A stretch of DNA of 64,000 bases, from contig CAJVZZ010000001.1 in the NCBI GenBank assembly GCA_913020435.1, positions 172,105-236,104 of the forward strand, in the 5' to 3' direction. Positions within the stretch are counted from its first letter, which is position 1; every line of letters starts with the position of its first letter. A program made the translations under genes and the position numbers. The DNA comes from an uncultured Flavobacteriales bacterium. GTDB taxonomy: Bacteria > Bacteroidota > Bacteroidia > Flavobacteriales_G > Salibacteraceae. A model generated the notes under the pieces. The model ran no database searches. It had not been told where the DNA came from and saw nothing but the letters and a program-made list of their open reading frames with translations. Shown here piece by piece: positions 1-64,000 of this stretch.

Positions 1-822
1 CACGAGTTCGTGTAAAATAATAAACGCTAAAAATATTACCAAGGGATGAAACCAGTTGAACCCTTGTTCAACTATTGGTCGAGCATCAATTATCAGTTTG
101 TTTTCAGTAACCAACGGAATTTCTCCATTCTCAGTAATTATGGTAGCTCTATCGAATTCATCCATTAAATAATCTGGAAGAAAAGTTTTAAGTAAAGGAG
201 TACAAAGCTTATCGCATGGGGTTCCAAGACCCAAGTCAATTCCAGCATCAGACCATGGCATTTGGCGTAAGTATAGATCAATCATATTTCGAAAAGTCTT
301 TTCCTTTTCCAAAGCCAGAAAGTTGAATTTAAGTTGATTGCCCAATATATTTTCAAAGACATTTCGAGGTCGAGTACTGCAATTATCGTAGAAAAAGTCA
401 TACAGGTAATAACTGTTTTCTGGTTTCGCATTATTGATTAGAAACTCAAATGCTAGCTGTTTTTGATTTGAATCGAGGTTTAGTACTTGTTCTCTGACCC
501 AACGTTTTTCGTATTGATAGTTTGCCACAAAACGATCATACGATTCAGTAGCTAATCGGTAATTCAATTTACCCATTGTAAATTGAAAGTAGAAATCGTC
601 AGAAAATGCAAATGTCCCATAGTTGAATGCTACGTCCACATTTTGTGCGTCGTCCTTTATTCGAATAGCAGTATGACCAAAAATAGAGTATAGGTCATTT
701 CCGGGTCCACATGTAAGTAAACTGACTTTGGCTTTGCTAGACAGGGGCCGCAGTTGTCCTGAAACTTCTTTGGGTAAAAATGAACTTATGATTAAAGCTA
801 AAAAGGCAAGGAATCGAATCAC
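1..822 (-). CDS. DUF4105 domain protein (Lnb-like periplasmic domain), 3' end outside window
   Basis: Reading the minus strand from a GTG at 822 gives 274 uninterrupted codons to the window edge, so the C-terminus is missing. Residues 2-22 form a hydrophobic signal segment, so the protein is probably exported. Residues 48-55 (FGHTAIRI) and 146-153 (DNCSTRPR) match the two conserved blocks of DUF4105, a putative periplasmic domain common in Bacteroidota. Its His and Cys have been proposed to be catalytic, but the biochemical role is unknown. A hydrophobic stretch begins near residue 258, suggesting membrane anchoring after the domain. The GTG overlaps the TGA of the upstream epimerase gene by four bases, so the gene is translationally coupled to the sugar operon. 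That coupling is what fixes the start. Family assignment is by remembered motif. Confidence 0.8.
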   Translation of the reverse strand, partial: MIRFLAFLALIISSFLPKEVSGQLRPLSSKAKVSLLTCGPGNDLYSIFGHTAIRIKDDAQNVDVAFNYGTFAFSDDFYFQFTMGKLNYRLATESYDRFVANYQYEKRWVREQVLNLDSNQKQLAFEFLINNAKPENSYYLYDFFYDNCSTRPRNVFENILGNQLKFNFLALEKEKTFRNMIDLYLRQMPWSDAGIDLGLGTPCDKLCTPLLKTFLPDYLMDEFDRATIITENGEIPLVTENKLIIDARPIVEQGFNWFHPLVIFLAFIILHELV

Positions 823-1361
823 AGAAATGGTGTTTTAAATTCAGCTAACGTTGGAAATAATAAATCTCGATCGGAATGAATACCGTTTTTAGTGGGCCAG
901 TTGCAGCCAAACGAATCAAAATGAATGCCTCCATCATTTGATGCACTGTGGACGGTGCTGGTTAGATAAACCATACAGGTATTGTCTTCTTTTACACAAA
1001 ACCCATGAGCAGTTCCAGTAGGAAGATATACCCCCTTTGCATTAGTACCACTCAACTCTACCATTATATACTGTCCGTAAGTTGGCGACTTTTTGCGAAT
1101 ATCAACTATCACGTCTATTAAACTTCCTGAAGTGCAATAGACAATTTTTGCGTGATCGTCTGGCGGTGTTTGAAAATGCATTCCTCGAATAACGTCTTTG
1201 TTATTGACGGAATAAAAACTTTCCTTAAAATCAGTTTCGAGTCCTTGTTCTTCCATTTTTCCAGCGTGGAATGTTTTAACGAATGCTCCACGATCATCTT
1301 TAATATTGAAAAAATCAATTTCAAAAACACCTTCAATTGCAGTTGGGGTAAAATTGGTCAT
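819..1361 (-). CDS. rfbC: RmlC-type sugar-nucleotide 3,5-epimerase (dTDP-4-dehydrorhamnose 3,5-epimerase family)
   Basis: A 180-residue cupin-fold protein of the usual RmlC length. RGMHF (His62) and Lys72 correspond to the catalytic His/Lys region, GTAHGF holds His119 of the cupin core, and Tyr132 sits where the family's catalytic Tyr occurs. Known RmlC enzymes epimerise C3 and C5 of dTDP-4-keto-6-deoxyglucose. Here the two genes upstream make CDP-4-keto-6-deoxyglucose, so the substrate is more likely the CDP sugar (inference). The ATG overlaps the stop of the CDP-glucose dehydratase gene by one base (TAATG), indicating one transcript. The product is presumably a deoxyhexose for a cell-surface polysaccharide. 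It could instead be a 3- or 5-monofunctional epimerase. Confidence 0.85.
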   Translation of the reverse strand: MTNFTPTAIEGVFEIDFFNIKDDRGAFVKTFHAGKMEEQGLETDFKESFYSVNNKDVIRGMHFQTPPDDHAKIVYCTSGSLIDVIVDIRKKSPTYGQYIMVELSGTNAKGVYLPTGTAHGFCVKEDNTCMVYLTSTVHSASNDGGIHFDSFGCNWPTKNGIHSDRDLLFPTLAEFKTPFL

Positions 1362-2440
1362 TAGTCCTTAAAGAATGATGTGATTTGGGATTCTGTAAAA
1401 GACTTAATGTCTTCTTCAGCTTTAGATGCCTTGTACCAGGCTATTGTTTGTTGAACTGCTTCCTTAGCATTGTATTTAGGTTCCCAGCCAAGTTCATTTC
1501 TAGACTTATCAATATTCAGCCTTAAAAGACCAGCTTCGTGCAGTTTATTTGGGTTAGCGCTAACTTCATAGTTGCCCGAACCCCAAATTCCAATAGCCGT
1601 TTCAACCAACTCTTGAACGTTCATACGCTCCTTTGGATCAGGACCAAAGTTGTAGGCTTCAGCAAACTTTGCAGGATCATTTTCCATTTTAGCACCTAAA
1701 ATGAGATAACCATGAAGAGGATCTAGCACATGCTGCCAAGGACGAACTGAATTGGGGTTTCTAACTAAAATAATTTCATCAGAAATTAATGCTCTTGCAA
1801 TATCAGGGATAATTCTGTTGTCGCTCCAATCTCCACCGCCAATTACGTTTCCAGAACGAACCGAAGCAATAGAAATTTTGTGCTCGTCATATTGTTCTGG
1901 ATTAAAGAATGAAAGTCTATAGCTGCTGATTGCCAACTCACAACAAGCTTTTGAATTACTGTAAGGATCATATCCTCCTAAAGGTTCGTTCTCTTTATAG
2001 GGGGCCTCATGCTCTTGATTTTCATACACCTTGTCGGTAGTAATCATGATACCGTTGCAGGACTTGTTCAATCCTCGCATTGCATCAAGCACATGCACAG
2101 TGCCCATTACATTGGTTTGAAAAGTCTCAACAGGATTTAGATATGAATCAATTACTAAGGCCTGAGCAGCCATGTGAAATATAAAGTCCGGTTGGAACTT
2201 ATCAATTTCTCGATGCAGTTTTTCACGGTTTCGTATATCGCCAATTACACTTTCGCAATGCAATTCAGCGCGCACCTGATGATACAACGCATTGTGTTCT
2301 ATGGGAGGAAGAGAGTATCCTTTTACTTCGGCACCTAATTGCTTGAGCAAAAGAACCATCCAAGTTCCTTTAAAACCCGTGTGGCCTGTTAGGAAAACTT
2401 TTTTTCCTGTATAAACCGATTTTAGTTCTTCAAAAGTCAT
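1361..2440 (-). CDS. rfbG: CDP-glucose 4,6-dehydratase
   Basis: A 359-residue extended short-chain dehydrogenase. The nucleotide-binding loop GHTGFKG (residues 19-25) is the version typical of CDP-glucose 4,6-dehydratases. Thr134-Asp136 (TTDK) and Tyr160/Lys164 (YSNSK) form the catalytic set of the 4,6-dehydratase family, and HMAAQ at 89-93 lies on the cofactor side. The reaction is CDP-glucose to CDP-4-keto-6-deoxyglucose plus water in the cytoplasm. The gene follows the cytidylyltransferase gene by 9 bp and overlaps the epimerase gene by one base, so the three form a compact operon. Length and motifs are intact. Confidence 0.93.
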   Translation of the reverse strand: MTFEELKSVYTGKKVFLTGHTGFKGTWMVLLLKQLGAEVKGYSLPPIEHNALYHQVRAELHCESVIGDIRNREKLHREIDKFQPDFIFHMAAQALVIDSYLNPVETFQTNVMGTVHVLDAMRGLNKSCNGIMITTDKVYENQEHEAPYKENEPLGGYDPYSNSKACCELAISSYRLSFFNPEQYDEHKISIASVRSGNVIGGGDWSDNRIIPDIARALISDEIILVRNPNSVRPWQHVLDPLHGYLILGAKMENDPAKFAEAYNFGPDPKERMNVQELVETAIGIWGSGNYEVSANPNKLHEAGLLRLNIDKSRNELGWEPKYNAKEAVQQTIAWYKASKAEEDIKSFTESQITSFFKD

Positions 2441-2449
2441 TAATAGTAT

Positions 2450-3223
2450 TTACCAGTTTTTCCATTTAGGATGCTCATCCCACATTTCATTCAGTTGCTG
2501 ATTATCTCTCATTGTATCCATACACTTCCAGAATCCAACGTGTTTGTATGCCACCAATTGATCAGCTGAGGTAATGTCTTCCAGCGGTTGACGTTCCCAC
2601 ATGATATCGTCTGCGTCATCGTGCAGATATTCAAAGACTTCAGGGTTTAGAATGAAGAATCCGCCATTAATCCAAGCCCCATCTTCTTTTGGTTTTTCAG
2701 CAAAAGCTTTTACATTTTGATGTTCATCAATTTCAATCATTCCAAAACGACTTCCTGGCTGAACAATACTCATTGTTGCCATCTTGCCATGTTTTTTATG
2801 AAATTCGAGTTGCGCATTCATATCGATATCGCAAACACCATCTCCGTATGTAAGCATGAAGGTTTCATTTCCAACATATTTCTGAATGCGTTTTAATCGT
2901 CCACCTGTCATAGTTTCTAAACCCGTATCTACTAAAGTAACCGTAAATGGCTCAGCATTAGTTTCGTGAACAATTACGTTATTGGTTTGAAGGTCTATAG
3001 TGACGTCAGAATTATGCTTGAAATAATTCAAGAAGTATTCTTTAATCATGTGCCCTTTGTAGCCTAAACAAACAATAAATTCTTTATGTCCATAAGAAGC
3101 ATAAGTCTTCATAATGTGCCAAAGGATTGGTTTGCCACCAATCTCTATCATTGGTTTTGGTCTAAGATGTGATTCTTCTGAGATTCGAGTGCCTTTTCCT
3201 CCAGCAAATAATACGACTTTCAT
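2450..3223 (-). CDS. rfbF: glucose-1-phosphate cytidylyltransferase
   Basis: A nucleotidyltransferase making CDP-glucose from CTP and glucose 1-phosphate, the first step of CDP-deoxyhexose synthesis. With the start at 3223 the protein is 257 residues and begins MKVVLFAGGKGTR, the N-terminal nucleotide-binding signature. PKPMIEIGGKPIL follows near residue 22, as in RfbF. An upstream in-frame start at 3265 would add 14 residues unlike the family N-terminus, so I chose the ATG at 3223. GDGVCD near the middle is the metal-binding region. It is the first gene of the rfbF-rfbG-rfbC run seen here. No promoter was recognised in the short region upstream. Confidence 0.92.
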   Translation of the reverse strand: MKVVLFAGGKGTRISEESHLRPKPMIEIGGKPILWHIMKTYASYGHKEFIVCLGYKGHMIKEYFLNYFKHNSDVTIDLQTNNVIVHETNAEPFTVTLVDTGLETMTGGRLKRIQKYVGNETFMLTYGDGVCDIDMNAQLEFHKKHGKMATMSIVQPGSRFGMIEIDEHQNVKAFAEKPKEDGAWINGGFFILNPEVFEYLHDDADDIMWERQPLEDITSADQLVAYKHVGFWKCMDTMRDNQQLNEMWDEHPKWKNW

Positions 3224-3358
3224 AGTGTGTTTTCGTCCAAGTTTAGAAGTAAACAAATATATCAAATTAGCTAGGCGGGGATATTCTTTGCTAATGAAGC
3301 GCTGTTGCTAATTAGAGTCAAAAGCTGAATTATACAAAGTACTTAATAAAAGTAGAAA

Positions 3359-3399
3359 CCCTCTCGTCTCATTCCTCATCACCTTCCCTGTTGAGAGGG
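3359..3399. terminator. inverted repeat between convergent-side gene ends, possible weak terminator
   Basis: A 7-bp perfect stem, CCCTCTC at 3359-3365 and GAGAGGG at 3393-3399, with a 27-nt loop. It lies 20 bp beyond the stop of the minus-strand DUF2779 gene. The sequence beyond it on the minus strand is only moderately T-rich, so termination is uncertain. Confidence 0.25.
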
Positions 3400-3419
3400 A
3401 CAAAGAAGTGCAAATTAGA

Positions 3420-4982
3420 TTAATTGGTGCTAATTACTGGTCGATCTAAAGCCTTAAGAAATGCATTGTAAACTTGAACCAATCCGTAGACGTCCATTTT
3501 ACAATATTCTACCAAATTATCCAACTCTAGTTTTTCATTTTTGTCGTGTTGATCATCACACAAGATCTGATACAATTGAGACGCTGCTCTTCCTGATTGC
3601 ACAGAAAGAGATTTATAACTATTCGTTGGATCCACTGCCGGCAGCACATGTTTCATAGACGATAATCCTTTCATGGCTGGCAAGTAAAAGTGTTTGTTTG
3701 CTATTGGTTTTGCAAGATCAATGATTTTATTAAGGATGGAATCTAAATCGTTAGCCAATTCTGGGTATTCTCGAATCAATCCCCTAATAACTTGTTTTTC
3801 AGTCATTGGATCGTAGACCAAAATGGTTTCCGATGCAGCACAGATTTCAATTAATGCGTCAGCAAATTGTCTTCTTGGATCTTGTTTTGGAGTTCCGATA
3901 TAGGAATGAAAAGTTAAGGAACCATCGATGGATTCGCACTTATAAGCTGCAAATAAAAATGGAATAATTTGAAAGGGTTTTACTCCGGGGAAGGGAGGAA
4001 GTGCTGGTAAGTATCCTTCAAAATCCAAGAACAAAATTGGAAATTGAATATGACTCATGAATTCAGTTAGTGATTCGTGATCCACATATTCTTCGGCTTG
4101 GGTTTCAGAAAGCAAACTGCCAGCCTCAAACTTTGAATGTTTTAATTCATCAATAGTTTTTACTCCACTGTTCCACCATTTGAATTTCGTTTCTCTTGAA
4201 ACTCTTCTAAGATTAAAAACTGAATTTTCAGGTACATGTTTCCAGCATTTTGATTTGAATTCGCAGCTATAAGGACTCAAACAATATTCTCCAATAGGCA
4301 AGTCTGGTGATGTCTCTAATTTTAAGGTTTTTCGAAGTTCTTTAAGTGTTGACTTCAGTTCATTTTCAAGTTTGTTTAGGGTTGGTAAAACATCAGTTTT
4401 TTTGAATAGCTGGTGGTAGTCAATTTTTTCTGACCTGTTGTATTTGGTGTTAATCGTTAGCACATAAAAGTGCGATATTTTTAATCCAGCTTCTCTTAAA
4501 GTATGCAATTGGAAAGTAGCATTTTCCTTACTATTATCAGAAATTTTAGTGGAAGACTTTACGATAAACGCCTTCCAAGAACCCGATTTGTTTTTCTGCA
4601 AATAGTGAATGTCGCACATCAAATCCATTCCGTAGAAAGAAGGATAAGCCAAAACAGTTACCCCATTTTCAATAGCCAATTGCGTTGCTTCAACAGAAGT
4701 ATTCCAATTTTTAGTTCCTTCGGGATTTACCCGTGCACATAAATAGGATTCGGAAGGAAATAGTTGTGCTGCAGAATCAACCAACTGATTAGAGGCGAGC
4801 TTTATCAGCTTTCCTTCATTGGGTAAATTTCTAGTGTCTTTTGATCGATTGCGATGCAACCAAAGAGACTTTGGGCACCTAGAGCCTCGGCTATATGACG
4901 ATCGGCTTATTACAGTTTTAAAATTAATCAACGAAGTAAGATATTCTAAAAATCTGTTTGTAGAGATTTTAATTGATGGCAA
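3420..4982 (-). CDS. DUF2779 domain protein with Cas4/RecB-like N-terminal region
   Basis: A 520-residue protein in two parts. Residues 25-250 resemble the PD-(D/E)XK (RecB/Cas4-type) region that precedes DUF2779. CPKSLW (Cys36) and Cys234/Cys240/Cys246 look like the four-cysteine set that binds an iron-sulphur cluster in such proteins. The catalytic motif is altered: Asp124 is present, but the expected E-x-K reads I140-V-K142. Residues 315-515 are DUF2779 proper, starting with LDFEG (Asp320, Glu322) and continuing through DPRRQF and YDPMTEK, with an RNase H-like exonuclease look. Function is unknown. The first 24 residues are not family-like, so the true start may lie downstream. It is divergent from the MFS pseudogene. 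Confidence 0.75.
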   Translation of the reverse strand: MPSIKISTNRFLEYLTSLINFKTVISRSSYSRGSRCPKSLWLHRNRSKDTRNLPNEGKLIKLASNQLVDSAAQLFPSESYLCARVNPEGTKNWNTSVEATQLAIENGVTVLAYPSFYGMDLMCDIHYLQKNKSGSWKAFIVKSSTKISDNSKENATFQLHTLREAGLKISHFYVLTINTKYNRSEKIDYHQLFKKTDVLPTLNKLENELKSTLKELRKTLKLETSPDLPIGEYCLSPYSCEFKSKCWKHVPENSVFNLRRVSRETKFKWWNSGVKTIDELKHSKFEAGSLLSETQAEEYVDHESLTEFMSHIQFPILFLDFEGYLPALPPFPGVKPFQIIPFLFAAYKCESIDGSLTFHSYIGTPKQDPRRQFADALIEICAASETILVYDPMTEKQVIRGLIREYPELANDLDSILNKIIDLAKPIANKHFYLPAMKGLSSMKHVLPAVDPTNSYKSLSVQSGRAASQLYQILCDDQHDKNEKLELDNLVEYCKMDVYGLVQVYNAFLKALDRPVISTN

Positions 4983-5043
4983 ATTAATCGATTTTTCAAG
5001 GACAATTTCTGATTTAAAGTATTTATTCTATGTTATTGCGGAT

Positions 5044-5586
5044 TTGCTAAGAATATACACTACGAAACAAGTAAACGTTGCGAAATTTTTCATTTTCGTT
5101 ACTATTTTGGTTGACGTGATTGTTATAGGAATTAGTATTCCAGTGGTTCTTGATTTGATAGTAAGTTTAGGTGACTGGTAAATTGGCAAAGTCCTAAACA
5201 CTTTCGGTGAATACAAAACAATATTCATCGGTTATATATTTTGGGTTTTAGGTTTGGTATTATTTGGATTAACTGGCGAAGGTTGGATGGTGTATTCCTT
5301 TATTGTTGTCTATTGTTTGGGTGGCTTTGCCGGGCCTACTTTGCAAGGTCTGATTAGTAATGAAGTTCCTGACAATGCGCAAGGAGAATTACAAGGAGCT
5401 TTAACTAGTTTGATTAGTGTAACTAGCATTGCGGGACCTCTATTATTTACTTGGGTTTTAGGAGTTTTTAGTGGCGTTGACGCTCCGTTTCATTTGCCTG
5501 GAGTATCTTTCTTTTTAGGAGCAATATTGGCAGGTCTCTCCATGTTTTTGGTGGTGAGAAATTTAAGGAAATCAGCTAAGAGCTAA
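5044..5586 (+). pseudogene. decayed Tet-type MFS drug transporter with internal deletion
   Basis: The frame from a TTG at 5044 encodes a first membrane helix of the TetA/TCR family (FIFVTILVDV then IPVVLDL). It reaches an in-frame TAA at 5179-5181 and, directly after it in the same frame, continues with IGKVLNTFGEYKT and the C-terminal 130 residues of the family (GWMVYSF, GGFAGPTLQG, QGELQGALTSL). Roughly 200 central residues are missing, so most of the 12-helix transporter is gone. The simplest reading is an internal deletion, the stop lying at or near the junction. The 110-residue downstream open frame alone could not form a transporter. Its end overlaps the end of the convergent oxidoreductase gene by four bases. 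Family identity is from remembered motifs. Confidence 0.8.
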
Positions 5587-6122
5587 TCGAGACGAACAGG
5601 TTTTCCATCAAGGGAGGTGGTGTTCTTTAGTTCTTGGTATTCCCGAACTCCAACTTCGCCTTTCTTTTCTGCCCAAAGATTAAGCGTATCTCTTTCTCCT
5701 TTATAATCAAAGTAGGGAACGCCAAACCCACAGGAATTCTGAACCGCATCTATATGAAGCAAAAGTAATTGTCGGCTGCCTGGAACTTTTGGAAACAAGC
5801 TAATGTATTCTTTCCATTTGCTATTTGAAGGAAGAATGGCCTCAGCCTTTCCGTATAAACGTAAAATATTTGGAGCACCTTCAAATGCACACATCATAAT
5901 GATCATTCTACCGTTTTCATCAACATGCGCTTGAGTTTCATTTCCACTTCCTGTCAGGTTAAGCCAAATGACTTGGTTTTTGGCAATAACTCGAAAAGAA
6001 TCTATGCCTTTTGGAGATAAATTTATCTTTCCGTCAATAGGTGCCGTTGCAACGAAGAATAGTTTTTGTTTAACAATAAAGTCCAATTCTTTTTCTGAAA
6101 GCGCGTCCAAAAGTTTTCCCAT
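5583..6122 (-). CDS. pyridoxamine 5'-phosphate oxidase-family protein
   Basis: A 179-residue protein of the split-barrel FMN-binding superfamily. The N-terminal part (FFVATAPIDGKINLSPKG) is the usual substrate/flavin strand pair of the small PNPOx-like family, followed by VIWLNLTGSGNET and IIMMCAFEGAPNILRLYGKA. Members bind FMN or F420 and act on poorly defined substrates; this one is not a canonical PdxH, which is longer and has a different C-terminus. No membrane segments or signal peptide. It is convergent with the MFS pseudogene and has no obvious operon partner. Confident on fold, not on substrate. Confidence 0.85.
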   Translation of the reverse strand: MGKLLDALSEKELDFIVKQKLFFVATAPIDGKINLSPKGIDSFRVIAKNQVIWLNLTGSGNETQAHVDENGRMIIMMCAFEGAPNILRLYGKAEAILPSNSKWKEYISLFPKVPGSRQLLLLHIDAVQNSCGFGVPYFDYKGERDTLNLWAEKKGEVGVREYQELKNTTSLDGKPVRLD

Positions 6123-6222
6123 TTTTTAAATTTAGTGATTTACTTTTATATGTTCTTTAACTATCGTTTCTGCATTGACTTTTATGATAGAATCGGTCAC
6201 AATTATTTACAAAATAAAAAAC

Positions 6223-6270
6223 ATGAAATTAGCATTGATTGCAGTATTCGCTATTCTCTCGTCAGTTTAG
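6223..6270 (+). pseudogene. 15-codon signal-peptide stub
   Basis: ATG followed by 14 codons (MKLALIAVFAILSSV) and a stop. The peptide has the look of an N-terminal signal peptide cut off before the mature part. It overlaps the 3' end of the minus-strand cupin gene. It may be the remnant of a secreted-protein gene or chance. Confidence 0.25.
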
Positions 6271-6754
6271 TGATTACCTCCTGATGAACAGGATATAATT
6301 CGATTAACTCTTTTCTCGAAGGTAATTCAAAATCTGAAAAATCAAACCCAGGAGAGACGGTACAACTTACGAGTGCAAAATCATTTTCGTTAACCACTTC
6401 AGCTGCAAACCAATCGCCTCCATGCACCACTAATTGAGGTATTTGATTTTTTACCAAATCATTTCCAATAAGATGCTCAGTATGCTCACCTTGAGGAGAT
6501 ATAGTATGCAACCGAATAGGTGACCCTTGGTGAAAAAACCAAAATTCATCCTGTATTATTCTATGAAATGCGGAAAAAGTATCCGAGGTCAGTAAAAAAT
6601 AAATTGCCGTAGAATAGTTCCGTGAACCATTGTATGCCTCGCCTAATTCAGATTGTGGTATCTCCTCTTTGCATCTATAGGTTTCTTTATAAAATCCACC
6701 TTCAGGATGTGGTTTAAGGTCTAATTCTTTTACTATTTCTTCTATTGAATTCAT
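6251..6754 (-). CDS. cupin family protein (DUF985)
   Basis: A 167-residue single-domain cupin matching DUF985. The opening LDLKPHPEGGFYKETYR is the family signature, followed by TAIYFLLTSDTFSAFHRI with the metal-binding-type His of cupin motif 1 and, near residue 130, FALVSCTVSPGFDFSDFEL. Functions of this family are not established; some members are described as sugar-epimerase-like. The start ATG overlaps the stop of the aldehyde dehydrogenase gene by one base (TAATG), so the two are very probably cotranscribed. Cytosolic. Confidence 0.88.
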   Translation of the reverse strand: MNSIEEIVKELDLKPHPEGGFYKETYRCKEEIPQSELGEAYNGSRNYSTAIYFLLTSDTFSAFHRIIQDEFWFFHQGSPIRLHTISPQGEHTEHLIGNDLVKNQIPQLVVHGGDWFAAEVVNENDFALVSCTVSPGFDFSDFELPSRKELIELYPVHQEVITKLTRE

Positions 6755-8202
6755 TAATAAACTAATAATCGAGGTTCAGTCATTTCTTCCATTGTGTACT
6801 TTATGCCTTCCCGGCCCAATCCAGAATCTTTAACTCCGCCATAAGGCATGCTGTCTATTCTAAATCCGGGAATATTATTAATCATTACACCGCCAACTTC
6901 TAATTCTTCATGAGCCATTTTTACATGATCAAATTGATTGGTAAATACACCAGCTTGAAGACCAAAAGCAGAGTCGTTACTCATTGTAATTGCTTCTTTA
7001 AACGAATCAAATTTTTCAAGAACTGCAATAGGACCAAAGGCTTCCAAATCGCAAACTTTCATGCCTTTTTTTGTGTTGGTTAGCAGTGTTGGAGCATATA
7101 AACCATGCGCTTGGTCAATTACTTTTCCACCTGTTAAGACTTCAGCGCCAGCTTCAACGGCTTCGTTCACCCAATCACCAATTCGTTTTACATGAACCGG
7201 TTGAATAATTGAACTAATCATTACATCCTCATCGCGAGGATCGCCAATTTTGAGTTTTTCAATTTCTGCAATCAAAAGAGGTTTGAAGGCATCGAAAACG
7301 GTTGCATGGACTAAAATCTTTTGAGTTGAAATACAAATTTGACCAGCATACAAGAAAGCACCGATTGCGCACAATTTAGCTGCTGCTTTAAGATCTGCGG
7401 ATTCATCAATAATTGCCGTTGCGTTTCCACCCAATTCTAAAGCTACTTTCTTTTTGCCAATGATGTTTTTGAGGTGCCACCCAATTTGGGGAGAACCTGT
7501 AAAAGACAGCATTTTCATTCTTTCGTCCGTAACCAATTTTTCAGCCTCAGGAATATCAGCAACTAAAATACTAAGTGCACCTGGAGGTAGGCAATCTAAT
7601 TCGTCTACCATTTTTGCGAATGCTAATGCAACTAATGGAGTTTGAGGTGCAGGTTTTAGAACTACGGTGCAACCGCATGCTATTGCAGGCGCAATTTTGT
7701 GCAGTGCTAGATTCAGCGGAAAATTAAATGGAGAAATACAAGCAATCGGTCCTAGAGGAAATCGACGCGTGAAAGCTACCTTTCCAGCTCCATTATTGTA
7801 ATCCATAGGCACCATTTCGCCATCAAAACGCACTGTTTCTGAAACTGCAGTTTTAAGTGTATCCACACATCTAGCAACTTCACCACGGGCATAGCTTATT
7901 GGTTTTCCTGCTTCTGCAGCTATAAGTTGAGCAAATTCTTCTTGGTTTTCAATCAGTCCAACACGCATTTTTTCTAATGCATCACTGCGTTGACCAGCAG
8001 ACCATTTTTTTAATGCTTCAAATGCTGAAACTGAAGATTGAATTGCTTCTTCCATTTGCTCATTTGAGCAAAAAGGAACTTTTGTTATTTCTTCTTGTGT
8101 GTACTTGTCAATTACCTGAAGCGATTTCCCGTTTCCAGATTTATGCCAGCTTCCATTAATGTAGTTTTCGCTGATCAGTATTTTTTTATAGAGATTCACC
8201 AT
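6754..8202 (-). CDS. NAD(P)-dependent aldehyde dehydrogenase
   Basis: An intact aldehyde dehydrogenase of about 482 residues. Counting from an alternative TTG at 8229 that would add nine residues, the key residues are Asn169 (SPFNFP), Lys192 (LKPAP), Glu265 (LELGG) and nucleophile Cys299 (GQICIS). I prefer the ATG at 8202, preceded by an AGGAAG that could act as a ribosome site. The enzyme oxidises an aldehyde to a carboxylic acid. The overall sequence, with RFPLGPIACISPFNFP and GGVMINNIPGFR, resembles lactaldehyde/glyceraldehyde-type members, but substrate cannot be fixed. It is followed by the cupin gene with a one-base overlap. Confidence 0.92.
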   Translation of the reverse strand: MVNLYKKILISENYINGSWHKSGNGKSLQVIDKYTQEEITKVPFCSNEQMEEAIQSSVSAFEALKKWSAGQRSDALEKMRVGLIENQEEFAQLIAAEAGKPISYARGEVARCVDTLKTAVSETVRFDGEMVPMDYNNGAGKVAFTRRFPLGPIACISPFNFPLNLALHKIAPAIACGCTVVLKPAPQTPLVALAFAKMVDELDCLPPGALSILVADIPEAEKLVTDERMKMLSFTGSPQIGWHLKNIIGKKKVALELGGNATAIIDESADLKAAAKLCAIGAFLYAGQICISTQKILVHATVFDAFKPLLIAEIEKLKIGDPRDEDVMISSIIQPVHVKRIGDWVNEAVEAGAEVLTGGKVIDQAHGLYAPTLLTNTKKGMKVCDLEAFGPIAVLEKFDSFKEAITMSNDSAFGLQAGVFTNQFDHVKMAHEELEVGGVMINNIPGFRIDSMPYGGVKDSGLGREGIKYTMEEMTEPRLLVY

Positions 8203-8350
8203 AACTTCCTGTTGAATTATATGTGACAAAGGTCTTTATTCTTTGGGTATTTTTTCTGTTTTTAAACGAATATTTTTTTTTATAAAAAAGATTTTAATCT
8301 CTGATTGATAATTTTATATCCACTTAAGCAGCTCGAAAAATCTTTGTTTT

Positions 8351-8551
8351 GTGTTTAATATCCGAGCGATTATCTTGTTGTCATTTTCAATGACTTTTAT
8401 TATCACTCAATTTTTCTATTCACAGTCTATTGTTTTGGTGCAAGCAAGGCGAGCTAAGGATTTGATGATTGACCAAAAAATAAGTAGGCTCAAAAATCAA
8501 CTTCTAATTTCTACAAGATCTACAAGTCTTTATTCAGTTGACCTTTTATAA
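8351..8551 (+). CDS. small secreted-type ORF or gene remnant
   Basis: GTG-started frame of 66 codons. Residues 5-25 (IILLSFSMTFIITQFFYSQ) look like a cleavable signal peptide, followed by about 40 mainly basic residues. No family recognised. It sits in a 530-bp gap that also holds a second short signal-peptide frame on the other strand, so it is probably the truncated beginning of a lost gene rather than a functional one. Confidence 0.3.
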   Translation: MFNIRAIILLSFSMTFIITQFFYSQSIVLVQARRAKDLMIDQKISRLKNQLLISTRSTSLYSVDLL

Positions 8552-8558
8552 ATAAGAC

Positions 8559-8711
8559 TTAATGAGAATAGTTAATTGAGTTAAAAGGTGCCGCATTTTG
8601 TGTTCCCCAACCCATGGAAATTCCAATGCTTATTTCCTTATTCTCTTGAGCTAGCGAAGTGCTAGTGGTACATAAAACAATGAAGATAATAAAAGTTGAA
8701 ATAGATATCAA
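8559..8711 (-). pseudogene. N-terminal fragment of an exported protein
   Basis: From a TTG at 8711 the minus strand encodes about 50 residues: a convincing signal peptide (IFIVLCTTSTSLAQ), then ENKEISIGISMGWGTQNAAPF and a stop. The mature piece has the alternating pattern of the first strand of an outer-membrane beta-barrel. No ATG is in frame and nothing follows, so this is most likely the 5' remnant of a porin-like gene. Confidence 0.4.
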
Positions 8712-8731
8712 GCTATAATGAGTTTGGCTGA

Positions 8732-9727
8732 TTAGATCGAAAGGTCTTTATTGAAAAAAATCTTACTTAAGTTTATCTGAAATTTTTCTTCTACAAAATT
8801 TTCAAATCCGAATTGCCTTTTTTTATTTGGCCATCGGATTTCACATTCCATTTTCTCTAAATCATAAATTGCTGTATACAAGGTCCCAAAACCTTTTTCA
8901 AACTCAGTGTTGTATAAAGGGGGTTGCATAAACTTACCTTTAATTGAATTGGTGTTTTCCTCAGGGTTATACAAACATTTTTCAAGAAATTGCATACGGG
9001 GAAGCGTTGCAGACATAGATGCATAATTTTCCCATTCAATACTGTGCTGGTGGTTAGTTCCTATAGGCGTTGCAACCACACTAACGGGTCTGTCGGGAGA
9101 AAGAAACACCGTTACAAATCGCTTCGTTTTGTCCAATATAGTTACGTTATAACTCATATGAACAGGAACACGGCGAAATACTGCAATTGCTTCTTCAACG
9201 GTTGAACAAGTCTCTAATACATATCTTAATACCAAAGGAATTCCAAACCCTTCACCCGATATATTTCTTCCACCAAAGGTTAGTGAAACAGCTAGTCCAT
9301 CACCATTCATTCCGTCGAGTAATCCCCAAATACAATCACCAATCCCAATTACAGGTTTAAGCCAATTGGATTTGAGTAAAACACCTTCAAACAACTTTGG
9401 TGAGTAATCGTAATTTCGGATAAGAAAGTTGGCGTCCTTAGTCCAAGCAATTTGAGAACAACCGCTCATAAATGGGGGAGGGGAGAACTGACTTAAAAAC
9501 CTGGATTCTACATCACCGCCACCAGCTAATTCGCACAATTCCTCGTATATTGGATAGATTTCAGGCATAGCGTCTCGCAATGCCTCGCTGGATGTTAGAA
9601 AGCCGGGACGATTCCGATATCCTTCTTGAAGAAACCACTTTTTGTAGTGCGCCCATGTGCGGTCAAAAATTTCTTTCCATTTTTCACCGGGCTTATCTTC
9701 TGAAATACTTCTAAGGTAGAGGAACAT
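8732..9727 (-). CDS. C45-family autoproteolytic acyltransferase/hydrolase-like protein
   Basis: A 331-residue Ntn-hydrolase-type protein resembling the acyl-CoA:6-aminopenicillanate acyltransferase (peptidase C45) family. The diagnostic segment is SGCSQIAW with Cys90 as the presumed nucleophile, followed by NFLIRNYDYSP near residue 100-110 and GLAVSLTFGGR with FGIPLVLRYVLE downstream. In characterised relatives, cleavage before the Cys exposes it as the N-terminal nucleophile that makes or breaks an amide; the 89 residues ahead of Cys90 would then be a propeptide. No signal peptide. It is the last gene of the minus-strand block containing an ATP-grasp ligase, a decarboxylase and a nitrilase-fold enzyme, 166 bp after the ligase gene, suggesting amide chemistry on a small molecule. 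Confidence 0.82.
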   Translation of the reverse strand: MFLYLRSISEDKPGEKWKEIFDRTWAHYKKWFLQEGYRNRPGFLTSSEALRDAMPEIYPIYEELCELAGGGDVESRFLSQFSPPPFMSGCSQIAWTKDANFLIRNYDYSPKLFEGVLLKSNWLKPVIGIGDCIWGLLDGMNGDGLAVSLTFGGRNISGEGFGIPLVLRYVLETCSTVEEAIAVFRRVPVHMSYNVTILDKTKRFVTVFLSPDRPVSVVATPIGTNHQHSIEWENYASMSATLPRMQFLEKCLYNPEENTNSIKGKFMQPPLYNTEFEKGFGTLYTAIYDLEKMECEIRWPNKKRQFGFENFVEEKFQINLSKIFFNKDLSI

Positions 9728-9852
9728 TTATTTTATATCAGATTCCGTTACCCTATAATACTCCGATAGATATCCGAGAGTTACAAAGTATCTTAATTTT
9801 ATTGTTGTAAAATATAAATTGCTGAAACAATTTCAGCTTAAACAAATGCTTA

Positions 9853-9883
9853 ATTAATCTGCGCTTTTTATCGCCAGATTAAT
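9853..9883. repeat. perfect 9-bp inverted repeat downstream of the ATP-grasp gene
   Basis: ATTAATCTG at 9853-9861 pairs with CAGATTAAT at 9875-9883 around a 13-nt loop. It starts 11 bp beyond the ATP-grasp stop. AT-rich and without a T tract, so more likely an attenuator, RNA-stability element or chance than a full terminator. Confidence 0.3.
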
Positions 9884-9893
9884 AGGAGTTCGC

Positions 9894-11399
9894 TTACATC
9901 ATTTTAAAACCACCAATTTCAGCAACTTTATCTTGAATTTGATTCACTTGAGTAGGCTCAACTGATTCAAATTTATTTTGGATAGCCGCTAACCATTTTT
10001 TCGATTTTTCAGTAAGATTAAAGTTGTCAGTCATCATTCTTCCTCTCATTACCAAAATACCTAAATCGGCACCCTCGTAAACGTAATCACCTTCTTTCAT
10101 TATCCGCAAGAAAAAGGCTTCATCATCACCATCAACTGATCTTCGATGTGTATCCATCCTATCGTAATCAATAGACCCGTCTTCTTTCATTTTCCAAATA
10201 CCCGATTTAGGAGCGCGTGTCACTTGTTTGATAGTATCATCGGTATGTTTGATGACCATTTGAGCCCATGAATCAATGTTTTCTGGACGTGCCCAACGAC
10301 GATTTAGTTGATCTACATTTATCTCATAATCAACATCCATGAATTCCAAAATATGGAACAAAAACAATGGAACATCTGCCAAGGCAAATACTGCATGATT
10401 GGTAATAGAACTAGCCCCAGTAACCCTAGGGTTCAGTTCTCCAAGATACAATTCATTGGTATCTGTATCTATTAAAAAGTCAAGTTCAAAATAGCCCTTA
10501 TATCCTTCTTTTAATAGTTGATCACCAAAAAGGCGTGTATATTTTCTAGCCTTGTCACGTATGGATTTTGTGAAACAATCGGCATAAATTTCATTTCCAC
10601 ACCAGCCACCTTTGTAAGGAGTAAGCTCTTTGAATCCAACCAGTTCGGTCATAAGTGGAGCTACAACAGTACCATGCTTCGTAACGCATGCTTCAATAGC
10701 TGATCCCATACAGTTGATCCGCTTCATGACTTTTACCTCTTTTTCAGCTTCAATTTCTTCAGCGTGTTTATTGTAATCCTGTTCAGTTTTAATGAAGAAA
10801 GTAGTATGTCCACTATCACCAAAAGGAGTTTGAACAACCCAGTCATGACCTAGTTTATCACCTTTCTTTTCTAAATCTTTATAACTACTAATTTTGGTTA
10901 AAACGTTTGGTACACAAGGTACTCCAGCTTTTTCGGCAACACGATTGGTGATTACTTTATTATCTAAATCGTTTCTCAATTTAGCAGTTGGAAATGCTAC
11001 ATCTAAACCAATTTTCTTGGCTAATTTCTCGGTCTTTTCATCAAACATCAAGAAAAGCGCTTTGCCTTTGTTTTTTCCTTTTGCTCTACTTTGAATGTAA
11101 TCGACTACCTGCTTGTGTTCAAGCATATAATTATTGATATCCTCAATACTTTGAAATTCATCATGTGGAATTTCATCTGGAGAGAACACATTTGGGTGCT
11201 GACCATCAAAACATTCTATATAACAAATGAACTTAAATCCTTTTACCCATTCATCGGCTCCCAATAAGTTGAAATTAGTAGCACTAATGAAATAGATTGG
11301 AGTTTCATTTTTATAGAAAAACCTTCGGATATCTGAAATACCTTTTAACGGTTTAGTGCGTTCATTTACCTTTTTAGAAATTTTCTTTTTAGCGGCCAT
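9894..11399 (-). CDS. ATP-grasp ligase (biotin carboxylase-like, substrate unknown)
   Basis: A 501-residue ATP-grasp enzyme. Residues 140-200 carry the nucleotide-binding part (WVVQTPFGDSGHTTFF at about 187-202), and 303-308 (YFELDF) plus 320-325 (GELNPR) give the acidic and Asn residues that bind magnesium and ATP. The C-terminal ~100 residues (ADLGILVMRGRM) resemble the end of carboxylase-type ATP-grasp proteins. Databases tend to call such proteins biotin carboxylases, but no biotin-carrier gene or domain is near, so an amine or amino acid ligase is equally possible. The N-terminal 20 residues are Lys-rich. It lies 136 bp downstream of the GT9 gene in a co-directional block with a PLP decarboxylase and a nitrilase-fold enzyme. 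Confidence 0.82.
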   Translation of the reverse strand: MAAKKKISKKVNERTKPLKGISDIRRFFYKNETPIYFISATNFNLLGADEWVKGFKFICYIECFDGQHPNVFSPDEIPHDEFQSIEDINNYMLEHKQVVDYIQSRAKGKNKGKALFLMFDEKTEKLAKKIGLDVAFPTAKLRNDLDNKVITNRVAEKAGVPCVPNVLTKISSYKDLEKKGDKLGHDWVVQTPFGDSGHTTFFIKTEQDYNKHAEEIEAEKEVKVMKRINCMGSAIEACVTKHGTVVAPLMTELVGFKELTPYKGGWCGNEIYADCFTKSIRDKARKYTRLFGDQLLKEGYKGYFELDFLIDTDTNELYLGELNPRVTGASSITNHAVFALADVPLFLFHILEFMDVDYEINVDQLNRRWARPENIDSWAQMVIKHTDDTIKQVTRAPKSGIWKMKEDGSIDYDRMDTHRRSVDGDDEAFFLRIMKEGDYVYEGADLGILVMRGRMMTDNFNLTEKSKKWLAAIQNKFESVEPTQVNQIQDKVAEIGGFKMM

Positions 11400-11535
11400 A
11401 GTGTGTTTTTTAAGAAGCTAAAAAGTACAAAATTTTGACTACTCGAATTAATTTGTTAGGGCATAAATATTTTATTCTGGTTTGTTATTGGTAAGAGTTG
11501 GTCTAAGTGTCAATTATTATTCAAAGAGGCTTAAT

Positions 11536-12747
11536 CTAGCGATGCACAATCCCTAAAATATCTTGTTCAGTTTGATATATTATTGGTTTTATTGAGGTCG
11601 ATTTTTGAACTTTAGAAGTATTTAAAAGTGCTGCTATGTTTTCATTGACTTCGTCAACACCAATGAGTTGCATGCAGATGTTATTGCCATTACAAGGTGC
11701 AATTTCAAAATCGTGAACACATGGACTACAATAAGTGTTCTTGTAAATTACATGTGCGTTATCACTCCTGCCGTATTGATCTGGTGAGCAAGGTCCAAAT
11801 AAACAAATCACTTCTTTTTTTAATGCAAAAGCCAAATGCATTGGTCCAGTGTCGTTTGTGATTATTATTTCAGCACTGTCGATTAATGCAATAACCTCTG
11901 ATATCGAAGTTTTACCAGCTGTACTTATTAATCTTGTGTCATTGATTATTGTCGAAATTGATTCGGTATATTCTTGTTCGGCTTTGCTGCCAATAAGGAA
12001 GATATCGTAGTCGGAAAATTCATTGAGTGTTTTACGTATAATTTGGATAAAATTGTTTGAATCCCAGCGGCGTTCTAATCTAAGATCTGATGAGTTGGGA
12101 TTGATAACCAAATATTTTCTAGTATGAGAAAAGGGTTTTTGAATTGATTTTTTCAAAGGATATAATTCTTGATATTCATCATTACAGCCTATAAGCTTAG
12201 CCATTTGTAAGTAAACATTTGAAATGGGCACCTTGGGGTTGAAAAACATCATGTGGGTATAAATTCCCATTCTAAAGGAACTTGAACGCAAGTAAAAGCC
12301 AACTCGATTAGTGGATAATGAGAACAGGGTGAAAAGAGTAGAGAAGTCAGAATAAATTTCTAAATCAAAATAGACTCCTGGGCGCTTTTTAATTAATTGA
12401 TAAAGTGCTAAAATATTGGAAGTTATAAAATTGATTAAACTGCTTTCATCAATCGTTATGATGGTATCAATATGATTAATTTTTTCAAGAATTGATCGAT
12501 TTGCTTTGGTGCTAACAAAAACTAATTCAGAATTAGGATGTTGAACTTTTACAGCAGCAAGCAGCGGTGTAGCTTGTATAATACTGCCCATTCCTTTGAA
12601 TTTGCATACCGCTATTGTTTGATATTCTCTTTTTAAATCATGATTGATGGAAAGTATTTGCCCTAAGGCTCTTACTATGAAATTCAATGAGAATGCTATC
12701 GGCTTAGCGATAAAGGAATCAAGGAATATTTGATGCTTAATATTCAT
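11536..12747 (-). CDS. glycosyltransferase family 9 (heptosyltransferase-like)
   Basis: A 403-residue GT-B protein. The N-terminal KFKGMGSIIQATPLL (49-63) is the GT9 acceptor-side motif, NPNSSDLRLERRW (216-228) the interdomain motif, and TNDTGPMHLA (297-306) with LFGPCSPDQYG the donor-binding signature of ADP-heptose:LPS heptosyltransferases. A C-terminal cysteine cluster (CSPC, CNGNNIC) is common in this family. It acts on the cytoplasmic face, transferring a sugar to a lipid-linked acceptor. Its start overlaps the end of the large membrane-protein gene by 11 bp, so these two form a pair, probably in surface glycan assembly. Confidence 0.88.
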   Translation of the reverse strand: MNIKHQIFLDSFIAKPIAFSLNFIVRALGQILSINHDLKREYQTIAVCKFKGMGSIIQATPLLAAVKVQHPNSELVFVSTKANRSILEKINHIDTIITIDESSLINFITSNILALYQLIKKRPGVYFDLEIYSDFSTLFTLFSLSTNRVGFYLRSSSFRMGIYTHMMFFNPKVPISNVYLQMAKLIGCNDEYQELYPLKKSIQKPFSHTRKYLVINPNSSDLRLERRWDSNNFIQIIRKTLNEFSDYDIFLIGSKAEQEYTESISTIINDTRLISTAGKTSISEVIALIDSAEIIITNDTGPMHLAFALKKEVICLFGPCSPDQYGRSDNAHVIYKNTYCSPCVHDFEIAPCNGNNICMQLIGVDEVNENIAALLNTSKVQKSTSIKPIIYQTEQDILGIVHR

Positions 12748-15574
12748 TTCTAATATCTTGATAGAAGTTTAAAGCACCAATTGAAAATGCTTCATTTTTA
12801 GGAACTCTGATATGCGATACGGAAGTATTAAACCAACCCCAGTGATTGCTTATTGGAACTATATAATGCAATTGATTTGGTGTGATATCGAAATAGGTGG
12901 TACCTAAATAAATTGAGTCATTAAACACATCAATTTTAAATTGATCGTCCCAATTCACTTGACCAAGCTCAACTTTGATTAGGACTCGTTCTTTGTTTCT
13001 AATCTCCTGTCCAATATTGAATTCAATAAATTGATCGCTGGTCTGATTAACTTCTGCATTTTTTAGGAGAACTATTTTGTCATTTATATTCTCGTTGTAA
13101 TAGGTATTTAGAAAACGCGCAATCTGTCCGTATTGATATGTTTTTGCTTTTGGTATTGCCTGAGCTTTCAGAGTATCTCTGCTTACTATTTTCTTAGATT
13201 TCGATATCCAAATTGCCCTGTTGTTAATTATCTGATAAGGTTGATAGTTTTTGTGAATGAATTCGATAATCATATTTTGGCGCATGGCATTGTGTATGCC
13301 ATCTGTAGCATCCCACCATGATACAGGATAATTTGAATAAATAACCACAGGTATCTTAGCGGTATCTAATTGATTTAATTGTTCATTTTGTAAGTACTCG
13401 TCTATGGTGTTTTGTAGATTTTGACAGAAATACGATGGAACCTCTCGCTGGCAATAGTAGTAGAGCATTGGAGAATTTGAAAAATCATAAAACGTTTGTT
13501 GTTCTGTCAAATTTTCATCTAAAAACATTTTAAAATCAGTGTGATTTTCATCTGCAAAAGGAGAGGTATTTAAAATTCTTCCTTCAAATTTTTCATTGAA
13601 TTGATTATCCAGATTGGCAATAGAAGATTTTTCTAAGAAGGTATTAAGGGTTGTTCTGTCTTTACCGATTGAGTAATATTTTAAACCGAAAATAGAGAAG
13701 AACCCGATAAGAAAAAGCTGTAAGAAAACAGCGTTTTTTCCTTTTTGCTGAATAAGGCTAATGACAAATAAAGAGATCCCAAGAAACAGAGTTGAGATTA
13801 AATAGAAATCTTGTTTCTCCATAAACCCATGTCGCACAAGGCCGCGTTGGAAATTGAATAAATAAATCAATAATAGAAATAGGGTTGTGCTCAAAAGAAA
13901 CTTTTCATTCCTAGAGGGATTGGAACGCAATCTAACAGAGGCAAGTATTATTAATCCAATACTCAGTAAAGGAAAAATTACATGGTGCAGAAAGTATTGT
14001 TGGTTAAATTCATAGGCTAAACTGGATAATCCATGCGCTTGTCCGCCGGAGAAGTAATGCAAAGCAATTGATATGTTTCCAAAAATATATTCTTGGGACG
14101 TGAGCAGAGCTAAGACGAACAATATTGAAATTACAAATGCTGAAAAAAGTACAGTTGACTTTAGAAGATTTGGAATCTTAATTTTTTCCGTTTGCGTAAA
14201 TAGTATTATCGGAATGAAAAATACTACTGCAGATACAGTTGCGACTCCCGTGTCTAATCTCCAAAAACAGATTGCAGACAGTATTAAAAATAACAAAAAG
14301 TAATTTTTTACAGATTGATTAGCGGCTAGTTTATCAATATGAAAGAAAGCAATAATACCCATGAATAAGTAGGTGTTGAAAAGCTCAGGAACTAAAGGAA
14401 ACGTCAGAATGAATACGAAAGCAATTAAATCGGAACGAAATAATTTCTTTAGAAAAAAATAGATAATGAAATAGAGTACTATGGAATTAAAGAACTCGTA
14501 TATCATAAATTCTAAAGTTCCAGAGTAACCAAAAATTAGATGATAGATTATTCCATACCACTGTTCAGAAAACATATGTGAGGAAAGAAAATCAACAAAA
14601 GGAATTTCATGAAATTTAAAAATGCGCAGTTGAGAAACAGCGGGGTTGGCTAACTCAAATAGTTCATGAGGTTGCTCCATAAATGGAAGAAAATCAATCA
14701 GTAAAACAAAGGTTGCAATCGCAGAAGGAATAAAGAAATAGGAAAATAGTTTTTGTGTTGGAATGTGTGATTTTTTAATCGATAAATAGGTATTCCAAAC
14801 GATTAAGCACCCGGCGATTAGTCCGATGAAAACCGATTTATAAGAAGTGTTTATTCCAGTTTCTATTTTTTGATAAAAAAGGAACTCAACAGAAAAGAAG
14901 ATAAGAAGGGGTACTAGAAAAAGTGGAAGTAAACGAGTGAAAAATGAATTAGATTCAATTTTAAAGAATCGATTTAACATATAATGGAGAGCAATAAAAG
15001 CTGTGAAAACGAGCGCAAATGAGGTGATCCCATTTTTAATTATTTCATCTGTAGAATTAGTTAGAAATAATACGATTCCGTTAACGATTAAACTTAAAAC
15101 TAGTAATCGTAAAAGTAGAGTCGGCTGGACATAATATCGAGGAATAATCTTTTGCTGTTGAAGCAGGAAAAGAACATAACAAGCACAAAGAATAAAAGCA
15201 ACAAGCTGAATAACACTTAAGAATTCAATACCATATAAGTGAGCTAGGATCAAAACTGAACCAATACCAGCACCGTTTTTCAGAAAAAGCCATTGGTTTA
15301 AACTGAACTGAGTATGTCTGGCCACTTTTGATTGCAACAGATACAATCCAATAAGTAGGATCGTGAACCCGAATAAAACGGTGTAGAATAGTTTAATTCG
15401 TTTAGAAATATCAATTCCGTTTGCACTTGCTTCACTAATAGTTATGTGCGAGATTTCATCCAGAATGAAATTAGAATTTCCAAAAAGATGTAATAGAATG
15501 AATAATGATGCAAAAAGAGAAGTGAAAACCAATTCACTTTTCTTTAATCCTATAAATTCAGTGCTAAAAATCAT
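12737..15574 (-). CDS. large polytopic membrane protein, possible GT-C glycosyltransferase
   Basis: A 945-residue protein of unrecognised family. About two thirds (residues 15-640) is a succession of hydrophobic helices, fifteen or more, and the last 300 residues form a soluble domain. This is the layout of GT-C glycosyltransferases, which use polyprenyl-phosphate sugars on the outer face of the inner membrane. A possible acidic first-loop motif near residue 50 (LDEISHI) fits that idea but is not diagnostic. The gene overlaps the GT9 gene by 11 bp and starts 18 bp after the decarboxylase gene. It and GT9 interrupt an otherwise soluble-enzyme block. Function is inferred only from topology and neighbour. 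Confidence 0.75.
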   Translation of the reverse strand: MIFSTEFIGLKKSELVFTSLFASLFILLHLFGNSNFILDEISHITISEASANGIDISKRIKLFYTVLFGFTILLIGLYLLQSKVARHTQFSLNQWLFLKNGAGIGSVLILAHLYGIEFLSVIQLVAFILCACYVLFLLQQQKIIPRYYVQPTLLLRLLVLSLIVNGIVLFLTNSTDEIIKNGITSFALVFTAFIALHYMLNRFFKIESNSFFTRLLPLFLVPLLIFFSVEFLFYQKIETGINTSYKSVFIGLIAGCLIVWNTYLSIKKSHIPTQKLFSYFFIPSAIATFVLLIDFLPFMEQPHELFELANPAVSQLRIFKFHEIPFVDFLSSHMFSEQWYGIIYHLIFGYSGTLEFMIYEFFNSIVLYFIIYFFLKKLFRSDLIAFVFILTFPLVPELFNTYLFMGIIAFFHIDKLAANQSVKNYFLLFLILSAICFWRLDTGVATVSAVVFFIPIILFTQTEKIKIPNLLKSTVLFSAFVISILFVLALLTSQEYIFGNISIALHYFSGGQAHGLSSLAYEFNQQYFLHHVIFPLLSIGLIILASVRLRSNPSRNEKFLLSTTLFLLLIYLFNFQRGLVRHGFMEKQDFYLISTLFLGISLFVISLIQQKGKNAVFLQLFLIGFFSIFGLKYYSIGKDRTTLNTFLEKSSIANLDNQFNEKFEGRILNTSPFADENHTDFKMFLDENLTEQQTFYDFSNSPMLYYYCQREVPSYFCQNLQNTIDEYLQNEQLNQLDTAKIPVVIYSNYPVSWWDATDGIHNAMRQNMIIEFIHKNYQPYQIINNRAIWISKSKKIVSRDTLKAQAIPKAKTYQYGQIARFLNTYYNENINDKIVLLKNAEVNQTSDQFIEFNIGQEIRNKERVLIKVELGQVNWDDQFKIDVFNDSIYLGTTYFDITPNQLHYIVPISNHWGWFNTSVSHIRVPKNEAFSIGALNFYQDIRNEY

Positions 15575-15592
15575 ATCTCGCTACTTGAGCGC

Positions 15593-18310
15593 TTATACTT
15601 TTTGCTTTTCTTTAAGTTTTCTTTCCAGCACGAAGTCATTGAAAACTTGTAGACCAAGATCGGGTTGAAAACCGTGAATTTCTTTTACATCTAAAGCAAT
15701 CATAAACTCAAGAATATCTTCACTAATTACTTGTCCTGGAACTAGTACTGGAAATCCTGGAGGATAAGGAATAACAAAAGCACAAGACACGATGGTTTTT
15801 CCTTTTTTAACCTGCTCCAAACATTCTTCCAATGAAATGAAATCATAATTTTCTTCGTCGTATGCCAAATAATATGCGCTTCTTATATCTCCACCAGGAA
15901 CATCTTCCTTATGTCTGAATGCCTTGTGAAAAGCGCTAAAATCAGGTAGAGAGGGATAATCTTCGCACAAACTTTTTATTTGAACTTGACGAATGGTTGC
16001 TTCAGTTTTTGTCCAGCTTCTGGTTTCTTCATCAAGTTCTTTAGAAATTTGAAGCAATACAGAAATTAAATAGGCAATACTTCCTCTTCGCGTTCCGATA
16101 TTAGTCATGAATAAAACTGAATTTCTTGACGTTTTATTAATTTGGATATTGAATTTATCCATCAGGAATCGATTTTTGAAGGTATCGCCATCAACTCCCG
16201 TCCTTCCAATATGCAAGTTGATTTTTGTTGGATCTAAAACGAATTCATCTTCACCCCAGGCTTTTTCTAACCGATTCCAGCCCTTTTTTGGATCATAATA
16301 TCCATTAAGACCAGATTTACGGAATTCTTCAGGTATAAAATCTTGAACGGTCAATACATCAAAGTACTTTTTTAGTTGAGGATTATCATTGATCTTAGCA
16401 CGTAGAATCATGCTTAATTCAATGCACTTTTCAACCATTTCGAAACCTTCAAACTGAACTTGACGACGACCAACGTCTAATGAAGCTAATATTTGATAAT
16501 TAGCTGATGTCGAGGTATGTGTCATATAGGCTTCTAGGAAAGCATCCTTCTTTTTAGGGAAATCTTCATCGTAAACATGAATCATAGAACCTTGACGAAA
16601 GCTAGAAAGTGTTTTGTGAGTAGACTGTGTAGAATAAGCTCGCACAACTACTTTTTCTGGATCTGGCATAATAGAAACCTCACCTTCTTGTAAGGTCTTC
16701 TTGTATGCAATATATTGATCTTTATATGTTTTCGAAGCATATCGATAGTGCAGCTTTCGTGCAACATACATTGCAGTACGTTTCTTATAAGTATGGGTAA
16801 ACGCGGCAAAACCGAACCAAGCTTCATCCCACAAGAAAACCATATCTGGTTTTATGGCAAGAACCTCTTGCATTAACTTCTCTACATTGTAAACCAGTCC
16901 ATCGAAGGTGCAATTTGTAAGTACCAACATTTTTACTTGATCCAAAACACCCTTATCCTTCATGAGCATCAGTTTTGCTTTGATTTCGCGCAAAGGAACT
17001 GCTCCGTACATGCTGTATTTTTCGATTGGATAAGAATCCAAATAAACTGGAAACCCACCAGATAATACTTGTGAATAATGATGACTTTTATGACAATCTC
17101 TATCAATTAGCACATAATCGCCAGGTTTAACTATAGCTTGTTGAACTATTTTATTGGCTGTACTTGTCCCATTAGTAACAAAGTAGGTATTCTTGGATCC
17201 AAAGGCTTTAGCTGCCATTTCCTGAGCCTTTTTTAATGGCCCTGTTGGTTGCAATAAACTATCTAATCCACCTGTAGTTGCTGATGTTTCTGCTAAGAAT
17301 AAATTTCTACCATAAAACTCACCAAAATCTTGAATCCAAAAACTTTTATATACTGAATTACCCCTAGAAATGGGCATTGCATGAAATACGGAAGTAGGTT
17401 GCTGAGAGTATTTTACTAATGCAGAGAAAAACGGAGTTTCGTAGCGTTCTTCCAAACCATGATGAATACTCAAATGCAGTTCTTGCAAGTCTTCTTGTCG
17501 ATAAAATATTTTTCTGAACGTTGAAACTACTTCATCGTCTAAATCAAGTAGAGAATGGTTGGTTACGTAATATATGTCAATCTCGGGTCTAAATTTTTTG
17601 ATAGACCAGGCAAGATAAGTTGCCAAATGTTCGTGATCTAATTCGTCGTAATCTAGTCCAGTAAGCGATGAAATAAAAGGTCGAAGTAACTTCAGTTTAT
17701 TGGTTGATTTTGCAATAATGTCAAAACGAATTACAACTACTTGAATGTTGTAATTGAATAACATTGCAATTATTGCATCTTCAAAGCTTCTAGCAAAAAC
17801 TGGATTATAGACAAACTGATCTTTGGGTTCTCTAAGTTTCCCTAAATTTTCTTGAAGTTCATGCTCTTCTTCAAGATTTATATTGTCTACAAAGAGTGTT
17901 TCAAAGTAGTGTTGATTGTTATTTAATTCAGAAACGTCACCTTCATCTTCAAATAGATCTAAATCTTTTTGGTGACCGGGGTTAAATCGATAAGACTCGC
18001 TAATCAAATGCCTTGAAAAACGCGCTGTTTTCTCATACATTGCTGAGGTATCACCTTTTCTTAGAAGTGATTTTAGTTCTGAAATCTGCTGCCAACCCGG
18101 AAAAGCCCAATAGCGTTCCATAATCATCAGGTCGGCTAAAATTTCATTTGCCCGAGTTGTTAGCTCTTCTGTATTTTCAATCTTAGATCGCTTTAGTTTG
18201 CTTGTTACTTCTTTTAGATCGCCCCAACGCTCAAATCGCAGCTGTCCTATTGTGTAATAAGTCTTGTCTTTTAATCGTAAGTCGCTATCTATTTTTTTTT
18301 CTACGTCCAT
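15593..18310 (-). CDS. Orn/Lys/Arg decarboxylase-family PLP enzyme
   Basis: A 905-residue fold-type I PLP enzyme related to the large inducible Orn/Lys/Arg decarboxylases. The PLP lysine is Lys566 in STHKTLSS, DEAWFGF (495-501) holds the Asp that contacts the PLP nitrogen, and DCHKSHHY (405-412) plus NGTSTANK (380-387) complete the cofactor site. Characterised relatives are 710-760 residues. Here there is an extra N-terminal region of about 150 residues before the wing domain, without recognisable features. The expected product is a polyamine precursor (agmatine, cadaverine or putrescine); which one cannot be read off. The ATG overlaps the nitrilase-fold gene stop by one base (TAATG), so the two products probably act in sequence. 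Confidence 0.9.
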   Translation of the reverse strand: MDVEKKIDSDLRLKDKTYYTIGQLRFERWGDLKEVTSKLKRSKIENTEELTTRANEILADLMIMERYWAFPGWQQISELKSLLRKGDTSAMYEKTARFSRHLISESYRFNPGHQKDLDLFEDEGDVSELNNNQHYFETLFVDNINLEEEHELQENLGKLREPKDQFVYNPVFARSFEDAIIAMLFNYNIQVVVIRFDIIAKSTNKLKLLRPFISSLTGLDYDELDHEHLATYLAWSIKKFRPEIDIYYVTNHSLLDLDDEVVSTFRKIFYRQEDLQELHLSIHHGLEERYETPFFSALVKYSQQPTSVFHAMPISRGNSVYKSFWIQDFGEFYGRNLFLAETSATTGGLDSLLQPTGPLKKAQEMAAKAFGSKNTYFVTNGTSTANKIVQQAIVKPGDYVLIDRDCHKSHHYSQVLSGGFPVYLDSYPIEKYSMYGAVPLREIKAKLMLMKDKGVLDQVKMLVLTNCTFDGLVYNVEKLMQEVLAIKPDMVFLWDEAWFGFAAFTHTYKKRTAMYVARKLHYRYASKTYKDQYIAYKKTLQEGEVSIMPDPEKVVVRAYSTQSTHKTLSSFRQGSMIHVYDEDFPKKKDAFLEAYMTHTSTSANYQILASLDVGRRQVQFEGFEMVEKCIELSMILRAKINDNPQLKKYFDVLTVQDFIPEEFRKSGLNGYYDPKKGWNRLEKAWGEDEFVLDPTKINLHIGRTGVDGDTFKNRFLMDKFNIQINKTSRNSVLFMTNIGTRRGSIAYLISVLLQISKELDEETRSWTKTEATIRQVQIKSLCEDYPSLPDFSAFHKAFRHKEDVPGGDIRSAYYLAYDEENYDFISLEECLEQVKKGKTIVSCAFVIPYPPGFPVLVPGQVISEDILEFMIALDVKEIHGFQPDLGLQVFNDFVLERKLKEKQKV

Positions 18311-19218
18311 TATTTATCAAGTTCATCTGCTGGGTGCTGCTCTAATACTGTCAAGCTTGGTGTTCTGGTTTTTTGTTTAGGCTTTAGTAAAGGACCTAAT
18401 GAGTCCAAAAAAGGTAGCTTTTTATCTTTATCGTAGATATCAAAAATGGTTTTATGGTCCCTAAACGATTTTAACGTTTGTCCTAATCTTAGAACGCCCC
18501 TCTCTCGGCTACTTCTTACCCTATCCATATCAATTTCAATGGGTATAAACTCAGGGCCTGTGCTCGCCTGATAAATGATTCTACCATCAGGGCCACAAAC
18601 AATCGAACGTCCAGTTCCACCATCGGCTAAACCATTAATATCAATTACAAAACATTGGTTTATAGCCGCAGTTGCCTGAGCATTTGCCAACTCAATATCT
18701 CTATCAATGGTACCCGTAAGTGAAGGATGTAGAATTACTTCTACGCCATTAACAGCAAGTGTTCTTGATGTTTCAGGAAACCACATATCGTAACAAATAG
18801 ACATTCCAAAACGGCCCACTTCAGGTATGTCGAAAATCATAAACTCTTCACCATTTGCAACTCCTTCTTCATAAGGTAGAAAAGGAAACATTTTATCATA
18901 ACGTCCAATCACTTCTCCTTCAGGATTAATAACTGAAGCTGTATTGTAAATTTTGCCATGCTTCTTTTGGAACATAGAACCAGGTATAAGCCAAACACCG
19001 TGTTTTTTAGCCATTTCTCTAAACTCATCTTCAATAGTATTTGGAAAATCTATTGCATTGCGTGTTAGAGGGCCAAAAGGAGCAAGCTCTGAGAATAATA
19101 CCATATCTACCCATGGGTAGATTGACATCAAAACATCAAGTTTATGTTTCATCATGGCAACGTTACTGGTCCCAGCATTTACCCTCATTTGTATTCCCGC
19201 AATTGAAAATGGTGTCAT
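18310..19218 (-). CDS. carbon-nitrogen hydrolase (nitrilase superfamily)
   Basis: A 302-residue nitrilase-fold amidohydrolase with the complete catalytic triad: Glu44 (FSELAPFG), Lys109 (RYDKMFPF) and Cys142 (SICYDMWFPE). Members hydrolyse amides or carbamoyl groups, or transfer the acyl group. N-carbamoylputrescine amidase belongs here, which is attractive beside a basic amino acid decarboxylase, but no agmatine deiminase gene is visible to supply that substrate. No signal peptide. It is the first gene of the minus-strand block and overlaps the decarboxylase start by one base. Aliphatic amidase or beta-ureidopropionase-like activity remains possible. Confidence 0.9.
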   Translation of the reverse strand: MTPFSIAGIQMRVNAGTSNVAMMKHKLDVLMSIYPWVDMVLFSELAPFGPLTRNAIDFPNTIEDEFREMAKKHGVWLIPGSMFQKKHGKIYNTASVINPEGEVIGRYDKMFPFLPYEEGVANGEEFMIFDIPEVGRFGMSICYDMWFPETSRTLAVNGVEVILHPSLTGTIDRDIELANAQATAAINQCFVIDINGLADGGTGRSIVCGPDGRIIYQASTGPEFIPIEIDMDRVRSSRERGVLRLGQTLKSFRDHKTIFDIYDKDKKLPFLDSLGPLLKPKQKTRTPSLTVLEQHPADELDK

Positions 19219-19364
19219 ATATTAGTTTACTATTTTAAATAATTAAATAAATGTTCAAAAGTGTAACGTGAAAATTTTAAAAGGAGTGGTTTCTTCTTAA
19301 ACCTTCGTGCAAAAAAGTAATAAATTTTTCAAGAATGAACTACTTTTTTTATTTTTTCTTCACA

Positions 19365-19553
19365 GATTATCTCATATCAGTTATTGGGGGCTCTGTTTTC
19401 ACGAATTCATTTGCCAGCATTACACTAAGTCCTCTTACCGCTCCAATTTTATCAAACTTAGTTTGCAATCAAATTTCCGCAATTCAAAATGAGATGATCA
19501 CGATTTCCTGTTCACTTATTAGTGCCGATACTTTTCAATCGAGAATATTGTAA
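19365..19553 (-). pseudogene. fragment of a second class III aminotransferase gene
   Basis: This stretch aligns by eye with the C-terminal part of the neighbouring gabT gene (about 20190-20320). On the minus strand it reads LQTKFDKIGAVRGLSVMLANE and then FVKTEPP, against gabT MQAKFPQIGDVRGLGAMMAIE and FVKNGDP, with in-frame stops before and after. Only about 60 codons of similarity remain and substitutions are many, so it is an old, truncated duplicate lying upside of the same-strand gene end, about 450 bp past the intact copy. Confidence 0.75.
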
Positions 19554-19679
19554 CAGCGTAATTAATGAGCGTGTATTTCGGCTGGAGTAATACGTTTCCG
19601 CTATTGAATTAGTTTTGTGAAATGTTCGCTGGACTATTTTTTAATAGCGGTTGAGTCGCCATAGTTATACAAACTTATA

Positions 19680-19921
19680 GGTACCAAGAACATTTTTATT
19701 AAATGGGTATTTACACTTTCATTTCTGCAGATTGCATTTTTTGCAAATGCGTTGAGCGAAAAAAGAGTTGACTCACTGACACATATTACAAAAATTGATA
19801 TTCCTGTAAACCAAGTATTGAAAATCAGGAAGATTGCAAAGATGAGTTACAACGGATGAGGAAAATTGATACGCAGGGTGTAATTAAAGGAGAGCCTTGG
19901 ATGTTTAAAAGTGAACAGTAG
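19680..19921 (+). pseudogene. frameshifted small secreted-protein remnant
   Basis: One frame encodes a signal-peptide-like start (FIKWVFTLSFLQIAFFANA) followed by LSEKRVDSL and about 25 more residues to a stop near 19858. A second frame carries the continuation (ENQEDCKDELQRMRKIDTQG then VIKGEPWMFKSEQ) to the TAG at 19919-19921. The two would join with a one-base shift. No ATG precedes the first frame. No family recognised. Probably a dead gene; lies between the aminotransferase fragment and the gabT terminator. Confidence 0.35.
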
Positions 19922-19953
19922 ATTGCTTTTGGGAAAACCTAATTTATAGCAAT

Positions 19954-19990
19954 AAAAAAAGCCCGTTGGAAATCAACGGGCTTTTTATTT
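19954..19990 (-). terminator. intrinsic terminator of gabT
   Basis: GCCCGTTG at 19961-19968 and CAACGGGC at 19974-19981 form an 8-bp GC-rich stem with a 5-nt loop, extended by A/T pairs. On the minus strand it ends in a run of seven T, 15 bp past the gabT stop. It could also act on the plus strand. Confidence 0.85.
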
Positions 19991-20004
19991 ACGGACAGTT
20001 GTAA

Positions 20005-21306
20005 TTAATTTTTTACTGCATTTTCTATCTCGTCTTCAATAATATCAAGTCCTTGGTTTAGTAATTTATTGCTAATCGTCAGTGGACACAATATTCGAAT
20101 GTTATTTTTATAAGTTCCAGCACTAATAATGATAAGATTTTGGTCTGCACAACCTTTTACTATTTTACCACACAACTCTCCATCAGGTTGACGCGGATCT
20201 CCGTTTTTTACGAATTCAATTGCCATCATTGCACCTAAACCTCTCACGTCTCCAATTTGGGGGAACTTAGCTTGCATTTCTTCGAATCGAGAACGAATAA
20301 TATTGCCAACTTCAATTCCACGTTCGTTTAAGTTTATGTCTTTAATGTATTGAATAGTTGCTAAGGAAGCGACACATGCAAGCGGATTACCAATATAAGT
20401 TCCCCCAATAGTTCCTGGTGCAGCAGCATCCATTACTTCAGCCTTTCCTATAACGGTTCCAATTGGCATTCCAGAACCCATTGATTTTGCCCAAGTTGAT
20501 AGGTCAGGAGTGACGTTGTAATAATCCATAGCCCCCCAAGAACCTGTACGAGCAAATCCTGTTTGAACTTCATCAAAGATTAACATTATACCATGTTCGT
20601 CGCAAAACGCTCTTAATCCTTCTATATATGCCTGTGGAGCAACTGTAAACCCTCCTTCGCCTTGAACCAGTTCAATGATAATTGCCGCAACATTTTTAGG
20701 ATCGACTAAATTTTTTCCAGCTTCATGCAATCTTTTTAATTCTTGCTCTACGTATTCCTCTTCAGTTAGCCCATTGCTGTAGCGATAAGTATTAGGGAAT
20801 GGTAGGCGATAAACTTCAGAAGCAAATGGACCACAGTTTAGTTTATAATCTATTTTAGATGTTAATGTCATAGCCATTAACGTACGACCATGAAAAGCAC
20901 CAGTAAAACATATCACAGCGTCTCTTTTGGTAGCTTGTTTTGCAATTTTGATTGCATTTTCAACTGCCTCAGCTCCGGTAGAGACGAGCATTGCTTTGGT
21001 TTTTTTACCATGCGGCAAAACTTCACAAAGCTTTTCGCAAAGTTCAATATAGGGTTCGTAGGTAACTACGTTAAAGCTAGTATGAATGTATTTTGCAGCT
21101 TGTTCTTGAATTGCCTTAACAACAGGCTCTGGACAATGTCCAGCATTAACTACACCAATTCCGCCAGCAAAATCTATCCATTCATTTCCATCAATATCAG
21201 TAATGGTTGCATCTTTTGCAGAAGCAACAGTTGCAGTATTGAAAATACTAATTCCGTTGGCAACAATGTTTTTTCTTCTTTCGAGTAATTCTACACTCTT
21301 TTTCAT
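20005..21306 (-). CDS. gabT: 4-aminobutyrate aminotransferase
   Basis: A 433-residue class III PLP aminotransferase. GAEAVENA (111-118) binds the PLP phosphate, DEVQTGFARTG (245-255) holds the ring-contacting Asp, and Lys274 in TWAKSMGSG is the Schiff-base lysine. The N-terminal ERRKNIVANG and GGIGVVNAGHC match GabT-type enzymes, which convert 4-aminobutyrate and 2-oxoglutarate to succinate semialdehyde and glutamate; a 5-aminovalerate activity is possible. It is monocistronic: its own terminator follows, and a 75-bp gap separates it from the PqqB-like gene. An eroded piece of a second copy lies downstream. Confidence 0.9.
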   Translation of the reverse strand: MKKSVELLERRKNIVANGISIFNTATVASAKDATITDIDGNEWIDFAGGIGVVNAGHCPEPVVKAIQEQAAKYIHTSFNVVTYEPYIELCEKLCEVLPHGKKTKAMLVSTGAEAVENAIKIAKQATKRDAVICFTGAFHGRTLMAMTLTSKIDYKLNCGPFASEVYRLPFPNTYRYSNGLTEEEYVEQELKRLHEAGKNLVDPKNVAAIIIELVQGEGGFTVAPQAYIEGLRAFCDEHGIMLIFDEVQTGFARTGSWGAMDYYNVTPDLSTWAKSMGSGMPIGTVIGKAEVMDAAAPGTIGGTYIGNPLACVASLATIQYIKDINLNERGIEVGNIIRSRFEEMQAKFPQIGDVRGLGAMMAIEFVKNGDPRQPDGELCGKIVKGCADQNLIIISAGTYKNNIRILCPLTISNKLLNQGLDIIEDEIENAVKN

Positions 21307-21381
21307 GCTCGATACCTACGGATTAGTAATAATAAAAATCAGGCCGCAATATTACAGTTAACTGAGTCTTTTTTATTCTAT

Positions 21382-22353
21382 TTATAAAAAATATCTGTCA
21401 CCATTTTTTGCAATGTGATATCCATTTTTTATAACGAGTTGATATTGAATGGAAGTTCTATCTAGCAAAGGATTCGTATGATTCATATGAATGAAAATAA
21501 TCTTCTTTTTTAGGGCTTCAGAAAGCGTATCAAAACGCTGCATTGATTCCTTTACAAATGGGTGTGGGATTTCACTCATTTTTCTGCCCGGAATTTCTGT
21601 TTCATCGTAAAATGTAGCATCCAAAAAAGCATAATCTACTTTGGCAATAAATTCATTGATATTGCGGTTCCATTTTTTCCATTTATCAATGTCTGGAATA
21701 AATAATGCCGTTTTGCTTGGACCTGAAATTAGGAAGCCTGCAGTTTCTGAAAATTCATCTCGATGAGGAATTGAAATGGGTGTTATTCTAATTTTAGCAT
21801 TCAATTGAATCACTGAGTCTGATTTTAGTTGCTTTAATTCTATGTTTTTCAAATCGACCAATTGGCTCCAAGGGCCGTTTGATTCAATGAATGATTTCAT
21901 ACGAGGAAGTACATAAACAGAAACGTTTTTGGAATTCATAACTTCTCTTCCAAGAAACATTAATCCTGTATAATGACCTATGTGTGCGTGGGTTAAGAAA
22001 ATGCCGTTTGGTGTTTTGGAAGTTGAGCCTATTTCTTTTTGAAGAACCTGCATTTGAAAAGGTAGGTCAGGTGTGGCCTCGAATAGCCATGTTTGATTTG
22101 TTTTAGTAGAAACTAAACCAAGTGAAACTACTTTGCGGTCAGATTTTCCTGCTAAGAACAATACTCTGCAACATTCCTTTTGGCAACCAGTATGTGGTGA
22201 TCCTCCGTCTTGTGTCGTCCCAAGAATTTGAAGATAAACTCCCAGTTTAGATTCTTGTACATCTACATTTTCAATAACTTTTTGTTGGGTTGTCTCTTTT
22301 CGTCCGCAAGAGAGAAACATTAAAACTACTATCAGGCTAAAAACTAATCTCAT
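21382..22353 (-). CDS. PqqB-like metallo-beta-lactamase-fold lipoprotein
   Basis: A 323-residue protein with a lipoprotein signal (LMFLSCG, lipidated Cys16). The mature part is an MBL-fold hydrolase closest in pattern to PqqB: GTTQDGGSPHTGCQ-(x)-ECC near 45-62 and the metal motif THAHIGHYTG with His122, His124 and His127. True PqqB is cytosolic and sits in a pqq operon; here there are no pqq genes and the protein is predicted to be lipid-anchored in the envelope, so a hydrolase of unknown substrate is more likely than PQQ synthesis. It stands alone. The closing MNHTNPL supplies a further His typical of the fold. Confidence 0.85.
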   Translation of the reverse strand: MRLVFSLIVVLMFLSCGRKETTQQKVIENVDVQESKLGVYLQILGTTQDGGSPHTGCQKECCRVLFLAGKSDRKVVSLGLVSTKTNQTWLFEATPDLPFQMQVLQKEIGSTSKTPNGIFLTHAHIGHYTGLMFLGREVMNSKNVSVYVLPRMKSFIESNGPWSQLVDLKNIELKQLKSDSVIQLNAKIRITPISIPHRDEFSETAGFLISGPSKTALFIPDIDKWKKWNRNINEFIAKVDYAFLDATFYDETEIPGRKMSEIPHPFVKESMQRFDTLSEALKKKIIFIHMNHTNPLLDRTSIQYQLVIKNGYHIAKNGDRYFL

Positions 22354-23087
22354 TCATAAAAGATAAAAATAAATCCCTAATAATGGGGCTTTTAAATTTT
22401 TAAACTAAAATCTATTTTCCAGCTACAATTGTTTTGTACTAAGTAGTAAACAATCTAGCCTTTAAAGTAGTCATATTTAGCGATATGGTTAATGTTTCCC
22501 TTGGTACAATCTAACTTCCCCTTTGCTTAGCAGCTTCTTTAATAGCAGAATTTCCGTTTAGGTGAAAAACGCCAAAAACAATTCCTGTTTAAGATTTACC
22601 AAATTCTCACTAATTGGAGTATTTGATAATGCCATTGTTATAGTTGCTGAGCAAGTTGATAAAAGCTCAGGTGCTATGATTTAACCGAATAAAGGTTTAA
22701 TTTTCTTCATAGTATCTTGATTAATTATCGTAAACAGTTGTTCTAATTGCTGGGAACATCGAAATTATTTTTTGTGTGTGATAAACAGCTCCAATAGCTG
22801 TTATCCCACCATTTTCTGCAGCAGCTTTTACACTAAAGTCTGAATTATCAATAATTTTGGTTTTTGCTTACCCTTCGTTACTTCCAATAGGAGCAAAAAT
22901 CAGCTTGTATTGCCGATCAATTATACATTAGGAACATAATAGAATCGGCAACCATTAGAAATTTAATTTTACATTCTTTATTTAGTTAAACAATGAATTA
23001 ATATATATCAAGTATTTTTCTTTAACTAAAATTAATAGTAGTCAAAAAGAACTAACACTTTTCGTGTAATACCACTCAATCACCTCG
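22354..23087. other. gene-free stretch with degraded coding traces
   Basis: No intact gene. The minus strand shows short open pieces in several frames, such as NSDFSVKAAAENGGITAIGA ending at about 22725 and NGNSAIKEAAKQRGS near 22520, separated by stops. They suggest one or two badly eroded genes of unknown family. No terminator, repeat or RNA structure was recognised. Confidence 0.4.
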
Positions 23088-23095
23088 TATTTTTG
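23088..23095 (+). promoter_or_regulatory. -7 box of a Bacteroidota-type promoter
   Basis: TATTTTTG fits TANNTTTG exactly and ends five bases before the ATG of the membrane-protein gene. No clear TTG at the -33 position. If used, the transcript would be nearly leaderless. Confidence 0.3.
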
Positions 23096-23100
23096 TATCC

Positions 23101-23544
23101 ATGAGTAGCATTTTTGAAATAATAGGTTTAGTGTTATTGGCGTCGATTAAATTCCTTTTTGCTCCCTCGACAACTTATGCCTTAGGCTATACTTTTTGGC
23201 AAACCATTGTGATTTCCCTTATTGGCGCTTGGTTCGGTGTATTCGTGTTTTATTATGCAGGAGGTTGGGTTTTTGATTGGTGGTCAAAAATTTCTAAACC
23301 AAGTGATAAGAAATTTTCTAAAAAGAATAGAATCATAGTTTGGTTTAAGAATGATTTTGGACTCATAGGAATAACTCTAGTGTTGGGATTCGCTTCTATT
23401 CCAATCGTTAGTTTATTGGCGGCCAAATATTTCCGTCATTTACCGATAACAATTTATGCTTTACTGGCTTCTACGGTAGTTTGGGCGTTTTTATTGACAG
23501 GGATTTCTGTTTGGTTGATACCCTTTATTAAAGGGGCTTTTTAA
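23101..23544 (+). CDS. small integral membrane protein of unknown function
   Basis: A 147-residue protein with four predicted membrane helices: residues about 5-22, 32-60, 85-108 and 115-140. A short basic cytoplasmic-type loop (KISKPSDKKFSKKNR) lies between helices 2 and 3. I do not recognise the family; the topology and length resemble small multidrug-export or DedA-like fragments, but no signature residues support that. It precedes the ABC ATPase gene by 192 bp on the same strand and could be a partner, though the ATPase has its own -7 box. Confidence 0.75.
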   Translation: MSSIFEIIGLVLLASIKFLFAPSTTYALGYTFWQTIVISLIGAWFGVFVFYYAGGWVFDWWSKISKPSDKKFSKKNRIIVWFKNDFGLIGITLVLGFASIPIVSLLAAKYFRHLPITIYALLASTVVWAFLLTGISVWLIPFIKGAF

Positions 23545-23706
23545 CTATTAGACTGATCCTTTAACCGATACTTGTTTATTAAAATCATAGTGAGATTTTG
23601 AACTCGCAAATGAACACAGCTTCTAATAGGCAGAACAGTTACCATTATTAACTTTATTAATGTACAAATTGTTCTTTGGTTCATAGAACTCTTACATTAT
23701 CAAAAG

Positions 23707-23714
23707 TAATTTTG
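23707..23714 (+). promoter_or_regulatory. -7 box upstream of the ABC ATPase gene
   Basis: TAATTTTG matches TANNTTTG, 22 bp before the ATG. The -33 element is not evident. Confidence 0.3.
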
Positions 23715-23736
23715 GTTTCGTAACAAATACCACTTT

Positions 23737-24774
23737 ATGTTTTTAAGGTTAAAACGAGTTGAAAAATCGTTCTCTAGTAATAAAATCACAAAAGCGCTAA
23801 AGCCTCTTTCTGTTTCAATTGAAAAAGGTCAGCATATTTTCATTATTGGGGAAACAGGAAGTGGGAAAAGTACGCTGCTTCGATGTCTTGCTGGAATGTA
23901 TGATATTGATGGAGGAGAGATAATTATTGAAGGAAAAAGTTTAGGAGGACCAGCGGTTAATTTAATTCCAGGGCATAAAGATATTCGTCTGGTGGAGCAG
24001 GACTTTAGTTTAAAGAAATTCAATACGATTTATCAGAATCTGGAAATGGCTGTTGATCCAACGGTATTAGTTAAAGAAAGGAGTAAGCGCATTAAGAAAA
24101 TGCTGGATCTTTTTGGTCTACATAGAATGAAAAATAAACTGTCTACCGAACTTTCTGGAGGTCAACAGCAACGAGTGGCACTTGCTGTTGCACTTATAGA
24201 GTTGCCGAAACTATTATTGCTTGATGAGCCTTTTGCTCATTTTGATCCACAACTAAAAAGCAGAATTTTTGAATATTTGAAAATTCAAATTAAAGAGCAG
24301 AAAGTAACTGTAGTTACTGTTACACATGATTTTAGAGAAACCTTAAAACACGCAAATAAAGTCCTTGTTCTTAACAAAGGAAAAAAGTTGCAATATGAAA
24401 AGGTAGATGTCATTTACCATCAACCTAAAGATATATACACAGCTGGACTATTGGGTGAGTTCAATGTGATCACCTTTACAGAATCGAAATGGCTAGTTCG
24501 TCCAGAAGAATTGAGTTTCTCCGCTACCAAAACAATCGAAAAGGTAAAGATTGAAAGCATTGAATTTTGTGGATATTATTTTGAAGTAGTCGTTACAAAT
24601 AAGAACGGTGACCGACTTGTGGTTATTGAAAGTAATACTGATGCTCTCGAGCTAGGTGCTGAAGTTTACCTAAATCCGACTGAATTAACTCGAAAATTAG
24701 ACACTAAAGAAAATCTTGTTTATGATGAATCATTTGATAGAAGAGTGGAAGTCGTTTCTGGAACTAGAAATTGA
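23737..24774 (+). CDS. ABC transporter ATP-binding protein
   Basis: A 345-residue ATPase. Walker A GETGSGKST (38-46), signature LSGGQQQR (139-146) and Walker B LLLLDEP (159-165) are intact, with the H-loop in VTVTHDFRE. The C-terminal 110 residues form a small beta-rich domain as in PotA/MalK-type importers, regulatory or TOBE-like. No permease or binding-protein gene is adjacent, apart from a four-helix membrane protein upstream, so substrate and direction are unknown. Its last 53 bases overlap the start of ung in another frame. Confidence 0.88.
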   Translation: MFLRLKRVEKSFSSNKITKALKPLSVSIEKGQHIFIIGETGSGKSTLLRCLAGMYDIDGGEIIIEGKSLGGPAVNLIPGHKDIRLVEQDFSLKKFNTIYQNLEMAVDPTVLVKERSKRIKKMLDLFGLHRMKNKLSTELSGGQQQRVALAVALIELPKLLLLDEPFAHFDPQLKSRIFEYLKIQIKEQKVTVVTVTHDFRETLKHANKVLVLNKGKKLQYEKVDVIYHQPKDIYTAGLLGEFNVITFTESKWLVRPEELSFSATKTIEKVKIESIEFCGYYFEVVVTNKNGDRLVVIESNTDALELGAEVYLNPTELTRKLDTKENLVYDESFDRRVEVVSGTRN

Positions 24775-25384
24775 AAGTGAATACTTTCAGCAATTGGAGG
24801 TTGCTGTTAAGAAAGAATATCATGGAAAGTGCATTTATCCGCCTCAAGAGGATGTTTTTAATGCCTTCAATTATTGCTCACTGGATCAGCTTAAAGTTGT
24901 GTTAATTGGCCAAGATCCTTATCATGGAAAAGGTCAAGCAAATGGTTTGTGTTTTTCCGTTAAGTCAGATCAAAAGTTCCCACCGTCGCTCAAGAATATT
25001 TTCAAAGAATTGAAAGCTGATTTGACAATTGAACCTGAAAACGGTGATTTGAGTCACTGGGCAAAACAAGGTATGTTGATGTTAAATACCGTGCTTACTG
25101 TTAGAGAAGGGCAAGCTAATAGTCACGCTGGTATTGGTTGGGAAAAGTTTACAAGGGCTGTAATAAAAAAGATTGCAGAAGAAAAAAATGGTGTGGTTTT
25201 TATGCTTTGGGGAGGGCAAGCTCAAAAGTTCGAGAAATTAATTGATTCAAATAAGCATTGCATTCTAAAAAGCGGGCATCCTTCTCCTTTAAGCGCTAAT
25301 AGAGGCTTCTGGTTTGGAAATAATCACTTTAGTCACACGAATATTTACTTAAAAAGTGCTGGGAAACTAGAAATTGCTTGGTGA
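24722..25384 (+). CDS. ung: uracil-DNA glycosylase
   Basis: A family 1 uracil-DNA glycosylase of about 220 residues, which removes uracil from DNA as the first step of base excision repair. GQDPYHG near residue 63-69 carries the water-activating Asp, FPPSLKNIFKEL the Ser/Pro loop, and GHPSPLSANRGF the catalytic His with the Leu intercalation loop. Two ATG codons stand in tandem at 24722 and 24725, and a TTG at 24716 is less likely. All of these lie inside the 3' end of the ABC ATPase gene, giving an overlap of about 53 bases and suggesting translational coupling. Confidence 0.95.
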   Translation: MMNHLIEEWKSFLELEIESEYFQQLEVAVKKEYHGKCIYPPQEDVFNAFNYCSLDQLKVVLIGQDPYHGKGQANGLCFSVKSDQKFPPSLKNIFKELKADLTIEPENGDLSHWAKQGMLMLNTVLTVREGQANSHAGIGWEKFTRAVIKKIAEEKNGVVFMLWGGQAQKFEKLIDSNKHCILKSGHPSPLSANRGFWFGNNHFSHTNIYLKSAGKLEIAW

Positions 25385-25414
25385 CCTAATTATTAACCTT
25401 CAAAAACTGCGGAG

Positions 25415-25912
25415 TTGAAAAAGCAAATTGGTAATTTCGAAATACGACCAATATTTCTAAAAGATAATGAGTCTATAAAGGCAATTGTTTTATCGACATT
25501 GAAGGAGCATGGGGCAACAGGAGAAGGCTTTGCTTCATCTGACCCCGAGCTTAATCAAATGTTTCAGGCGTATCAAGCTCCCAAAACAAAGTATTTCGTA
25601 CTTCTACAAAACAATGAAGTGATAGGAGGAGCGGGCATCGGACCACTATTGAATGCTTCAAAAGAGTGGTGTGAACTTCAAAAAATGTATTTCCTACCTA
25701 TTGCTCGTGGCAAAGGATTAGGTGTGCAGCTTATGAATTTATGTTTAGAAGCAGCTCAAGAATTCGGCTATAAATATTGCTATTTGGAAACTCTTGATAA
25801 TATGCAAATTGCTCAATCTTTATATAATAAGGTTGGATTTATACAGGTAGAAAATAGGAGAGGAGGAACTGGTCATTCTGGCTGTCCAGTTTTTATGGAG
25901 CTTGAATTGTAG
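25415..25912 (+). CDS. GNAT-family N-acetyltransferase
   Basis: A 165-residue acetyltransferase with a TTG start 30 bp after ung. The acetyl-CoA-binding motif is QKMYFLPIARGKGLGVQLM (about 87-105, R/QxxGxG/A form), and LETLDNMQIAQSLYNKVGF gives the C-terminal motif B. The N-terminal IRPIFLKDNESI is usual for GNAT proteins acting on small molecules or amino acids. Acceptor unknown. Probably cotranscribed with ung by spacing. Confidence 0.88.
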   Translation: MKKQIGNFEIRPIFLKDNESIKAIVLSTLKEHGATGEGFASSDPELNQMFQAYQAPKTKYFVLLQNNEVIGGAGIGPLLNASKEWCELQKMYFLPIARGKGLGVQLMNLCLEAAQEFGYKYCYLETLDNMQIAQSLYNKVGFIQVENRRGGTGHSGCPVFMELEL

Positions 25913-25984
25913 CGGTTATCTTAATTTGATTTAAAACAAAAAAATACCGTTTCGATAGGGCTTTTAAATAAGTTTGGAATTGAA

Positions 25985-27994
25985 TTATTTACTGATCGTA
26001 ATTCTCTCCACAGCTATAGTTCTTTCCCCTTTAATTCTTAATATGTACATGGCGCTTTCTAGATTCTCCAGAGAGATTTTAGAACGTAATGTTTGTCCAA
26101 TAAGAACTTCAGTTGAAGAATAAACAACTTGACCATTTGCAGAAATTACATCAATGTTCACCTTCGTTTCATTAATGTTATTCAACTTTATTGTGAAGCT
26201 ACCATCTGAAGGGTTTGGGTATATCGAAACTTCAACATTCGAGTTGTAAGTATCTATACTGGCACATTTTTCATCGTAAACAACATCGGCAGAATCTTTA
26301 GCAGAGCAATTTGCAGTACCAGAGTTATCGGTTACAGTAATAGTAACTTTTCCTGTTGTTGTAACTGAAATTGAATCATCTGTTGAACCTGTGCTCCATA
26401 AGAAACTTATTCCTGAAATATCAGTTTTAACTACAGGAATTGCTTTGCCACAGCCAGTTAAAGTTCCAGTGATTTTAAATACTGGAGCTGCTTCAATCGA
26501 AATATTTGCTGTTGCAGTATCTGCACAATTAGCATTTGTTGCGATATAGGAAATAGCATTGTTACCTATCATGCCAATACTTGGGTCAAAATTAGAGCCA
26601 GTTATACCAGTTCCAGAATATGTTCCACCAGCTGGAGAACCTTCAGTTAGTATTCTTGCATTGCCGTTGTTGCAAAATGCTGCAATGGCAGAGATAGCTG
26701 AAGTTGGAGCGGCAAAGACTTCAATAGATTGTTTTGCTGTATTTGAACAATTGTTAGCATCAGTAAATACATAACTAATTGTATCAATACCAGCACCAGC
26801 AAGTACGGAGTTAAATGCCCCATTAATTACAGAGGTGCCTGAATATGCACCACCTAATGGAGTACCACCTGCAAGCATTAAGCTACCAGCATTTTCGCAA
26901 ATAGCAGATAACACCGATATAGAAACTACCGGAAGGCCATTAACTGTAACAGTTTGCATTACAGTATCTATACAACCGTCTCTATTTTCGAATACATAAG
27001 TAAGCGTATCTGTTGTAACCATAACTGGAGTATAGTTTCCTGCACTTACACTGTTACCGATATAAGTTCCTCCGAATGGAGCACCTTGATTTAATGAAAC
27101 AGTATTACCACCAATACAAACATCAGCAATTGAAACAAATGAAGCCTGCGTAACAGAGTCCACTCTTATAAAACCCGTTGAAACATTTGTACAATTATTT
27201 GCATCTGTGTAGGTATATGTTACGGTATCCAGTCCTGCAGTCAAAGGCCTTAAAATTGAGTCTAGAACTCCATTAATTCTGTAAGTTCCACCTATTGGAG
27301 CACCACCAGAAATTTTAATAACCGTATCATTCAAACAAATACTTGCAGGAGTAGTTATCCTCGTAATAGGTAATGCATTAATTGTAACTAATATCATAGA
27401 GCTATCCGAACAATTGTTTAGGTCTGTATACTTATAAACTACAATATTGTTTCCTACTGATCCAGAGCTTGGGACAAAAAGGCCGAAATTGATGGCTGTT
27501 CCACTATAAGTTCCACCAGTTGGCGCAGCATAAGCTGGGGTAAATGCACTTGAACCTTCGCATATACTAGGTATATTAGAAGTAACGATAATAGGAATAG
27601 TATCTATTGTGATACCCGTAACTTCAGCCGTGTCGTTTAAGTTGTTTTGATCTGAAGAAAGTGTGGTGTAAGAAATTAAATTAAAAGTGCCTCCAGAAAG
27701 TATATTAAAAGTTCCAATTACGACTGTGTCTGCTGCTCCTCCAGCTAAAGAAGTAATGGTTGAAGAAAGAGTTGTGGTTACTCCACCCGTAATATCTACA
27801 TTAATTCCAATACTGGTTTGCGTGCCTGATCCAAAGTTTGCCACTGCAACTTTTACTTGAGTAGAATCATTTCCACATCCATTTATAGGATCTAAAATGG
27901 CTGTAACGCCTATATCATTTGTTTGACAATAACATGAGGTATAGCTAAAAATGACGGTTACCAACATTATACTAATCGTTAGAAATTTTCTCAT
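25985..27994 (-). CDS. T9SS cargo protein with five GGTYSG repeats
   Basis: A 669-residue exported protein. Signal peptide at residues 1-24 (ending YCQ), then a CARDB-like adhesion module (about 25-130), then five Ig/PKD-like repeats of roughly 75 residues, each with Cys near the start, a GGTYSG-type turn and a YTDANNC-type end. A WSTGSTDDS module follows, then a type A T9SS sorting domain (SIYPNPSDGSF to the C-terminus, about 590-669). The family is secreted through the type IX system and attached to or released from the cell surface. Same order of modules as its larger neighbour, so the pair are tandem paralogues. Likely adhesin; no catalytic motif seen. Confidence 0.88.
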   Translation of the reverse strand: MRKFLTISIMLVTVIFSYTSCYCQTNDIGVTAILDPINGCGNDSTQVKVAVANFGSGTQTSIGINVDITGGVTTTLSSTITSLAGGAADTVVIGTFNILSGGTFNLISYTTLSSDQNNLNDTAEVTGITIDTIPIIVTSNIPSICEGSSAFTPAYAAPTGGTYSGTAINFGLFVPSSGSVGNNIVVYKYTDLNNCSDSSMILVTINALPITRITTPASICLNDTVIKISGGAPIGGTYRINGVLDSILRPLTAGLDTVTYTYTDANNCTNVSTGFIRVDSVTQASFVSIADVCIGGNTVSLNQGAPFGGTYIGNSVSAGNYTPVMVTTDTLTYVFENRDGCIDTVMQTVTVNGLPVVSISVLSAICENAGSLMLAGGTPLGGAYSGTSVINGAFNSVLAGAGIDTISYVFTDANNCSNTAKQSIEVFAAPTSAISAIAAFCNNGNARILTEGSPAGGTYSGTGITGSNFDPSIGMIGNNAISYIATNANCADTATANISIEAAPVFKITGTLTGCGKAIPVVKTDISGISFLWSTGSTDDSISVTTTGKVTITVTDNSGTANCSAKDSADVVYDEKCASIDTYNSNVEVSIYPNPSDGSFTIKLNNINETKVNIDVISANGQVVYSSTEVLIGQTLRSKISLENLESAMYILRIKGERTIAVERITISK

Positions 27995-28077
27995 TTATTT
28001 TAGTGTTAGTATTTTCCTTTTTAGGAACCTTACGAAAGTAATAAGACTGAATTATTATAAGTAACGGTTTTAGTTTT

Positions 28078-28112
28078 AAAAAGAAACAGCCCTAGATAGG
28101 GCTGTTTCTTTT
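28078..28112 (-). terminator. intrinsic terminator of the large T9SS gene
   Basis: A 14-bp perfect stem, AAGAAACAGCCCTA at 28081-28094 and its complement at 28097-28110, flanked by A and T runs. It lies about 25 bp past the minus-strand gene's stop, and can work in both directions. Confidence 0.85.
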
Positions 28113-28134
28113 ATATAGATATTTGATAATCTTT

Positions 28135-31100
28135 TTATCTAGCAATAATTAATGTAGAACTGATTTGTTCTCCATTTATGCTAATTAACAGAGAATAGGT
28201 TCCATTAGCAATATCGTGAATGTTTAATTGCATGTCATTCGATTTAAAATCAACGATTTTAGTTTCATTTCTTACCATTTGGCCTGTTCCAGAAACTATT
28301 CTCAGATTTACTCGAGTTGAATTACTAATTCCTTTCAAGTTTATTTTCACATAATTTGAAGCTGGGTTAGGATAGGTGCTCACTACAATGCCTGAACGTT
28401 CCATGATTCCCACGCAAGTTTCTTCATAACTAACGTTTATTGAATCTCTGCTAGAGCAAACTGCCTGAGTAACAGGATCAGTAACTTTAACCCAAGCGAT
28501 TCCATTTTGTTTCATTTCAGTACTATCTCCAGTTGCACCATTACTCCATAAGTAGTTCATTCCAGAAATTGTTGTTTTTAAAACGGGTGCTTCTTCTGAA
28601 CCGCAGCCTACTGTATCTCCAGTTATTTTGAATTTTGGAAAATCTTCAATTTCTATGTTGTTCGTAACGGTGTCAGAACAATTGTCTGCGTTAGTGTAAG
28701 TATAGAAAATTGCGTGATTGCCTATACCAGCAGCAATTGGATTAAAATTAGAAGTGTCTACACTTGCTCCAAAATAAGAGCCACCAGTAGGTGAGCCTTC
28801 TGATAGAACACGCTGTCCTCCATTAATACACCAGAAACCTAATGGACTTAGAAGTGCATTAGGAGCTGCTAAAACTGCAATTTGCCCTAAAGCAGAATCA
28901 GTACAACCATTTACATCTGAATAGGAGTATGTAAATGATTTGTTTCCGATTGAAGTAGTGAAGGGATTGAAAATATTAGTTGAAATAAAGCTGCCAGAAT
29001 AAGTTCCTCCGACTGGCATACCGCCTGATAACTCTAAACTAGTATCATTTTCACAAATCTTCAGACTGCCTGAAAAACTTACGGATGGAGACTGGAATAA
29101 ATCAAAAAACGCAGTGTCTATATTGATACAATTATTTTTGTCAGTAAAGGCATATGTAATAATATTTTGACCTAATGTGCCTTGCTTAGGGTCTAGAAAG
29201 TTATTGGTTACACTAGTTCCACCATATACGCCTCCAGTCGGAGTAGCAAACTTTAAAAGCAAAGTATCTGAATTTGTACATTGATTTACCACATTTGGAA
29301 AGTTTATAATTGGAATTGAATGAGCAGAAATATTAACCGTATCTGTAGAAGAGCAACCCACATTATCTGTCACTTTACAGAAGTAAAAACCTTGATTGGT
29401 CGCTGTTAAAGAAGCGGATTTACTTGAATCATTCCATAAATAGGTAGCATTTGCAGTTGAAGCATTCATTGTATAGTTGACGATACCTTTACAAAAAATA
29501 GTATCTGGACCTAAGTTAAATTGAGGACTAGGTAAGGTGTCGACAATCACCATTGCTCGTTCTGAAGGACAACTTTCTGCAGTAATTTTCCAATTGTAGA
29601 AAAAGTAATAAAACCCTGACAAATTGTTGATGGTTTGAGTAATCGACACAGAACCAGTGTTGCTTGTATATGGAAATACTGCCCCAGCACTATTTCTGTA
29701 CATATTGCTTACTGAAGACCCAGAGGCGTCCAGTTTATATCCGTTTCCCGGGTTAATGATGAATCCTACACCTATTTCTATTGCAGATCCATTACCACTT
29801 ACAAAAACAGTTTTTGTCTGTAATACTTGATTAGAAGCATTGAGCAGTCTAACTACCACATTTCCTGATGAGCCTGGGTATACTGTTACTGAATCTAGAG
29901 TAAACTTTGAGATCGCATTAAATACTAATCCTTCTGTAAAACTAGTAAAAGTTGCACCTGCTCCTATGCCGTTAGAAGAAGGTCCAAATAATGATTTAGA
30001 AAAACTGAATGTTTCTACATAAGCAGTATCTGGTTTTGTCACATTAATAAATTTCAAAGCACTGTCTGAAGAAATTATTGTGCTGCTAAAAGCATCACTA
30101 TACCATCGGAAACCGGTGCTTCCATTTTTTGCAATAATCGTAGAATCTGTTCCCGAGCAAATAAGCACTCCAATCGGAACTGTTGGACTAGCAGGAGTCG
30201 CTGCAATTGTGATTGCTCCAAACTTAAGCGTGTCATTTTGTGGTTTTTCATCACCAGTTAATGCTGTAAAAGCATTGAAACTAATTGTACCACCATTTTT
30301 TAAACTGATATTACCAATTGAAATTGTATCGGTAGCTCCTGCAGATGAGGAAATTATGGTTTTAGAAATAGTTGTGTTTACAGAGCCTGTTACTTTTACA
30401 TACACAGGAAAATTAGCTTGGGCTAATGCTCCATTATTTTTTATCACTACCTGAAATTTCATTGAATCAACACCACAGCTGCCGTTTATTGGATCAATTA
30501 CATTGACCAATGACATTTCCTTTAATGGAGTTGTACCAATAAATATTTCTCCTATGTGAAAATCATAATCTTCAGAATCATCGGTAGGGCCATCTTGTGC
30601 TAAAAACCCAACTATTATTGCTGAACCTACATAGGAGGCTATTGAGAATTTGAATTCAGTTAGCGCACTGTCAATAGTTGTCCCTCCTTCAATAGCTCCT
30701 ATAAAGTCCCATGTAATTCCACTGTTAGTTGAAACCATAACTTTTAAGCTATCATCAGATCCCATTGAAGCAGAGTTGCCATTATTCCAGTCAGTTATTG
30801 CTGCTGTAAATTTAATACTATCAGTTGCTTTAATAATGATTTTAGGACTTATTAGCCATTCTTCCCGGGTTCTTGTGTATAAATTAACACGCGCAGTTGT
30901 TTGTCCTAGATCAGCAGTTTGAGCAGCATTTGAACTTGTCCATGTAGAGGTGGTTCCTACAGGTATTGGCTTTCCTGAAGATTCATACCAACCAGATTGA
31001 ACAGCGTTAAGGTTGGTTCCTGTAAAACCTGTAAATATTATTTTTTGAGGATTCGGAAAAGTTGTACTGAATGTAAATTTAGCTGGTTTAGAAGTATCAT

Positions 31101-32037
31101 TACTGGAGCAAACTACTTTAATATAAATATCATAAGAAGTAGCAGAACTTAACCCCGTAATAAATGTATAACCACCTATAGCATTGGTGGTGTCTGTAAC
31201 AGTAGTGCCATTTCCAGGAGTAAATCCGGGAGTTCCATATTCATATATGACAGTCTTTCCCGAACCAGTTTTAGAGTCGAAAACAATAAAATTATCCGTG
31301 CCAGAAGTTAAAGAATCGCGAATGTTACCCGGCGATTTACAAGTAGGTTCAGAAAAAGTGTATGTCCTTCCAGTATCTGGAGCTGTTGATAAATTAGCGG
31401 TTTCTACTGTTGATGAAGCCGTCGGATTTGTTCCAGTGCCGTTTAAAGACAAAAATGTACCAACTCCAGTGCTTGTTCCTGTAACTCCTATACTAGCTGT
31501 TGGATTGTTTGGGTTACTTGATTCAGGACGGTAAATAAACACTACTTTATTTGAGGTTTCGTAAAGTTTTACTTGGAAGGAAATTATTTCGTTTGATGCG
31601 GCATAATTCCATTCCCATTTTAACCATTCAATTGTAAAAATCCTATTTGGAGAAGTTCCACTCGTAAGGTAAGAAGCTTTTGAACCACTGGCTCTGCCGT
31701 CTAAATCATCCCAAAGTGGAGCAATGATTGCATCCCCAACGTTATCCAAATCGTTCACAAGTCTCGTACTTGAATTGTTAGTGTCAAGGTATAAGAAACC
31801 GTTAGAACTCGGTTTTACGTGGTTATAGGAAACGCCTCCAAATTCAAAATTAAAGCCAATTGGTAAGCCAGTACTAACTTCATCATCACCTTCTATGGCG
31901 TCAATGTCAACTCCACCTGATAATTCTGTGAAGCTACCTGATGTAGCAGAAAACACATAATCTGCTTGAGCTGAAGTGTCTATGAATAAACTAGATAAAG
32001 CAATAATAGCCACTGCAGTTAGTACGTTGTTTCTCAT
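28135..32037 (-). CDS. large T9SS cargo protein, multi-domain adhesin-like
   Basis: A 1300-residue protein with an N-terminal signal peptide (ending SAQA at about 24). Residues 25-240 form a beta-sandwich of the FSATSGSF/GFNFEFGG type common in Bacteroidota surface proteins. A fibronectin III-like segment (CKSPGNIRDS to FSTTF, about 230-330), a jelly-roll-type region (330-500), a CARDB-like module beginning NVIDPINGSCG, and an Ig-like WYSDA segment follow. Then come three GGTYSG-type repeats, a LWSNGATGDS module and a type A T9SS sorting domain (TYPNPASNYV to the end). No catalytic residues identified. The last 450 residues parallel the neighbouring 669-residue protein. Probably surface adhesion; monocistronic, with its own terminator. 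Confidence 0.88.
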   Translation of the reverse strand: MRNNVLTAVAIIALSSLFIDTSAQADYVFSATSGSFTELSGGVDIDAIEGDDEVSTGLPIGFNFEFGGVSYNHVKPSSNGFLYLDTNNSSTRLVNDLDNVGDAIIAPLWDDLDGRASGSKASYLTSGTSPNRIFTIEWLKWEWNYAASNEIISFQVKLYETSNKVVFIYRPESSNPNNPTASIGVTGTSTGVGTFLSLNGTGTNPTASSTVETANLSTAPDTGRTYTFSEPTCKSPGNIRDSLTSGTDNFIVFDSKTGSGKTVIYEYGTPGFTPGNGTTVTDTTNAIGGYTFITGLSSATSYDIYIKVVCSSNDTSKPAKFTFSTTFPNPQKIIFTGFTGTNLNAVQSGWYESSGKPIPVGTTSTWTSSNAAQTADLGQTTARVNLYTRTREEWLISPKIIIKATDSIKFTAAITDWNNGNSASMGSDDSLKVMVSTNSGITWDFIGAIEGGTTIDSALTEFKFSIASYVGSAIIVGFLAQDGPTDDSEDYDFHIGEIFIGTTPLKEMSLVNVIDPINGSCGVDSMKFQVVIKNNGALAQANFPVYVKVTGSVNTTISKTIISSSAGATDTISIGNISLKNGGTISFNAFTALTGDEKPQNDTLKFGAITIAATPASPTVPIGVLICSGTDSTIIAKNGSTGFRWYSDAFSSTIISSDSALKFINVTKPDTAYVETFSFSKSLFGPSSNGIGAGATFTSFTEGLVFNAISKFTLDSVTVYPGSSGNVVVRLLNASNQVLQTKTVFVSGNGSAIEIGVGFIINPGNGYKLDASGSSVSNMYRNSAGAVFPYTSNTGSVSITQTINNLSGFYYFFYNWKITAESCPSERAMVIVDTLPSPQFNLGPDTIFCKGIVNYTMNASTANATYLWNDSSKSASLTATNQGFYFCKVTDNVGCSSTDTVNISAHSIPIINFPNVVNQCTNSDTLLLKFATPTGGVYGGTSVTNNFLDPKQGTLGQNIITYAFTDKNNCINIDTAFFDLFQSPSVSFSGSLKICENDTSLELSGGMPVGGTYSGSFISTNIFNPFTTSIGNKSFTYSYSDVNGCTDSALGQIAVLAAPNALLSPLGFWCINGGQRVLSEGSPTGGSYFGASVDTSNFNPIAAGIGNHAIFYTYTNADNCSDTVTNNIEIEDFPKFKITGDTVGCGSEEAPVLKTTISGMNYLWSNGATGDSTEMKQNGIAWVKVTDPVTQAVCSSRDSINVSYEETCVGIMERSGIVVSTYPNPASNYVKINLKGISNSTRVNLRIVSGTGQMVRNETKIVDFKSNDMQLNIHDIANGTYSLLISINGEQISSTLIIAR

Positions 32038-32188
32038 GATTCTTATAAATAATTTAAGTCAAAATAATTTAATTAAATGTATATTAATTTATTGAATTGA
32101 GACGAATTGATTTAGAGTATTATTTTATGAAATATTTAGTCATGTAATGACTTGTGCTAACTGTATTTTAGCGCCCTAATTATTTGGT

Positions 32189-34447
32189 TTGAATTTAAAG
32201 ACTTTAAGTAAATTAACGCTTGTATTGCTATTTGGCATTACTCTATTTTTTGGATTTCAGCTTAAAGATTTGAAGCAGTATTACAACTTTGAGGATTTTT
32301 TTCCGAAAGACCATCCTGACACAGAATTTTTCCTCGATTATAGAGACAAGTTTGGCTCAGATAATGATTTTGCGTTAATCGGTGTCAGAAATCAAAAAGG
32401 GATTTTCAAACAAGAATTTCTGACAAAGATTGATAGTCTTTCAAAGGACTTGAGTAAAATTGAAAACGTTACTGCGGTTTTAGGACCAACTAATCTAAAA
32501 TTGCTTAGGAAATTTGATTTGTATCCAAAACCTGTCGAGTTCCCGGTCCTGCATTGGAAAGACAGCTCTAAGTACGCAGCAGATAGTTTGAAAATAGCAT
32601 TATCTGAGGGGTTTGAATCTCGATTTTTTAGTCTAGAAAATCAATCGGTTTTAATTTATATTAATCATGTTCCAAAGGTGATCGACACTACAAGTATTCA
32701 AATATCTAGGGATATTAATCGGGTAGTTTCCGGACATAATTTTGAAGAGGTTCATCTAGGGGGAAGGGTCGTTGGTCAAACGGTGTATATCGATCTCATA
32801 AAAAATGAAACGGTAATTTTTATTGGAACTTCATTCCTGTTTATAATCCTGTTTTTGTTTTTTACTTACCGGAGTTTTACGGGTGTTGTTTTACCGTTAA
32901 TTATAGTTGGGCTTAGCGTTACATGGACTCTTGGTTTTATGTCATTCTTAGGCAAGACTCTCGATATTGTTTCAACTGTTCTTCCGAGTATTATTATGGT
33001 AATTGGAATGTCTGATGTAATTCATCTGACAACACATTATCGAAATATGCTCTCTAAAATGACAAAAAAAGAGGCGCTGAGTCATTCTATAAAACGAGTG
33101 GGATTAGCAACACTTTTAACATCATTAACCACTTTAGTGGGCTTTTTAACATTACTCACCAGCTCAGTTAAACCGATTATTGAGCTTGGGATATTTGCTG
33201 CAGTTGGATTAATGATTGCTCTGTTTTTAACTTACACCTGCTATGTGGCTTTATTGTATTTGATTCCTGTTCGAAAAGAGGAAATCAATATTCAGAAAAA
33301 TGAAATCTGGAAAAACAACATGCTAAAAATCAACCTTTTTGTAAAAGAAAAGCGGAATAAAATTCTGTGGTTTTCTTTAGTTTTGGCTCTGGTTTGTGCT
33401 GGATTGACTTCTAAATTAGAGATTAATAATTATCTCCTCGAAGATTTGAGAGAAAGTCATCCGCAAAAAGTTGCCTATCGTTTTTTTGAAGATAATTTTG
33501 GTGGAGCTCGTCCATTTGAAGTCGCTGTTTGGGCAAAGAGCGGTGCCTCAATTTTAGATTCCAATACAATAATTGAAATCCAAAAAGCTGAGAATTTTTT
33601 GAAGCAAGGGTATCCAGTTGACATTCAACTGAGTCCCATAACCATTTTTTCTGAAACCAATAGAATTATAAACGGGGGAAAATTAGAGGAATTGAAAATT
33701 CCGACCGAAGAACGAGCGTTTAATAAGCTCTTGAAAACCATAAAACGTAATGCTTCAAAAAAGGAAATGACCAAGCTTTTTTCTTCAAATAAGGATACTT
33801 CAAGAATATCTGGAACTATTGGAGATTGGGGCAGAAAGTCAATACTGGAGCGAAATGAAAAATTTTACGATTACGTTGCAGAAAATATTGATACTAATTT
33901 AGTGCAATTCAGAATTACTGGTTCTGGGCATTTGTTGGATTTAAATACAGAGAAGGTTTCTACAAATGTTATTGAAGGTCTAGTTTTAGCCATTGCGCTA
34001 ATTGGACTTATAGTTGGCCTATTGTTTCGGTCTTTTAAAATGACATTGATTTCTATTGTTCCCAATGTAGTTCCGCTGCTCATTACCTCCGCTATAATGG
34101 CAATTTTTGGTATTGATTTAAAAATATCCACTGCGATCATTTTTGTAATCAGTTTTGGTATTGCAGTAGATGATTCCATTCATTTCTTAACTCGATTTCG
34201 TCTAGAAATGAAACAAGGTAGAACGGTTGATGAAGCAATGAAAAACACGTTTACCGACACAGGAAAGTCAATTGTAATAACCACGTTAATAATTTTAAGT
34301 GGATTTATATCGCTCTGCGCAAGTACCTTTTTGAGTACGTTTTATATTGGATTTTTGATCAGCATAACACTCATTGCTGCATTGATTTGCGACTTGATAT
34401 TACTTCCTGCTTTGTTGTATTGGGCAAATCCAAAAACGAAGGATTAG
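32189..34447 (+). CDS. RND/MMPL-family transporter permease
   Basis: A 752-residue inner-membrane protein with the doubled RND plan: helix 1 (about 7-25), a 170-residue periplasmic domain, five clustered helices (about 210-350), then helix 7 (395-415), a second periplasmic domain and five more helices (600-745). GMSDVIHLTTHYR and GIAVDDSIHFLTRFR are the matching helix-4/helix-10 end motifs of the MMPL/hydrophobe-exporter group, and the acidic residues probably take part in proton coupling. Cargo is unknown; lipids or hopanoids are typical. The start is a TTG (MNLKTLSKL). It converges with the metallophosphoesterase gene, overlapping four bases. Confidence 0.9.
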   Translation: MNLKTLSKLTLVLLFGITLFFGFQLKDLKQYYNFEDFFPKDHPDTEFFLDYRDKFGSDNDFALIGVRNQKGIFKQEFLTKIDSLSKDLSKIENVTAVLGPTNLKLLRKFDLYPKPVEFPVLHWKDSSKYAADSLKIALSEGFESRFFSLENQSVLIYINHVPKVIDTTSIQISRDINRVVSGHNFEEVHLGGRVVGQTVYIDLIKNETVIFIGTSFLFIILFLFFTYRSFTGVVLPLIIVGLSVTWTLGFMSFLGKTLDIVSTVLPSIIMVIGMSDVIHLTTHYRNMLSKMTKKEALSHSIKRVGLATLLTSLTTLVGFLTLLTSSVKPIIELGIFAAVGLMIALFLTYTCYVALLYLIPVRKEEINIQKNEIWKNNMLKINLFVKEKRNKILWFSLVLALVCAGLTSKLEINNYLLEDLRESHPQKVAYRFFEDNFGGARPFEVAVWAKSGASILDSNTIIEIQKAENFLKQGYPVDIQLSPITIFSETNRIINGGKLEELKIPTEERAFNKLLKTIKRNASKKEMTKLFSSNKDTSRISGTIGDWGRKSILERNEKFYDYVAENIDTNLVQFRITGSGHLLDLNTEKVSTNVIEGLVLAIALIGLIVGLLFRSFKMTLISIVPNVVPLLITSAIMAIFGIDLKISTAIIFVISFGIAVDDSIHFLTRFRLEMKQGRTVDEAMKNTFTDTGKSIVITTLIILSGFISLCASTFLSTFYIGFLISITLIAALICDLILLPALLYWANPKTKD

Positions 34448-35625
34448 ACTGCTTCAGTTCTTAAGATCAGTTCAGTTATTTCAGGTCTAATTCCCGATCG
34501 TCCGGGAAAACCAAGAAAGCCAAAACCACGATTTACATATAGATGCTTTTTGCCTTCCGAATATAAGCCAGCCCATTTTGGATATTTAAACTTCACAGGG
34601 CTCCATTTGAAAAATGGTAAATCAATTCCGAATTGCATTCCGTGAGTATGACCACTCATGGTTAATGCAATGGCGTGTTTATGGTTTTTTACCTGCGCAT
34701 CCCAATGCGATGGGTCATGAGACATAAGTAAGGTAGGAGCACTCTTAGGAATATTATTTAAGGCTTTTTCCAAATCACCGTGTTGCGGAAAGGGCGGAAG
34801 GCCCCAATTTTCAATACCAGCTAAATAAAATGTTTCGTTTTCTTTTTCAATTTTGACGTGTTCATTATCCAATAATCGAAATCCCATTTCAGAATGAATT
34901 TCACGCAATCGTTCTAAGTTTTTCTTTTTGTCGAGTTCGTTTGGCCATTGCACATAATCAGCGTAGTCGTGATTACCTAGAATAGCAAACTTACCGTATT
35001 TGGCCTTCAATGCTTTGAAGTAGTCAATGTAGGGTTCTGCTTCTGTTGCTAAATTGTTGACCAAGTCACCAGTGAATAAAAGCAAGTCTGGTTTTGTAGC
35101 TTTAACAGCTTCAATTCCTTTATTGAAACCAGAGATACTATCAAATGTTCCAAGATGTGCATCCGATATTTGAACCACTTTAAACCCATCAAATGCCTTA
35201 GGTAAATTCTTAATATTGACTTCAACAGTTCGAGTTTTGAAATGATATTTACCGAATACAACACCGTAAACTAGAAAAAGAATTAAACTGAAAGAGGCAA
35301 CAGCTCCTGAGTAATCTATATACTGATTGATTTCTACTGATCCAAGGTAACCGACTGCATCACTAATTAGTAAAACGGGAATCAATAGTAATTTCGCTAC
35401 TATCCAACCAAAACCAAAACTGACAAAAACATTGCTCCAGTAGGGGTAATATTCTTGTTTGTTTCGAACCGATAATAAATACCGAATCATACCGAAGTAA
35501 GAAAGTGTTGCAATACTGAAATATATTACTGAAAACACAATTCTATGTCCTTCAAAATAGGAAAGAAATGAAAAAAACGGGAAAAGTTCAAGCAGCAGAA
35601 CAAGTGCTAGGATTAGGAAAATCAT
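34444..35625 (-). CDS. membrane-anchored metallophosphoesterase
   Basis: A 393-residue protein with about four N-terminal membrane helices (residues 1-135), then a calcineurin-like phosphoesterase domain. The metal-site motifs are complete: QISDAHLG, FTGDLVNN, LGNHDYADY, LLMSHDPSH and SGHTHGMQ. This is the YkuE-type arrangement; relatives act on UDP-diacylglucosamine-like or other phosphodiesters, so a lipid substrate at the membrane is possible but not shown. It is transcribed alone on the minus strand, converging with the RND gene. Confidence 0.9.
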   Translation of the reverse strand: MIFLILALVLLLELFPFFSFLSYFEGHRIVFSVIYFSIATLSYFGMIRYLLSVRNKQEYYPYWSNVFVSFGFGWIVAKLLLIPVLLISDAVGYLGSVEINQYIDYSGAVASFSLILFLVYGVVFGKYHFKTRTVEVNIKNLPKAFDGFKVVQISDAHLGTFDSISGFNKGIEAVKATKPDLLLFTGDLVNNLATEAEPYIDYFKALKAKYGKFAILGNHDYADYVQWPNELDKKKNLERLREIHSEMGFRLLDNEHVKIEKENETFYLAGIENWGLPPFPQHGDLEKALNNIPKSAPTLLMSHDPSHWDAQVKNHKHAIALTMSGHTHGMQFGIDLPFFKWSPVKFKYPKWAGLYSEGKKHLYVNRGFGFLGFPGRSGIRPEITELILRTEAV

Positions 35626-35734
35626 CGCACAAAATTAATTGAGGTTTTAGCCCATACCGTATACATTAGAAAATGCTTTGATAAATAATGATAATCCAAC
35701 TGAACTAGAAGATTTCTAATTGTAAACAAGCGAT

Positions 35735-35742
35735 TAGTTTTG
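35735..35742 (+). promoter_or_regulatory. -7 box that decides the DUF6495 start
   Basis: TAGTTTTG fits TANNTTTG. It covers the TTG at 35740 that would otherwise be a possible start codon, so translation should begin at the ATG at 35758, 15 bp downstream. Confidence 0.4.
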
Positions 35743-35757
35743 TCGAAAATTAGAAGT

Positions 35758-36246
35758 ATGCCGAAGTTTCGTTTGTTGGGCCATGAGGAGCTCAAAGAGT
35801 TTGAAAAAGAGTTTATTGATTATCTTATAGTTAACGGGATCACAGGAGAAGATTGGACTCGAATAAAAGAAGTACAACCTAAAGAAGCCATTAAAATAAT
35901 GGACATTTTTAGTGATGTGATTTTCGAAGCAGTAATGCGGAAAATCGAATTTCTCGAGATTCGAACGTCAAAAGAAGTGCAAACCTTTCAGTGTACCAAA
36001 ACTAAGCTGGTGATGGTGGGAATGAAAATAGATCCTGCAACTGAAATTGATTTTATGATTCCAGAAGATATTGAAAAGGCTATGCAAGCACCTCCTGGAA
36101 ATATTGAGGTTTATACTGCTAGTCGAGAGTATACATTGGAGCGCGAACAAGAATTGTTTGCAATGACCGAAAATGGCGCTCGAATTACAGACGGAAAACT
36201 ATTTAAAGCATTGAGCCTAGCAATGGCTGAATCGAGTGATTCATAG
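35758..36246 (+). CDS. DUF6495 family protein
   Basis: A 162-residue cytosolic protein matching a Bacteroidota-specific family of unknown function. The opening MPKFRLLGHEELKEFEKEFI, then VNGITGEDWTRIKE and IMDIFSDVIFEAVMRKIEFLE, is the family pattern. The start at 35758 fits both the family and the promoter box just upstream. It is acidic with no catalytic motif. The next gene begins 28 bp downstream on the same strand. Confidence 0.85.
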   Translation: MPKFRLLGHEELKEFEKEFIDYLIVNGITGEDWTRIKEVQPKEAIKIMDIFSDVIFEAVMRKIEFLEIRTSKEVQTFQCTKTKLVMVGMKIDPATEIDFMIPEDIEKAMQAPPGNIEVYTASREYTLEREQELFAMTENGARITDGKLFKALSLAMAESSDS

Positions 36247-36274
36247 AAAAAACCGACTTACAGTCTCTTAAATT

Positions 36275-36733
36275 ATGCTGAATTTAGAATTCAAATTGAA
36301 AGTATATAAAGCTTGCGAAAAAGTAGTTTTAGAGAAGCGCAAGTTACTTTCTCTACAACTTGATTCTGCAAGATTATCGGCTAATTCAGAAACAAAAAGC
36401 TCAGCTGGTGACAAACACGAAACGGGCAGAGCATTGGCTCAGTTAGAACAAGAAAATCTGGCAAAGCAATTTAGTTTCTTGGAGCGTTTGGAGTCAGACT
36501 TAAGTCAACTGAAGGCGGATCAAATTTCAGAAAAAGTAGAAAAGGGTGCATTGGTGCAAACCGATAAAATGACCTTGTTTTTTGGAGTTGCTTTAGGAGA
36601 ATTAAAAGTTGAAAACAAGTTGGTTTTCGCAATTTCTACAGCGTCTCCAATTGGGAAAATTGCCTTGGATAAAACAATGGGAGATAGTTTTATTGTAAAC
36701 GGCAATACTCATAATATTAGCTATATAGCCTAA
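36275..36733 (+). CDS. GreA/GreB C-terminal-like protein
   Basis: A 152-residue protein: an N-terminal helical part (residues 1-80) with the conserved SSAGDKHETGRALAQLE, then a beta-rich C-terminal domain (GALVQTDKMTLFFGVALGEL to ISTASPIGKI) that looks like the FKBP-like C-terminal domain of GreA. Bacteroidota homologues have sometimes been labelled 3-oxoacyl-ACP synthase, which the sequence does not support. A role in transcription elongation is plausible, not shown. The stop overlaps the next start by one base (TAATG). Confidence 0.75.
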   Translation: MLNLEFKLKVYKACEKVVLEKRKLLSLQLDSARLSANSETKSSAGDKHETGRALAQLEQENLAKQFSFLERLESDLSQLKADQISEKVEKGALVQTDKMTLFFGVALGELKVENKLVFAISTASPIGKIALDKTMGDSFIVNGNTHNISYIA

Positions 36734-37944
36734 TGAAAGTTGCTGTAATTGGAGGTGGGGCTGCTGGTTTTTTTGCGGCTATTTCGGTCAAAGAACACCA
36801 CCCAACATCGAATGTAGTTTTATTTGAAAAGTCACCAAAAGTACTTTCTAAAGTAAAGGTAAGTGGAGGCGGGAGATGTAATGTAACTCACTCCTGTTTT
36901 GAAATTTCAGAATTGATAAAAAATTACCCTAGGGGATCGAAATTTCTAAAAAAATCCTTTCACCAGTTTAAAGTAAATGACACAATAGATTGGTTTGATA
37001 CGTTTAATGTTCATCTAAAGACTGAGTCGGATAATCGCATGTTTCCGACAACTGATAATTCTCAAACAATCATAGACTGTTTAACCAATCAATTTGAGCA
37101 ATTAGGTTGCGTTTTAAAGCTACAATCAGCAGTTACTAGAATAACACCGCAGACAAATAATAAGGGCTTTGAATTGATTGTAAATGACAAAAAAATGTCC
37201 TTTGATAAAATCGTTGTTGCAACGGGTGGATCGCCTAAAATTGAAGGACTAAAGTGGTTGCAAAATTTAGGACATAAGATTGAAAAACCGGTTCCTAGTT
37301 TGTTTACTTTTAATATGCCTAAACATACTATTACTGCTCTAATGGGCGCGGTTGCGCCAAATGTGAAAGTAAGAATAGAAGGAGAAAAACTAGAAAGTAC
37401 AGGCCCTCTTTTAATTACGCATTGGGGAATGAGTGGCCCAGCTGTATTGAAACTGTCTTCATTTGGAGCCAGAAAACTAGCCGAAAAAAATTATCAGTTT
37501 AACATCCTTGTTTCATGGTTAGGTCAACTTTCTGAAGATGCAGTTAGAGCTCTTTTTCAAAAAGAAATAACGGACCACAGTTTATCTCAAATCTCCAATT
37601 ATAAATTACCAGAAATCCCTAAAAGACTTTGGGTTTATCTTGTTGAAAAATTGGGAATTGAATTGGATAAACGTTGGTGCGATTTTTCCAAAAAAGACCT
37701 GAATCGCTTGGTAAACGGGTTGGTAAATGACAGTTACCAGGTTCAAGGAAAAACTACCTTTAAAGAGGAATTTGTAACCTGCGGTGGCGTTAGTTTGGGT
37801 GATGTAAACTCAAATTCAATGGAGAGTAAAAAAATACCGGGACTCTATTTTACAGGAGAGGTGTTAGATATTGATGGCGTAACAGGCGGTTTTAATTTTC
37901 AAGCAGCTTGGACTACAGGTTTTATTGCAGGAAAGTTGAGTTAA
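36733..37944 (+). CDS. BaiN/HI0933-type flavoprotein oxidoreductase
   Basis: A 403-residue FAD protein of the HI0933 family. The Rossmann motif VIGGGAAGFFAA opens the protein, followed by the family signature KVSGGGRCNVTHSC (about 38-51), the middle LITHWGMSGPAVLKLS, and the C-terminal FTGEVLDIDGVTGGFNFQAAW, which closes the FAD site. Physiological substrates of this family are poorly defined; the BaiN name comes from a gut bile-acid reductase. Start overlaps the GreA-like gene stop by one base. Confidence 0.9.
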   Translation: MKVAVIGGGAAGFFAAISVKEHHPTSNVVLFEKSPKVLSKVKVSGGGRCNVTHSCFEISELIKNYPRGSKFLKKSFHQFKVNDTIDWFDTFNVHLKTESDNRMFPTTDNSQTIIDCLTNQFEQLGCVLKLQSAVTRITPQTNNKGFELIVNDKKMSFDKIVVATGGSPKIEGLKWLQNLGHKIEKPVPSLFTFNMPKHTITALMGAVAPNVKVRIEGEKLESTGPLLITHWGMSGPAVLKLSSFGARKLAEKNYQFNILVSWLGQLSEDAVRALFQKEITDHSLSQISNYKLPEIPKRLWVYLVEKLGIELDKRWCDFSKKDLNRLVNGLVNDSYQVQGKTTFKEEFVTCGGVSLGDVNSNSMESKKIPGLYFTGEVLDIDGVTGGFNFQAAWTTGFIAGKLS

Positions 37945-38789
37945 AAACGAACCCTTAATCGCATTAAAGGTCTAACGATTAAATCTAAACCACCGCGCTG
38001 GCTGGACCCGTCGTAATAGTTGTTGTATTGATTATCAAGAAAGTGTGATCTTCCACTAACGCGACCGCCGATGTCAACAGATAGAAGTTTAGTCGGATTT
38101 AGTTCAACGCCGATAAGTCCTGATAGGCTGTAAAAATTATTATTTACTTCTTCAGTTAAATAAATGATACTTGTATAACTCTGACCTGTGAATGGATCAT
38201 TTTGCATAAGTTCTTCCGAATGACTTATCGTTCTCTCTGTCTGGCCAACATCAAATCCAAATCCGAGATAAAATGAAGCAGATTTTTGTCCATTAGTAAA
38301 GAATTTTAAATCAGAACCAGCGCTCCATAGCAGAGCGTGACCATTATTGCTTCTGGTAACTCCAGGATTCATTGCATACGCTAGAGGAAAGGAAATACCC
38401 ACTATACCTTTTGGAAATAGATACTGATAATCTATTTCTAGTTGCTGAAAAAGTAAAGTGGCAGCGTTAATTGCTATCGAATGATTGCCAATATCGATAT
38501 TACTATCATTTTTTGATTTAGTAGAAGATGTCGGATTTTGTAACTCGTAAATCTCAGTAGTTCCGCTGGCGTAGTTAATTAGAAGAAGATCACTGATATT
38601 TTTTGAATAGATAGGCCCCTCTGGATTCGTTTTGCTTTTGTACTTGATAACATCAGTTCCAACTTCAAGCACCTTTCCTTCAATTTTTTCACCAGATCTC
38701 AGAAAAATCTGATCTTGAGAAAAACCCAAAACACTTAGGAATAAAATGATTAGTAAACTTAAAGAAAATTGAAGGGTTGAATTTTTCAT
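37941..38789 (-). CDS. outer-membrane beta-barrel protein
   Basis: About 282 residues from the ATG at 38789; an upstream TTG-type start at 38807 adds six residues of no family character. Signal peptide to GFSQ, then a small SH3-like domain (IFLRSGEKIEGKVLEVGTDV) frequent before barrels in this phylum, a Ser/Asn-rich linker and a beta-barrel ending in LMRLRVRF, whose terminal Phe is the usual outer-membrane assembly signal. Function unknown. It converges with the BaiN-type gene (4-base overlap). A broken paralogue lies immediately upstream. Confidence 0.85.
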   Translation of the reverse strand: MKNSTLQFSLSLLIILFLSVLGFSQDQIFLRSGEKIEGKVLEVGTDVIKYKSKTNPEGPIYSKNISDLLLINYASGTTEIYELQNPTSSTKSKNDSNIDIGNHSIAINAATLLFQQLEIDYQYLFPKGIVGISFPLAYAMNPGVTRSNNGHALLWSAGSDLKFFTNGQKSASFYLGFGFDVGQTERTISHSEELMQNDPFTGQSYTSIIYLTEEVNNNFYSLSGLIGVELNPTKLLSVDIGGRVSGRSHFLDNQYNNYYDGSSQRGGLDLIVRPLMRLRVRF

Positions 38790-38898
38790 ATTGGTTATTT
38801 CATTCAAAATTAGGGATTTAAAATTGGTATCTAAATCTTAAAAAAGCGTAAGGTAAAAACTCACTAATAATATTTGAGGTTTCATAATTTCCAGATTT

Positions 38899-39392
38899 TT
38901 ACTCTTTAATTTCATACGACTGCCATGAAACGGAACTTCCTGTTTCAAGAGTAAAACGATTGCTAACCTTGAATCCTACAACAAAAGAAAAACTCTTTCC
39001 TAAAAGACAAAGTTTACAAGTTTATCACTGTAAATTTTATCAGGGTATCTATTTTTGAACTTGAAGGAACATAGGTTCCTTCTTAAACATCAATTGTATA
39101 ACCTCCAAATTCCAGATAAGGAGCAATTTGCAAATGCATGGATTTAGTATGTTACATAAAACCTTGTATATAAGTCCAAATGCAATTTTTGTGTGTACTT
39201 TTTTGATTCTAGGACATTTCCAATACCTAGTTTTAGACTTAATGGAATTGCAAAAGCAAAATTAGATTCAGTAAATTTATACCGATACTCAAATTCAACT
39301 AAGTCGTATAGAATACTTAAAGTATTGAATGCAATTAAGTGTTTTTTAAAAGCGTTGTTGAAAAAATACCTACTTTTTTTGTTCGCTTGGAT
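38899..39392 (-). pseudogene. decayed paralogue of the outer-membrane protein
   Basis: On the minus strand KKHLIAFNTLSILYDLVEFE and then YRYKFTESNFAFAIPLSL run parallel to NHSIAINAATLLFQQLEIDY and YLFPKGIVGISFPLAY of the intact gene. A stop follows at about 39160, then shorter pieces in shifted frames (LQIAPYLEFGGYTIDV; FSFVVGFKVSNRFTLETGSS) ending in a stop at 38899. At least three frame changes or stops are present and the signal-peptide end is missing. It is a dead tandem duplicate about 110 bp upstream of the working gene. Confidence 0.75.
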
Positions 39393-39500
39393 TTATTGAA
39401 TAAAATGGCGTTCAGTCGATGAATTACAAAAACAACAGACCACAAAAACAAAGTTTGAGCATAGATTTAAAGCAGCTTTTTGTATTATAAATTAAATGTT

Positions 39501-40184
39501 TTAACCCAACGGTTCTCCATTCAAGTTCGTTGTCAGGATCTCGCTCATATAATCAAACAAGGGACGCATAGCCAAAAAGCTATCTTCGATTTCGTCCAAC
39601 AGTTTTGGTGATGTTAGTAAAGAAGGGGAAATCTCTTTACTGACTATGAATTGCTTGTAACGCAATAAATCAACCGCTGGATCTTCTTTGTCAAAACCCT
39701 TTGGACATGTTTTTAATTGTTCGCCTCTAAGTGCCCCAAAATGCACTTTGAAGGATTTGCTGGCCAATATTTTTCTAAGCGGAGCTGGATCAGCTTGAAT
39801 CTGCTGGCGAATCAATTGTAAATCGTCTTTGTTTGGTCCCCAAAAACCACCAGCCGCAAATGCGGAACCGGGTTCTAGATGGAAATAATATCCGCCACGT
39901 AGATTTTTAGAGGCTCTTTTAAAACCACCTGCAAACCAATTCTTGTAAGGGCTTTTGTCTTTGCTAAATCGAACATCTCGGTATATTCTATACAACGCTT
40001 TTTTACCAGTAGGTGTTTCTATATTATCGTGAGCTGATAAGCGTTCCAATAGAGTGGAAGTAAAGTCAATTACATTAAGATGAGCGGTTTCGTATTCCTT
40101 TTTGTTGGTCTGGAACCAATCTCGGTTGTTGTTCTTTTTTAGCTTTTCTAAAAACTGAATTGTGCTTTTTTCTATGTTGCTCAT
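39501..40184 (-). CDS. DUF2461 (TIGR02453) family protein
   Basis: A 227-residue protein of the DUF2461 family, identified by FLEKLKKNNNRDWFQTNKKEYE near the start, ALYRIYRDVRFSKDKSPYK in the middle and GGYYFHLEPGSAFAAGGFWGP. No biochemical function is known. Length is normal and it has no signal peptide. Transcribed alone. Confidence 0.9.
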   Translation of the reverse strand: MSNIEKSTIQFLEKLKKNNNRDWFQTNKKEYETAHLNVIDFTSTLLERLSAHDNIETPTGKKALYRIYRDVRFSKDKSPYKNWFAGGFKRASKNLRGGYYFHLEPGSAFAAGGFWGPNKDDLQLIRQQIQADPAPLRKILASKSFKVHFGALRGEQLKTCPKGFDKEDPAVDLLRYKQFIVSKEISPSLLTSPKLLDEIEDSFLAMRPLFDYMSEILTTNLNGEPLG

Positions 40185-40545
40185 GATACTTACTCTTTAT
40201 ACTAACTAAAGTTCTAAGCTATGCAATGTATCCTAATCGTCGTTATGCTGAATTTTGTTCAGCATCTTCATATAGATATGATTGAGCCTCTGAATCAAGT
40301 TAAGTCTGACGGAATTAAATAGATTACTGTTTACGTCGTCGAAAGTATTAGATTGGAATTGTATCTGTATTCAATTGATGTTAAATGTTTTCCCCAGCTC
40401 GTGAGCGATTCTATTGCGTTCGAATTAGATTCTCAACTAAAAATAAGTTTCAGCTGCTAATCAGTTGAGTGCGATGTTCAGCTCTATTCAATTGCATTGT
40501 ATTTCAAAAACTAAAATAATATATTACTAATTCTTAATTACCTAA
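40185..40545. other. intergenic region with one short dispersed-repeat copy
   Basis: No gene recognised. Apart from the repeat at 40239-40268 I see no terminator, tRNA or clear promoter. Confidence 0.5.
40239..40268. repeat. half-copy of a dispersed intergenic inverted repeat
   Basis: GTTATGCTGAA-TTTTG-TTCAGCAT makes an 8-bp hairpin (ATGCTGAA/TTCAGCAT). The same sequence type, in a longer two-arm form, occurs at 53246-53324. Short repeats with ATGCTGAA cores are widespread between genes in Bacteroidota, from memory. Confidence 0.55.
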
Positions 40546-41043
40546 TTAATCTTTCTCAGCCTCTTTTTTTAACGCCTCATTCATAGCATTAAACCCAATT
40601 TCAGTATCAGCTTTAATCGATTTTAATATTATTCCGGAAAAGATTCCACGGAACGATTCACCCTGAATTAGCACTGTTTCGTTTTCTGAAATTTCCTTTA
40701 ATTCAAATGTGTGATGCCCGTCAAATATTCCAGGAATAAAAAGATGACCGACCCATCCGAAGAATTTATTGGGTTCAAATTCTTTAATTCTAGGTTTAAA
40801 TGTCATGGTTTTATCTCCATTTTTTAGGGTGTTTTTAATGCGTTTTCCTAGCTCAATTTTATGTTCAGATTTCACGATAAATGGGTTCCAATTCTCGTAA
40901 TTTTCATTGTCTGTTAAAACGCTCCAGACCGCTGCTGTAGATGCCTTGATGATGATTTCGGTTCTAATTTCCTTTTTTTCTTGTGCCATAATTCTTGTTG
41001 TTAAAGTGCTGAAAATGATGATAAGTATTACTGAATATTTCAT
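40546..41043 (-). CDS. SRPBCC (START-like) domain protein
   Basis: A 165-residue protein with a hydrophobic start (residues 3-20, ending MAQ) that could be a signal peptide, then the helix-grip fold pattern EIIIKASTAAVWSVLTDNENYENWNPFI typical of SRPBCC/polyketide-cyclase-like proteins, which bind hydrophobic ligands. The middle FFGWVGHLFIPGIFDGHHTFEL is usual for the subgroup. It is divergent from the AraC-type regulator, whose start is 89 bp away, so it may be the regulator's target. Confidence 0.85.
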   Translation of the reverse strand: MKYSVILIIIFSTLTTRIMAQEKKEIRTEIIIKASTAAVWSVLTDNENYENWNPFIVKSEHKIELGKRIKNTLKNGDKTMTFKPRIKEFEPNKFFGWVGHLFIPGIFDGHHTFELKEISENETVLIQGESFRGIFSGIILKSIKADTEIGFNAMNEALKKEAEKD

Positions 41044-41132
41044 GGTACAAAGTTCTGGTAATCAACAATCTATTGTTATTCATTTTATGCCAAATAGTTG
41101 ACACTTCGCGCCACGCAATATATTTTAGCGCC

Positions 41133-42137
41133 ATGGCATTTAACGGAAGATTTTTACATAACATTATAGAGCAAGCTTCATCTAGAGGAGCTTCAAAGGC
41201 AACTTTACTCAACATATCTGGTAAACCTGAATCTGAGTTGATGGAAAACGATTGCAAAGTCGATTATCAATCCTTCAACAAAACATTTGAAACGGCACTA
41301 AGAGAAGTGAAAGATCCTTTGCTGGGAATTCACATTACACAGTCTATGAGCCTTGCTGCTGCGGGACTAATGGTGCAGATAGCTCAGAGTAGTAAGACTT
41401 TTAAAGACGCTATCCTTTTGGCGTGTAATTATGCTATGTTAGGCTGCGATTCTTTGCCAATGCGATTGGAAGAAACTGAATACTCTTATGAGTTAATTTT
41501 TAATTGTGATAGAATTTGGCGGTCAAATTCCGAAGAAACCTTTCAGCATACTTTAGAAGGTTCTTTGTTTTTCTTGCTTAAAGAATACGAGGCTCTTACT
41601 GGCAAAAAGTTTTCTCCAGTAAAGATTACCTTGGATTATACTCCGAGAGTTAGCTTTAAGGAATTGGAAAAATACTATCGAGCACCTGTTTTTATTCGAG
41701 ACATTAGAAATACAGTCGTATTTCGAAAAAAAGATTTGGACACCCCAATTACCTCGGCCGATCATGAATTGTTGCAACATCTTATTCTTTTTGCTGAAGA
41801 TAAAATATCAAGGTTAGACCAACGTGATACTGTTGTCGATCAAGTAGGCAGAATAATTATGAAAAACTTGCCCGATCGTGCTTCCGCTGATTTGGTTGCT
41901 AGAGAGCTTAATATGTCGGTGCGCACTATGCAACGACAATTGAAATATGAGGACACCTCGTTTAGAGGGATTTTGGAAAATAATCTAATGGACTTTGCTA
42001 GAAAGCAAATTATCAGAAGGAAACATACATTGAGTCAAATTGCCTATCAGCTAAATTACAGTGACTTAAGCGCTTTTAGTCGTGCATACAAAAATCATTT
42101 TGGTGAAGCTCCAACAAAAATAAGGAGGGCGGTTTAG
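41133..42137 (+). CDS. AraC-family transcriptional regulator
   Basis: About 334 residues from the ATG at 41133. A frame from 41073 exists, but its 20 extra codons include the intergenic promoter region and I reject them. Residues about 15-200 form the arabinose_bd-like ligand domain seen in OruR/ArgR-type regulators; the C-terminal 100 residues hold two helix-turn-helix motifs (DLVARELNMSVRTMQRQLK and LSQIAYQLNYSDLSAFSRAYK, with the closing FGEAPTKIR). TATTTTAGCGCC, a near -7 box, sits just before the ATG. It probably controls the divergent SRPBCC gene and itself; ligand unknown. Confidence 0.88.
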   Translation: MAFNGRFLHNIIEQASSRGASKATLLNISGKPESELMENDCKVDYQSFNKTFETALREVKDPLLGIHITQSMSLAAAGLMVQIAQSSKTFKDAILLACNYAMLGCDSLPMRLEETEYSYELIFNCDRIWRSNSEETFQHTLEGSLFFLLKEYEALTGKKFSPVKITLDYTPRVSFKELEKYYRAPVFIRDIRNTVVFRKKDLDTPITSADHELLQHLILFAEDKISRLDQRDTVVDQVGRIIMKNLPDRASADLVARELNMSVRTMQRQLKYEDTSFRGILENNLMDFARKQIIRRKHTLSQIAYQLNYSDLSAFSRAYKNHFGEAPTKIRRAV

Positions 42138-42559
42138 TTTTTTTTAATTGTTGCACCAATAAAAAAACTGACCTAATCTTACCTATTGTTTAGTTGTTTG
42201 CCGTTAGCTGAGAAAGAGACGATAATTATTTCTTAGTTGAAGTGATTCATTAGATACTTAGTCTGGGTCTGCTGAAACTGCGGTTAGTTGATCTGATATT
42301 GATAAGGTAATATTCGTGGGAACGATTCATAGTTCAGATGAGGCCCTGCCAAGGAATTGTACGATTTTTCAAGGTCGCTCACAGCTACTAATCGGATATT
42401 ATAATTGAAGATGAATGCGTCTACTGTGCTCTATTAAATTACGCATATTACGATTCTATTTCCCAATCGTTCCTGCAAGATACACGTCGAATTGATTTCT
42501 CAATTGAGATAACGACTACCACGTCATTTTCCCGATTTTACGTAATCTAATAATAGACT
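42138..42559. other. gene-free leader region upstream of acs
   Basis: No ORF, RNA gene or repeat recognised in about 420 bp between the AraC gene and the acs promoter. The length would allow regulator binding sites, but none could be identified. Confidence 0.5.
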
Positions 42560-42589
42560 TTGATTCCAATTCTTGCGCACCTATTTTTG
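42560..42589 (+). promoter_or_regulatory. consensus Bacteroidota promoter of acs
   Basis: TTG at 42560-42562, exactly 19 bases, then TATTTTTG at 42582-42589: a complete match to TTG-N19-TANNTTTG, recognised by the primary sigma factor of this phylum. The transcript should start near 42595, about 14 bases before the ATG. Confidence 0.78.
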
Positions 42590-42608
42590 AGAAACTAAAA
42601 TCTCAATT

Positions 42609-44513
42609 ATGGACGCACCTTGGTATCGAGTAAATTCATTCGAACATTACAAAGAACTTTACACGCAGAGCACAGATAATCCCGATGAGTTTTGGGGTAA
42701 GGTCGCTGAGAATTTTCGTTGGAGAAAGCAATGGGATAAGGTTTGTGAATGGAACTTTACAGAGCCAAATGTAAAATGGTTCATCAACGGTGAAATGAAC
42801 ATCACCGAAAACTGCCTTGATCGACACTTGGATATAAGAGGTGATAAGACTGCTTTAATCTGGGAGCCAAATGATCCGAAAGAAAAGTTTGTAAAATGGA
42901 CTTACCGGGAATTGCATGAAAAGGTATGTCGATTTGCTAATGTTTTAAAAGAAAATGGATGCAAAAAAGGAGATCGTGTGGCTATTTATATGCCTATGAT
43001 TCCTGAATTAACGGTCGCTACTCTAGCATGTGCTAGGATAGGAGCGGTGCATTCAGTCGTATTCGCAGGGTTTTCTGCACAAGCATTGGCTGATAGAGTA
43101 AATGATGCTGAGGCAAAAATGGTACTTACTTCTGATGGGTTATATCGGGGAGCTAAAGAAATTCCAGTAAAAAGAGTTGTAGATGAAGCCTTACAACAAA
43201 ACGATTCTGTGAAGAAAGTAGTGGTTGTGCAAAGAACCAATTGGGCAGTGAATATGCAACATGGAAGAGACTGCTGGTATCACGACGAAATGGACAAAGT
43301 AGATGCCGATTGTCCGGTCGAAGTAATGAATAGTGAAGATCCTTTGTTTGTTCTGTACACCTCAGGTTCCACTGGAAAACCAAAAGGAGTCGTGCACACC
43401 TGCGGTGGATACATGGTCTATGCTGATTTTAGTTTTAGAAATGTATTTCAATGTGAAGAAGAAGATGTGTATTGGTGTACAGCGGATATTGGCTGGATTA
43501 CAGGTCATTCTTACATTGTTTATGGCCCTTTACTTTCTGGAGCAACAACATTGATGTTTGAAGGTGTTCCGACTTATCCTGATCCAGGTAGGTTCTGGCA
43601 AATAGTTGATAAATACTCCGTCAATCAATTTTATACAGCACCAACTGCAATCCGAGCGCTAATGGCCTGTGGAGACGATCATGTGCTTTCATACAGTTTA
43701 GATTCTCTTAAGCTTATCGGAACTGTTGGAGAACCAATAAATGAAGAAGCTTGGTATTGGTATCACGTTCATGTAGGAAAAGAAAGGTGTCCAGTAGTTG
43801 ACACTTGGTGGCAAACCGAAACTGGCGGAATTATGATTTCTGCTTTAGGAGATCATGGCCCTCATAAACCGACTTATGCTGGTTATCCGCTTCCAGGAAT
43901 ACAGCCTGTTTTATTGGATGGAGAAGGCCAGGAAATTACTGCTAATAATCAAGAAGGATACTTGGCAATTAAACATCCTTGGCCATCAATCATTCGCACA
44001 ACTTATGGAGATCATGAGCGCTGTAAAAACACCTATTTTGCTAATTACGAGGGATATTATTTCACGGGAGATGGTGCAAAACGGGACGAAAACGGAATGT
44101 ATAGAATCATTGGTAGAGTAGATGACGTAATCAATGTTTCGGGGCACCGATTTGGAACTGCAGAATTAGAAAATGCAATTAACAAAAACCCTCAAGTAGC
44201 TGAAAGCGCCGTAGTTGGTTATCCTCACAATATTAAAGGACAAGGTATTTATGCTTATGTAATTCTTAGAGATAGAATTGAGAACGATGACATCTTACGC
44301 GCTGAAATAATCGAAACTGTTGTTGGAGAAATTGGTAAAATTGCAAGACCTGATAAAATTCAATTTACTACAGGATTACCAAAAACACGCTCCGGGAAAA
44401 TAATGCGTAGAATATTAAGAAAAGTTGCTGAAGGTGATACTTCAAACCTTGGAGATACGAGTACACTTCTGGATCCTAAAGTTGTAGAAGAAATTATAGA
44501 GGGAGCGGTGTAA
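42609..44513 (+). CDS. acs: acetyl-CoA synthetase (acetate-CoA ligase)
   Basis: A 634-residue adenylate-forming enzyme, converting acetate, ATP and CoA to acetyl-CoA. The P-loop YTSGSTGKPKGV (about 248-259), DTWWQTETGG, and the hinge GRVDDVINVSGHRFGTAELE are intact. Lys597 in PKTRSGKIMRR is the adenylation-step lysine, regulated by acetylation in relatives. Length is slightly shorter than E. coli Acs (652). WYxV-GEP-type and W(T)GHSY motifs fit acetate or propionate specificity. Its own promoter precedes it, and a YhdH-type gene follows on the same strand. Confidence 0.95.
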   Translation: MDAPWYRVNSFEHYKELYTQSTDNPDEFWGKVAENFRWRKQWDKVCEWNFTEPNVKWFINGEMNITENCLDRHLDIRGDKTALIWEPNDPKEKFVKWTYRELHEKVCRFANVLKENGCKKGDRVAIYMPMIPELTVATLACARIGAVHSVVFAGFSAQALADRVNDAEAKMVLTSDGLYRGAKEIPVKRVVDEALQQNDSVKKVVVVQRTNWAVNMQHGRDCWYHDEMDKVDADCPVEVMNSEDPLFVLYTSGSTGKPKGVVHTCGGYMVYADFSFRNVFQCEEEDVYWCTADIGWITGHSYIVYGPLLSGATTLMFEGVPTYPDPGRFWQIVDKYSVNQFYTAPTAIRALMACGDDHVLSYSLDSLKLIGTVGEPINEEAWYWYHVHVGKERCPVVDTWWQTETGGIMISALGDHGPHKPTYAGYPLPGIQPVLLDGEGQEITANNQEGYLAIKHPWPSIIRTTYGDHERCKNTYFANYEGYYFTGDGAKRDENGMYRIIGRVDDVINVSGHRFGTAELENAINKNPQVAESAVVGYPHNIKGQGIYAYVILRDRIENDDILRAEIIETVVGEIGKIARPDKIQFTTGLPKTRSGKIMRRILRKVAEGDTSNLGDTSTLLDPKVVEEIIEGAV

Positions 44514-44624
44514 ATTGCATAACGTATTGCGGCAAGACGCTTAGCGTTAAACAAAAACAAACTTGAATCGAAGACTAATTAGTATATTTAGGACTAATTA
44601 ATCAATATAAACAAGAACTAACAA

Positions 44625-45620
44625 ATGACAAACTTCAGAGCATATAGAATAGTTGAAACAGCACCGGGGAAATACGATCGGAAAATAGTCGAACAAAATA
44701 TCAATAACTTACCTGAAGGTAATGTGCTGATTAAAGTTGCCTATGCTGGTTTAAATTATAAAGATGCTCTGTCGAGCGCTGGTCATAGAGGAATAACAAA
44801 GGAATTCCCACATACTCCAGGCGTTGACGCAAGTGGAGTAGTGGCTCAATCCAATTCAATTTTATTTCAAGAAGGCGACCAAGTTTTGGTGACTGGTTAT
44901 GATTTAGGAATGAATACTGATGGTGGATTTGGAGAGTATATTCGGGTTCCTGCTGAATGGGTAGTTCCACTTCCTGCAACATTTGATTTGCGCAGTGCAA
45001 TGATTTTAGGAACTGCTGGTTTTACTGCTGCACTTGCTTTGTACAAAATGGAAATGGCAGGTCAAACACCACAAATGGGCGAATTGGTCGTAACAGGAGC
45101 TACCGGTGGAGTGGGGAGTATGGCTATTTCGATATTTTCTAAAGCCGGTTATGATGTAATCGCTTCTTCAGGTAAAAAGAGTGCTTATGACTATTTGAAA
45201 AAATTGGGCGCTGTGCGATGCGAAGGACGAAAGTTTTGCAATGATGAAAAAAAACGTCCAGTTGCTCGACCTAAATGGGCTGGTGGACTCGATACCGTTG
45301 GAGGAAACACATTAACCTCATTAATGGCATCATGTGGTAAAAACGGCTCTATTGCGGTTTGTGGACTGGTAGGTTCTCCAGAACTTAATGCAACTGTTTA
45401 CCCATTTCTTTTGAATGGTATAAACCTTATCGGTGTAGAGTCGGCTGAAACTCCAATGGAGATAAGGATAAAGCTTTGGAATAAGTTATCCAGTATTTGG
45501 AAACCAGAGCACCTGGATGAAATTGCAACTGATATTTCATTGGATCAATTGGATAAATACATTCTTAAAATTTTAGATGGAAAGACTCAGGGAAGGATTG
45601 TTGTAAAGCATGGATCATAA
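44625..45620 (+). CDS. YhdH/YhfP-type quinone or acryloyl-CoA reductase
   Basis: A 331-residue zinc-independent medium-chain reductase. The N-terminal FRAYRIVETAPGKYD, AYAGLNYKDALSSAG and HTPGVDASGVV, plus the NADPH-binding VTGATGGVGSMAI (about 162-174), identify the YhdH group. Characterised members reduce acryloyl-CoA (AcuI) or small quinones with NADPH. The acs gene 112 bp upstream hints at a short-chain acyl-CoA role, though the spacing allows separate transcription. No zinc-ligand cysteines. Confidence 0.9.
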   Translation: MTNFRAYRIVETAPGKYDRKIVEQNINNLPEGNVLIKVAYAGLNYKDALSSAGHRGITKEFPHTPGVDASGVVAQSNSILFQEGDQVLVTGYDLGMNTDGGFGEYIRVPAEWVVPLPATFDLRSAMILGTAGFTAALALYKMEMAGQTPQMGELVVTGATGGVGSMAISIFSKAGYDVIASSGKKSAYDYLKKLGAVRCEGRKFCNDEKKRPVARPKWAGGLDTVGGNTLTSLMASCGKNGSIAVCGLVGSPELNATVYPFLLNGINLIGVESAETPMEIRIKLWNKLSSIWKPEHLDEIATDISLDQLDKYILKILDGKTQGRIVVKHGS

Positions 45621-45868
45621 TTTTTAGTTGTAAATAATTGAAAATCAAAAATTTAAATTGGTAAGTTCTAATGATTATGATCTAAAGGATTAAACTGGCT
45701 CTGGTAAAGATTATTGGATGTTTATAGGCAAAAACTGGTCTATTAATACCCGTTTCTATTTTTTAATTGTGATAATCAATTGTGCGATGAATCGAAGGAC
45801 CTTATTTTAGGGTCATTAATAAGTTGGGCATCATGGTTGGTAGGTTGCACTTTGATAAGGGATATGAC

Positions 45869-46360
45869 TTACTTACGACGTTTTTTCTTTTCTACCTTAT
45901 GCATTTTGATTAGAGCCTGGTTTTCTCCGTTGCTTGAAATCTGAACTTCTAGAAAATGCATTCCACTTTTGTGATACTTAATCACGGTTGGGAGATCGTA
46001 GCGTTTATTTTCGAAACGGGCCGTTCTTTTATTCTTTTTGGTTAACGTAAAAAAGATCCGTTCATCTTCATTGTACCCATAAAGTTTTGCTGATAGTAGT
46101 ACCTTTCCTTCTCTGGATTCTAACCAAAGATGTTCATTCATAGTAGTGTCTCCATCTTCCTTTACTGTAAAATTGAATCCTTCGTAAAGAGTATCAGAAA
46201 CGGGTTTCCATACTTCAAATATTTCAGAGTGATCTTGGCGTATTTCCCATTCTCCAAGTATCCAATTGTAATTATTTAGATCTGGTTTATGCTCGCAACT
46301 GCTTAAAACCAATAAAGTAGTCGCAAATAGTAGGAACTTAAATTTCAAAAAGTTACGCAT
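45869..46360 (-). CDS. DUF6265-like lipoprotein
   Basis: A 163-residue lipoprotein from the ATG at 46360; a longer frame from 46540 lies inside the E1 gene and lacks family character. The signal MRNFLKFKFLLFATTLLVLSS ends in a lipobox with Cys22. The mature part (NWILGEWEIRQ, EVWKPVSDTLYEGFN, WLESREGKVLLSA) is a lipocalin-like small barrel of the DUF6265 type. The C-terminus is Lys/Arg-rich. The ATG overlaps the E1 gene end by eight bases, so it is read as the second gene of that transcript. Role unknown. Confidence 0.78.
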   Translation of the reverse strand: MRNFLKFKFLLFATTLLVLSSCEHKPDLNNYNWILGEWEIRQDHSEIFEVWKPVSDTLYEGFNFTVKEDGDTTMNEHLWLESREGKVLLSAKLYGYNEDERIFFTLTKKNKRTARFENKRYDLPTVIKYHKSGMHFLEVQISSNGENQALIKMHKVEKKKRRK

Positions 46361-48785
46361 GAATTGCAGGGAAGTTATTAGGGTTTGATTCAGACATAAT
46401 TTTGTACGCTGCTTCAACAATATCTTCAATACTTGGTTTCGAGAAATAGTCTCCATCTGAACCATAAGCAGGGCGATGTGCTTTAGCAGTAAGTGTAATT
46501 GGTTTAGCATCCAGATACTGATAACCTCCTTGATTTTCAATTACTTGCTGCATCATAAATGCAGAAGCACCACCAGGAACATCTTCATCAATGAATAAAA
46601 TTCTACTTGTTTTCTTAAGCGATTCTACAATGCTTTCATCAATATCAAAAGGGAGTAAAGTTTGAATGTCAATAACTTCAGCACTAATTCCCAGTTCCGT
46701 CATTTCTTTAGTCGCAGCCTCTACCATTCTTACCATTGAACCATAAGTAACCAGCGTAATGTCACTTCCTTCTTTTATGATTTCAGGAATTCCAAGTGGA
46801 GTTTTGAATTCACCCAAATTAGAGGGTAAGTTTTCTTTTAAACGATATCCGTTTAAGCTTTCGATTACGATTGCAGGTTCTTCAGCACTCATTAAGGTAT
46901 TGTACATTCCCGCAGCTTGTGTCATGTTTCTAGGAACACAGACATGAATACCTCGAACGGCGCCTAAAATCATTCCCATAGGCGATCCTGAATGCCAAAC
47001 ACCTTCTAGTCTATGGCCACGAGTTCTAATAATAACGGGTGCTCTTTGGCCACCTTTTGTTCGGTACTGAACAGTCGCTAAATCGTCACTTATTAATTGA
47101 ATTGCATAATGCACATAATCTAAATATTGAATCTCTGCAATTGGGCGAAGCCCCCTCATTGAAAGTCCAATTGCCTGGCCAATTATTGTACACTCTCGAA
47201 TTCCAGTATCGAAGACACGGTGCACCCCGTATTTGTCTTGAAGACCTTCAAGACCTTGATTCACTCCACCAATTCTACCAGCATCTTCACCAAAAATGAC
47301 CAATTCCGGGTTTTTGCTCAATAGCTTGTCGAAGTTGTCTCTCAGTATTTCTCTTCCGTCAACCTTATTGTCACTTTCGTAGTTAGGTTCAACAGGAAGC
47401 ACTTCCAATGCATTGCCTTTAGAGTCATTGTATAAAAATGAATCGTATCTGTGTTCGTTGTTTGATAATTCAGTTTTATACCAATTGATTAGACTTTGCT
47501 TCGCTGGATTACTGTCTTTTCTTATGTAACGAATTGTTTTTCGAATGGCCACGAAAATATCTCTTCGCTCAGGTTCTGAAATAGCTTTTAAATCACTACT
47601 TAATTTCTGAACGAAATTTTTGTTTTCACTAGCTGAAGCAGTGGCTTCAATTAAAGCAACTGCAGTGTTTTGTTCAGCTTTAATTTCGAACAAGAAAGCA
47701 GCCCAAGCTGCTTTTTTAGCATCGCGAACTTCTTTTTTGCATTCTTTTACTATGGTATCTAATTCTTCATCATTAGTTGCACCAAGTTCAATCATCCATT
47801 TGCGATATTGAACGATACAATCGTATTCTGTTTCCCAAGTAAGTCGGTCAGCAGACTTGTAGCGCTCGTGTGAGCCAGAAGTTGAGTGTCCTTGTGGTTG
47901 AGTTACTTCTTCAACATGCACCAAGACAGGAACATGCTCATCTCGAGCAACTCTGACAGCTTCATCGTAAGTCAAACACAAATTTCTATAATCCCAGCCT
48001 TTTACATTAAAGATTTGGAAACCATTGGTTCCTTCTTGTCTCTGAAAACCAGCAAGTGCTTCAGAAATACTTGCTTTTGTAGTTTGAAATTCTTTTGGTA
48101 CTGAAATGCCATGACCATCATCCCATACAGACATAACCATGGGAACGCTCAATACTGCAGCAGCATTCATCGCTTCCCAAAACATTCCTTCAGAAGTACT
48201 TGCATCGCCAATAGTTCCAAAAGCTACTTCGTTTCCGTTATTCGAAAAATTCTTTTTGTCTTTTAATTCTGGTGAGTTTCTGTAAAATTTAGAGGCATAA
48301 GCTAATCCTAACAGTCTAGGCATTTGGCTAGCAGTCGGTGAAATATCGGCAGAGGCATTTTTCATTTCGGTTTGAGGCAACCAATCTCCGTTTTCATCAA
48401 TAAAACGAGAGGCGTAATGTCCATTCATTTGACGGCCACCAGAAGCAGGTTCAGCCTCTACAGAAGGGTGAGCATAAAGTTGAGCGAAAAATTGTTGGAC
48501 CGTAAGTAACCCAGCAGCCATCATCATGGTTTGATCTCGATAATAACCACTTCTCCAATCGCCATTTTTCCATTGTTTTGCAAGGGCTATTTGAGCGATT
48601 TCCTTCCCGTCTCCAAAAATTCCAAATTTGGCTTTTCCAGTAAGTACTTCACGGCGACCCAATAAACTAGTTTCACGGCTAAGAGTTGCCAATCTAAAAT
48701 CGGCAAGCAATTCTTTTCTAGCTTCTTCTGGAATTGTTTTTACGGCTGCCTCAACTGCCTCAATTGTTTCATTTTGTTCTGCCAT
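46353..48785 (-). CDS. 2-oxoacid dehydrogenase E1, fused alpha and beta subunits
   Basis: An 810-residue protein containing both halves of a thiamine-diphosphate E1. The alpha part (about 1-380) includes the pyrophosphate site GDASTSEGMFWEAMNAAA; the beta part (about 460-805) opens with VFGEDAG-type IFGEDAGRIGGVNQGLEGL and ends with DEDVPGGASAFMM. Together it decarboxylates a branched-chain 2-oxoacid or pyruvate and hands the acyl group to a lipoyl E2, whose gene is not here. The fusion of alpha and beta is usual in Bacteroidota. An upstream frame to 48839 was rejected: the promoter below places transcription start inside it. Start MAEQNETIEAVE. Confidence 0.93.
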   Translation of the reverse strand: MAEQNETIEAVEAAVKTIPEEARKELLADFRLATLSRETSLLGRREVLTGKAKFGIFGDGKEIAQIALAKQWKNGDWRSGYYRDQTMMMAAGLLTVQQFFAQLYAHPSVEAEPASGGRQMNGHYASRFIDENGDWLPQTEMKNASADISPTASQMPRLLGLAYASKFYRNSPELKDKKNFSNNGNEVAFGTIGDASTSEGMFWEAMNAAAVLSVPMVMSVWDDGHGISVPKEFQTTKASISEALAGFQRQEGTNGFQIFNVKGWDYRNLCLTYDEAVRVARDEHVPVLVHVEEVTQPQGHSTSGSHERYKSADRLTWETEYDCIVQYRKWMIELGATNDEELDTIVKECKKEVRDAKKAAWAAFLFEIKAEQNTAVALIEATASASENKNFVQKLSSDLKAISEPERRDIFVAIRKTIRYIRKDSNPAKQSLINWYKTELSNNEHRYDSFLYNDSKGNALEVLPVEPNYESDNKVDGREILRDNFDKLLSKNPELVIFGEDAGRIGGVNQGLEGLQDKYGVHRVFDTGIRECTIIGQAIGLSMRGLRPIAEIQYLDYVHYAIQLISDDLATVQYRTKGGQRAPVIIRTRGHRLEGVWHSGSPMGMILGAVRGIHVCVPRNMTQAAGMYNTLMSAEEPAIVIESLNGYRLKENLPSNLGEFKTPLGIPEIIKEGSDITLVTYGSMVRMVEAATKEMTELGISAEVIDIQTLLPFDIDESIVESLKKTSRILFIDEDVPGGASAFMMQQVIENQGGYQYLDAKPITLTAKAHRPAYGSDGDYFSKPSIEDIVEAAYKIMSESNPNNFPAIHA

Positions 48786-48836
48786 ATCCGAAATTTTAAA
48801 TCTACAAGCACCGTGGAAACGTACTTTTTGGGAACG

Positions 48837-48865
48837 CAAAAGTAACTATAATCGAAGCATTACAA
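48837..48865 (-). promoter_or_regulatory. Bacteroidota promoter of the E1 gene
   Basis: On the minus strand TTG (48865-48863), 18 bases, then TACTTTTG (48844-48837), close to TTG-N19-TANNTTTG. It fixes the E1 start at 48785, with a leader of about 45 bases. Confidence 0.6.
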
Positions 48866-48964
48866 AAAGAACAGAATTGACCTTTAAAATGAGTCTGAAC
48901 GGCTGATATATGAAGCTTTTTGAGGTACGAACTATGATTTCATATACATTGTTAACATTTGTCT

Positions 48965-50365
48965 TTATTCCACAATGAATATGCTATCTCCTTTAATTTT
49001 ATATGGGATACCTGTTAAATCGAAGAGTTTAGCATAGGCATCTTGAGGGTTTTTATGTTTTGTATTTATAAAGTGATCAATTCCGTCAATCTTTTCTTGA
49101 TTCATTCCAAGTTTTGTAAAGGTAGACGCTATGCAATCCTTTGGAAACCTTGTTAAAGAATCTTTACTAAACTTAGCCAATTCACGATTCATTTTAAAGA
49201 TATTATCTGATTTATTATCTCCATCTATTGCAGCACAAGCCGCCCACACAGCAAGAGAGCCTCCGCTGTAATTCAGTTGCTCATACCCTTTTTTATGTGG
49301 AGCTTCCAAGCTGACTTTTTGCAAATCCTCAATACTTTCTACTAAATATTTGTTCAGAAAAGTATTGAATCCTTTTTCCGTAAGCATTCCAAGCCTCACC
49401 ATTCCGCGGTGACTGATTATTTCTGCTCCACCTTCATTCATCCATCTCATGTCATCCATTCCAATATGAGATTGCCAAATATGACCCATTTCGTGTGCCA
49501 TAAATGTTCTCAACTTCATAGTTACTTTAGCGATAGGTATTGAATCAAAAGACCCAGACATAATTCCAGCAAACTGCCCATTTTGTGCACCACCACCTAT
49601 GCCAAATCCTTTGCCTGCATTTCTAGAATTCTTATCATAGGTCATTTGTATCATTAGTTTACCGTTAAGCACCTTACCAAACTCTTTATTGTATAATGTC
49701 ATAAATTTTTCTGCAGTAGAAAGAACATCTGCTCGGAGTGATGAGGGAAAGTCATTGTCTAGTAACAGCTGCACTTGTTCAGATTCTGTGATCATATCAC
49801 GATTTCCGAAAAAGACAAAATAACCTGAACCTTTTATTGCTATATCTTCAGTTGAATCTGAATTTGGGACTAGTATGCTCTCATCTTTAAGTCCTATGAA
49901 TGAATAACGCAAATCAAAATTATGCATCATTTCGACTAGTCCAAGTAATCTGATTTTAGAGGCGAATCCTAGTGGTCCAGTATTAATGCTCACTCCCTGA
50001 TTAAAATTTGCAAAAGGTTGCGGAGCATAAAATACTATTTTTTTGTACGTTTTTACATTTACACTTATCTTCTTGAACGCGCTTTTATCTTTTTTTTCTA
50101 ACCAAGAATATCCTGATTCATCTTTAGTAAAATGAAAATCCTCTGGCAAATCCCACGAAGAATCGTGGTATTTTTTAGTCTCAGGTCCTGTCATGATACC
50201 TATGACCGACTGATCAAAATTATAATCTATATGCCACGAATCGTTATCCGTGTGTATTACGGTTACCTCGCCTTTTACTGTTCCTAAACCATTAAGTTCA
50301 CTTAGAGCAAAACACCCAAGTAAAAATATTACGGATGTGATTATAATTATTTTTTTATATTTCAT
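48965..50365 (-). CDS. gluzincin-like metallopeptidase, membrane or lipid anchored
   Basis: A 466-residue exported protein. The start is a signal sequence with a lipobox-like LLGC (Cys18), so it may be a lipoprotein. A zinc site MAHEMGHIWQSH gives His291, Glu292 and His295; sixteen residues later MNEGGAE (Glu311) supplies a likely third ligand, as in M1/M61-type gluzincins. The preceding beta domain (residues 30-180) and GIGGGAQNGQFAGIMSGSF also resemble the M61 glycyl aminopeptidase layout, though the family could not be fixed. Probable periplasmic or surface peptidase. It follows the PspC gene by 98 bp on the same strand. Confidence 0.8.
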   Translation of the reverse strand: MKYKKIIIITSVIFLLGCFALSELNGLGTVKGEVTVIHTDNDSWHIDYNFDQSVIGIMTGPETKKYHDSSWDLPEDFHFTKDESGYSWLEKKDKSAFKKISVNVKTYKKIVFYAPQPFANFNQGVSINTGPLGFASKIRLLGLVEMMHNFDLRYSFIGLKDESILVPNSDSTEDIAIKGSGYFVFFGNRDMITESEQVQLLLDNDFPSSLRADVLSTAEKFMTLYNKEFGKVLNGKLMIQMTYDKNSRNAGKGFGIGGGAQNGQFAGIMSGSFDSIPIAKVTMKLRTFMAHEMGHIWQSHIGMDDMRWMNEGGAEIISHRGMVRLGMLTEKGFNTFLNKYLVESIEDLQKVSLEAPHKKGYEQLNYSGGSLAVWAACAAIDGDNKSDNIFKMNRELAKFSKDSLTRFPKDCIASTFTKLGMNQEKIDGIDHFINTKHKNPQDAYAKLFDLTGIPYKIKGDSIFIVE

Positions 50366-50463
50366 TTCTTATTGATGTTAGAACATTTATTAAGCCAAAT
50401 CTGTTTCCAGATAACTTCTTTAAATTCTTCTAAATTTAAACGAACCAATCAACCACCCAAGGC

Positions 50464-52284
50464 CTATCCAAACACATTAAAAGGACTTGGGAAGACTGGA
50501 TATTTATGAGTTAATTGCCTAGATAAAAGCGCAGCAGTTGCGTTAGTATCAATTATAGGTGCTACAACCTTTGTTTTTATTTTGTATTTAGGAACAACGG
50601 GGTTTCTGGACTGCCTCTCGCGTCTATCTTTTTTTCTAGATCGAATTCCGTCTTTAGTCATATCTAAGTGCAAACATTCCAATCCATTTTCAGTCATAGT
50701 CCAATAATTACTCAGCATATATTTATCGCGAGTGGAGGTAGTGTTTTTGATATCGTAGATCAACCAACCGCTTGTTTTATCTAGATATATCGTTTTTCCA
50801 ATAGGAATTGAAACAATGATTTTTACGCTTTGCTTTCGGAACAAATCTTTTTTTCTAAGGATAAAATAAGGGTCAAATTTTATTGAATTATCAGTAATAC
50901 TATAACTGTATTCAATATTCTCAGCTCTCTCGATTGCTCCTTTATACGTTGCTCCATGCGCTTCTTGTACAATTTTTATGGTTATACTATCGGTGTTGTT
51001 TTCAGTGATATCCAATTCAACAGCAGTTAAGTAAAGCTTATCTTCATAACTTTTAAGGACAAAAAAGTCATCATTATCGTCATAGGGAACTGCATCTATA
51101 GGAAAATGACTGTCATTTGCTGAAAGGTAAATCGTATCGGCAACAGTAGGTGCCAAGCTAAAGGACGAAATCACTTTGTCTTCTTTAGAGAATTCATTTC
51201 CGATTTGTAATCCAGTAACAATTAATAAGACAATTCCTGCAAACCAAGCTAAGGTAACACCACCTCCAATACTTCGTGGAAGAGATTGTATGTTAAATAG
51301 AATTTTAAGTCCTGCATAAAGCATGGCTAAAATGGGTATTCCAGCTGCTAGCCCTAGTCCTATCGTAATTGCAATCCGCTGATAACTAGTAAGAAACAAG
51401 ATATCATACATTTCTTTAATGGAGAAAGAGTTGTAGTTCCAACCAATATGAGACATTCCGTTCATATTTCCCAAACCAAATAGAGATGCCACAAGGGAAA
51501 TAAGGAATAATCCTCCAAGAATTATCAGAATAATTCCAAAGAATTTTCCAATAAAAGTAAGAACGAGTTTTACAATACTGAAGATGAAGTTGAATAGGGT
51601 TCCGAAGAAACCTTTAATTTTTCCAGAGTCAACATCACGGCCAAATTGATCAGCTTTTTCGCCTAAATGACTGAATTTTTTTTTTAAATGTTCAGCTTCC
51701 TCCCCAACGCTCTGACGAATACTATCAATATCTATTTTTTGACCCTTCATTTGAAGTTTATCCGAAGTGGTTTTTGCTTCAGGCGTAATTGCCCAAAGTA
51801 TTAGGTAAATAATTACTCCAGATCCACCAAAGAAAACAATGGCTATAAATAGTAGACGAACAATTATTGGGTCAACTCCAAAGTAATGAGCGGTTCCGCT
51901 GGAAACACCACCTAAAACTTTACTATCAGGATCTCTAAAAAAACGTTTAGGACCTCTTTTGGTTTGTTCAGAATATGCTTCTTCTTCGTATGCTTTTTCT
52001 GAAGAATAGGATTCAGTTTCGCTATCTTCAAATTGCTCAGGCTGTCCCATTATGGCTATGACTTCATCAACATCAAATTGAGAAATCACCTGCTTGCGAT
52101 CGTTTACTTTTTCGTGAAATATTTCGGCTATTCTAGATTCAATATCGATTAGAATTTCTTCTCCTCCCTTTGTACTTCCAAATTTCAGTTTAATAGAATG
52201 GAGATAATCTTGTAATTTATTAAAAGCTCCTTCATCAATATTGAAAATAATGCTGCTTATGTTTATGGTTACTGTCTTGTTCAT
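50464..52284 (-). CDS. pspC: PspC-domain membrane stress protein
   Basis: A 606-residue protein. Residues 1-90 are a Bacteroidota-specific N-terminal region (MNKTVTINISSIIFNIDEGAF, EVIAIMGQPEQFED). The PspC domain proper is at about 112-175 (RDPDSKVLGGVSSGTAHYFGVD, with one transmembrane helix). Three or four more helices (about 240-350) and an extracytoplasmic beta-rich domain (380-606) follow. Family members sense or respond to envelope stress; the PadR gene directly upstream (24 bp) is the usual regulator in this phylum. Confidence 0.9.
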   Translation of the reverse strand: MNKTVTINISSIIFNIDEGAFNKLQDYLHSIKLKFGSTKGGEEILIDIESRIAEIFHEKVNDRKQVISQFDVDEVIAIMGQPEQFEDSETESYSSEKAYEEEAYSEQTKRGPKRFFRDPDSKVLGGVSSGTAHYFGVDPIIVRLLFIAIVFFGGSGVIIYLILWAITPEAKTTSDKLQMKGQKIDIDSIRQSVGEEAEHLKKKFSHLGEKADQFGRDVDSGKIKGFFGTLFNFIFSIVKLVLTFIGKFFGIILIILGGLFLISLVASLFGLGNMNGMSHIGWNYNSFSIKEMYDILFLTSYQRIAITIGLGLAAGIPILAMLYAGLKILFNIQSLPRSIGGGVTLAWFAGIVLLIVTGLQIGNEFSKEDKVISSFSLAPTVADTIYLSANDSHFPIDAVPYDDNDDFFVLKSYEDKLYLTAVELDITENNTDSITIKIVQEAHGATYKGAIERAENIEYSYSITDNSIKFDPYFILRKKDLFRKQSVKIIVSIPIGKTIYLDKTSGWLIYDIKNTTSTRDKYMLSNYWTMTENGLECLHLDMTKDGIRSRKKDRRERQSRNPVVPKYKIKTKVVAPIIDTNATAALLSRQLTHKYPVFPSPFNVFG

Positions 52285-52308
52285 GGTGTGTGTATCTTCA
52301 GTTGTTGT

Positions 52309-52638
52309 CTACTTTTTTGATCTAATCTTCTGAACCGCATTTTGTAATTCTTTCCAGCTGCTGTCCAATTCTAGGCTGAATGATTTCCCCAATTCTGTTA
52401 ATTGAAAATATTTTCTCGGTGGTCCCGAATTAGATTCCTCCCAACGATAGGTAAGAAGTCCGTCGTTTTTTAGCCGAGTAAGCAAAGGGTAAAGGGTCCC
52501 TTCAACTACAATGAGTTTAGAAGCTTTGAGTTCGTTCAGAATATCGGAAGGATATGCCTCATTCTTTTCTAGAATGGAAAGGATACAGAGTTCCAGAATT
52601 CCTTTGCGCATTTGCGCTTTTGTGTTTTCAATGTTCAT
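52309..52638 (-). CDS. PadR-family transcriptional regulator
   Basis: A 109-residue winged-helix repressor. AQMRKGILELCILSILEKNEAYPSDI, then KASKLIVVEGTLYPLLTRLKNDGLL and SGPPRKYFQLTELGK are the PadR signature. It lies between a small exported protein and the PspC protein in one transcript (2-bp and 24-bp gaps). The palindrome at 53135-53155 ahead of the operon is the probable operator, so it most likely represses its own operon; the inducing signal is unknown. Confidence 0.92.
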   Translation of the reverse strand: MNIENTKAQMRKGILELCILSILEKNEAYPSDILNELKASKLIVVEGTLYPLLTRLKNDGLLTYRWEESNSGPPRKYFQLTELGKSFSLELDSSWKELQNAVQKIRSKK

Positions 52639-52640
52639 GT

Positions 52641-53093
52641 TTACTTGTGGTCTTTTACGGTGATATCACCATAGAATGAAATCATGGTTTTAGGTTTTTC
52701 ATTAGAAAAGGTAATAAAGTGAATTTCGTTGAACCGTTTTCCATTTCTATCAACATAAGGTAAAATGTCGTTATTGCTGTCTTTATTTCCTTCCCAGTCG
52801 ATTTTTTCGTATCCGCTTTTCTTTAAATCTTTCAATAATCCCTCCCAATTGGATTGACTGTAGTCGTTAAAAGTTAAAAATTTGATAGAAGTTAAATCAC
52901 CTTTTACAGAGTTCATTCTGTCGTTAATATCCATATCAAAAACTATAGCGTCAATCATGTCTTTAGAAAATGAGAAGGCTGTTACTCCATTTTTAGAGGC
53001 GTATTGAGTATGAATGTCTCCTTGCGGTGCGGGAGTGAAACTCATCAGGAAAATTGAGCTTGCGAGGACTGTTGTTTTAATTATTTGAATCAT
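52641..53093 (-). CDS. small exported protein of unknown function
   Basis: About 150 residues from the ATG at 53093; an in-frame TTG-type start at 53150 adds 19 residues that overlap the promoter and operator, so I reject it. Signal peptide to about residue 20 (LASSIFLMSFTPAPQ). The mature protein is unrecognised, with DIHTQYASKNGVTAFSFSKD and a beta-rich end (FITFSNEKPKTMISFYGDI). First gene of the PadR-PspC operon, so it may be an envelope-stress accessory factor (inference from position). Confidence 0.7.
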   Translation of the reverse strand: MIQIIKTTVLASSIFLMSFTPAPQGDIHTQYASKNGVTAFSFSKDMIDAIVFDMDINDRMNSVKGDLTSIKFLTFNDYSQSNWEGLLKDLKKSGYEKIDWEGNKDSNNDILPYVDRNGKRFNEIHFITFSNEKPKTMISFYGDITVKDHK

Positions 53094-53113
53094 AGTATTG
53101 CTGTATTGCCAAA

Positions 53114-53155
53114 CAAAGATATGTTTTAAAGAAGGTACTATGTAAAACAAAGTAC
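53114..53155 (-). promoter_or_regulatory. -7 box and PadR-type palindromic operator
   Basis: On the minus strand TATCTTTG (53121-53114) matches TANNTTTG and ends about 21 bases before the operon's ATG. Upstream of it, GTACTATGT-AAA-ACAAAGTAC (53135-53155, written on the plus strand) is a 9-bp-arm palindrome with a single mismatch. It sits over the expected -33 region, where a bound repressor would block RNA polymerase. Confidence 0.6.
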
Positions 53156-53245
53156 TATATATTTTAAGAAAGGTTGTATTTAGGGCTGAGTGGTTGAGTG
53201 AAAGTTTGGTGATTTAATTTTTACTATTCGAAATTAATAATCGTT

Positions 53246-53324
53246 ATGTCATGCTGAATTTATTTTAGCATCTCACTTTTGATTATTCAGTTTTTTGGAG
53301 ATGCCGCAACGAACTCAGGATGAC
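53246..53324. repeat. dispersed intergenic inverted repeat, two-arm copy
   Basis: The left arm GTCATGCTGAATTTATTTTA continues to GCATCTC, and the right arm is GGAGATGCCGCAACGAACTC continuing to AGGATGAC; the right arm is the imperfect complement of the left. The ends GTCAT...ATGAC are exact. A half copy is at 40239. The form is that of a small non-coding intergenic element found in many Bacteroidota genomes (from memory). No target-site duplication checked. Confidence 0.65.
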
Positions 53325-53351
53325 TCTAAAGAAGAAAAACGATTAAATAAG

Positions 53352-53382
53352 AAACAAAAAAGCGAAGGAGAAACTTCGCTTT
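53352..53382 (-). terminator. orphan intrinsic terminator, minus-strand orientation
   Basis: AAAGCGAAG (53359-53367) and CTTCGCTTT (53374-53382) form a 9-bp stem with a 6-nt loop. On the minus strand the stem is followed by TTTTTTG; on the plus strand only short T runs follow. No intact minus-strand gene lies upstream for more than 500 bases. Confidence 0.7.
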
Positions 53383-53975
53383 AGATTATCTACATAGCAT
53401 AGATTGCTCTATGCAGGTACAAACTCACAGGCAACTATTGTTCTTATATTCCTTTTATCCTGGAATCCAAGATCCGCGTTTTCGATTAAACGAATCAGTT
53501 CATTGATCTAGAGTTCCTGCGGAATACTTTCTTTTACTCATGTTTACAGCTTCTAATTTAACAGCAGTAGGATACGACAAAACAACGCGGTCGACTAATC
53601 ATTCTGTTTTACCAGTTTGGGGAAAGTTGAGTTCATCTTTAATGTGTTTATCCAAACCATGTTTTGAACCAGTTATTGCTATACATTTTATATTTGAGTC
53701 TAGCTTAGATAAATTGCCTGTAGCGTCAGATAATCGAGTTCATTTTGAGATATCTATTCAATAAAATAGTTGGATTAAGTTTATCGATTATCACAAAACA
53801 ATAAATCACATAATTTCTTAGTGAGATTTGAATAAAAAACGTCTTTGTTGCAGTAATATCTAGCCTATACTTTAGATTTATTTCATCTTAAAACGAATTG
53901 ATTTAGTAGAACATGACTGATTCTGGCTCTAAGAGTTTAATTAATAGTACTTTCGCGCCAAATTAGAATACCGTT
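53383..53975 (-). ncRNA. candidate small RNA or eroded gene before the orphan terminator
   Basis: No convincing gene. The minus strand carries a GCATAGA-GCAA-TCTATGC hairpin (53405-53422, a GNRA-type loop) about 25 bases before the terminator. Further up the same strand are short open pieces with stops (for example GLDKHIKDELNFPQTGKTE near 53660). These features fit either a small transcribed RNA or a dead gene whose terminator survives. The last 30 bases include TACTTTCGCGCC, a possible -7 box for the helicase gene on the plus strand. Extent on the minus strand is a guess. Confidence 0.25.
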
Positions 53976-55763
53976 ATGACATTTGCAGAACTAGGCCTTT
54001 CGCCTGAAATTAACAAGGTTATTGCTGAGCTTGGATACGAAAATCCAACTCCGATACAGGAACAATCGATTCCGAAATTATTAACCGAAAGCACAGATTT
54101 TATCGGGTTAGCCCAAACAGGAACTGGTAAAACAGCAGCTTTTGGATTACCACTTTTGCATCTTATTGATGCTAATAAAGCTAATACTCAGGCACTTATT
54201 GTAGCACCTACTCGTGAATTGGCAAATCAAATAGCTGAGCAAATCGCAATATTTGCTAAGTATATTGATGGAATGCGCACTGCTGTAGTTTATGGTGGAG
54301 GTGCTAATATTTCTGGTCAAATCCGTGAGTTGAAGAGAAAACCACAAATCATTATCGCTACACCTGGCCGTTTATTGGATTTGATAGGAAGAAAAGCAAT
54401 TAATCTATCTACGGTAGATTATGTGGTTCTTGATGAAGCCGATGAAATGCTGAACATGGGATTCAAGGAAGATATCGATAAAATTCTTGAATTTACTCCA
54501 GACACAAAATTGACTTGGTTGTTCTCGGCTACTATGCCAAAGGACATTAGAAGAATTGTAAAGCAATACATGACCGATCCGCTTGAAGTGCAAGTTAGCA
54601 CTGGGACTGAGGTTAATAAAAATATTGAGCATTTATACGCTCAGGTAAAGTCCTCGGATAAGATGGACGCTCTAAAGCGTTTCTTGGATCAAGATCCAGA
54701 TATGCGAGGTGTTATTTTTTGCCGAACAAAAATTGACACACAAAAAGTAGCTGAAAAATTAGCGAAAGACGATTACAGAGTAGAGCCAATGCACGGTGAT
54801 ATGACGCAAACAATGCGTGAGCGTGTAATGCGTAGATTTAAGGATCATGAATTACAAGTATTAGTAGCAACTGATGTCGCTGCTCGTGGAATTGATGTAG
54901 ACAACCTTACTCACGTAATTCACTATTCACTTCCAGATTCTAGAGAGTATTACACACATCGTTCTGGAAGAACTGCACGTGCTGGTAAAAAAGGTATTTC
55001 ATTGGCACTTGTAAACAGCAGAGAAGCTGGAACACTAAAGCAATATACAGATCGTCTGAAAATTACGTTCGAAAAAATTCCAGTACCTAGCGTTAAAGAT
55101 GTTCAAATGAACAGAATGAAAGGTTGGTTTCAGTCTATTGCAGACACGGAGGCTTCAACTCATTTATCTGAAGAATTATTGGATACTGCTTATAAGGTTT
55201 GGGAAGGATTGGACATTGATATGCTGATTGAAAAATTGGTGAGTCACGAATTGAATAAACTGAATTATACTACCGATCAAGCTGACCTTAACGATACAAG
55301 TCGCCCAGGAAGAGGAAACGATAGGGATGGCGGAAGAGGTCGAGATAGAGATCGAGGTGGTCGTGAAGGCGGACGCGATAGAGATAGAGCTCCAAGAGGT
55401 GATAGAAGAGATAGTGGAGATCGCGATCGTGGAAGAGGTGATAGAGATAGATCCCCAAGAAGCGATGATAGAAGTGATAGAGGAGCACGTGAATCACGTA
55501 AGCCAAAATCCTTGAGTGGAGACGACGTTACTTTTTTCATCAACTTAGGACGAAAAGACGGTATGAACGAATCTGAATTGCGTACTTATTTGACAGAGAA
55601 AACGGGTATTAAAGGTGAAGAAGTAGGCGATATTCGTTTACGTAACCTAAATGCTTATTTCGATATCGATAAAAAGCATTCTGGTAAAATGAGTTCTTCA
55701 TTTACTGATCAAGAATATAATGGAAGAGAATTAAGAGTAAACAGAGATTCTAGCGGAAACTAG
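53976..55763 (+). CDS. DEAD-box RNA helicase with RG-rich tail and DbpA-type RNA-binding domain
   Basis: A 595-residue ATP-dependent RNA helicase. Motif I AQTGTGKT (46-53), motif II VLDEADEML, motif III SAT, and motif VI HRSGRTARAG are intact. Residues about 440-515 are a low-complexity Arg/Gly/Asp stretch (RDRGGREGGRDRDR). The C-terminal 70 residues (DDVTFFINLGRKDGMNESEL) form a DbpA-type RNA-binding domain. Such proteins (DeaD/CsdA group) remodel RNA during ribosome assembly and cold adaptation. Monocistronic with its own terminator. Confidence 0.95.
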   Translation: MTFAELGLSPEINKVIAELGYENPTPIQEQSIPKLLTESTDFIGLAQTGTGKTAAFGLPLLHLIDANKANTQALIVAPTRELANQIAEQIAIFAKYIDGMRTAVVYGGGANISGQIRELKRKPQIIIATPGRLLDLIGRKAINLSTVDYVVLDEADEMLNMGFKEDIDKILEFTPDTKLTWLFSATMPKDIRRIVKQYMTDPLEVQVSTGTEVNKNIEHLYAQVKSSDKMDALKRFLDQDPDMRGVIFCRTKIDTQKVAEKLAKDDYRVEPMHGDMTQTMRERVMRRFKDHELQVLVATDVAARGIDVDNLTHVIHYSLPDSREYYTHRSGRTARAGKKGISLALVNSREAGTLKQYTDRLKITFEKIPVPSVKDVQMNRMKGWFQSIADTEASTHLSEELLDTAYKVWEGLDIDMLIEKLVSHELNKLNYTTDQADLNDTSRPGRGNDRDGGRGRDRDRGGREGGRDRDRAPRGDRRDSGDRDRGRGDRDRSPRSDDRSDRGARESRKPKSLSGDDVTFFINLGRKDGMNESELRTYLTEKTGIKGEEVGDIRLRNLNAYFDIDKKHSGKMSSSFTDQEYNGRELRVNRDSSGN

Positions 55764-55787
55764 ATTCTGATTCTTACACAATATTTT

Positions 55788-55824
55788 GAAGCCCTGTAAA
55801 CGTTTGTTTATGGGGCTTTTTTTT
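55788..55824 (+). terminator. intrinsic terminator of the DEAD-box gene
   Basis: AGCCCTGTAAAC (55790-55801) pairs with GTTTATGGGGCT (55806-55817), 12 bp with two G-T pairs and a 4-nt loop, followed by about eight T. It lies 25 bp past the stop. Confidence 0.88.
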
Positions 55825-55848
55825 GTAAAATAATTGACTTTAATTCGC

Positions 55849-57240
55849 CTAAATACTCGAAACAGTATTTGTTTCTCGATTAAATTCCATAATTTTTGTC
55901 AGTTTGTTGGTTCTTATAAAATGGCCGATAATTCCTCGCGAGTCTTTGTCGTCTTGCATGGTTTTGATGCTATCCAAAATTTCTGAAATAGAAGGATTTT
56001 CTTCTTCCGATAGTTCACCAATCCCAAGGTAAGAACCATTTTCAATAGCAATAACATGTTTCGTATTCTTTTCAGGTCCTGGTTCAATAATCAATAGGTT
56101 TCGATTGATAAACCGCAGATTTTCTAATGCATTTTCGACTTTTAAATTGTAGGTGTCTGCTTCTTCATGACACAGCGCAGCGCCTTCGCATTGTTGTGTT
56201 CCAAAAAACAGACAACCTCTGCTGCATTTTTGCAAACCAATCATACCTAAGCACAGTCCAAATTTCTGAGAAAATAGTTCCAAATAGCTTTTAGTTTCTG
56301 CTATACTAGAAAAAGTAGAAATTGGCTTATGATGCGCTTCAAGTTTTACTGGTCTTAGCAAATGGTAACCAAATAAATCATGTTCTTCAATAATTCCGAA
56401 AGGAAATGAACTGCGCTTAAGTGCTACGTTATATTTTGGCTTTAGGTTTTTTATTTCTTGCGATTCCTTCAGTAAGGCCACAATTTCAGATCCCGTAATT
56501 TCGTATGAAATATCCGCAACTTCGGCATGCATTTTTATTGCTTTTTGAGTCTTTGGTTGTCTTAAATGATTGAATAACCGAGTGCGAAGGTTGGTGCTTT
56601 TTCCAACATAAATAACGTCTTTGTTTGTGTTGTACAAATAATACACTCCAATCTTTTTTGGAATATTCAATACTTTTTCCGGATCTAATTCTGAGTGCAA
56701 GTAGTTAGATAGCTGAATTTTTGGTTTGAGTTTAAGTCCAAATTCAGGATCAATAGAGTAGAGTAATTCGAACAGTTTTACGGTGGCTTTTGCGTCTCCA
56801 GCTGCACGATGTCGACCATCTAAATTAATCCCCAATTCACTCGTTAATTTCCCAAGAGAGTAGGAGCGGTGTCCAGGAATAAGCAATCTGCTCTGTTTGA
56901 CTGTACATAATTTTTTGCGCTGAAAATCGTAGCCCAGTCTGTCAAATTCTTCTTCCATAAATCCGAAATCAAAATTGACATTATGCGCCACAAAAACGGC
57001 TGCATCTGTTATTTCCAGAATCCGCTTGGCTACTTCATAAAATCGCGGTGCATCGGCAACCATTTGGTTGGTAATTCCAGTTAAACGACTTATATCATGA
57101 GGAATACTCGTTTCTGGATTTATTAAACTTACAAACTCGTCAACAACTTGTTTTCCATCGTGTTTGTAAATCGCTATTTCAGTAATTTTTCCACGATGTT
57201 TGCTTACGCCAGTTGTTTCAATATCTATAATGCACCACAC
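55849..57240 (-). CDS. DnaQ-like exonuclease fused to a GIY-YIG nuclease (UvrC/Cho type)
   Basis: A 463-residue two-nuclease protein. The N-terminal 160 residues are a DEDDh exonuclease (Asp6-Glu8 in DIETTG, Asp91 in HNVNFD, His144 and Asp149 in GRHRAAGDA). A GIY-YIG domain starts at about 198 (GVYYLYNTNKDVIYVGKS) with the UvrC-type LRTRLFNHL. The remaining region has a cysteine set (CLGMIGLQKCSRGC, CEGAALC) that may bind metal. Relatives in Bacteroidota and actinobacteria are thought to act in DNA repair. Start is a GTG. The -7-like TACATTTG at 57252-57245 ends five bases before it. Confidence 0.92.
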   Translation of the reverse strand: MWCIIDIETTGVSKHRGKITEIAIYKHDGKQVVDEFVSLINPETSIPHDISRLTGITNQMVADAPRFYEVAKRILEITDAAVFVAHNVNFDFGFMEEEFDRLGYDFQRKKLCTVKQSRLLIPGHRSYSLGKLTSELGINLDGRHRAAGDAKATVKLFELLYSIDPEFGLKLKPKIQLSNYLHSELDPEKVLNIPKKIGVYYLYNTNKDVIYVGKSTNLRTRLFNHLRQPKTQKAIKMHAEVADISYEITGSEIVALLKESQEIKNLKPKYNVALKRSSFPFGIIEEHDLFGYHLLRPVKLEAHHKPISTFSSIAETKSYLELFSQKFGLCLGMIGLQKCSRGCLFFGTQQCEGAALCHEEADTYNLKVENALENLRFINRNLLIIEPGPEKNTKHVIAIENGSYLGIGELSEEENPSISEILDSIKTMQDDKDSRGIIGHFIRTNKLTKIMEFNRETNTVSSI

Positions 57241-57244
57241 TTTT

Positions 57245-57252
57245 CAAATGTA
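57245..57252 (-). promoter_or_regulatory. -7 box immediately before the exonuclease start
   Basis: TACATTTG on the minus strand fits TANNTTTG. It ends five bases before the GTG, so the transcript would be nearly leaderless, or the true start lies downstream. The -33 element is weak. Confidence 0.3.
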
Positions 57253-57387
57253 CTTTCCTCTTCTATAATTAATACTCCGTATTAAGTATTTTTTCAAGAG
57301 TTTTATTTGGTTTATTTGCGTACATTTTAAATTCTAAAAATGATTAAATTAATATTCTGTTTCAAGAAATAAAAACTACTCAATAGT

Positions 57388-57882
57388 TTGAAATTAAAAG
57401 TATTACCTATTTTATTTGTGTTTTCATTTATCGCTCTCTTTGTTGGAATTGCTCAAGAAAGTAGATTAGAAGTACTTTCTAGTGCTAGCGAAGATGTTAG
57501 AGTCGATAATTATCAGCTTTCTTACACGGTTGGAGAAACAATTTCAATTACTCAAGGAAATCGTTATTACTTTGTCACTCAAGGATTTCATCAAGTTGAA
57601 TGGAACGCTGTTGCAGTCTGGGAATATACTCCCGAAACTGTTAGAATTGAGGTCTTTCCAAATCCATATTCAAGAAGTCTTAATATATCATTTCCTGACT
57701 TTTCGGGTATCGAATTATTTCAGTATCGGATATTAGATTTAACCTTTAAAGAAGTTGCAGAGGGGGATTTAGAGCAAGCCGAAAACAAGTTAGAATTATC
57801 CTCTTTACCTCCGGGAAGTTACCTTCTGAATATAACCAAGGACCAAGAATTAATTAAAACATTTAGAATCATCAAAATCTAA
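57388..57882 (+). CDS. small T9SS-sorted exported protein
   Basis: A 164-residue protein with a TTG start, a signal peptide (to about residue 22, ending GIAQE), a middle (YQLSYTVGETISITQGNRYY, then FVTQGFHQVEW) that is common in Bacteroidota secreted proteins preceding a sorting domain, and a type A T9SS C-terminal domain (FPNPYSRSLNISFPD onward). No catalytic motif. The long repeat protein begins 5 bp downstream, so the two form an operon and may be surface partners. Confidence 0.85.
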   Translation: MKLKVLPILFVFSFIALFVGIAQESRLEVLSSASEDVRVDNYQLSYTVGETISITQGNRYYFVTQGFHQVEWNAVAVWEYTPETVRIEVFPNPYSRSLNISFPDFSGIELFQYRILDLTFKEVAEGDLEQAENKLELSSLPPGSYLLNITKDQELIKTFRIIKI

Positions 57883-57887
57883 TAAAT

Positions 57888-60800
57888 ATGAATTTCAATT
57901 TTAACCATATTTTAAAATCTGCTCTTGTGGCAATTTTTATTTGGCTAACTTTAGATATGAGTGCACAGTCTGCTTATGAGGGAATTCGTTACCAAGCGAT
58001 TTTAAGAGATGGTTCAGGATCTATATTAAGCAGCCAGAATGTGAGTCTAAAAATGACTATTTATCAAAAAGGTGATCTTGTAAACGGATATATTGAAACC
58101 CATGCAACAGTTACTAATATAATAGGGCTTATTAACCTTACAATTGGTAATGGGATTCCAATTCAAAATACTTTTTCGAGTATCAATTGGGGGAAGTCTA
58201 CTTCTAATCCGTTTTTTATTAAAATAGAATTTAGTGATAATGAAGGAAGCACCTTCTTGACCTTTGGTGAATCTCAACTATTGTCGGTACCATATGCGAT
58301 GTATGCGAAAAATGTTGAAAACATCAATGATGCTGATGCAAATCCTCTAAATGAGATTCAAGATTTATCTTTATCTGGAAACATTCTTGAAATCTCTATG
58401 AACTCAGCTTCTACTTTAATTGACTTATCTCCATATTTGGATAACACAGATACTCAATTGCTTTCATTTGGGGTCAATGATACCTTGCAACTAACAAATG
58501 GAGGGAAGGTTTATTTAGGAATATACGATATAGACACTCGTCTTAAGGCTCATATAGCCCAATATATATTAGATCAGGCAGCATTAAAATTAAGACTCCA
58601 GAATTTAAGTGACTCATCGGCAACTAATTATTCTACAGGACAAAGTAATAGCTTTAGGATTCAGAATGACAGTAGTAGATTAAATCAAGCGGAAAATGAT
58701 TTAAAAGATACGCAAGATTCAGTATCGATTTTATATACTGGAGCTTTCAGAGACTCTAGTCTAACGAATGAGCTTCAGAATATATTAATAAATGTATCTA
58801 ATGATTCACTTCTAATTTCGGACGGACAAGGCATAGCGTTAAATAAATTATTTCAAATACAGAGCATTTCTATTGACTCTCTTTCAGATGCTTATAATGA
58901 CACTAATCTCAATTTAATAATAGGCTCTAAACCAAATAATCTTGTTAAAAGTGGTACTAATAGTGCTAAGAATAATGTAGGTATTGGAAATGAATCATTT
59001 AGAGATAATACAACTGGGTCTTATAACGTGGGTATCGGTATCGGAGCTTTAAATAAAAATACTACTGGTGGATTAAATAGTGCTATTGGACAAGAAGCTC
59101 TGCAATCTAATAAAGTAGGAAATGAGAATACAGCCATTGGTAGGTTTGCACTACAGGAGGCTAATGCAAATGGTAACACAGCCATAGGAGCAGAGTCATC
59201 AGGGTCAAACACAACAGGACAATTTAATACATCAGTTGGTCGGTTCTCATTAAAATCTAATAAAAATGGATCTGACAATTCTGCTTTAGGAAGTAATGCA
59301 GATGTTGCAGATACGAATCTCTCATATGCAACTGCTATTGGTGCAGGAGCCATTGTAAAAGCCTCCAATACGATTCAATTAGGTAGTAGTTCCATAGATT
59401 CAGTTGTTACTTCAGGTAAATTAAAATTGGGCAATGTTATTTATCCAAACACGGATGGTACAAATGGCCAAGTATTGGTTACTGATGGTAGTGGAAATCT
59501 AAGTTTTCAAGATACAGATACCATTGGAGTAGTTCCATACACTGGCGCAATACAAGCGGTGAATCTAGGTGCTTTTGACTTAACTGTAAATAGTATTAAA
59601 ATTGGCCTAGGTTCTGGGAATATTGCTGGAAATACTGCCTTAGGATACGAAGTCCTAAATGCAAATACCACAGGAAGTAATAACACAGCCTTGGGATCAT
59701 ATGTCCTTGAGGCAAACACCACAGGAAGTTATAACACAGCCTCAGGAATAAATGCCCTAAATAAAAATACGATAGGAAGCGATAACACAGCCTCAGGATT
59801 TAATGCCCTATTGCAAAATACTACAGGAAGACAAAACACAGCCTCAGGATCATATGCCCTAAAATCAAACACCACAGGAAATTATAACACAGCCTCAGGT
59901 TATCTCGCTCTAACTTCAAACACCACAGGAAATGAAAACACAGCTTCAGGATCATATGCCCTAGAATCAAATACCACAGGAAGCTATAACACAGCCTCAG
60001 GAACAAATGCCCTATTTATAAACACCACAGGAAGTGATAACACAGCTTCAGGAGCATATGCCCTATATAAAAACACCACGGGAGATAATAACACAGCTTC
60101 AGGATCATATGCCCTATATTTAAACAATACGGGAAGGTCTAACACAGCTATTGGATTTGCGTCCCTAGAAAATAACACCACAGGAAGTTATAACACAGCC
60201 TCAGGACAAAGTGCCCTATATTCAAACATCACAGGAAAACATAACACAGCCTCAGGATTTCAGGCCCTACAATCAAACACCACAGGAAACTATAACACAG
60301 CCTCAGGATTTCAAGCTCTATATAGAAACACCACAGGAAACTATAACACAGCCTCAGGTTATCTAGCCCTATTTAACAACACCATAGGAAATAATAACAC
60401 CGCCGCAGGACGGAGTGCCCTACATTCAAACACCACAGGAAATGATAACACAGCCTCAGGATATTTTGCCCTATTTTCAAACACCACAGGAAATAATAAC
60501 ACAGCCTCAGGAAGGAATGTCCTATATAATAACACCACAGGAATTTATAACACAGCCTCAGGAGGGTATGCATTAGAGCAGAACACCACAGGAAGTCAAA
60601 ACACAGCCTCAGGATATGAATCTCTAAATAAGAACACCACAGGAGCTAAAAACACAGCCTCAGGAACAAATGCCCTATTTTCAAACACCACAGGAAATAG
60701 CAACACAGCCTTAGGAATGAATGCCCTAAAATCAAACATCACAGGAAGTTATAACACAGCTTCAGGAGAACGTGCGCTATATAATAACACCACAGGAAGA

Positions 60801-62648
60801 CATAACACAGCCTCAGGTTATCTAGCCCTAACTTCAAACACAACAGGAAATCAAAATACAGCCTCAGGACAGCAAGCCCTATATTTAAACACCACAGGAA
60901 GTGGTAACACAGCCTTGGGATACCACACCCTATACGGAAACTCAACGGGAGCGCATAACACAGCTGTAGGAGAGCGTGCCCTGCATGTAAACAGAACAGG
61001 AAATGATAACACAGCTTCAGGCTATTTTGCCCTATATAAAAACACCACAGGAAATAAAAACACTGCCTCAGGACGGAATGTCCTATATACTAACACCACA
61101 GGAAGTTATAACACAGCCTCAGGAAGTTATTCTCTAGAGAAGAACACCACAGGAAACTACAACACAGCCTCAGGAATATATGCCTTAAATAAAAACACTA
61201 CAGGAAGTTATAACACAGCCTCAGGGTCATATGCCCTATTTAGAAACACCACAGGAAAAGAAAACACAGCCTCAGGATATGAAGCTTTATATAGAAACAC
61301 CACAGGAAACTATAACACAGCCTCAGGAATGTTTGCCCTATTTAGCAACACCACAGGAAATAATAACACCGCTGCAGGACGGAGTGCCCTATATTCAAAC
61401 ACCACAGGAACTCAAAACACAGCCTCAGGATATGCAACCCTAGAGAAGAACACCACAGGAAATAGCAACACCGCCGCAGGAACGAATGCCCTAAATAAGA
61501 ACACCACAGGAAGTTATAATACAGCCGCAGGAGTGTATGCCCTGAATGTAAATACTACAGGAGCTAAAAACACAGCCTCAGGATATGAAGCACTATCTTC
61601 AAACACTACAGGATTTAGCAACACAGCCTTAGGAACGAATGCCCTAAATTCAAACACCATAGGAAGCTCTAACACAGCCTCAGGAGAATATGCCCTAAAA
61701 GCAAACACCACAGGAAGTTATAACACCGCCTCGGGACGGAGATCCCTATATACGAGCACCACAGGAAGTTATAACACCGCCTCAGGATATGAAGCCCTTT
61801 ATAAGAACACAGGAAGTTATAACACAGCCTCAGGAATATTTGCCCTATTTAACAATACCACAGGAAATTATAACACATCTTTTGGGTCATATGCCCTAGA
61901 GAAGAACACCACAGGAAGGCATAACACAGCTATTGGATATGGGGCAGATCTAACAGCAGGAGCGTTGAACAATACCATAGCTATAGGATATAACGCAAAA
62001 GTTTCAAGCTCAAATACTATTCAATTAGGTAACAGTTCCATTGATTCAGTTGTTACCTCTGGCAAGTTGAAACTGGGCAATGTTATTTATCCAAACACGG
62101 ATGGTACAATTGGTCAAGTATTGGCAACCGATGGCGCAGGAAATGCAAATTGGATTGCGCCGATGCCAAATGTTACCAGGAGTATTGTAATTGCACCAGG
62201 TATGTTTCCAACGGAAGCATTTACCGGTTCAACAACTAAGAAAAATACCGTGGGAGGCTGGGGACTTCCAGTTATTGAAATGGCAACCAATGTAAGTGGT
62301 CAAATTGCAATGTCTGTGCCTCTTCCAAGTGACTGGGTTGCTGGTACAGGTGTGAAAATCAAATTAATGTATAGTAATAGTACTAATTCGGGAAATATTT
62401 CCTTTCGCTTTGGGAGTGCAAAATTAGTTGAGAATTCATCAACTAGAACAGGGACAAGCAGCAGCACAGTTTCGTTAAGTGTTTCTTCAACTGTATATGG
62501 ATTGAAGGAATATAGCCATTCTATTTCTATGAACTCTACAGAAAAAGTTCTGCATTTTTATCTGAGAAGACAAGGGACGAATTCATCGGATACCAACAGT
62601 GGAATTATGTTTATTCACGGTGTAAATTTAGAATATACTTCTAGATAG
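57888..62648 (+). CDS. giant surface protein with 45 tandem 17-residue repeats
   Basis: A 1586-residue exported protein. Signal peptide to about residue 27 (DMSAQ). N-terminal domain (about 30-145): the Bacteroidota YQAILRDGSG, TIGNGIP and LLSVPYAMYAKN pattern. A coiled-coil-like stretch lies at about 205-300. Residues 358-480 are irregular copies of the repeat, and residues 582-1345 are 45 copies of NTASGxxALxxNTTGxx. Almost identical segments flank the array (IQLG-SSIDSVVTSGKLKLGN and GQVL-TDG). A unique C-terminal domain (about 1430-1586) follows and I see no T9SS sorting domain. The repeat resembles the YadA/tail-spike type of beta-roll or solenoid, so a trimeric fibre or adhesin is likely (inference). 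Confidence 0.85.
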   Translation: MNFNFNHILKSALVAIFIWLTLDMSAQSAYEGIRYQAILRDGSGSILSSQNVSLKMTIYQKGDLVNGYIETHATVTNIIGLINLTIGNGIPIQNTFSSINWGKSTSNPFFIKIEFSDNEGSTFLTFGESQLLSVPYAMYAKNVENINDADANPLNEIQDLSLSGNILEISMNSASTLIDLSPYLDNTDTQLLSFGVNDTLQLTNGGKVYLGIYDIDTRLKAHIAQYILDQAALKLRLQNLSDSSATNYSTGQSNSFRIQNDSSRLNQAENDLKDTQDSVSILYTGAFRDSSLTNELQNILINVSNDSLLISDGQGIALNKLFQIQSISIDSLSDAYNDTNLNLIIGSKPNNLVKSGTNSAKNNVGIGNESFRDNTTGSYNVGIGIGALNKNTTGGLNSAIGQEALQSNKVGNENTAIGRFALQEANANGNTAIGAESSGSNTTGQFNTSVGRFSLKSNKNGSDNSALGSNADVADTNLSYATAIGAGAIVKASNTIQLGSSSIDSVVTSGKLKLGNVIYPNTDGTNGQVLVTDGSGNLSFQDTDTIGVVPYTGAIQAVNLGAFDLTVNSIKIGLGSGNIAGNTALGYEVLNANTTGSNNTALGSYVLEANTTGSYNTASGINALNKNTIGSDNTASGFNALLQNTTGRQNTASGSYALKSNTTGNYNTASGYLALTSNTTGNENTASGSYALESNTTGSYNTASGTNALFINTTGSDNTASGAYALYKNTTGDNNTASGSYALYLNNTGRSNTAIGFASLENNTTGSYNTASGQSALYSNITGKHNTASGFQALQSNTTGNYNTASGFQALYRNTTGNYNTASGYLALFNNTIGNNNTAAGRSALHSNTTGNDNTASGYFALFSNTTGNNNTASGRNVLYNNTTGIYNTASGGYALEQNTTGSQNTASGYESLNKNTTGAKNTASGTNALFSNTTGNSNTALGMNALKSNITGSYNTASGERALYNNTTGRHNTASGYLALTSNTTGNQNTASGQQALYLNTTGSGNTALGYHTLYGNSTGAHNTAVGERALHVNRTGNDNTASGYFALYKNTTGNKNTASGRNVLYTNTTGSYNTASGSYSLEKNTTGNYNTASGIYALNKNTTGSYNTASGSYALFRNTTGKENTASGYEALYRNTTGNYNTASGMFALFSNTTGNNNTAAGRSALYSNTTGTQNTASGYATLEKNTTGNSNTAAGTNALNKNTTGSYNTAAGVYALNVNTTGAKNTASGYEALSSNTTGFSNTALGTNALNSNTIGSSNTASGEYALKANTTGSYNTASGRRSLYTSTTGSYNTASGYEALYKNTGSYNTASGIFALFNNTTGNYNTSFGSYALEKNTTGRHNTAIGYGADLTAGALNNTIAIGYNAKVSSSNTIQLGNSSIDSVVTSGKLKLGNVIYPNTDGTIGQVLATDGAGNANWIAPMPNVTRSIVIAPGMFPTEAFTGSTTKKNTVGGWGLPVIEMATNVSGQIAMSVPLPSDWVAGTGVKIKLMYSNSTNSGNISFRFGSAKLVENSSTRTGTSSSTVSLSVSSTVYGLKEYSHSISMNSTEKVLHFYLRRQGTNSSDTNSGIMFIHGVNLEYTSR
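59631..61922 (+). repeat. 51-bp tandem repeat array, 45 copies
   Basis: From AATACTGCCTTAGGA to just before AACACAGCTATTGGA, 44 units of 51 bp and one of 48 bp fill the span without gaps. AACACAGCCTCAGGA is the commonest first third and AACACCACAGGAA the last third. The 48-bp unit (about 61803) lost one codon. Longer blocks of three or four adjacent units recur, such as those at units 14-16 and 33-35 and at 20-23 and 38-41. Confidence 0.95.
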
Positions 62649-62703
62649 TATTTCGTTATTTAGATTGGCTGAATTGGATTAGAGCTAAAATAAATATTGT
62701 GCG

Positions 62704-62976
62704 TATTAATGTGGCATTATACGGTGTGCTGAAATCACGTCCAGTCACATTTAATTGGAAAGAAGCCCTTCAACAGGAAAATATATTATTACCATTACCG
62801 GAGTTGCAGTTGTGAGTCAACAGACTTGAGTAGCAATGGTTGTAACCTAGGCAAATAGCAACGGAAGAACTGCAACCTATGAATTTACAGGAAGTACCTT
62901 AGAAGTATATATGTGGCAAGGCAATACGAATGCAACTGTGGCTAATGCTTTTTCTTTTCTTTTATTTAAACATTAA
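62704..62976 (+). pseudogene. C-terminal remnant of a secreted-protein gene
   Basis: One frame reads SPSTGKYIITITGVAVVSQQ, a TGA, VAMVVT, a TAG, then ANSNGRTATYEFTGSTLEVY, MWQGNTNATVANAFSFLLFK and a final stop at 62974-62976. The strands look like the C-terminal jelly-roll of Bacteroidota tail-fibre-like secreted proteins. Two in-frame stops and no start make it a pseudogene. It may be the leftover tail of a gene related to the repeat protein upstream. Confidence 0.6.
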
Positions 62977-63003
62977 TATTGTAGCCCTAATATAGAACAG
63001 CAC

Positions 63004-64000
63004 ATGAACGAGATTAATAATATTCCAGCTAGCAACCAACGAAAAAGAATTGTGATAGTAGGAGCAGGCTTCGCTGGAATAAAATTGGTATTGTCGCTTT
63101 CGGCGAAACACTTTCAAGTAATTCTGCTGGACAAAAACAATTACCACCAATTTCAACCTTTATTTTATCAAGTTGCAACTGCTGGTCTAGAACCCAGTTC
63201 CATCTCTTTTCCTATTCGTAAAATTTTGCAGAAAAGGAAGAATGTTCATTTTAGAGTAGCCAGTCTTCAACACGTAAATTGGGAATCAAAGTCAATTGAA
63301 ACAGATATAGGCTCTATTGAGTACGATGATTTAGTATTGTCTCTAGGAGGAACCACCAACTTTTTTGGAAACCCGAATTTGGAAAAATACGCAGTGCCAA
63401 TGAAATCGGTTTCAGAGGCATTGTACCTTAGAAACGCAGTACTTGAGAATTATGAGCAAGCGTTAAATACCTCAGATCCTACAGAGCAAGAAGCGCTAAT
63501 GAATATCGTTATCACAGGCGGAGGTCCGACAGGAGTAGAATTGTCTGGTGCCTTAGCTGAAATGCGCAAGTTTGTATTGCCGAAAGATTATCCAGAACTC
63601 GATTTTACTAAAATGACGATTTCCTTGTTGGAAGGCTCTCCACGTTTGTTGAATGGAATGTCTGATTATGCGGGGAGACAAAGTCTAAGTTATTTGAAGA
63701 AACTTGGAGTTGAGGTGCGTCTAAATTGTTTGGTTGAAGACTTTGATGGAACTACCGTTTCGCTTAAAGGTGGAGAAAAAATGTCTTCTAAAACCTTGCT
63801 TTGGGCAGCAGGAATTAAAGCCAATTCAGTAAAAGGCTTTTCTGAGGATACTATAGGTCCTGCAGGTAGAATATTGGTTAATGAATTTTCCCAAACTAAA
63901 TTTTCAGACTCCGTTTATGTAATCGGAGATCAGGCTTTAATGATTACCGCTGAAAACCCTAAAGGAGATCCACAAGTGGCACAAGTGGCGATTCAGCAAG
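63004..64000 (+). CDS. ndh: type II NADH:quinone oxidoreductase, 3' end outside window
   Basis: 332 codons of an FAD-dependent NADH dehydrogenase; the remainder lies beyond the window. The FAD Rossmann motif IVIVGAGFAGIK (about 16-27) is followed by HQFQPLFYQVATAGLEPSSIS, the type II signature, and by the second, NADH-binding Rossmann motif VITGGGPTGVELSGALAEM (about 170-188). VIGDQA near residue 310 closes the FAD site. It oxidises NADH and reduces menaquinone at the inner membrane without pumping protons. Start at the first ATG, no promoter recognised. Confidence 0.92.
   Translation, partial: MNEINNIPASNQRKRIVIVGAGFAGIKLVLSLSAKHFQVILLDKNNYHQFQPLFYQVATAGLEPSSISFPIRKILQKRKNVHFRVASLQHVNWESKSIETDIGSIEYDDLVLSLGGTTNFFGNPNLEKYAVPMKSVSEALYLRNAVLENYEQALNTSDPTEQEALMNIVITGGGPTGVELSGALAEMRKFVLPKDYPELDFTKMTISLLEGSPRLLNGMSDYAGRQSLSYLKKLGVEVRLNCLVEDFDGTTVSLKGGEKMSSKTLLWAAGIKANSVKGFSEDTIGPAGRILVNEFSQTKFSDSVYVIGDQALMITAENPKGDPQVAQVAIQQ

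Follow-up and report, generated by a model that had tools for sequence, protein, structure and literature searches.

Among the described systems that resemble the fibre reported here, the mosaic adhesive trimer (MAT) fibres of Bdellovibrio bacteriovorus stand out. Their N-terminal domain of about 130 residues has no homologue in the PDB, and the surface element that holds it awaits identification (Caulton et al. 2024, PMC10769870). Three other systems are relevant: phage tail fibres built of NTAxG repeats, the trimeric autotransporter adhesins of the YadA type (type Vc), and the gene pairs in which an adhesin with a type B C-terminal sorting domain (CTD) adjoins a PorP/SprF shuttle of the T9SS (PMC12618676, PMC9143113).

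The locus described here lies in a 64,000-nucleotide stretch of DNA, referred to below as the window, from a 2.95-Mb Flavobacteriales genome assembled in 50 contigs. It consists of a long fibre gene and, directly upstream, the gene of a small T9SS protein (Table 1). Like the Bdellovibrio MATs, the fibre has a beta-rich base of similar size after a signal peptide and a long shaft, and it belongs to a group with exchangeable S74 or non-S74 tips and many paralogues per genome. It differs from them in its N-domain match, which lies below the family cut-off, in its giant array of 17-residue units and in the absence of the capping-loop motif. It also differs in having a T9SS protein as its neighbour, of which the main text of PMC10769870 makes no mention. 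The short-period repeats and the head followed by a neck-like module recall YadA, whereas the fibre has no YadA anchor, stalk or matching head profile. As in the PorP/SprF pairs, the genes are adjacent and one protein would decide the surface fate of the other. In those pairs, however, the CTD is on the adhesin, whose partner is a membrane shuttle, while here the CTD is on the small partner and the large protein has none. We consider it probable that the locus is a two-gene surface-fibre unit, consisting of a MAT-like fibre and a small T9SS-tailed partner that places the fibre base in trans.

Table 1. Features of the fibre locus, with positions in the window.
Feature	Position	Strand	Basis
Exonuclease/GIY-YIG gene, synteny anchor outside the fibre system	55849..57240	-	Flank kept in relatives
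Small T9SS partner, 164 aa: signal peptide, ~65-aa beta domain (57448-57651), type A sorting domain (57652-57858)	57388..57882	+	TIGR04183, PF18962; homologous domain beside CTD-less fibres in relatives
Fibre protein, 1586 aa	57888..62648	+	ORF call; sister-species orthologue with 89% N-domain and 88% tip identity
Sec-type signal peptide (aa 1-27), no lipobox	57888..57968	+	Read from sequence; same position before N-domain in relatives
MAT-like N-terminal beta-rich domain (base), aa 28 to ~141	57969..58310	+	Alignment; AF2 pLDDT 80, pTM 0.71; NF053851 27.3 bits, E 4.6e-6
Stalk region, Asn/Asp/Ser-rich, no predicted fold	58311..58964	+	Translation only; similar stalks in relatives
First head: short divergent NTAxG-type repeat run (mini-array)	~58965..59362	+	Repeat register, translation
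Neck/linker module, copy 1	59363..59505	+	143-nt direct repeat, 84% identical to copy 2
45-unit, 51-bp array: 44 x 17 aa + one 16-aa unit	59628..61919	+	TRF, unit register; AF2 of last six units, pLDDT ~80
Array cap, degenerate units	61920..62008	+	Unit register
Neck/linker module, copy 2	62009..62151	+	143-nt direct repeat, 84% identical to copy 1
Tip domain, ~160 aa, predicted all-beta	62160..62645	+	Found in 5/41 relatives; alignment; AF2 pLDDT ~65, weak CBM-like matches
Peptidase_S74 chaperone-domain remnant, behind fibre stop, untranslated with fibre	62669..62812	+	S74 profile E 5e-4
Second decayed coding remnant, two in-frame stops, possibly former tip	62755..62973	+	Translation; weak match to locus L036

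The fibre ATG lies 5 nt past the stop codon of the partner gene. An earlier note on this DNA had described the fibre as lacking a T9SS sorting domain and its operon partner as having one, and profile scans agree on both counts. No type A or type B CTD was detected in the fibre, and the tail of the partner scores 26.4 bits against TIGR04183 (cut-off 23) and 37 bits against Pfam PF18962. The source genome also encodes PorV, the T9SS shuttle family (E 2.9e-118). What the earlier note missed is the mini-array, the two neck/linker modules, the separate tip and the remnants behind the stop codon, together with the MAT-like N-domain and the conserved pairing of a CTD-less fibre with a small T9SS protein, of which its operon partner is one example. 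The architecture, as read from the sequence, is that of two heads: a copy of the neck/linker follows each of the two arrays, and the divergent mini-array is the older of the two. The flanks hold ordinary chromosomal genes (DEAD-box helicase, exonuclease/GIY-YIG, oxidoreductase) in a synteny that is kept in five relatives, and no virion genes are found among the neighbours.

The N-domain, comprising the first ~115 mature residues, is present in 38 of 41 relatives, with one to ten copies in each. A plain hmmscan of the fibre protein reported no MAT_N match. When the N-domain was scored with NCBIfam NF053851 (Bdello_MAT_N, "mosaic adhesive trimer family chimeric fiber protein"), it gave the value listed in Table 1, and the relatives gave 29-44 bits, all below the curated cut-off of 60 bits. 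We therefore use the label MAT-like instead of MAT. At E <= 1e-3, the same profile hits 66 of the 74 related fibres. Applied to six genomes, it recovers the N-domain loci found with the fibre's own N-domain, including the fibre gene itself, and it matches none of 14 control genomes. By sequence comparison, then, the N-domain is a distant homologue of the Bdellovibrio MAT N-terminal domain, though not one to be filed as a MAT. Its position immediately after the signal peptide is a MAT feature, borne out by the alignment and by the AF2 model, which predicts a beta sandwich with a C-terminal helix. A fold search of the PDB with this model returned no convincing match (best E 3e-3, TM 0.38), in agreement with the lack of a PDB homologue for the MAT domain, and a sequence search of the PDB returned no relative for the repeat, the base or the partner. 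The loose MAT capping-loop motif, present in 32 of 111 relatives, is absent from the fibre. This absence, the negative plain hmmscan and the sub-cut-off scores (27-44 bits versus 60) count against our reading.

To examine the pairing we searched with the small domain of the partner stripped of its sorting tail, using a profile built from 15 fibre-adjacent cases. The 41 relatives hold 115 N-domain genes; 67 of them have the small T9SS domain less than 900 nt upstream, at a median domain-to-domain distance of 276 nt, and at other N-domain genes it lies just downstream. Conversely, 67 of the 96 small domains are upstream of a fibre, and many of the remainder are just downstream of one. A survey of ORFs placed the partner directly adjacent to 78 of 111 fibres (~70%), upstream in 64 cases and downstream in 14, and found a T9SS tail on none of the 111 fibre ORFs. 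Of the other fibres, one has a slightly overlapping partner, seven belong to tandem clusters that have a single partner, eight are truncated at a contig end, one is a fragment, and about 16 are complete and have no adjacent partner. Two of the tandem clusters, at loci L047 (1711-10569) and L034 (1736-7321), hold five and three MAT-like fibre genes, respectively, each with a single small T9SS partner. A distant fibre at locus L161 (1309-6816) has a C-terminus that looks by eye like a T9SS tail and matches no profile; it is a possible exception to the rule that fibres have no tail in cis.

Since the small-domain profile was derived from 15 fibre-adjacent cases, 50 other genomes of the phylum were tested. 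The N-domain was found in 10 and the small domain in 4 of the resulting 51 genomes (own included). Leaving the own genome aside, each of the four small-domain matches has an N-domain gene next to it, and the small domain is missing from all 41 genomes that lack the N-domain. A T9SS-tailed neighbour is present at most of the 17 N-domain loci of this sample, with three loci having no clear one. At three of the 17 the partner tail is of type B (TIGR04131, 49-70 bits); these partners, at loci L151, L155 and L157, lie downstream of the fibre. Of the arguments for the importance of delivering the partner by T9SS, the strongest is that the pairing outlasts the change of tail from type A to type B. 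PorV occurs in 10 of 10 N-domain genomes, but also in most of the others. In the source genome sorting tails are found at 125 places, and 4 of its 5 fibres adjoin a short T9SS-tailed gene, which is far from chance because only roughly a dozen of the tails are on short ORFs. Partner and fibre also diverge together (Spearman 0.45, versus 0.15 after shuffling partners within genomes; p = 0.002), although co-divergence is expected from linkage alone and is no proof of contact. A search of the open-access literature found no description of such a gene pair.

The main rival to our reading is that the two genes are merely co-transcribed, the small T9SS protein acting independently and the fibre being held by another route, for example its own outer-membrane base, as is presumed for the Bdellovibrio MATs. 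Those fibres are displayed on the cell surface (PMC10769870), apparently with no T9SS involved. The ~16 complete fibre genes without an adjacent partner fit this rival and, with the three phylum loci, weigh against our reading; the co-divergence, too, would follow from linkage alone. On the other hand, the pairing survives a flipped gene order as well as the change of tail type, and the small domain is nearly confined to fibre neighbourhoods and absent from genomes that lack the fibre domain. Mere co-transcription appears rather unlikely to us. A further point against our own reading is that Bdellovibrio has MAT fibres and is not known to have a T9SS, so the anchor of its MATs must differ. As to how the partner would work, we suggest, with slightly less than even confidence, that in Bacteroidota a small, dedicated protein sorted by the T9SS binds the base of the CTD-less MAT-like fibre and, acting in trans, brings the fibre to the outer surface or keeps it there.

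The repeat of the array is a common phage tail-fibre repeat. It was found in 98 phage records (Synechococcus, Pelagibacter and Roseobacter phages among them), where the genes bear the label tail fibre or structural protein and identity is mostly ~40%, and also in 22 IMG/VR loci, the best of which reaches 71% identity. The PHROG tail spike and virion protein profiles (PHROG 4636, 6002, 23837) match the fibre at 1e-135 or better, whereas a scan with Pfam and NCBIfam profiles matched no family (Pfam at E <= 1). The best IMG/VR segment belongs to an S74 tail fibre with very similar NTASG arrays on the viral contig L125 (4113-5183), and phage fibres with this repeat often have an S74 end. The repeats may well be of phage origin. 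The shared repeat, the profile matches and the S74 remnant might suggest that the whole gene encodes a phage tail fibre and was taken up from, or left behind by, a prophage; this is very improbable. The gene has a signal peptide, a MAT-like base and a T9SS partner, an arrangement that the phage fibres lack, the flanks are chromosomal and syntenic in five relatives, and no copy of the tip domain was found in viral contigs. Two IMG/VR contigs, L121 (5476-7428) and L124 (5521-6717), carry the same pair of a small T9SS-tailed protein and a MAT-like fibre; the pair may travel with phages, or else the contigs contain host DNA.

The earlier note had compared the repeat to a beta-solenoid or a YadA-type head. 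The first comparison holds in the AF2 model of a single chain containing six units, cap, neck and tip, in which each 17 residues contribute one short strand (pLDDT ~80 in the array, ~65 in the tip). The second is not supported in the sense of family membership: Pfam finds no YadA head, stalk or anchor at E <= 1, and the closest repeats are those of phage tail fibres. In a Foldseek search the array and tip model matched phage tailspikes, lambda gpJ and Bdellovibrio Bd2133 (8ond) as well as carbohydrate-binding modules, but every TM score, taken over the whole query, was low; we take these modelled similarities as hints only. The monomer already forms a regular solenoid, and the array could accordingly function as a single-chain solenoid in some other capacity, such as surface layer spacing, ice binding or matrix formation, instead of belonging to an adhesive fibre of three chains. 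We regard this as most unlikely: relatives that share the base terminate in modules that are obligate trimers, and the MATs and phage homologues with solved structures are trimeric (PMC10769870). The end modules identified in 74 related fibres were Peptidase_S74 (17), collagen (11), Lcl_C (11), phage Collar (4) and C1q (1), and we infer that the fibre is likewise a trimer. Least probable of all, with next to no chance in our view, is a YadA-type (type Vc) adhesin: the NTAxG repeats and head-then-neck order resemble YadA heads and Pfam YadA_head matches one of the 74 relatives, but YadA head (PF05658), stalk and anchor are absent from the fibre at E <= 1, it ends in a non-barrel tip, and the missing anchor refutes membership.

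TRF reports the array as 44.7 copies of period 51, with a higher score for a period of 153 nt, or three units. When placed in register, the array comprises the 45 units given by the earlier note, all of 17 residues except unit 43 (61770-61817), which has 16, followed by a degenerate cap. Pairs of units are on average 70% identical in nucleotide sequence. The longest exact repeat is 40 nt, no 41-mer being repeated within the array, so that a short-read assembly is able to resolve it; an assembly artefact is thereby ruled out as its origin. Blocks of units recur, with units 12-16 matching 31-35 and units 16-19 matching 27-30, and the maximum for blocks of three to five units exceeds that of shuffled unit orders (p = 0.003-0.008). 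This supports the expansion by multi-unit recombination that had been proposed. The variation in array length that had been proposed for strains is seen between species, the orthologue in a sister species of the same genus (a marine Crocinitomicaceae MAG) having 17 units and a cap. Units 2-4 match their positional counterparts in that array at 0.88-0.90, while interior units mostly find their best match among other units of their own array, indicating that the edge units are old and the interior has turned over. A third species of the genus keeps the locus with an N-domain 68% identical and a different shaft and end. The nearest named relatives, identified through a three-sequence tip alignment, are the marine Crocinitomicaceae MAGs PAME01000003 and PAVO01000040.

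The codons of the array are uniform, as the earlier note had observed, yet they are not those preferred by the genome. GCC accounts for 70% of its Ala codons and CTA for 73% of its Leu codons, compared with 12% and 14%, respectively, in the other genes of the window. Codon bias is thus rejected as the cause, and because these codons are rare elsewhere in the window, their uniformity in conserved columns points to recent amplification. Columns 2, 3, 4, 6, 10, 13, 15 and 16 of the unit are nearly fixed, and amino-acid change is mainly restricted to columns 1, 7, 8, 11, 12 and 17. These show 0.58 differences at codon positions 1+2, against 0.18 at third positions of the conserved columns. Given that codon uniformity marks recent copying, replacement exceeds synonymous change in the six variable columns, which we read as diversification of positions that are presumably exposed.

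The tip is predicted to be all-beta, with weak Foldseek matches to carbohydrate-binding modules and to Bd2133 (8ond). The weakness of this model (pLDDT ~65) and the modelling of the fibre as a single chain are further points against our reading. No S74 domain is present within the fibre protein. The remnant behind its stop codon shows S74 similarity in its first 38 residues and is shared with the sister species, with 58% amino acid identity over 38 residues and 84% nucleotide identity over 118. The simplest reading of the sequences suggests that the fibre once ended in S74 and that a new tip with its own stop codon was inserted before the two sister species split. An alternative is the loss of a separate downstream S74 gene, such as is still present at locus L020. 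In that locus (9879-14000, from the third species of the genus) two proteins come after the fibre, one an S74 protein and the other by eye resembling a phage tail Collar protein. In the sister species (locus L039, 10751-11230) the S74 remnant has behind it a short ORF resembling an Lcl_C-type tip, as though stray pieces of tips gathered past the end of the fibre gene.

Under the two-gene reading, the fibre would be exported by Sec, with the beta-rich N-terminal domain forming the base, followed by the stalk. Two heads of 17-residue beta-roll repeats of the phage tail-fibre type would extend it into a long rod, at the end of which a putative beta-sandwich tip probably binds glycans. The small partner, with its beta domain and T9SS tail, most likely binds the fibre base and positions the fibre on the outer surface in trans. 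Recombination between units would lengthen or shorten the array and so set the reach of the fibre, and the six presumably outward columns would be diversified. The tip would be exchangeable, an S74 chaperone tip having probably been lost here before the sister species diverged.

What is new at this locus is the combination of a MAT-like fibre, a phage-type repeat and a T9SS protein acting, as we propose, in trans. The array provides a clean case of a shaft that changes length by recombination while its putatively exposed positions diversify. The conserved pairing offers a concrete candidate for the surface element of the MAT base in Bacteroidota. If our reading is true, the small protein would be that element for MAT-type bases in this phylum, and the T9SS would display a protein that has no sorting signal of its own. 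This would explain how trimeric fibres without a T9SS signal arrive at the surface in a phylum whose T9SS displays many adhesins, and it would link phage tail fibres, predator adhesins and the surface fibres of Bacteroidota through shared modules.
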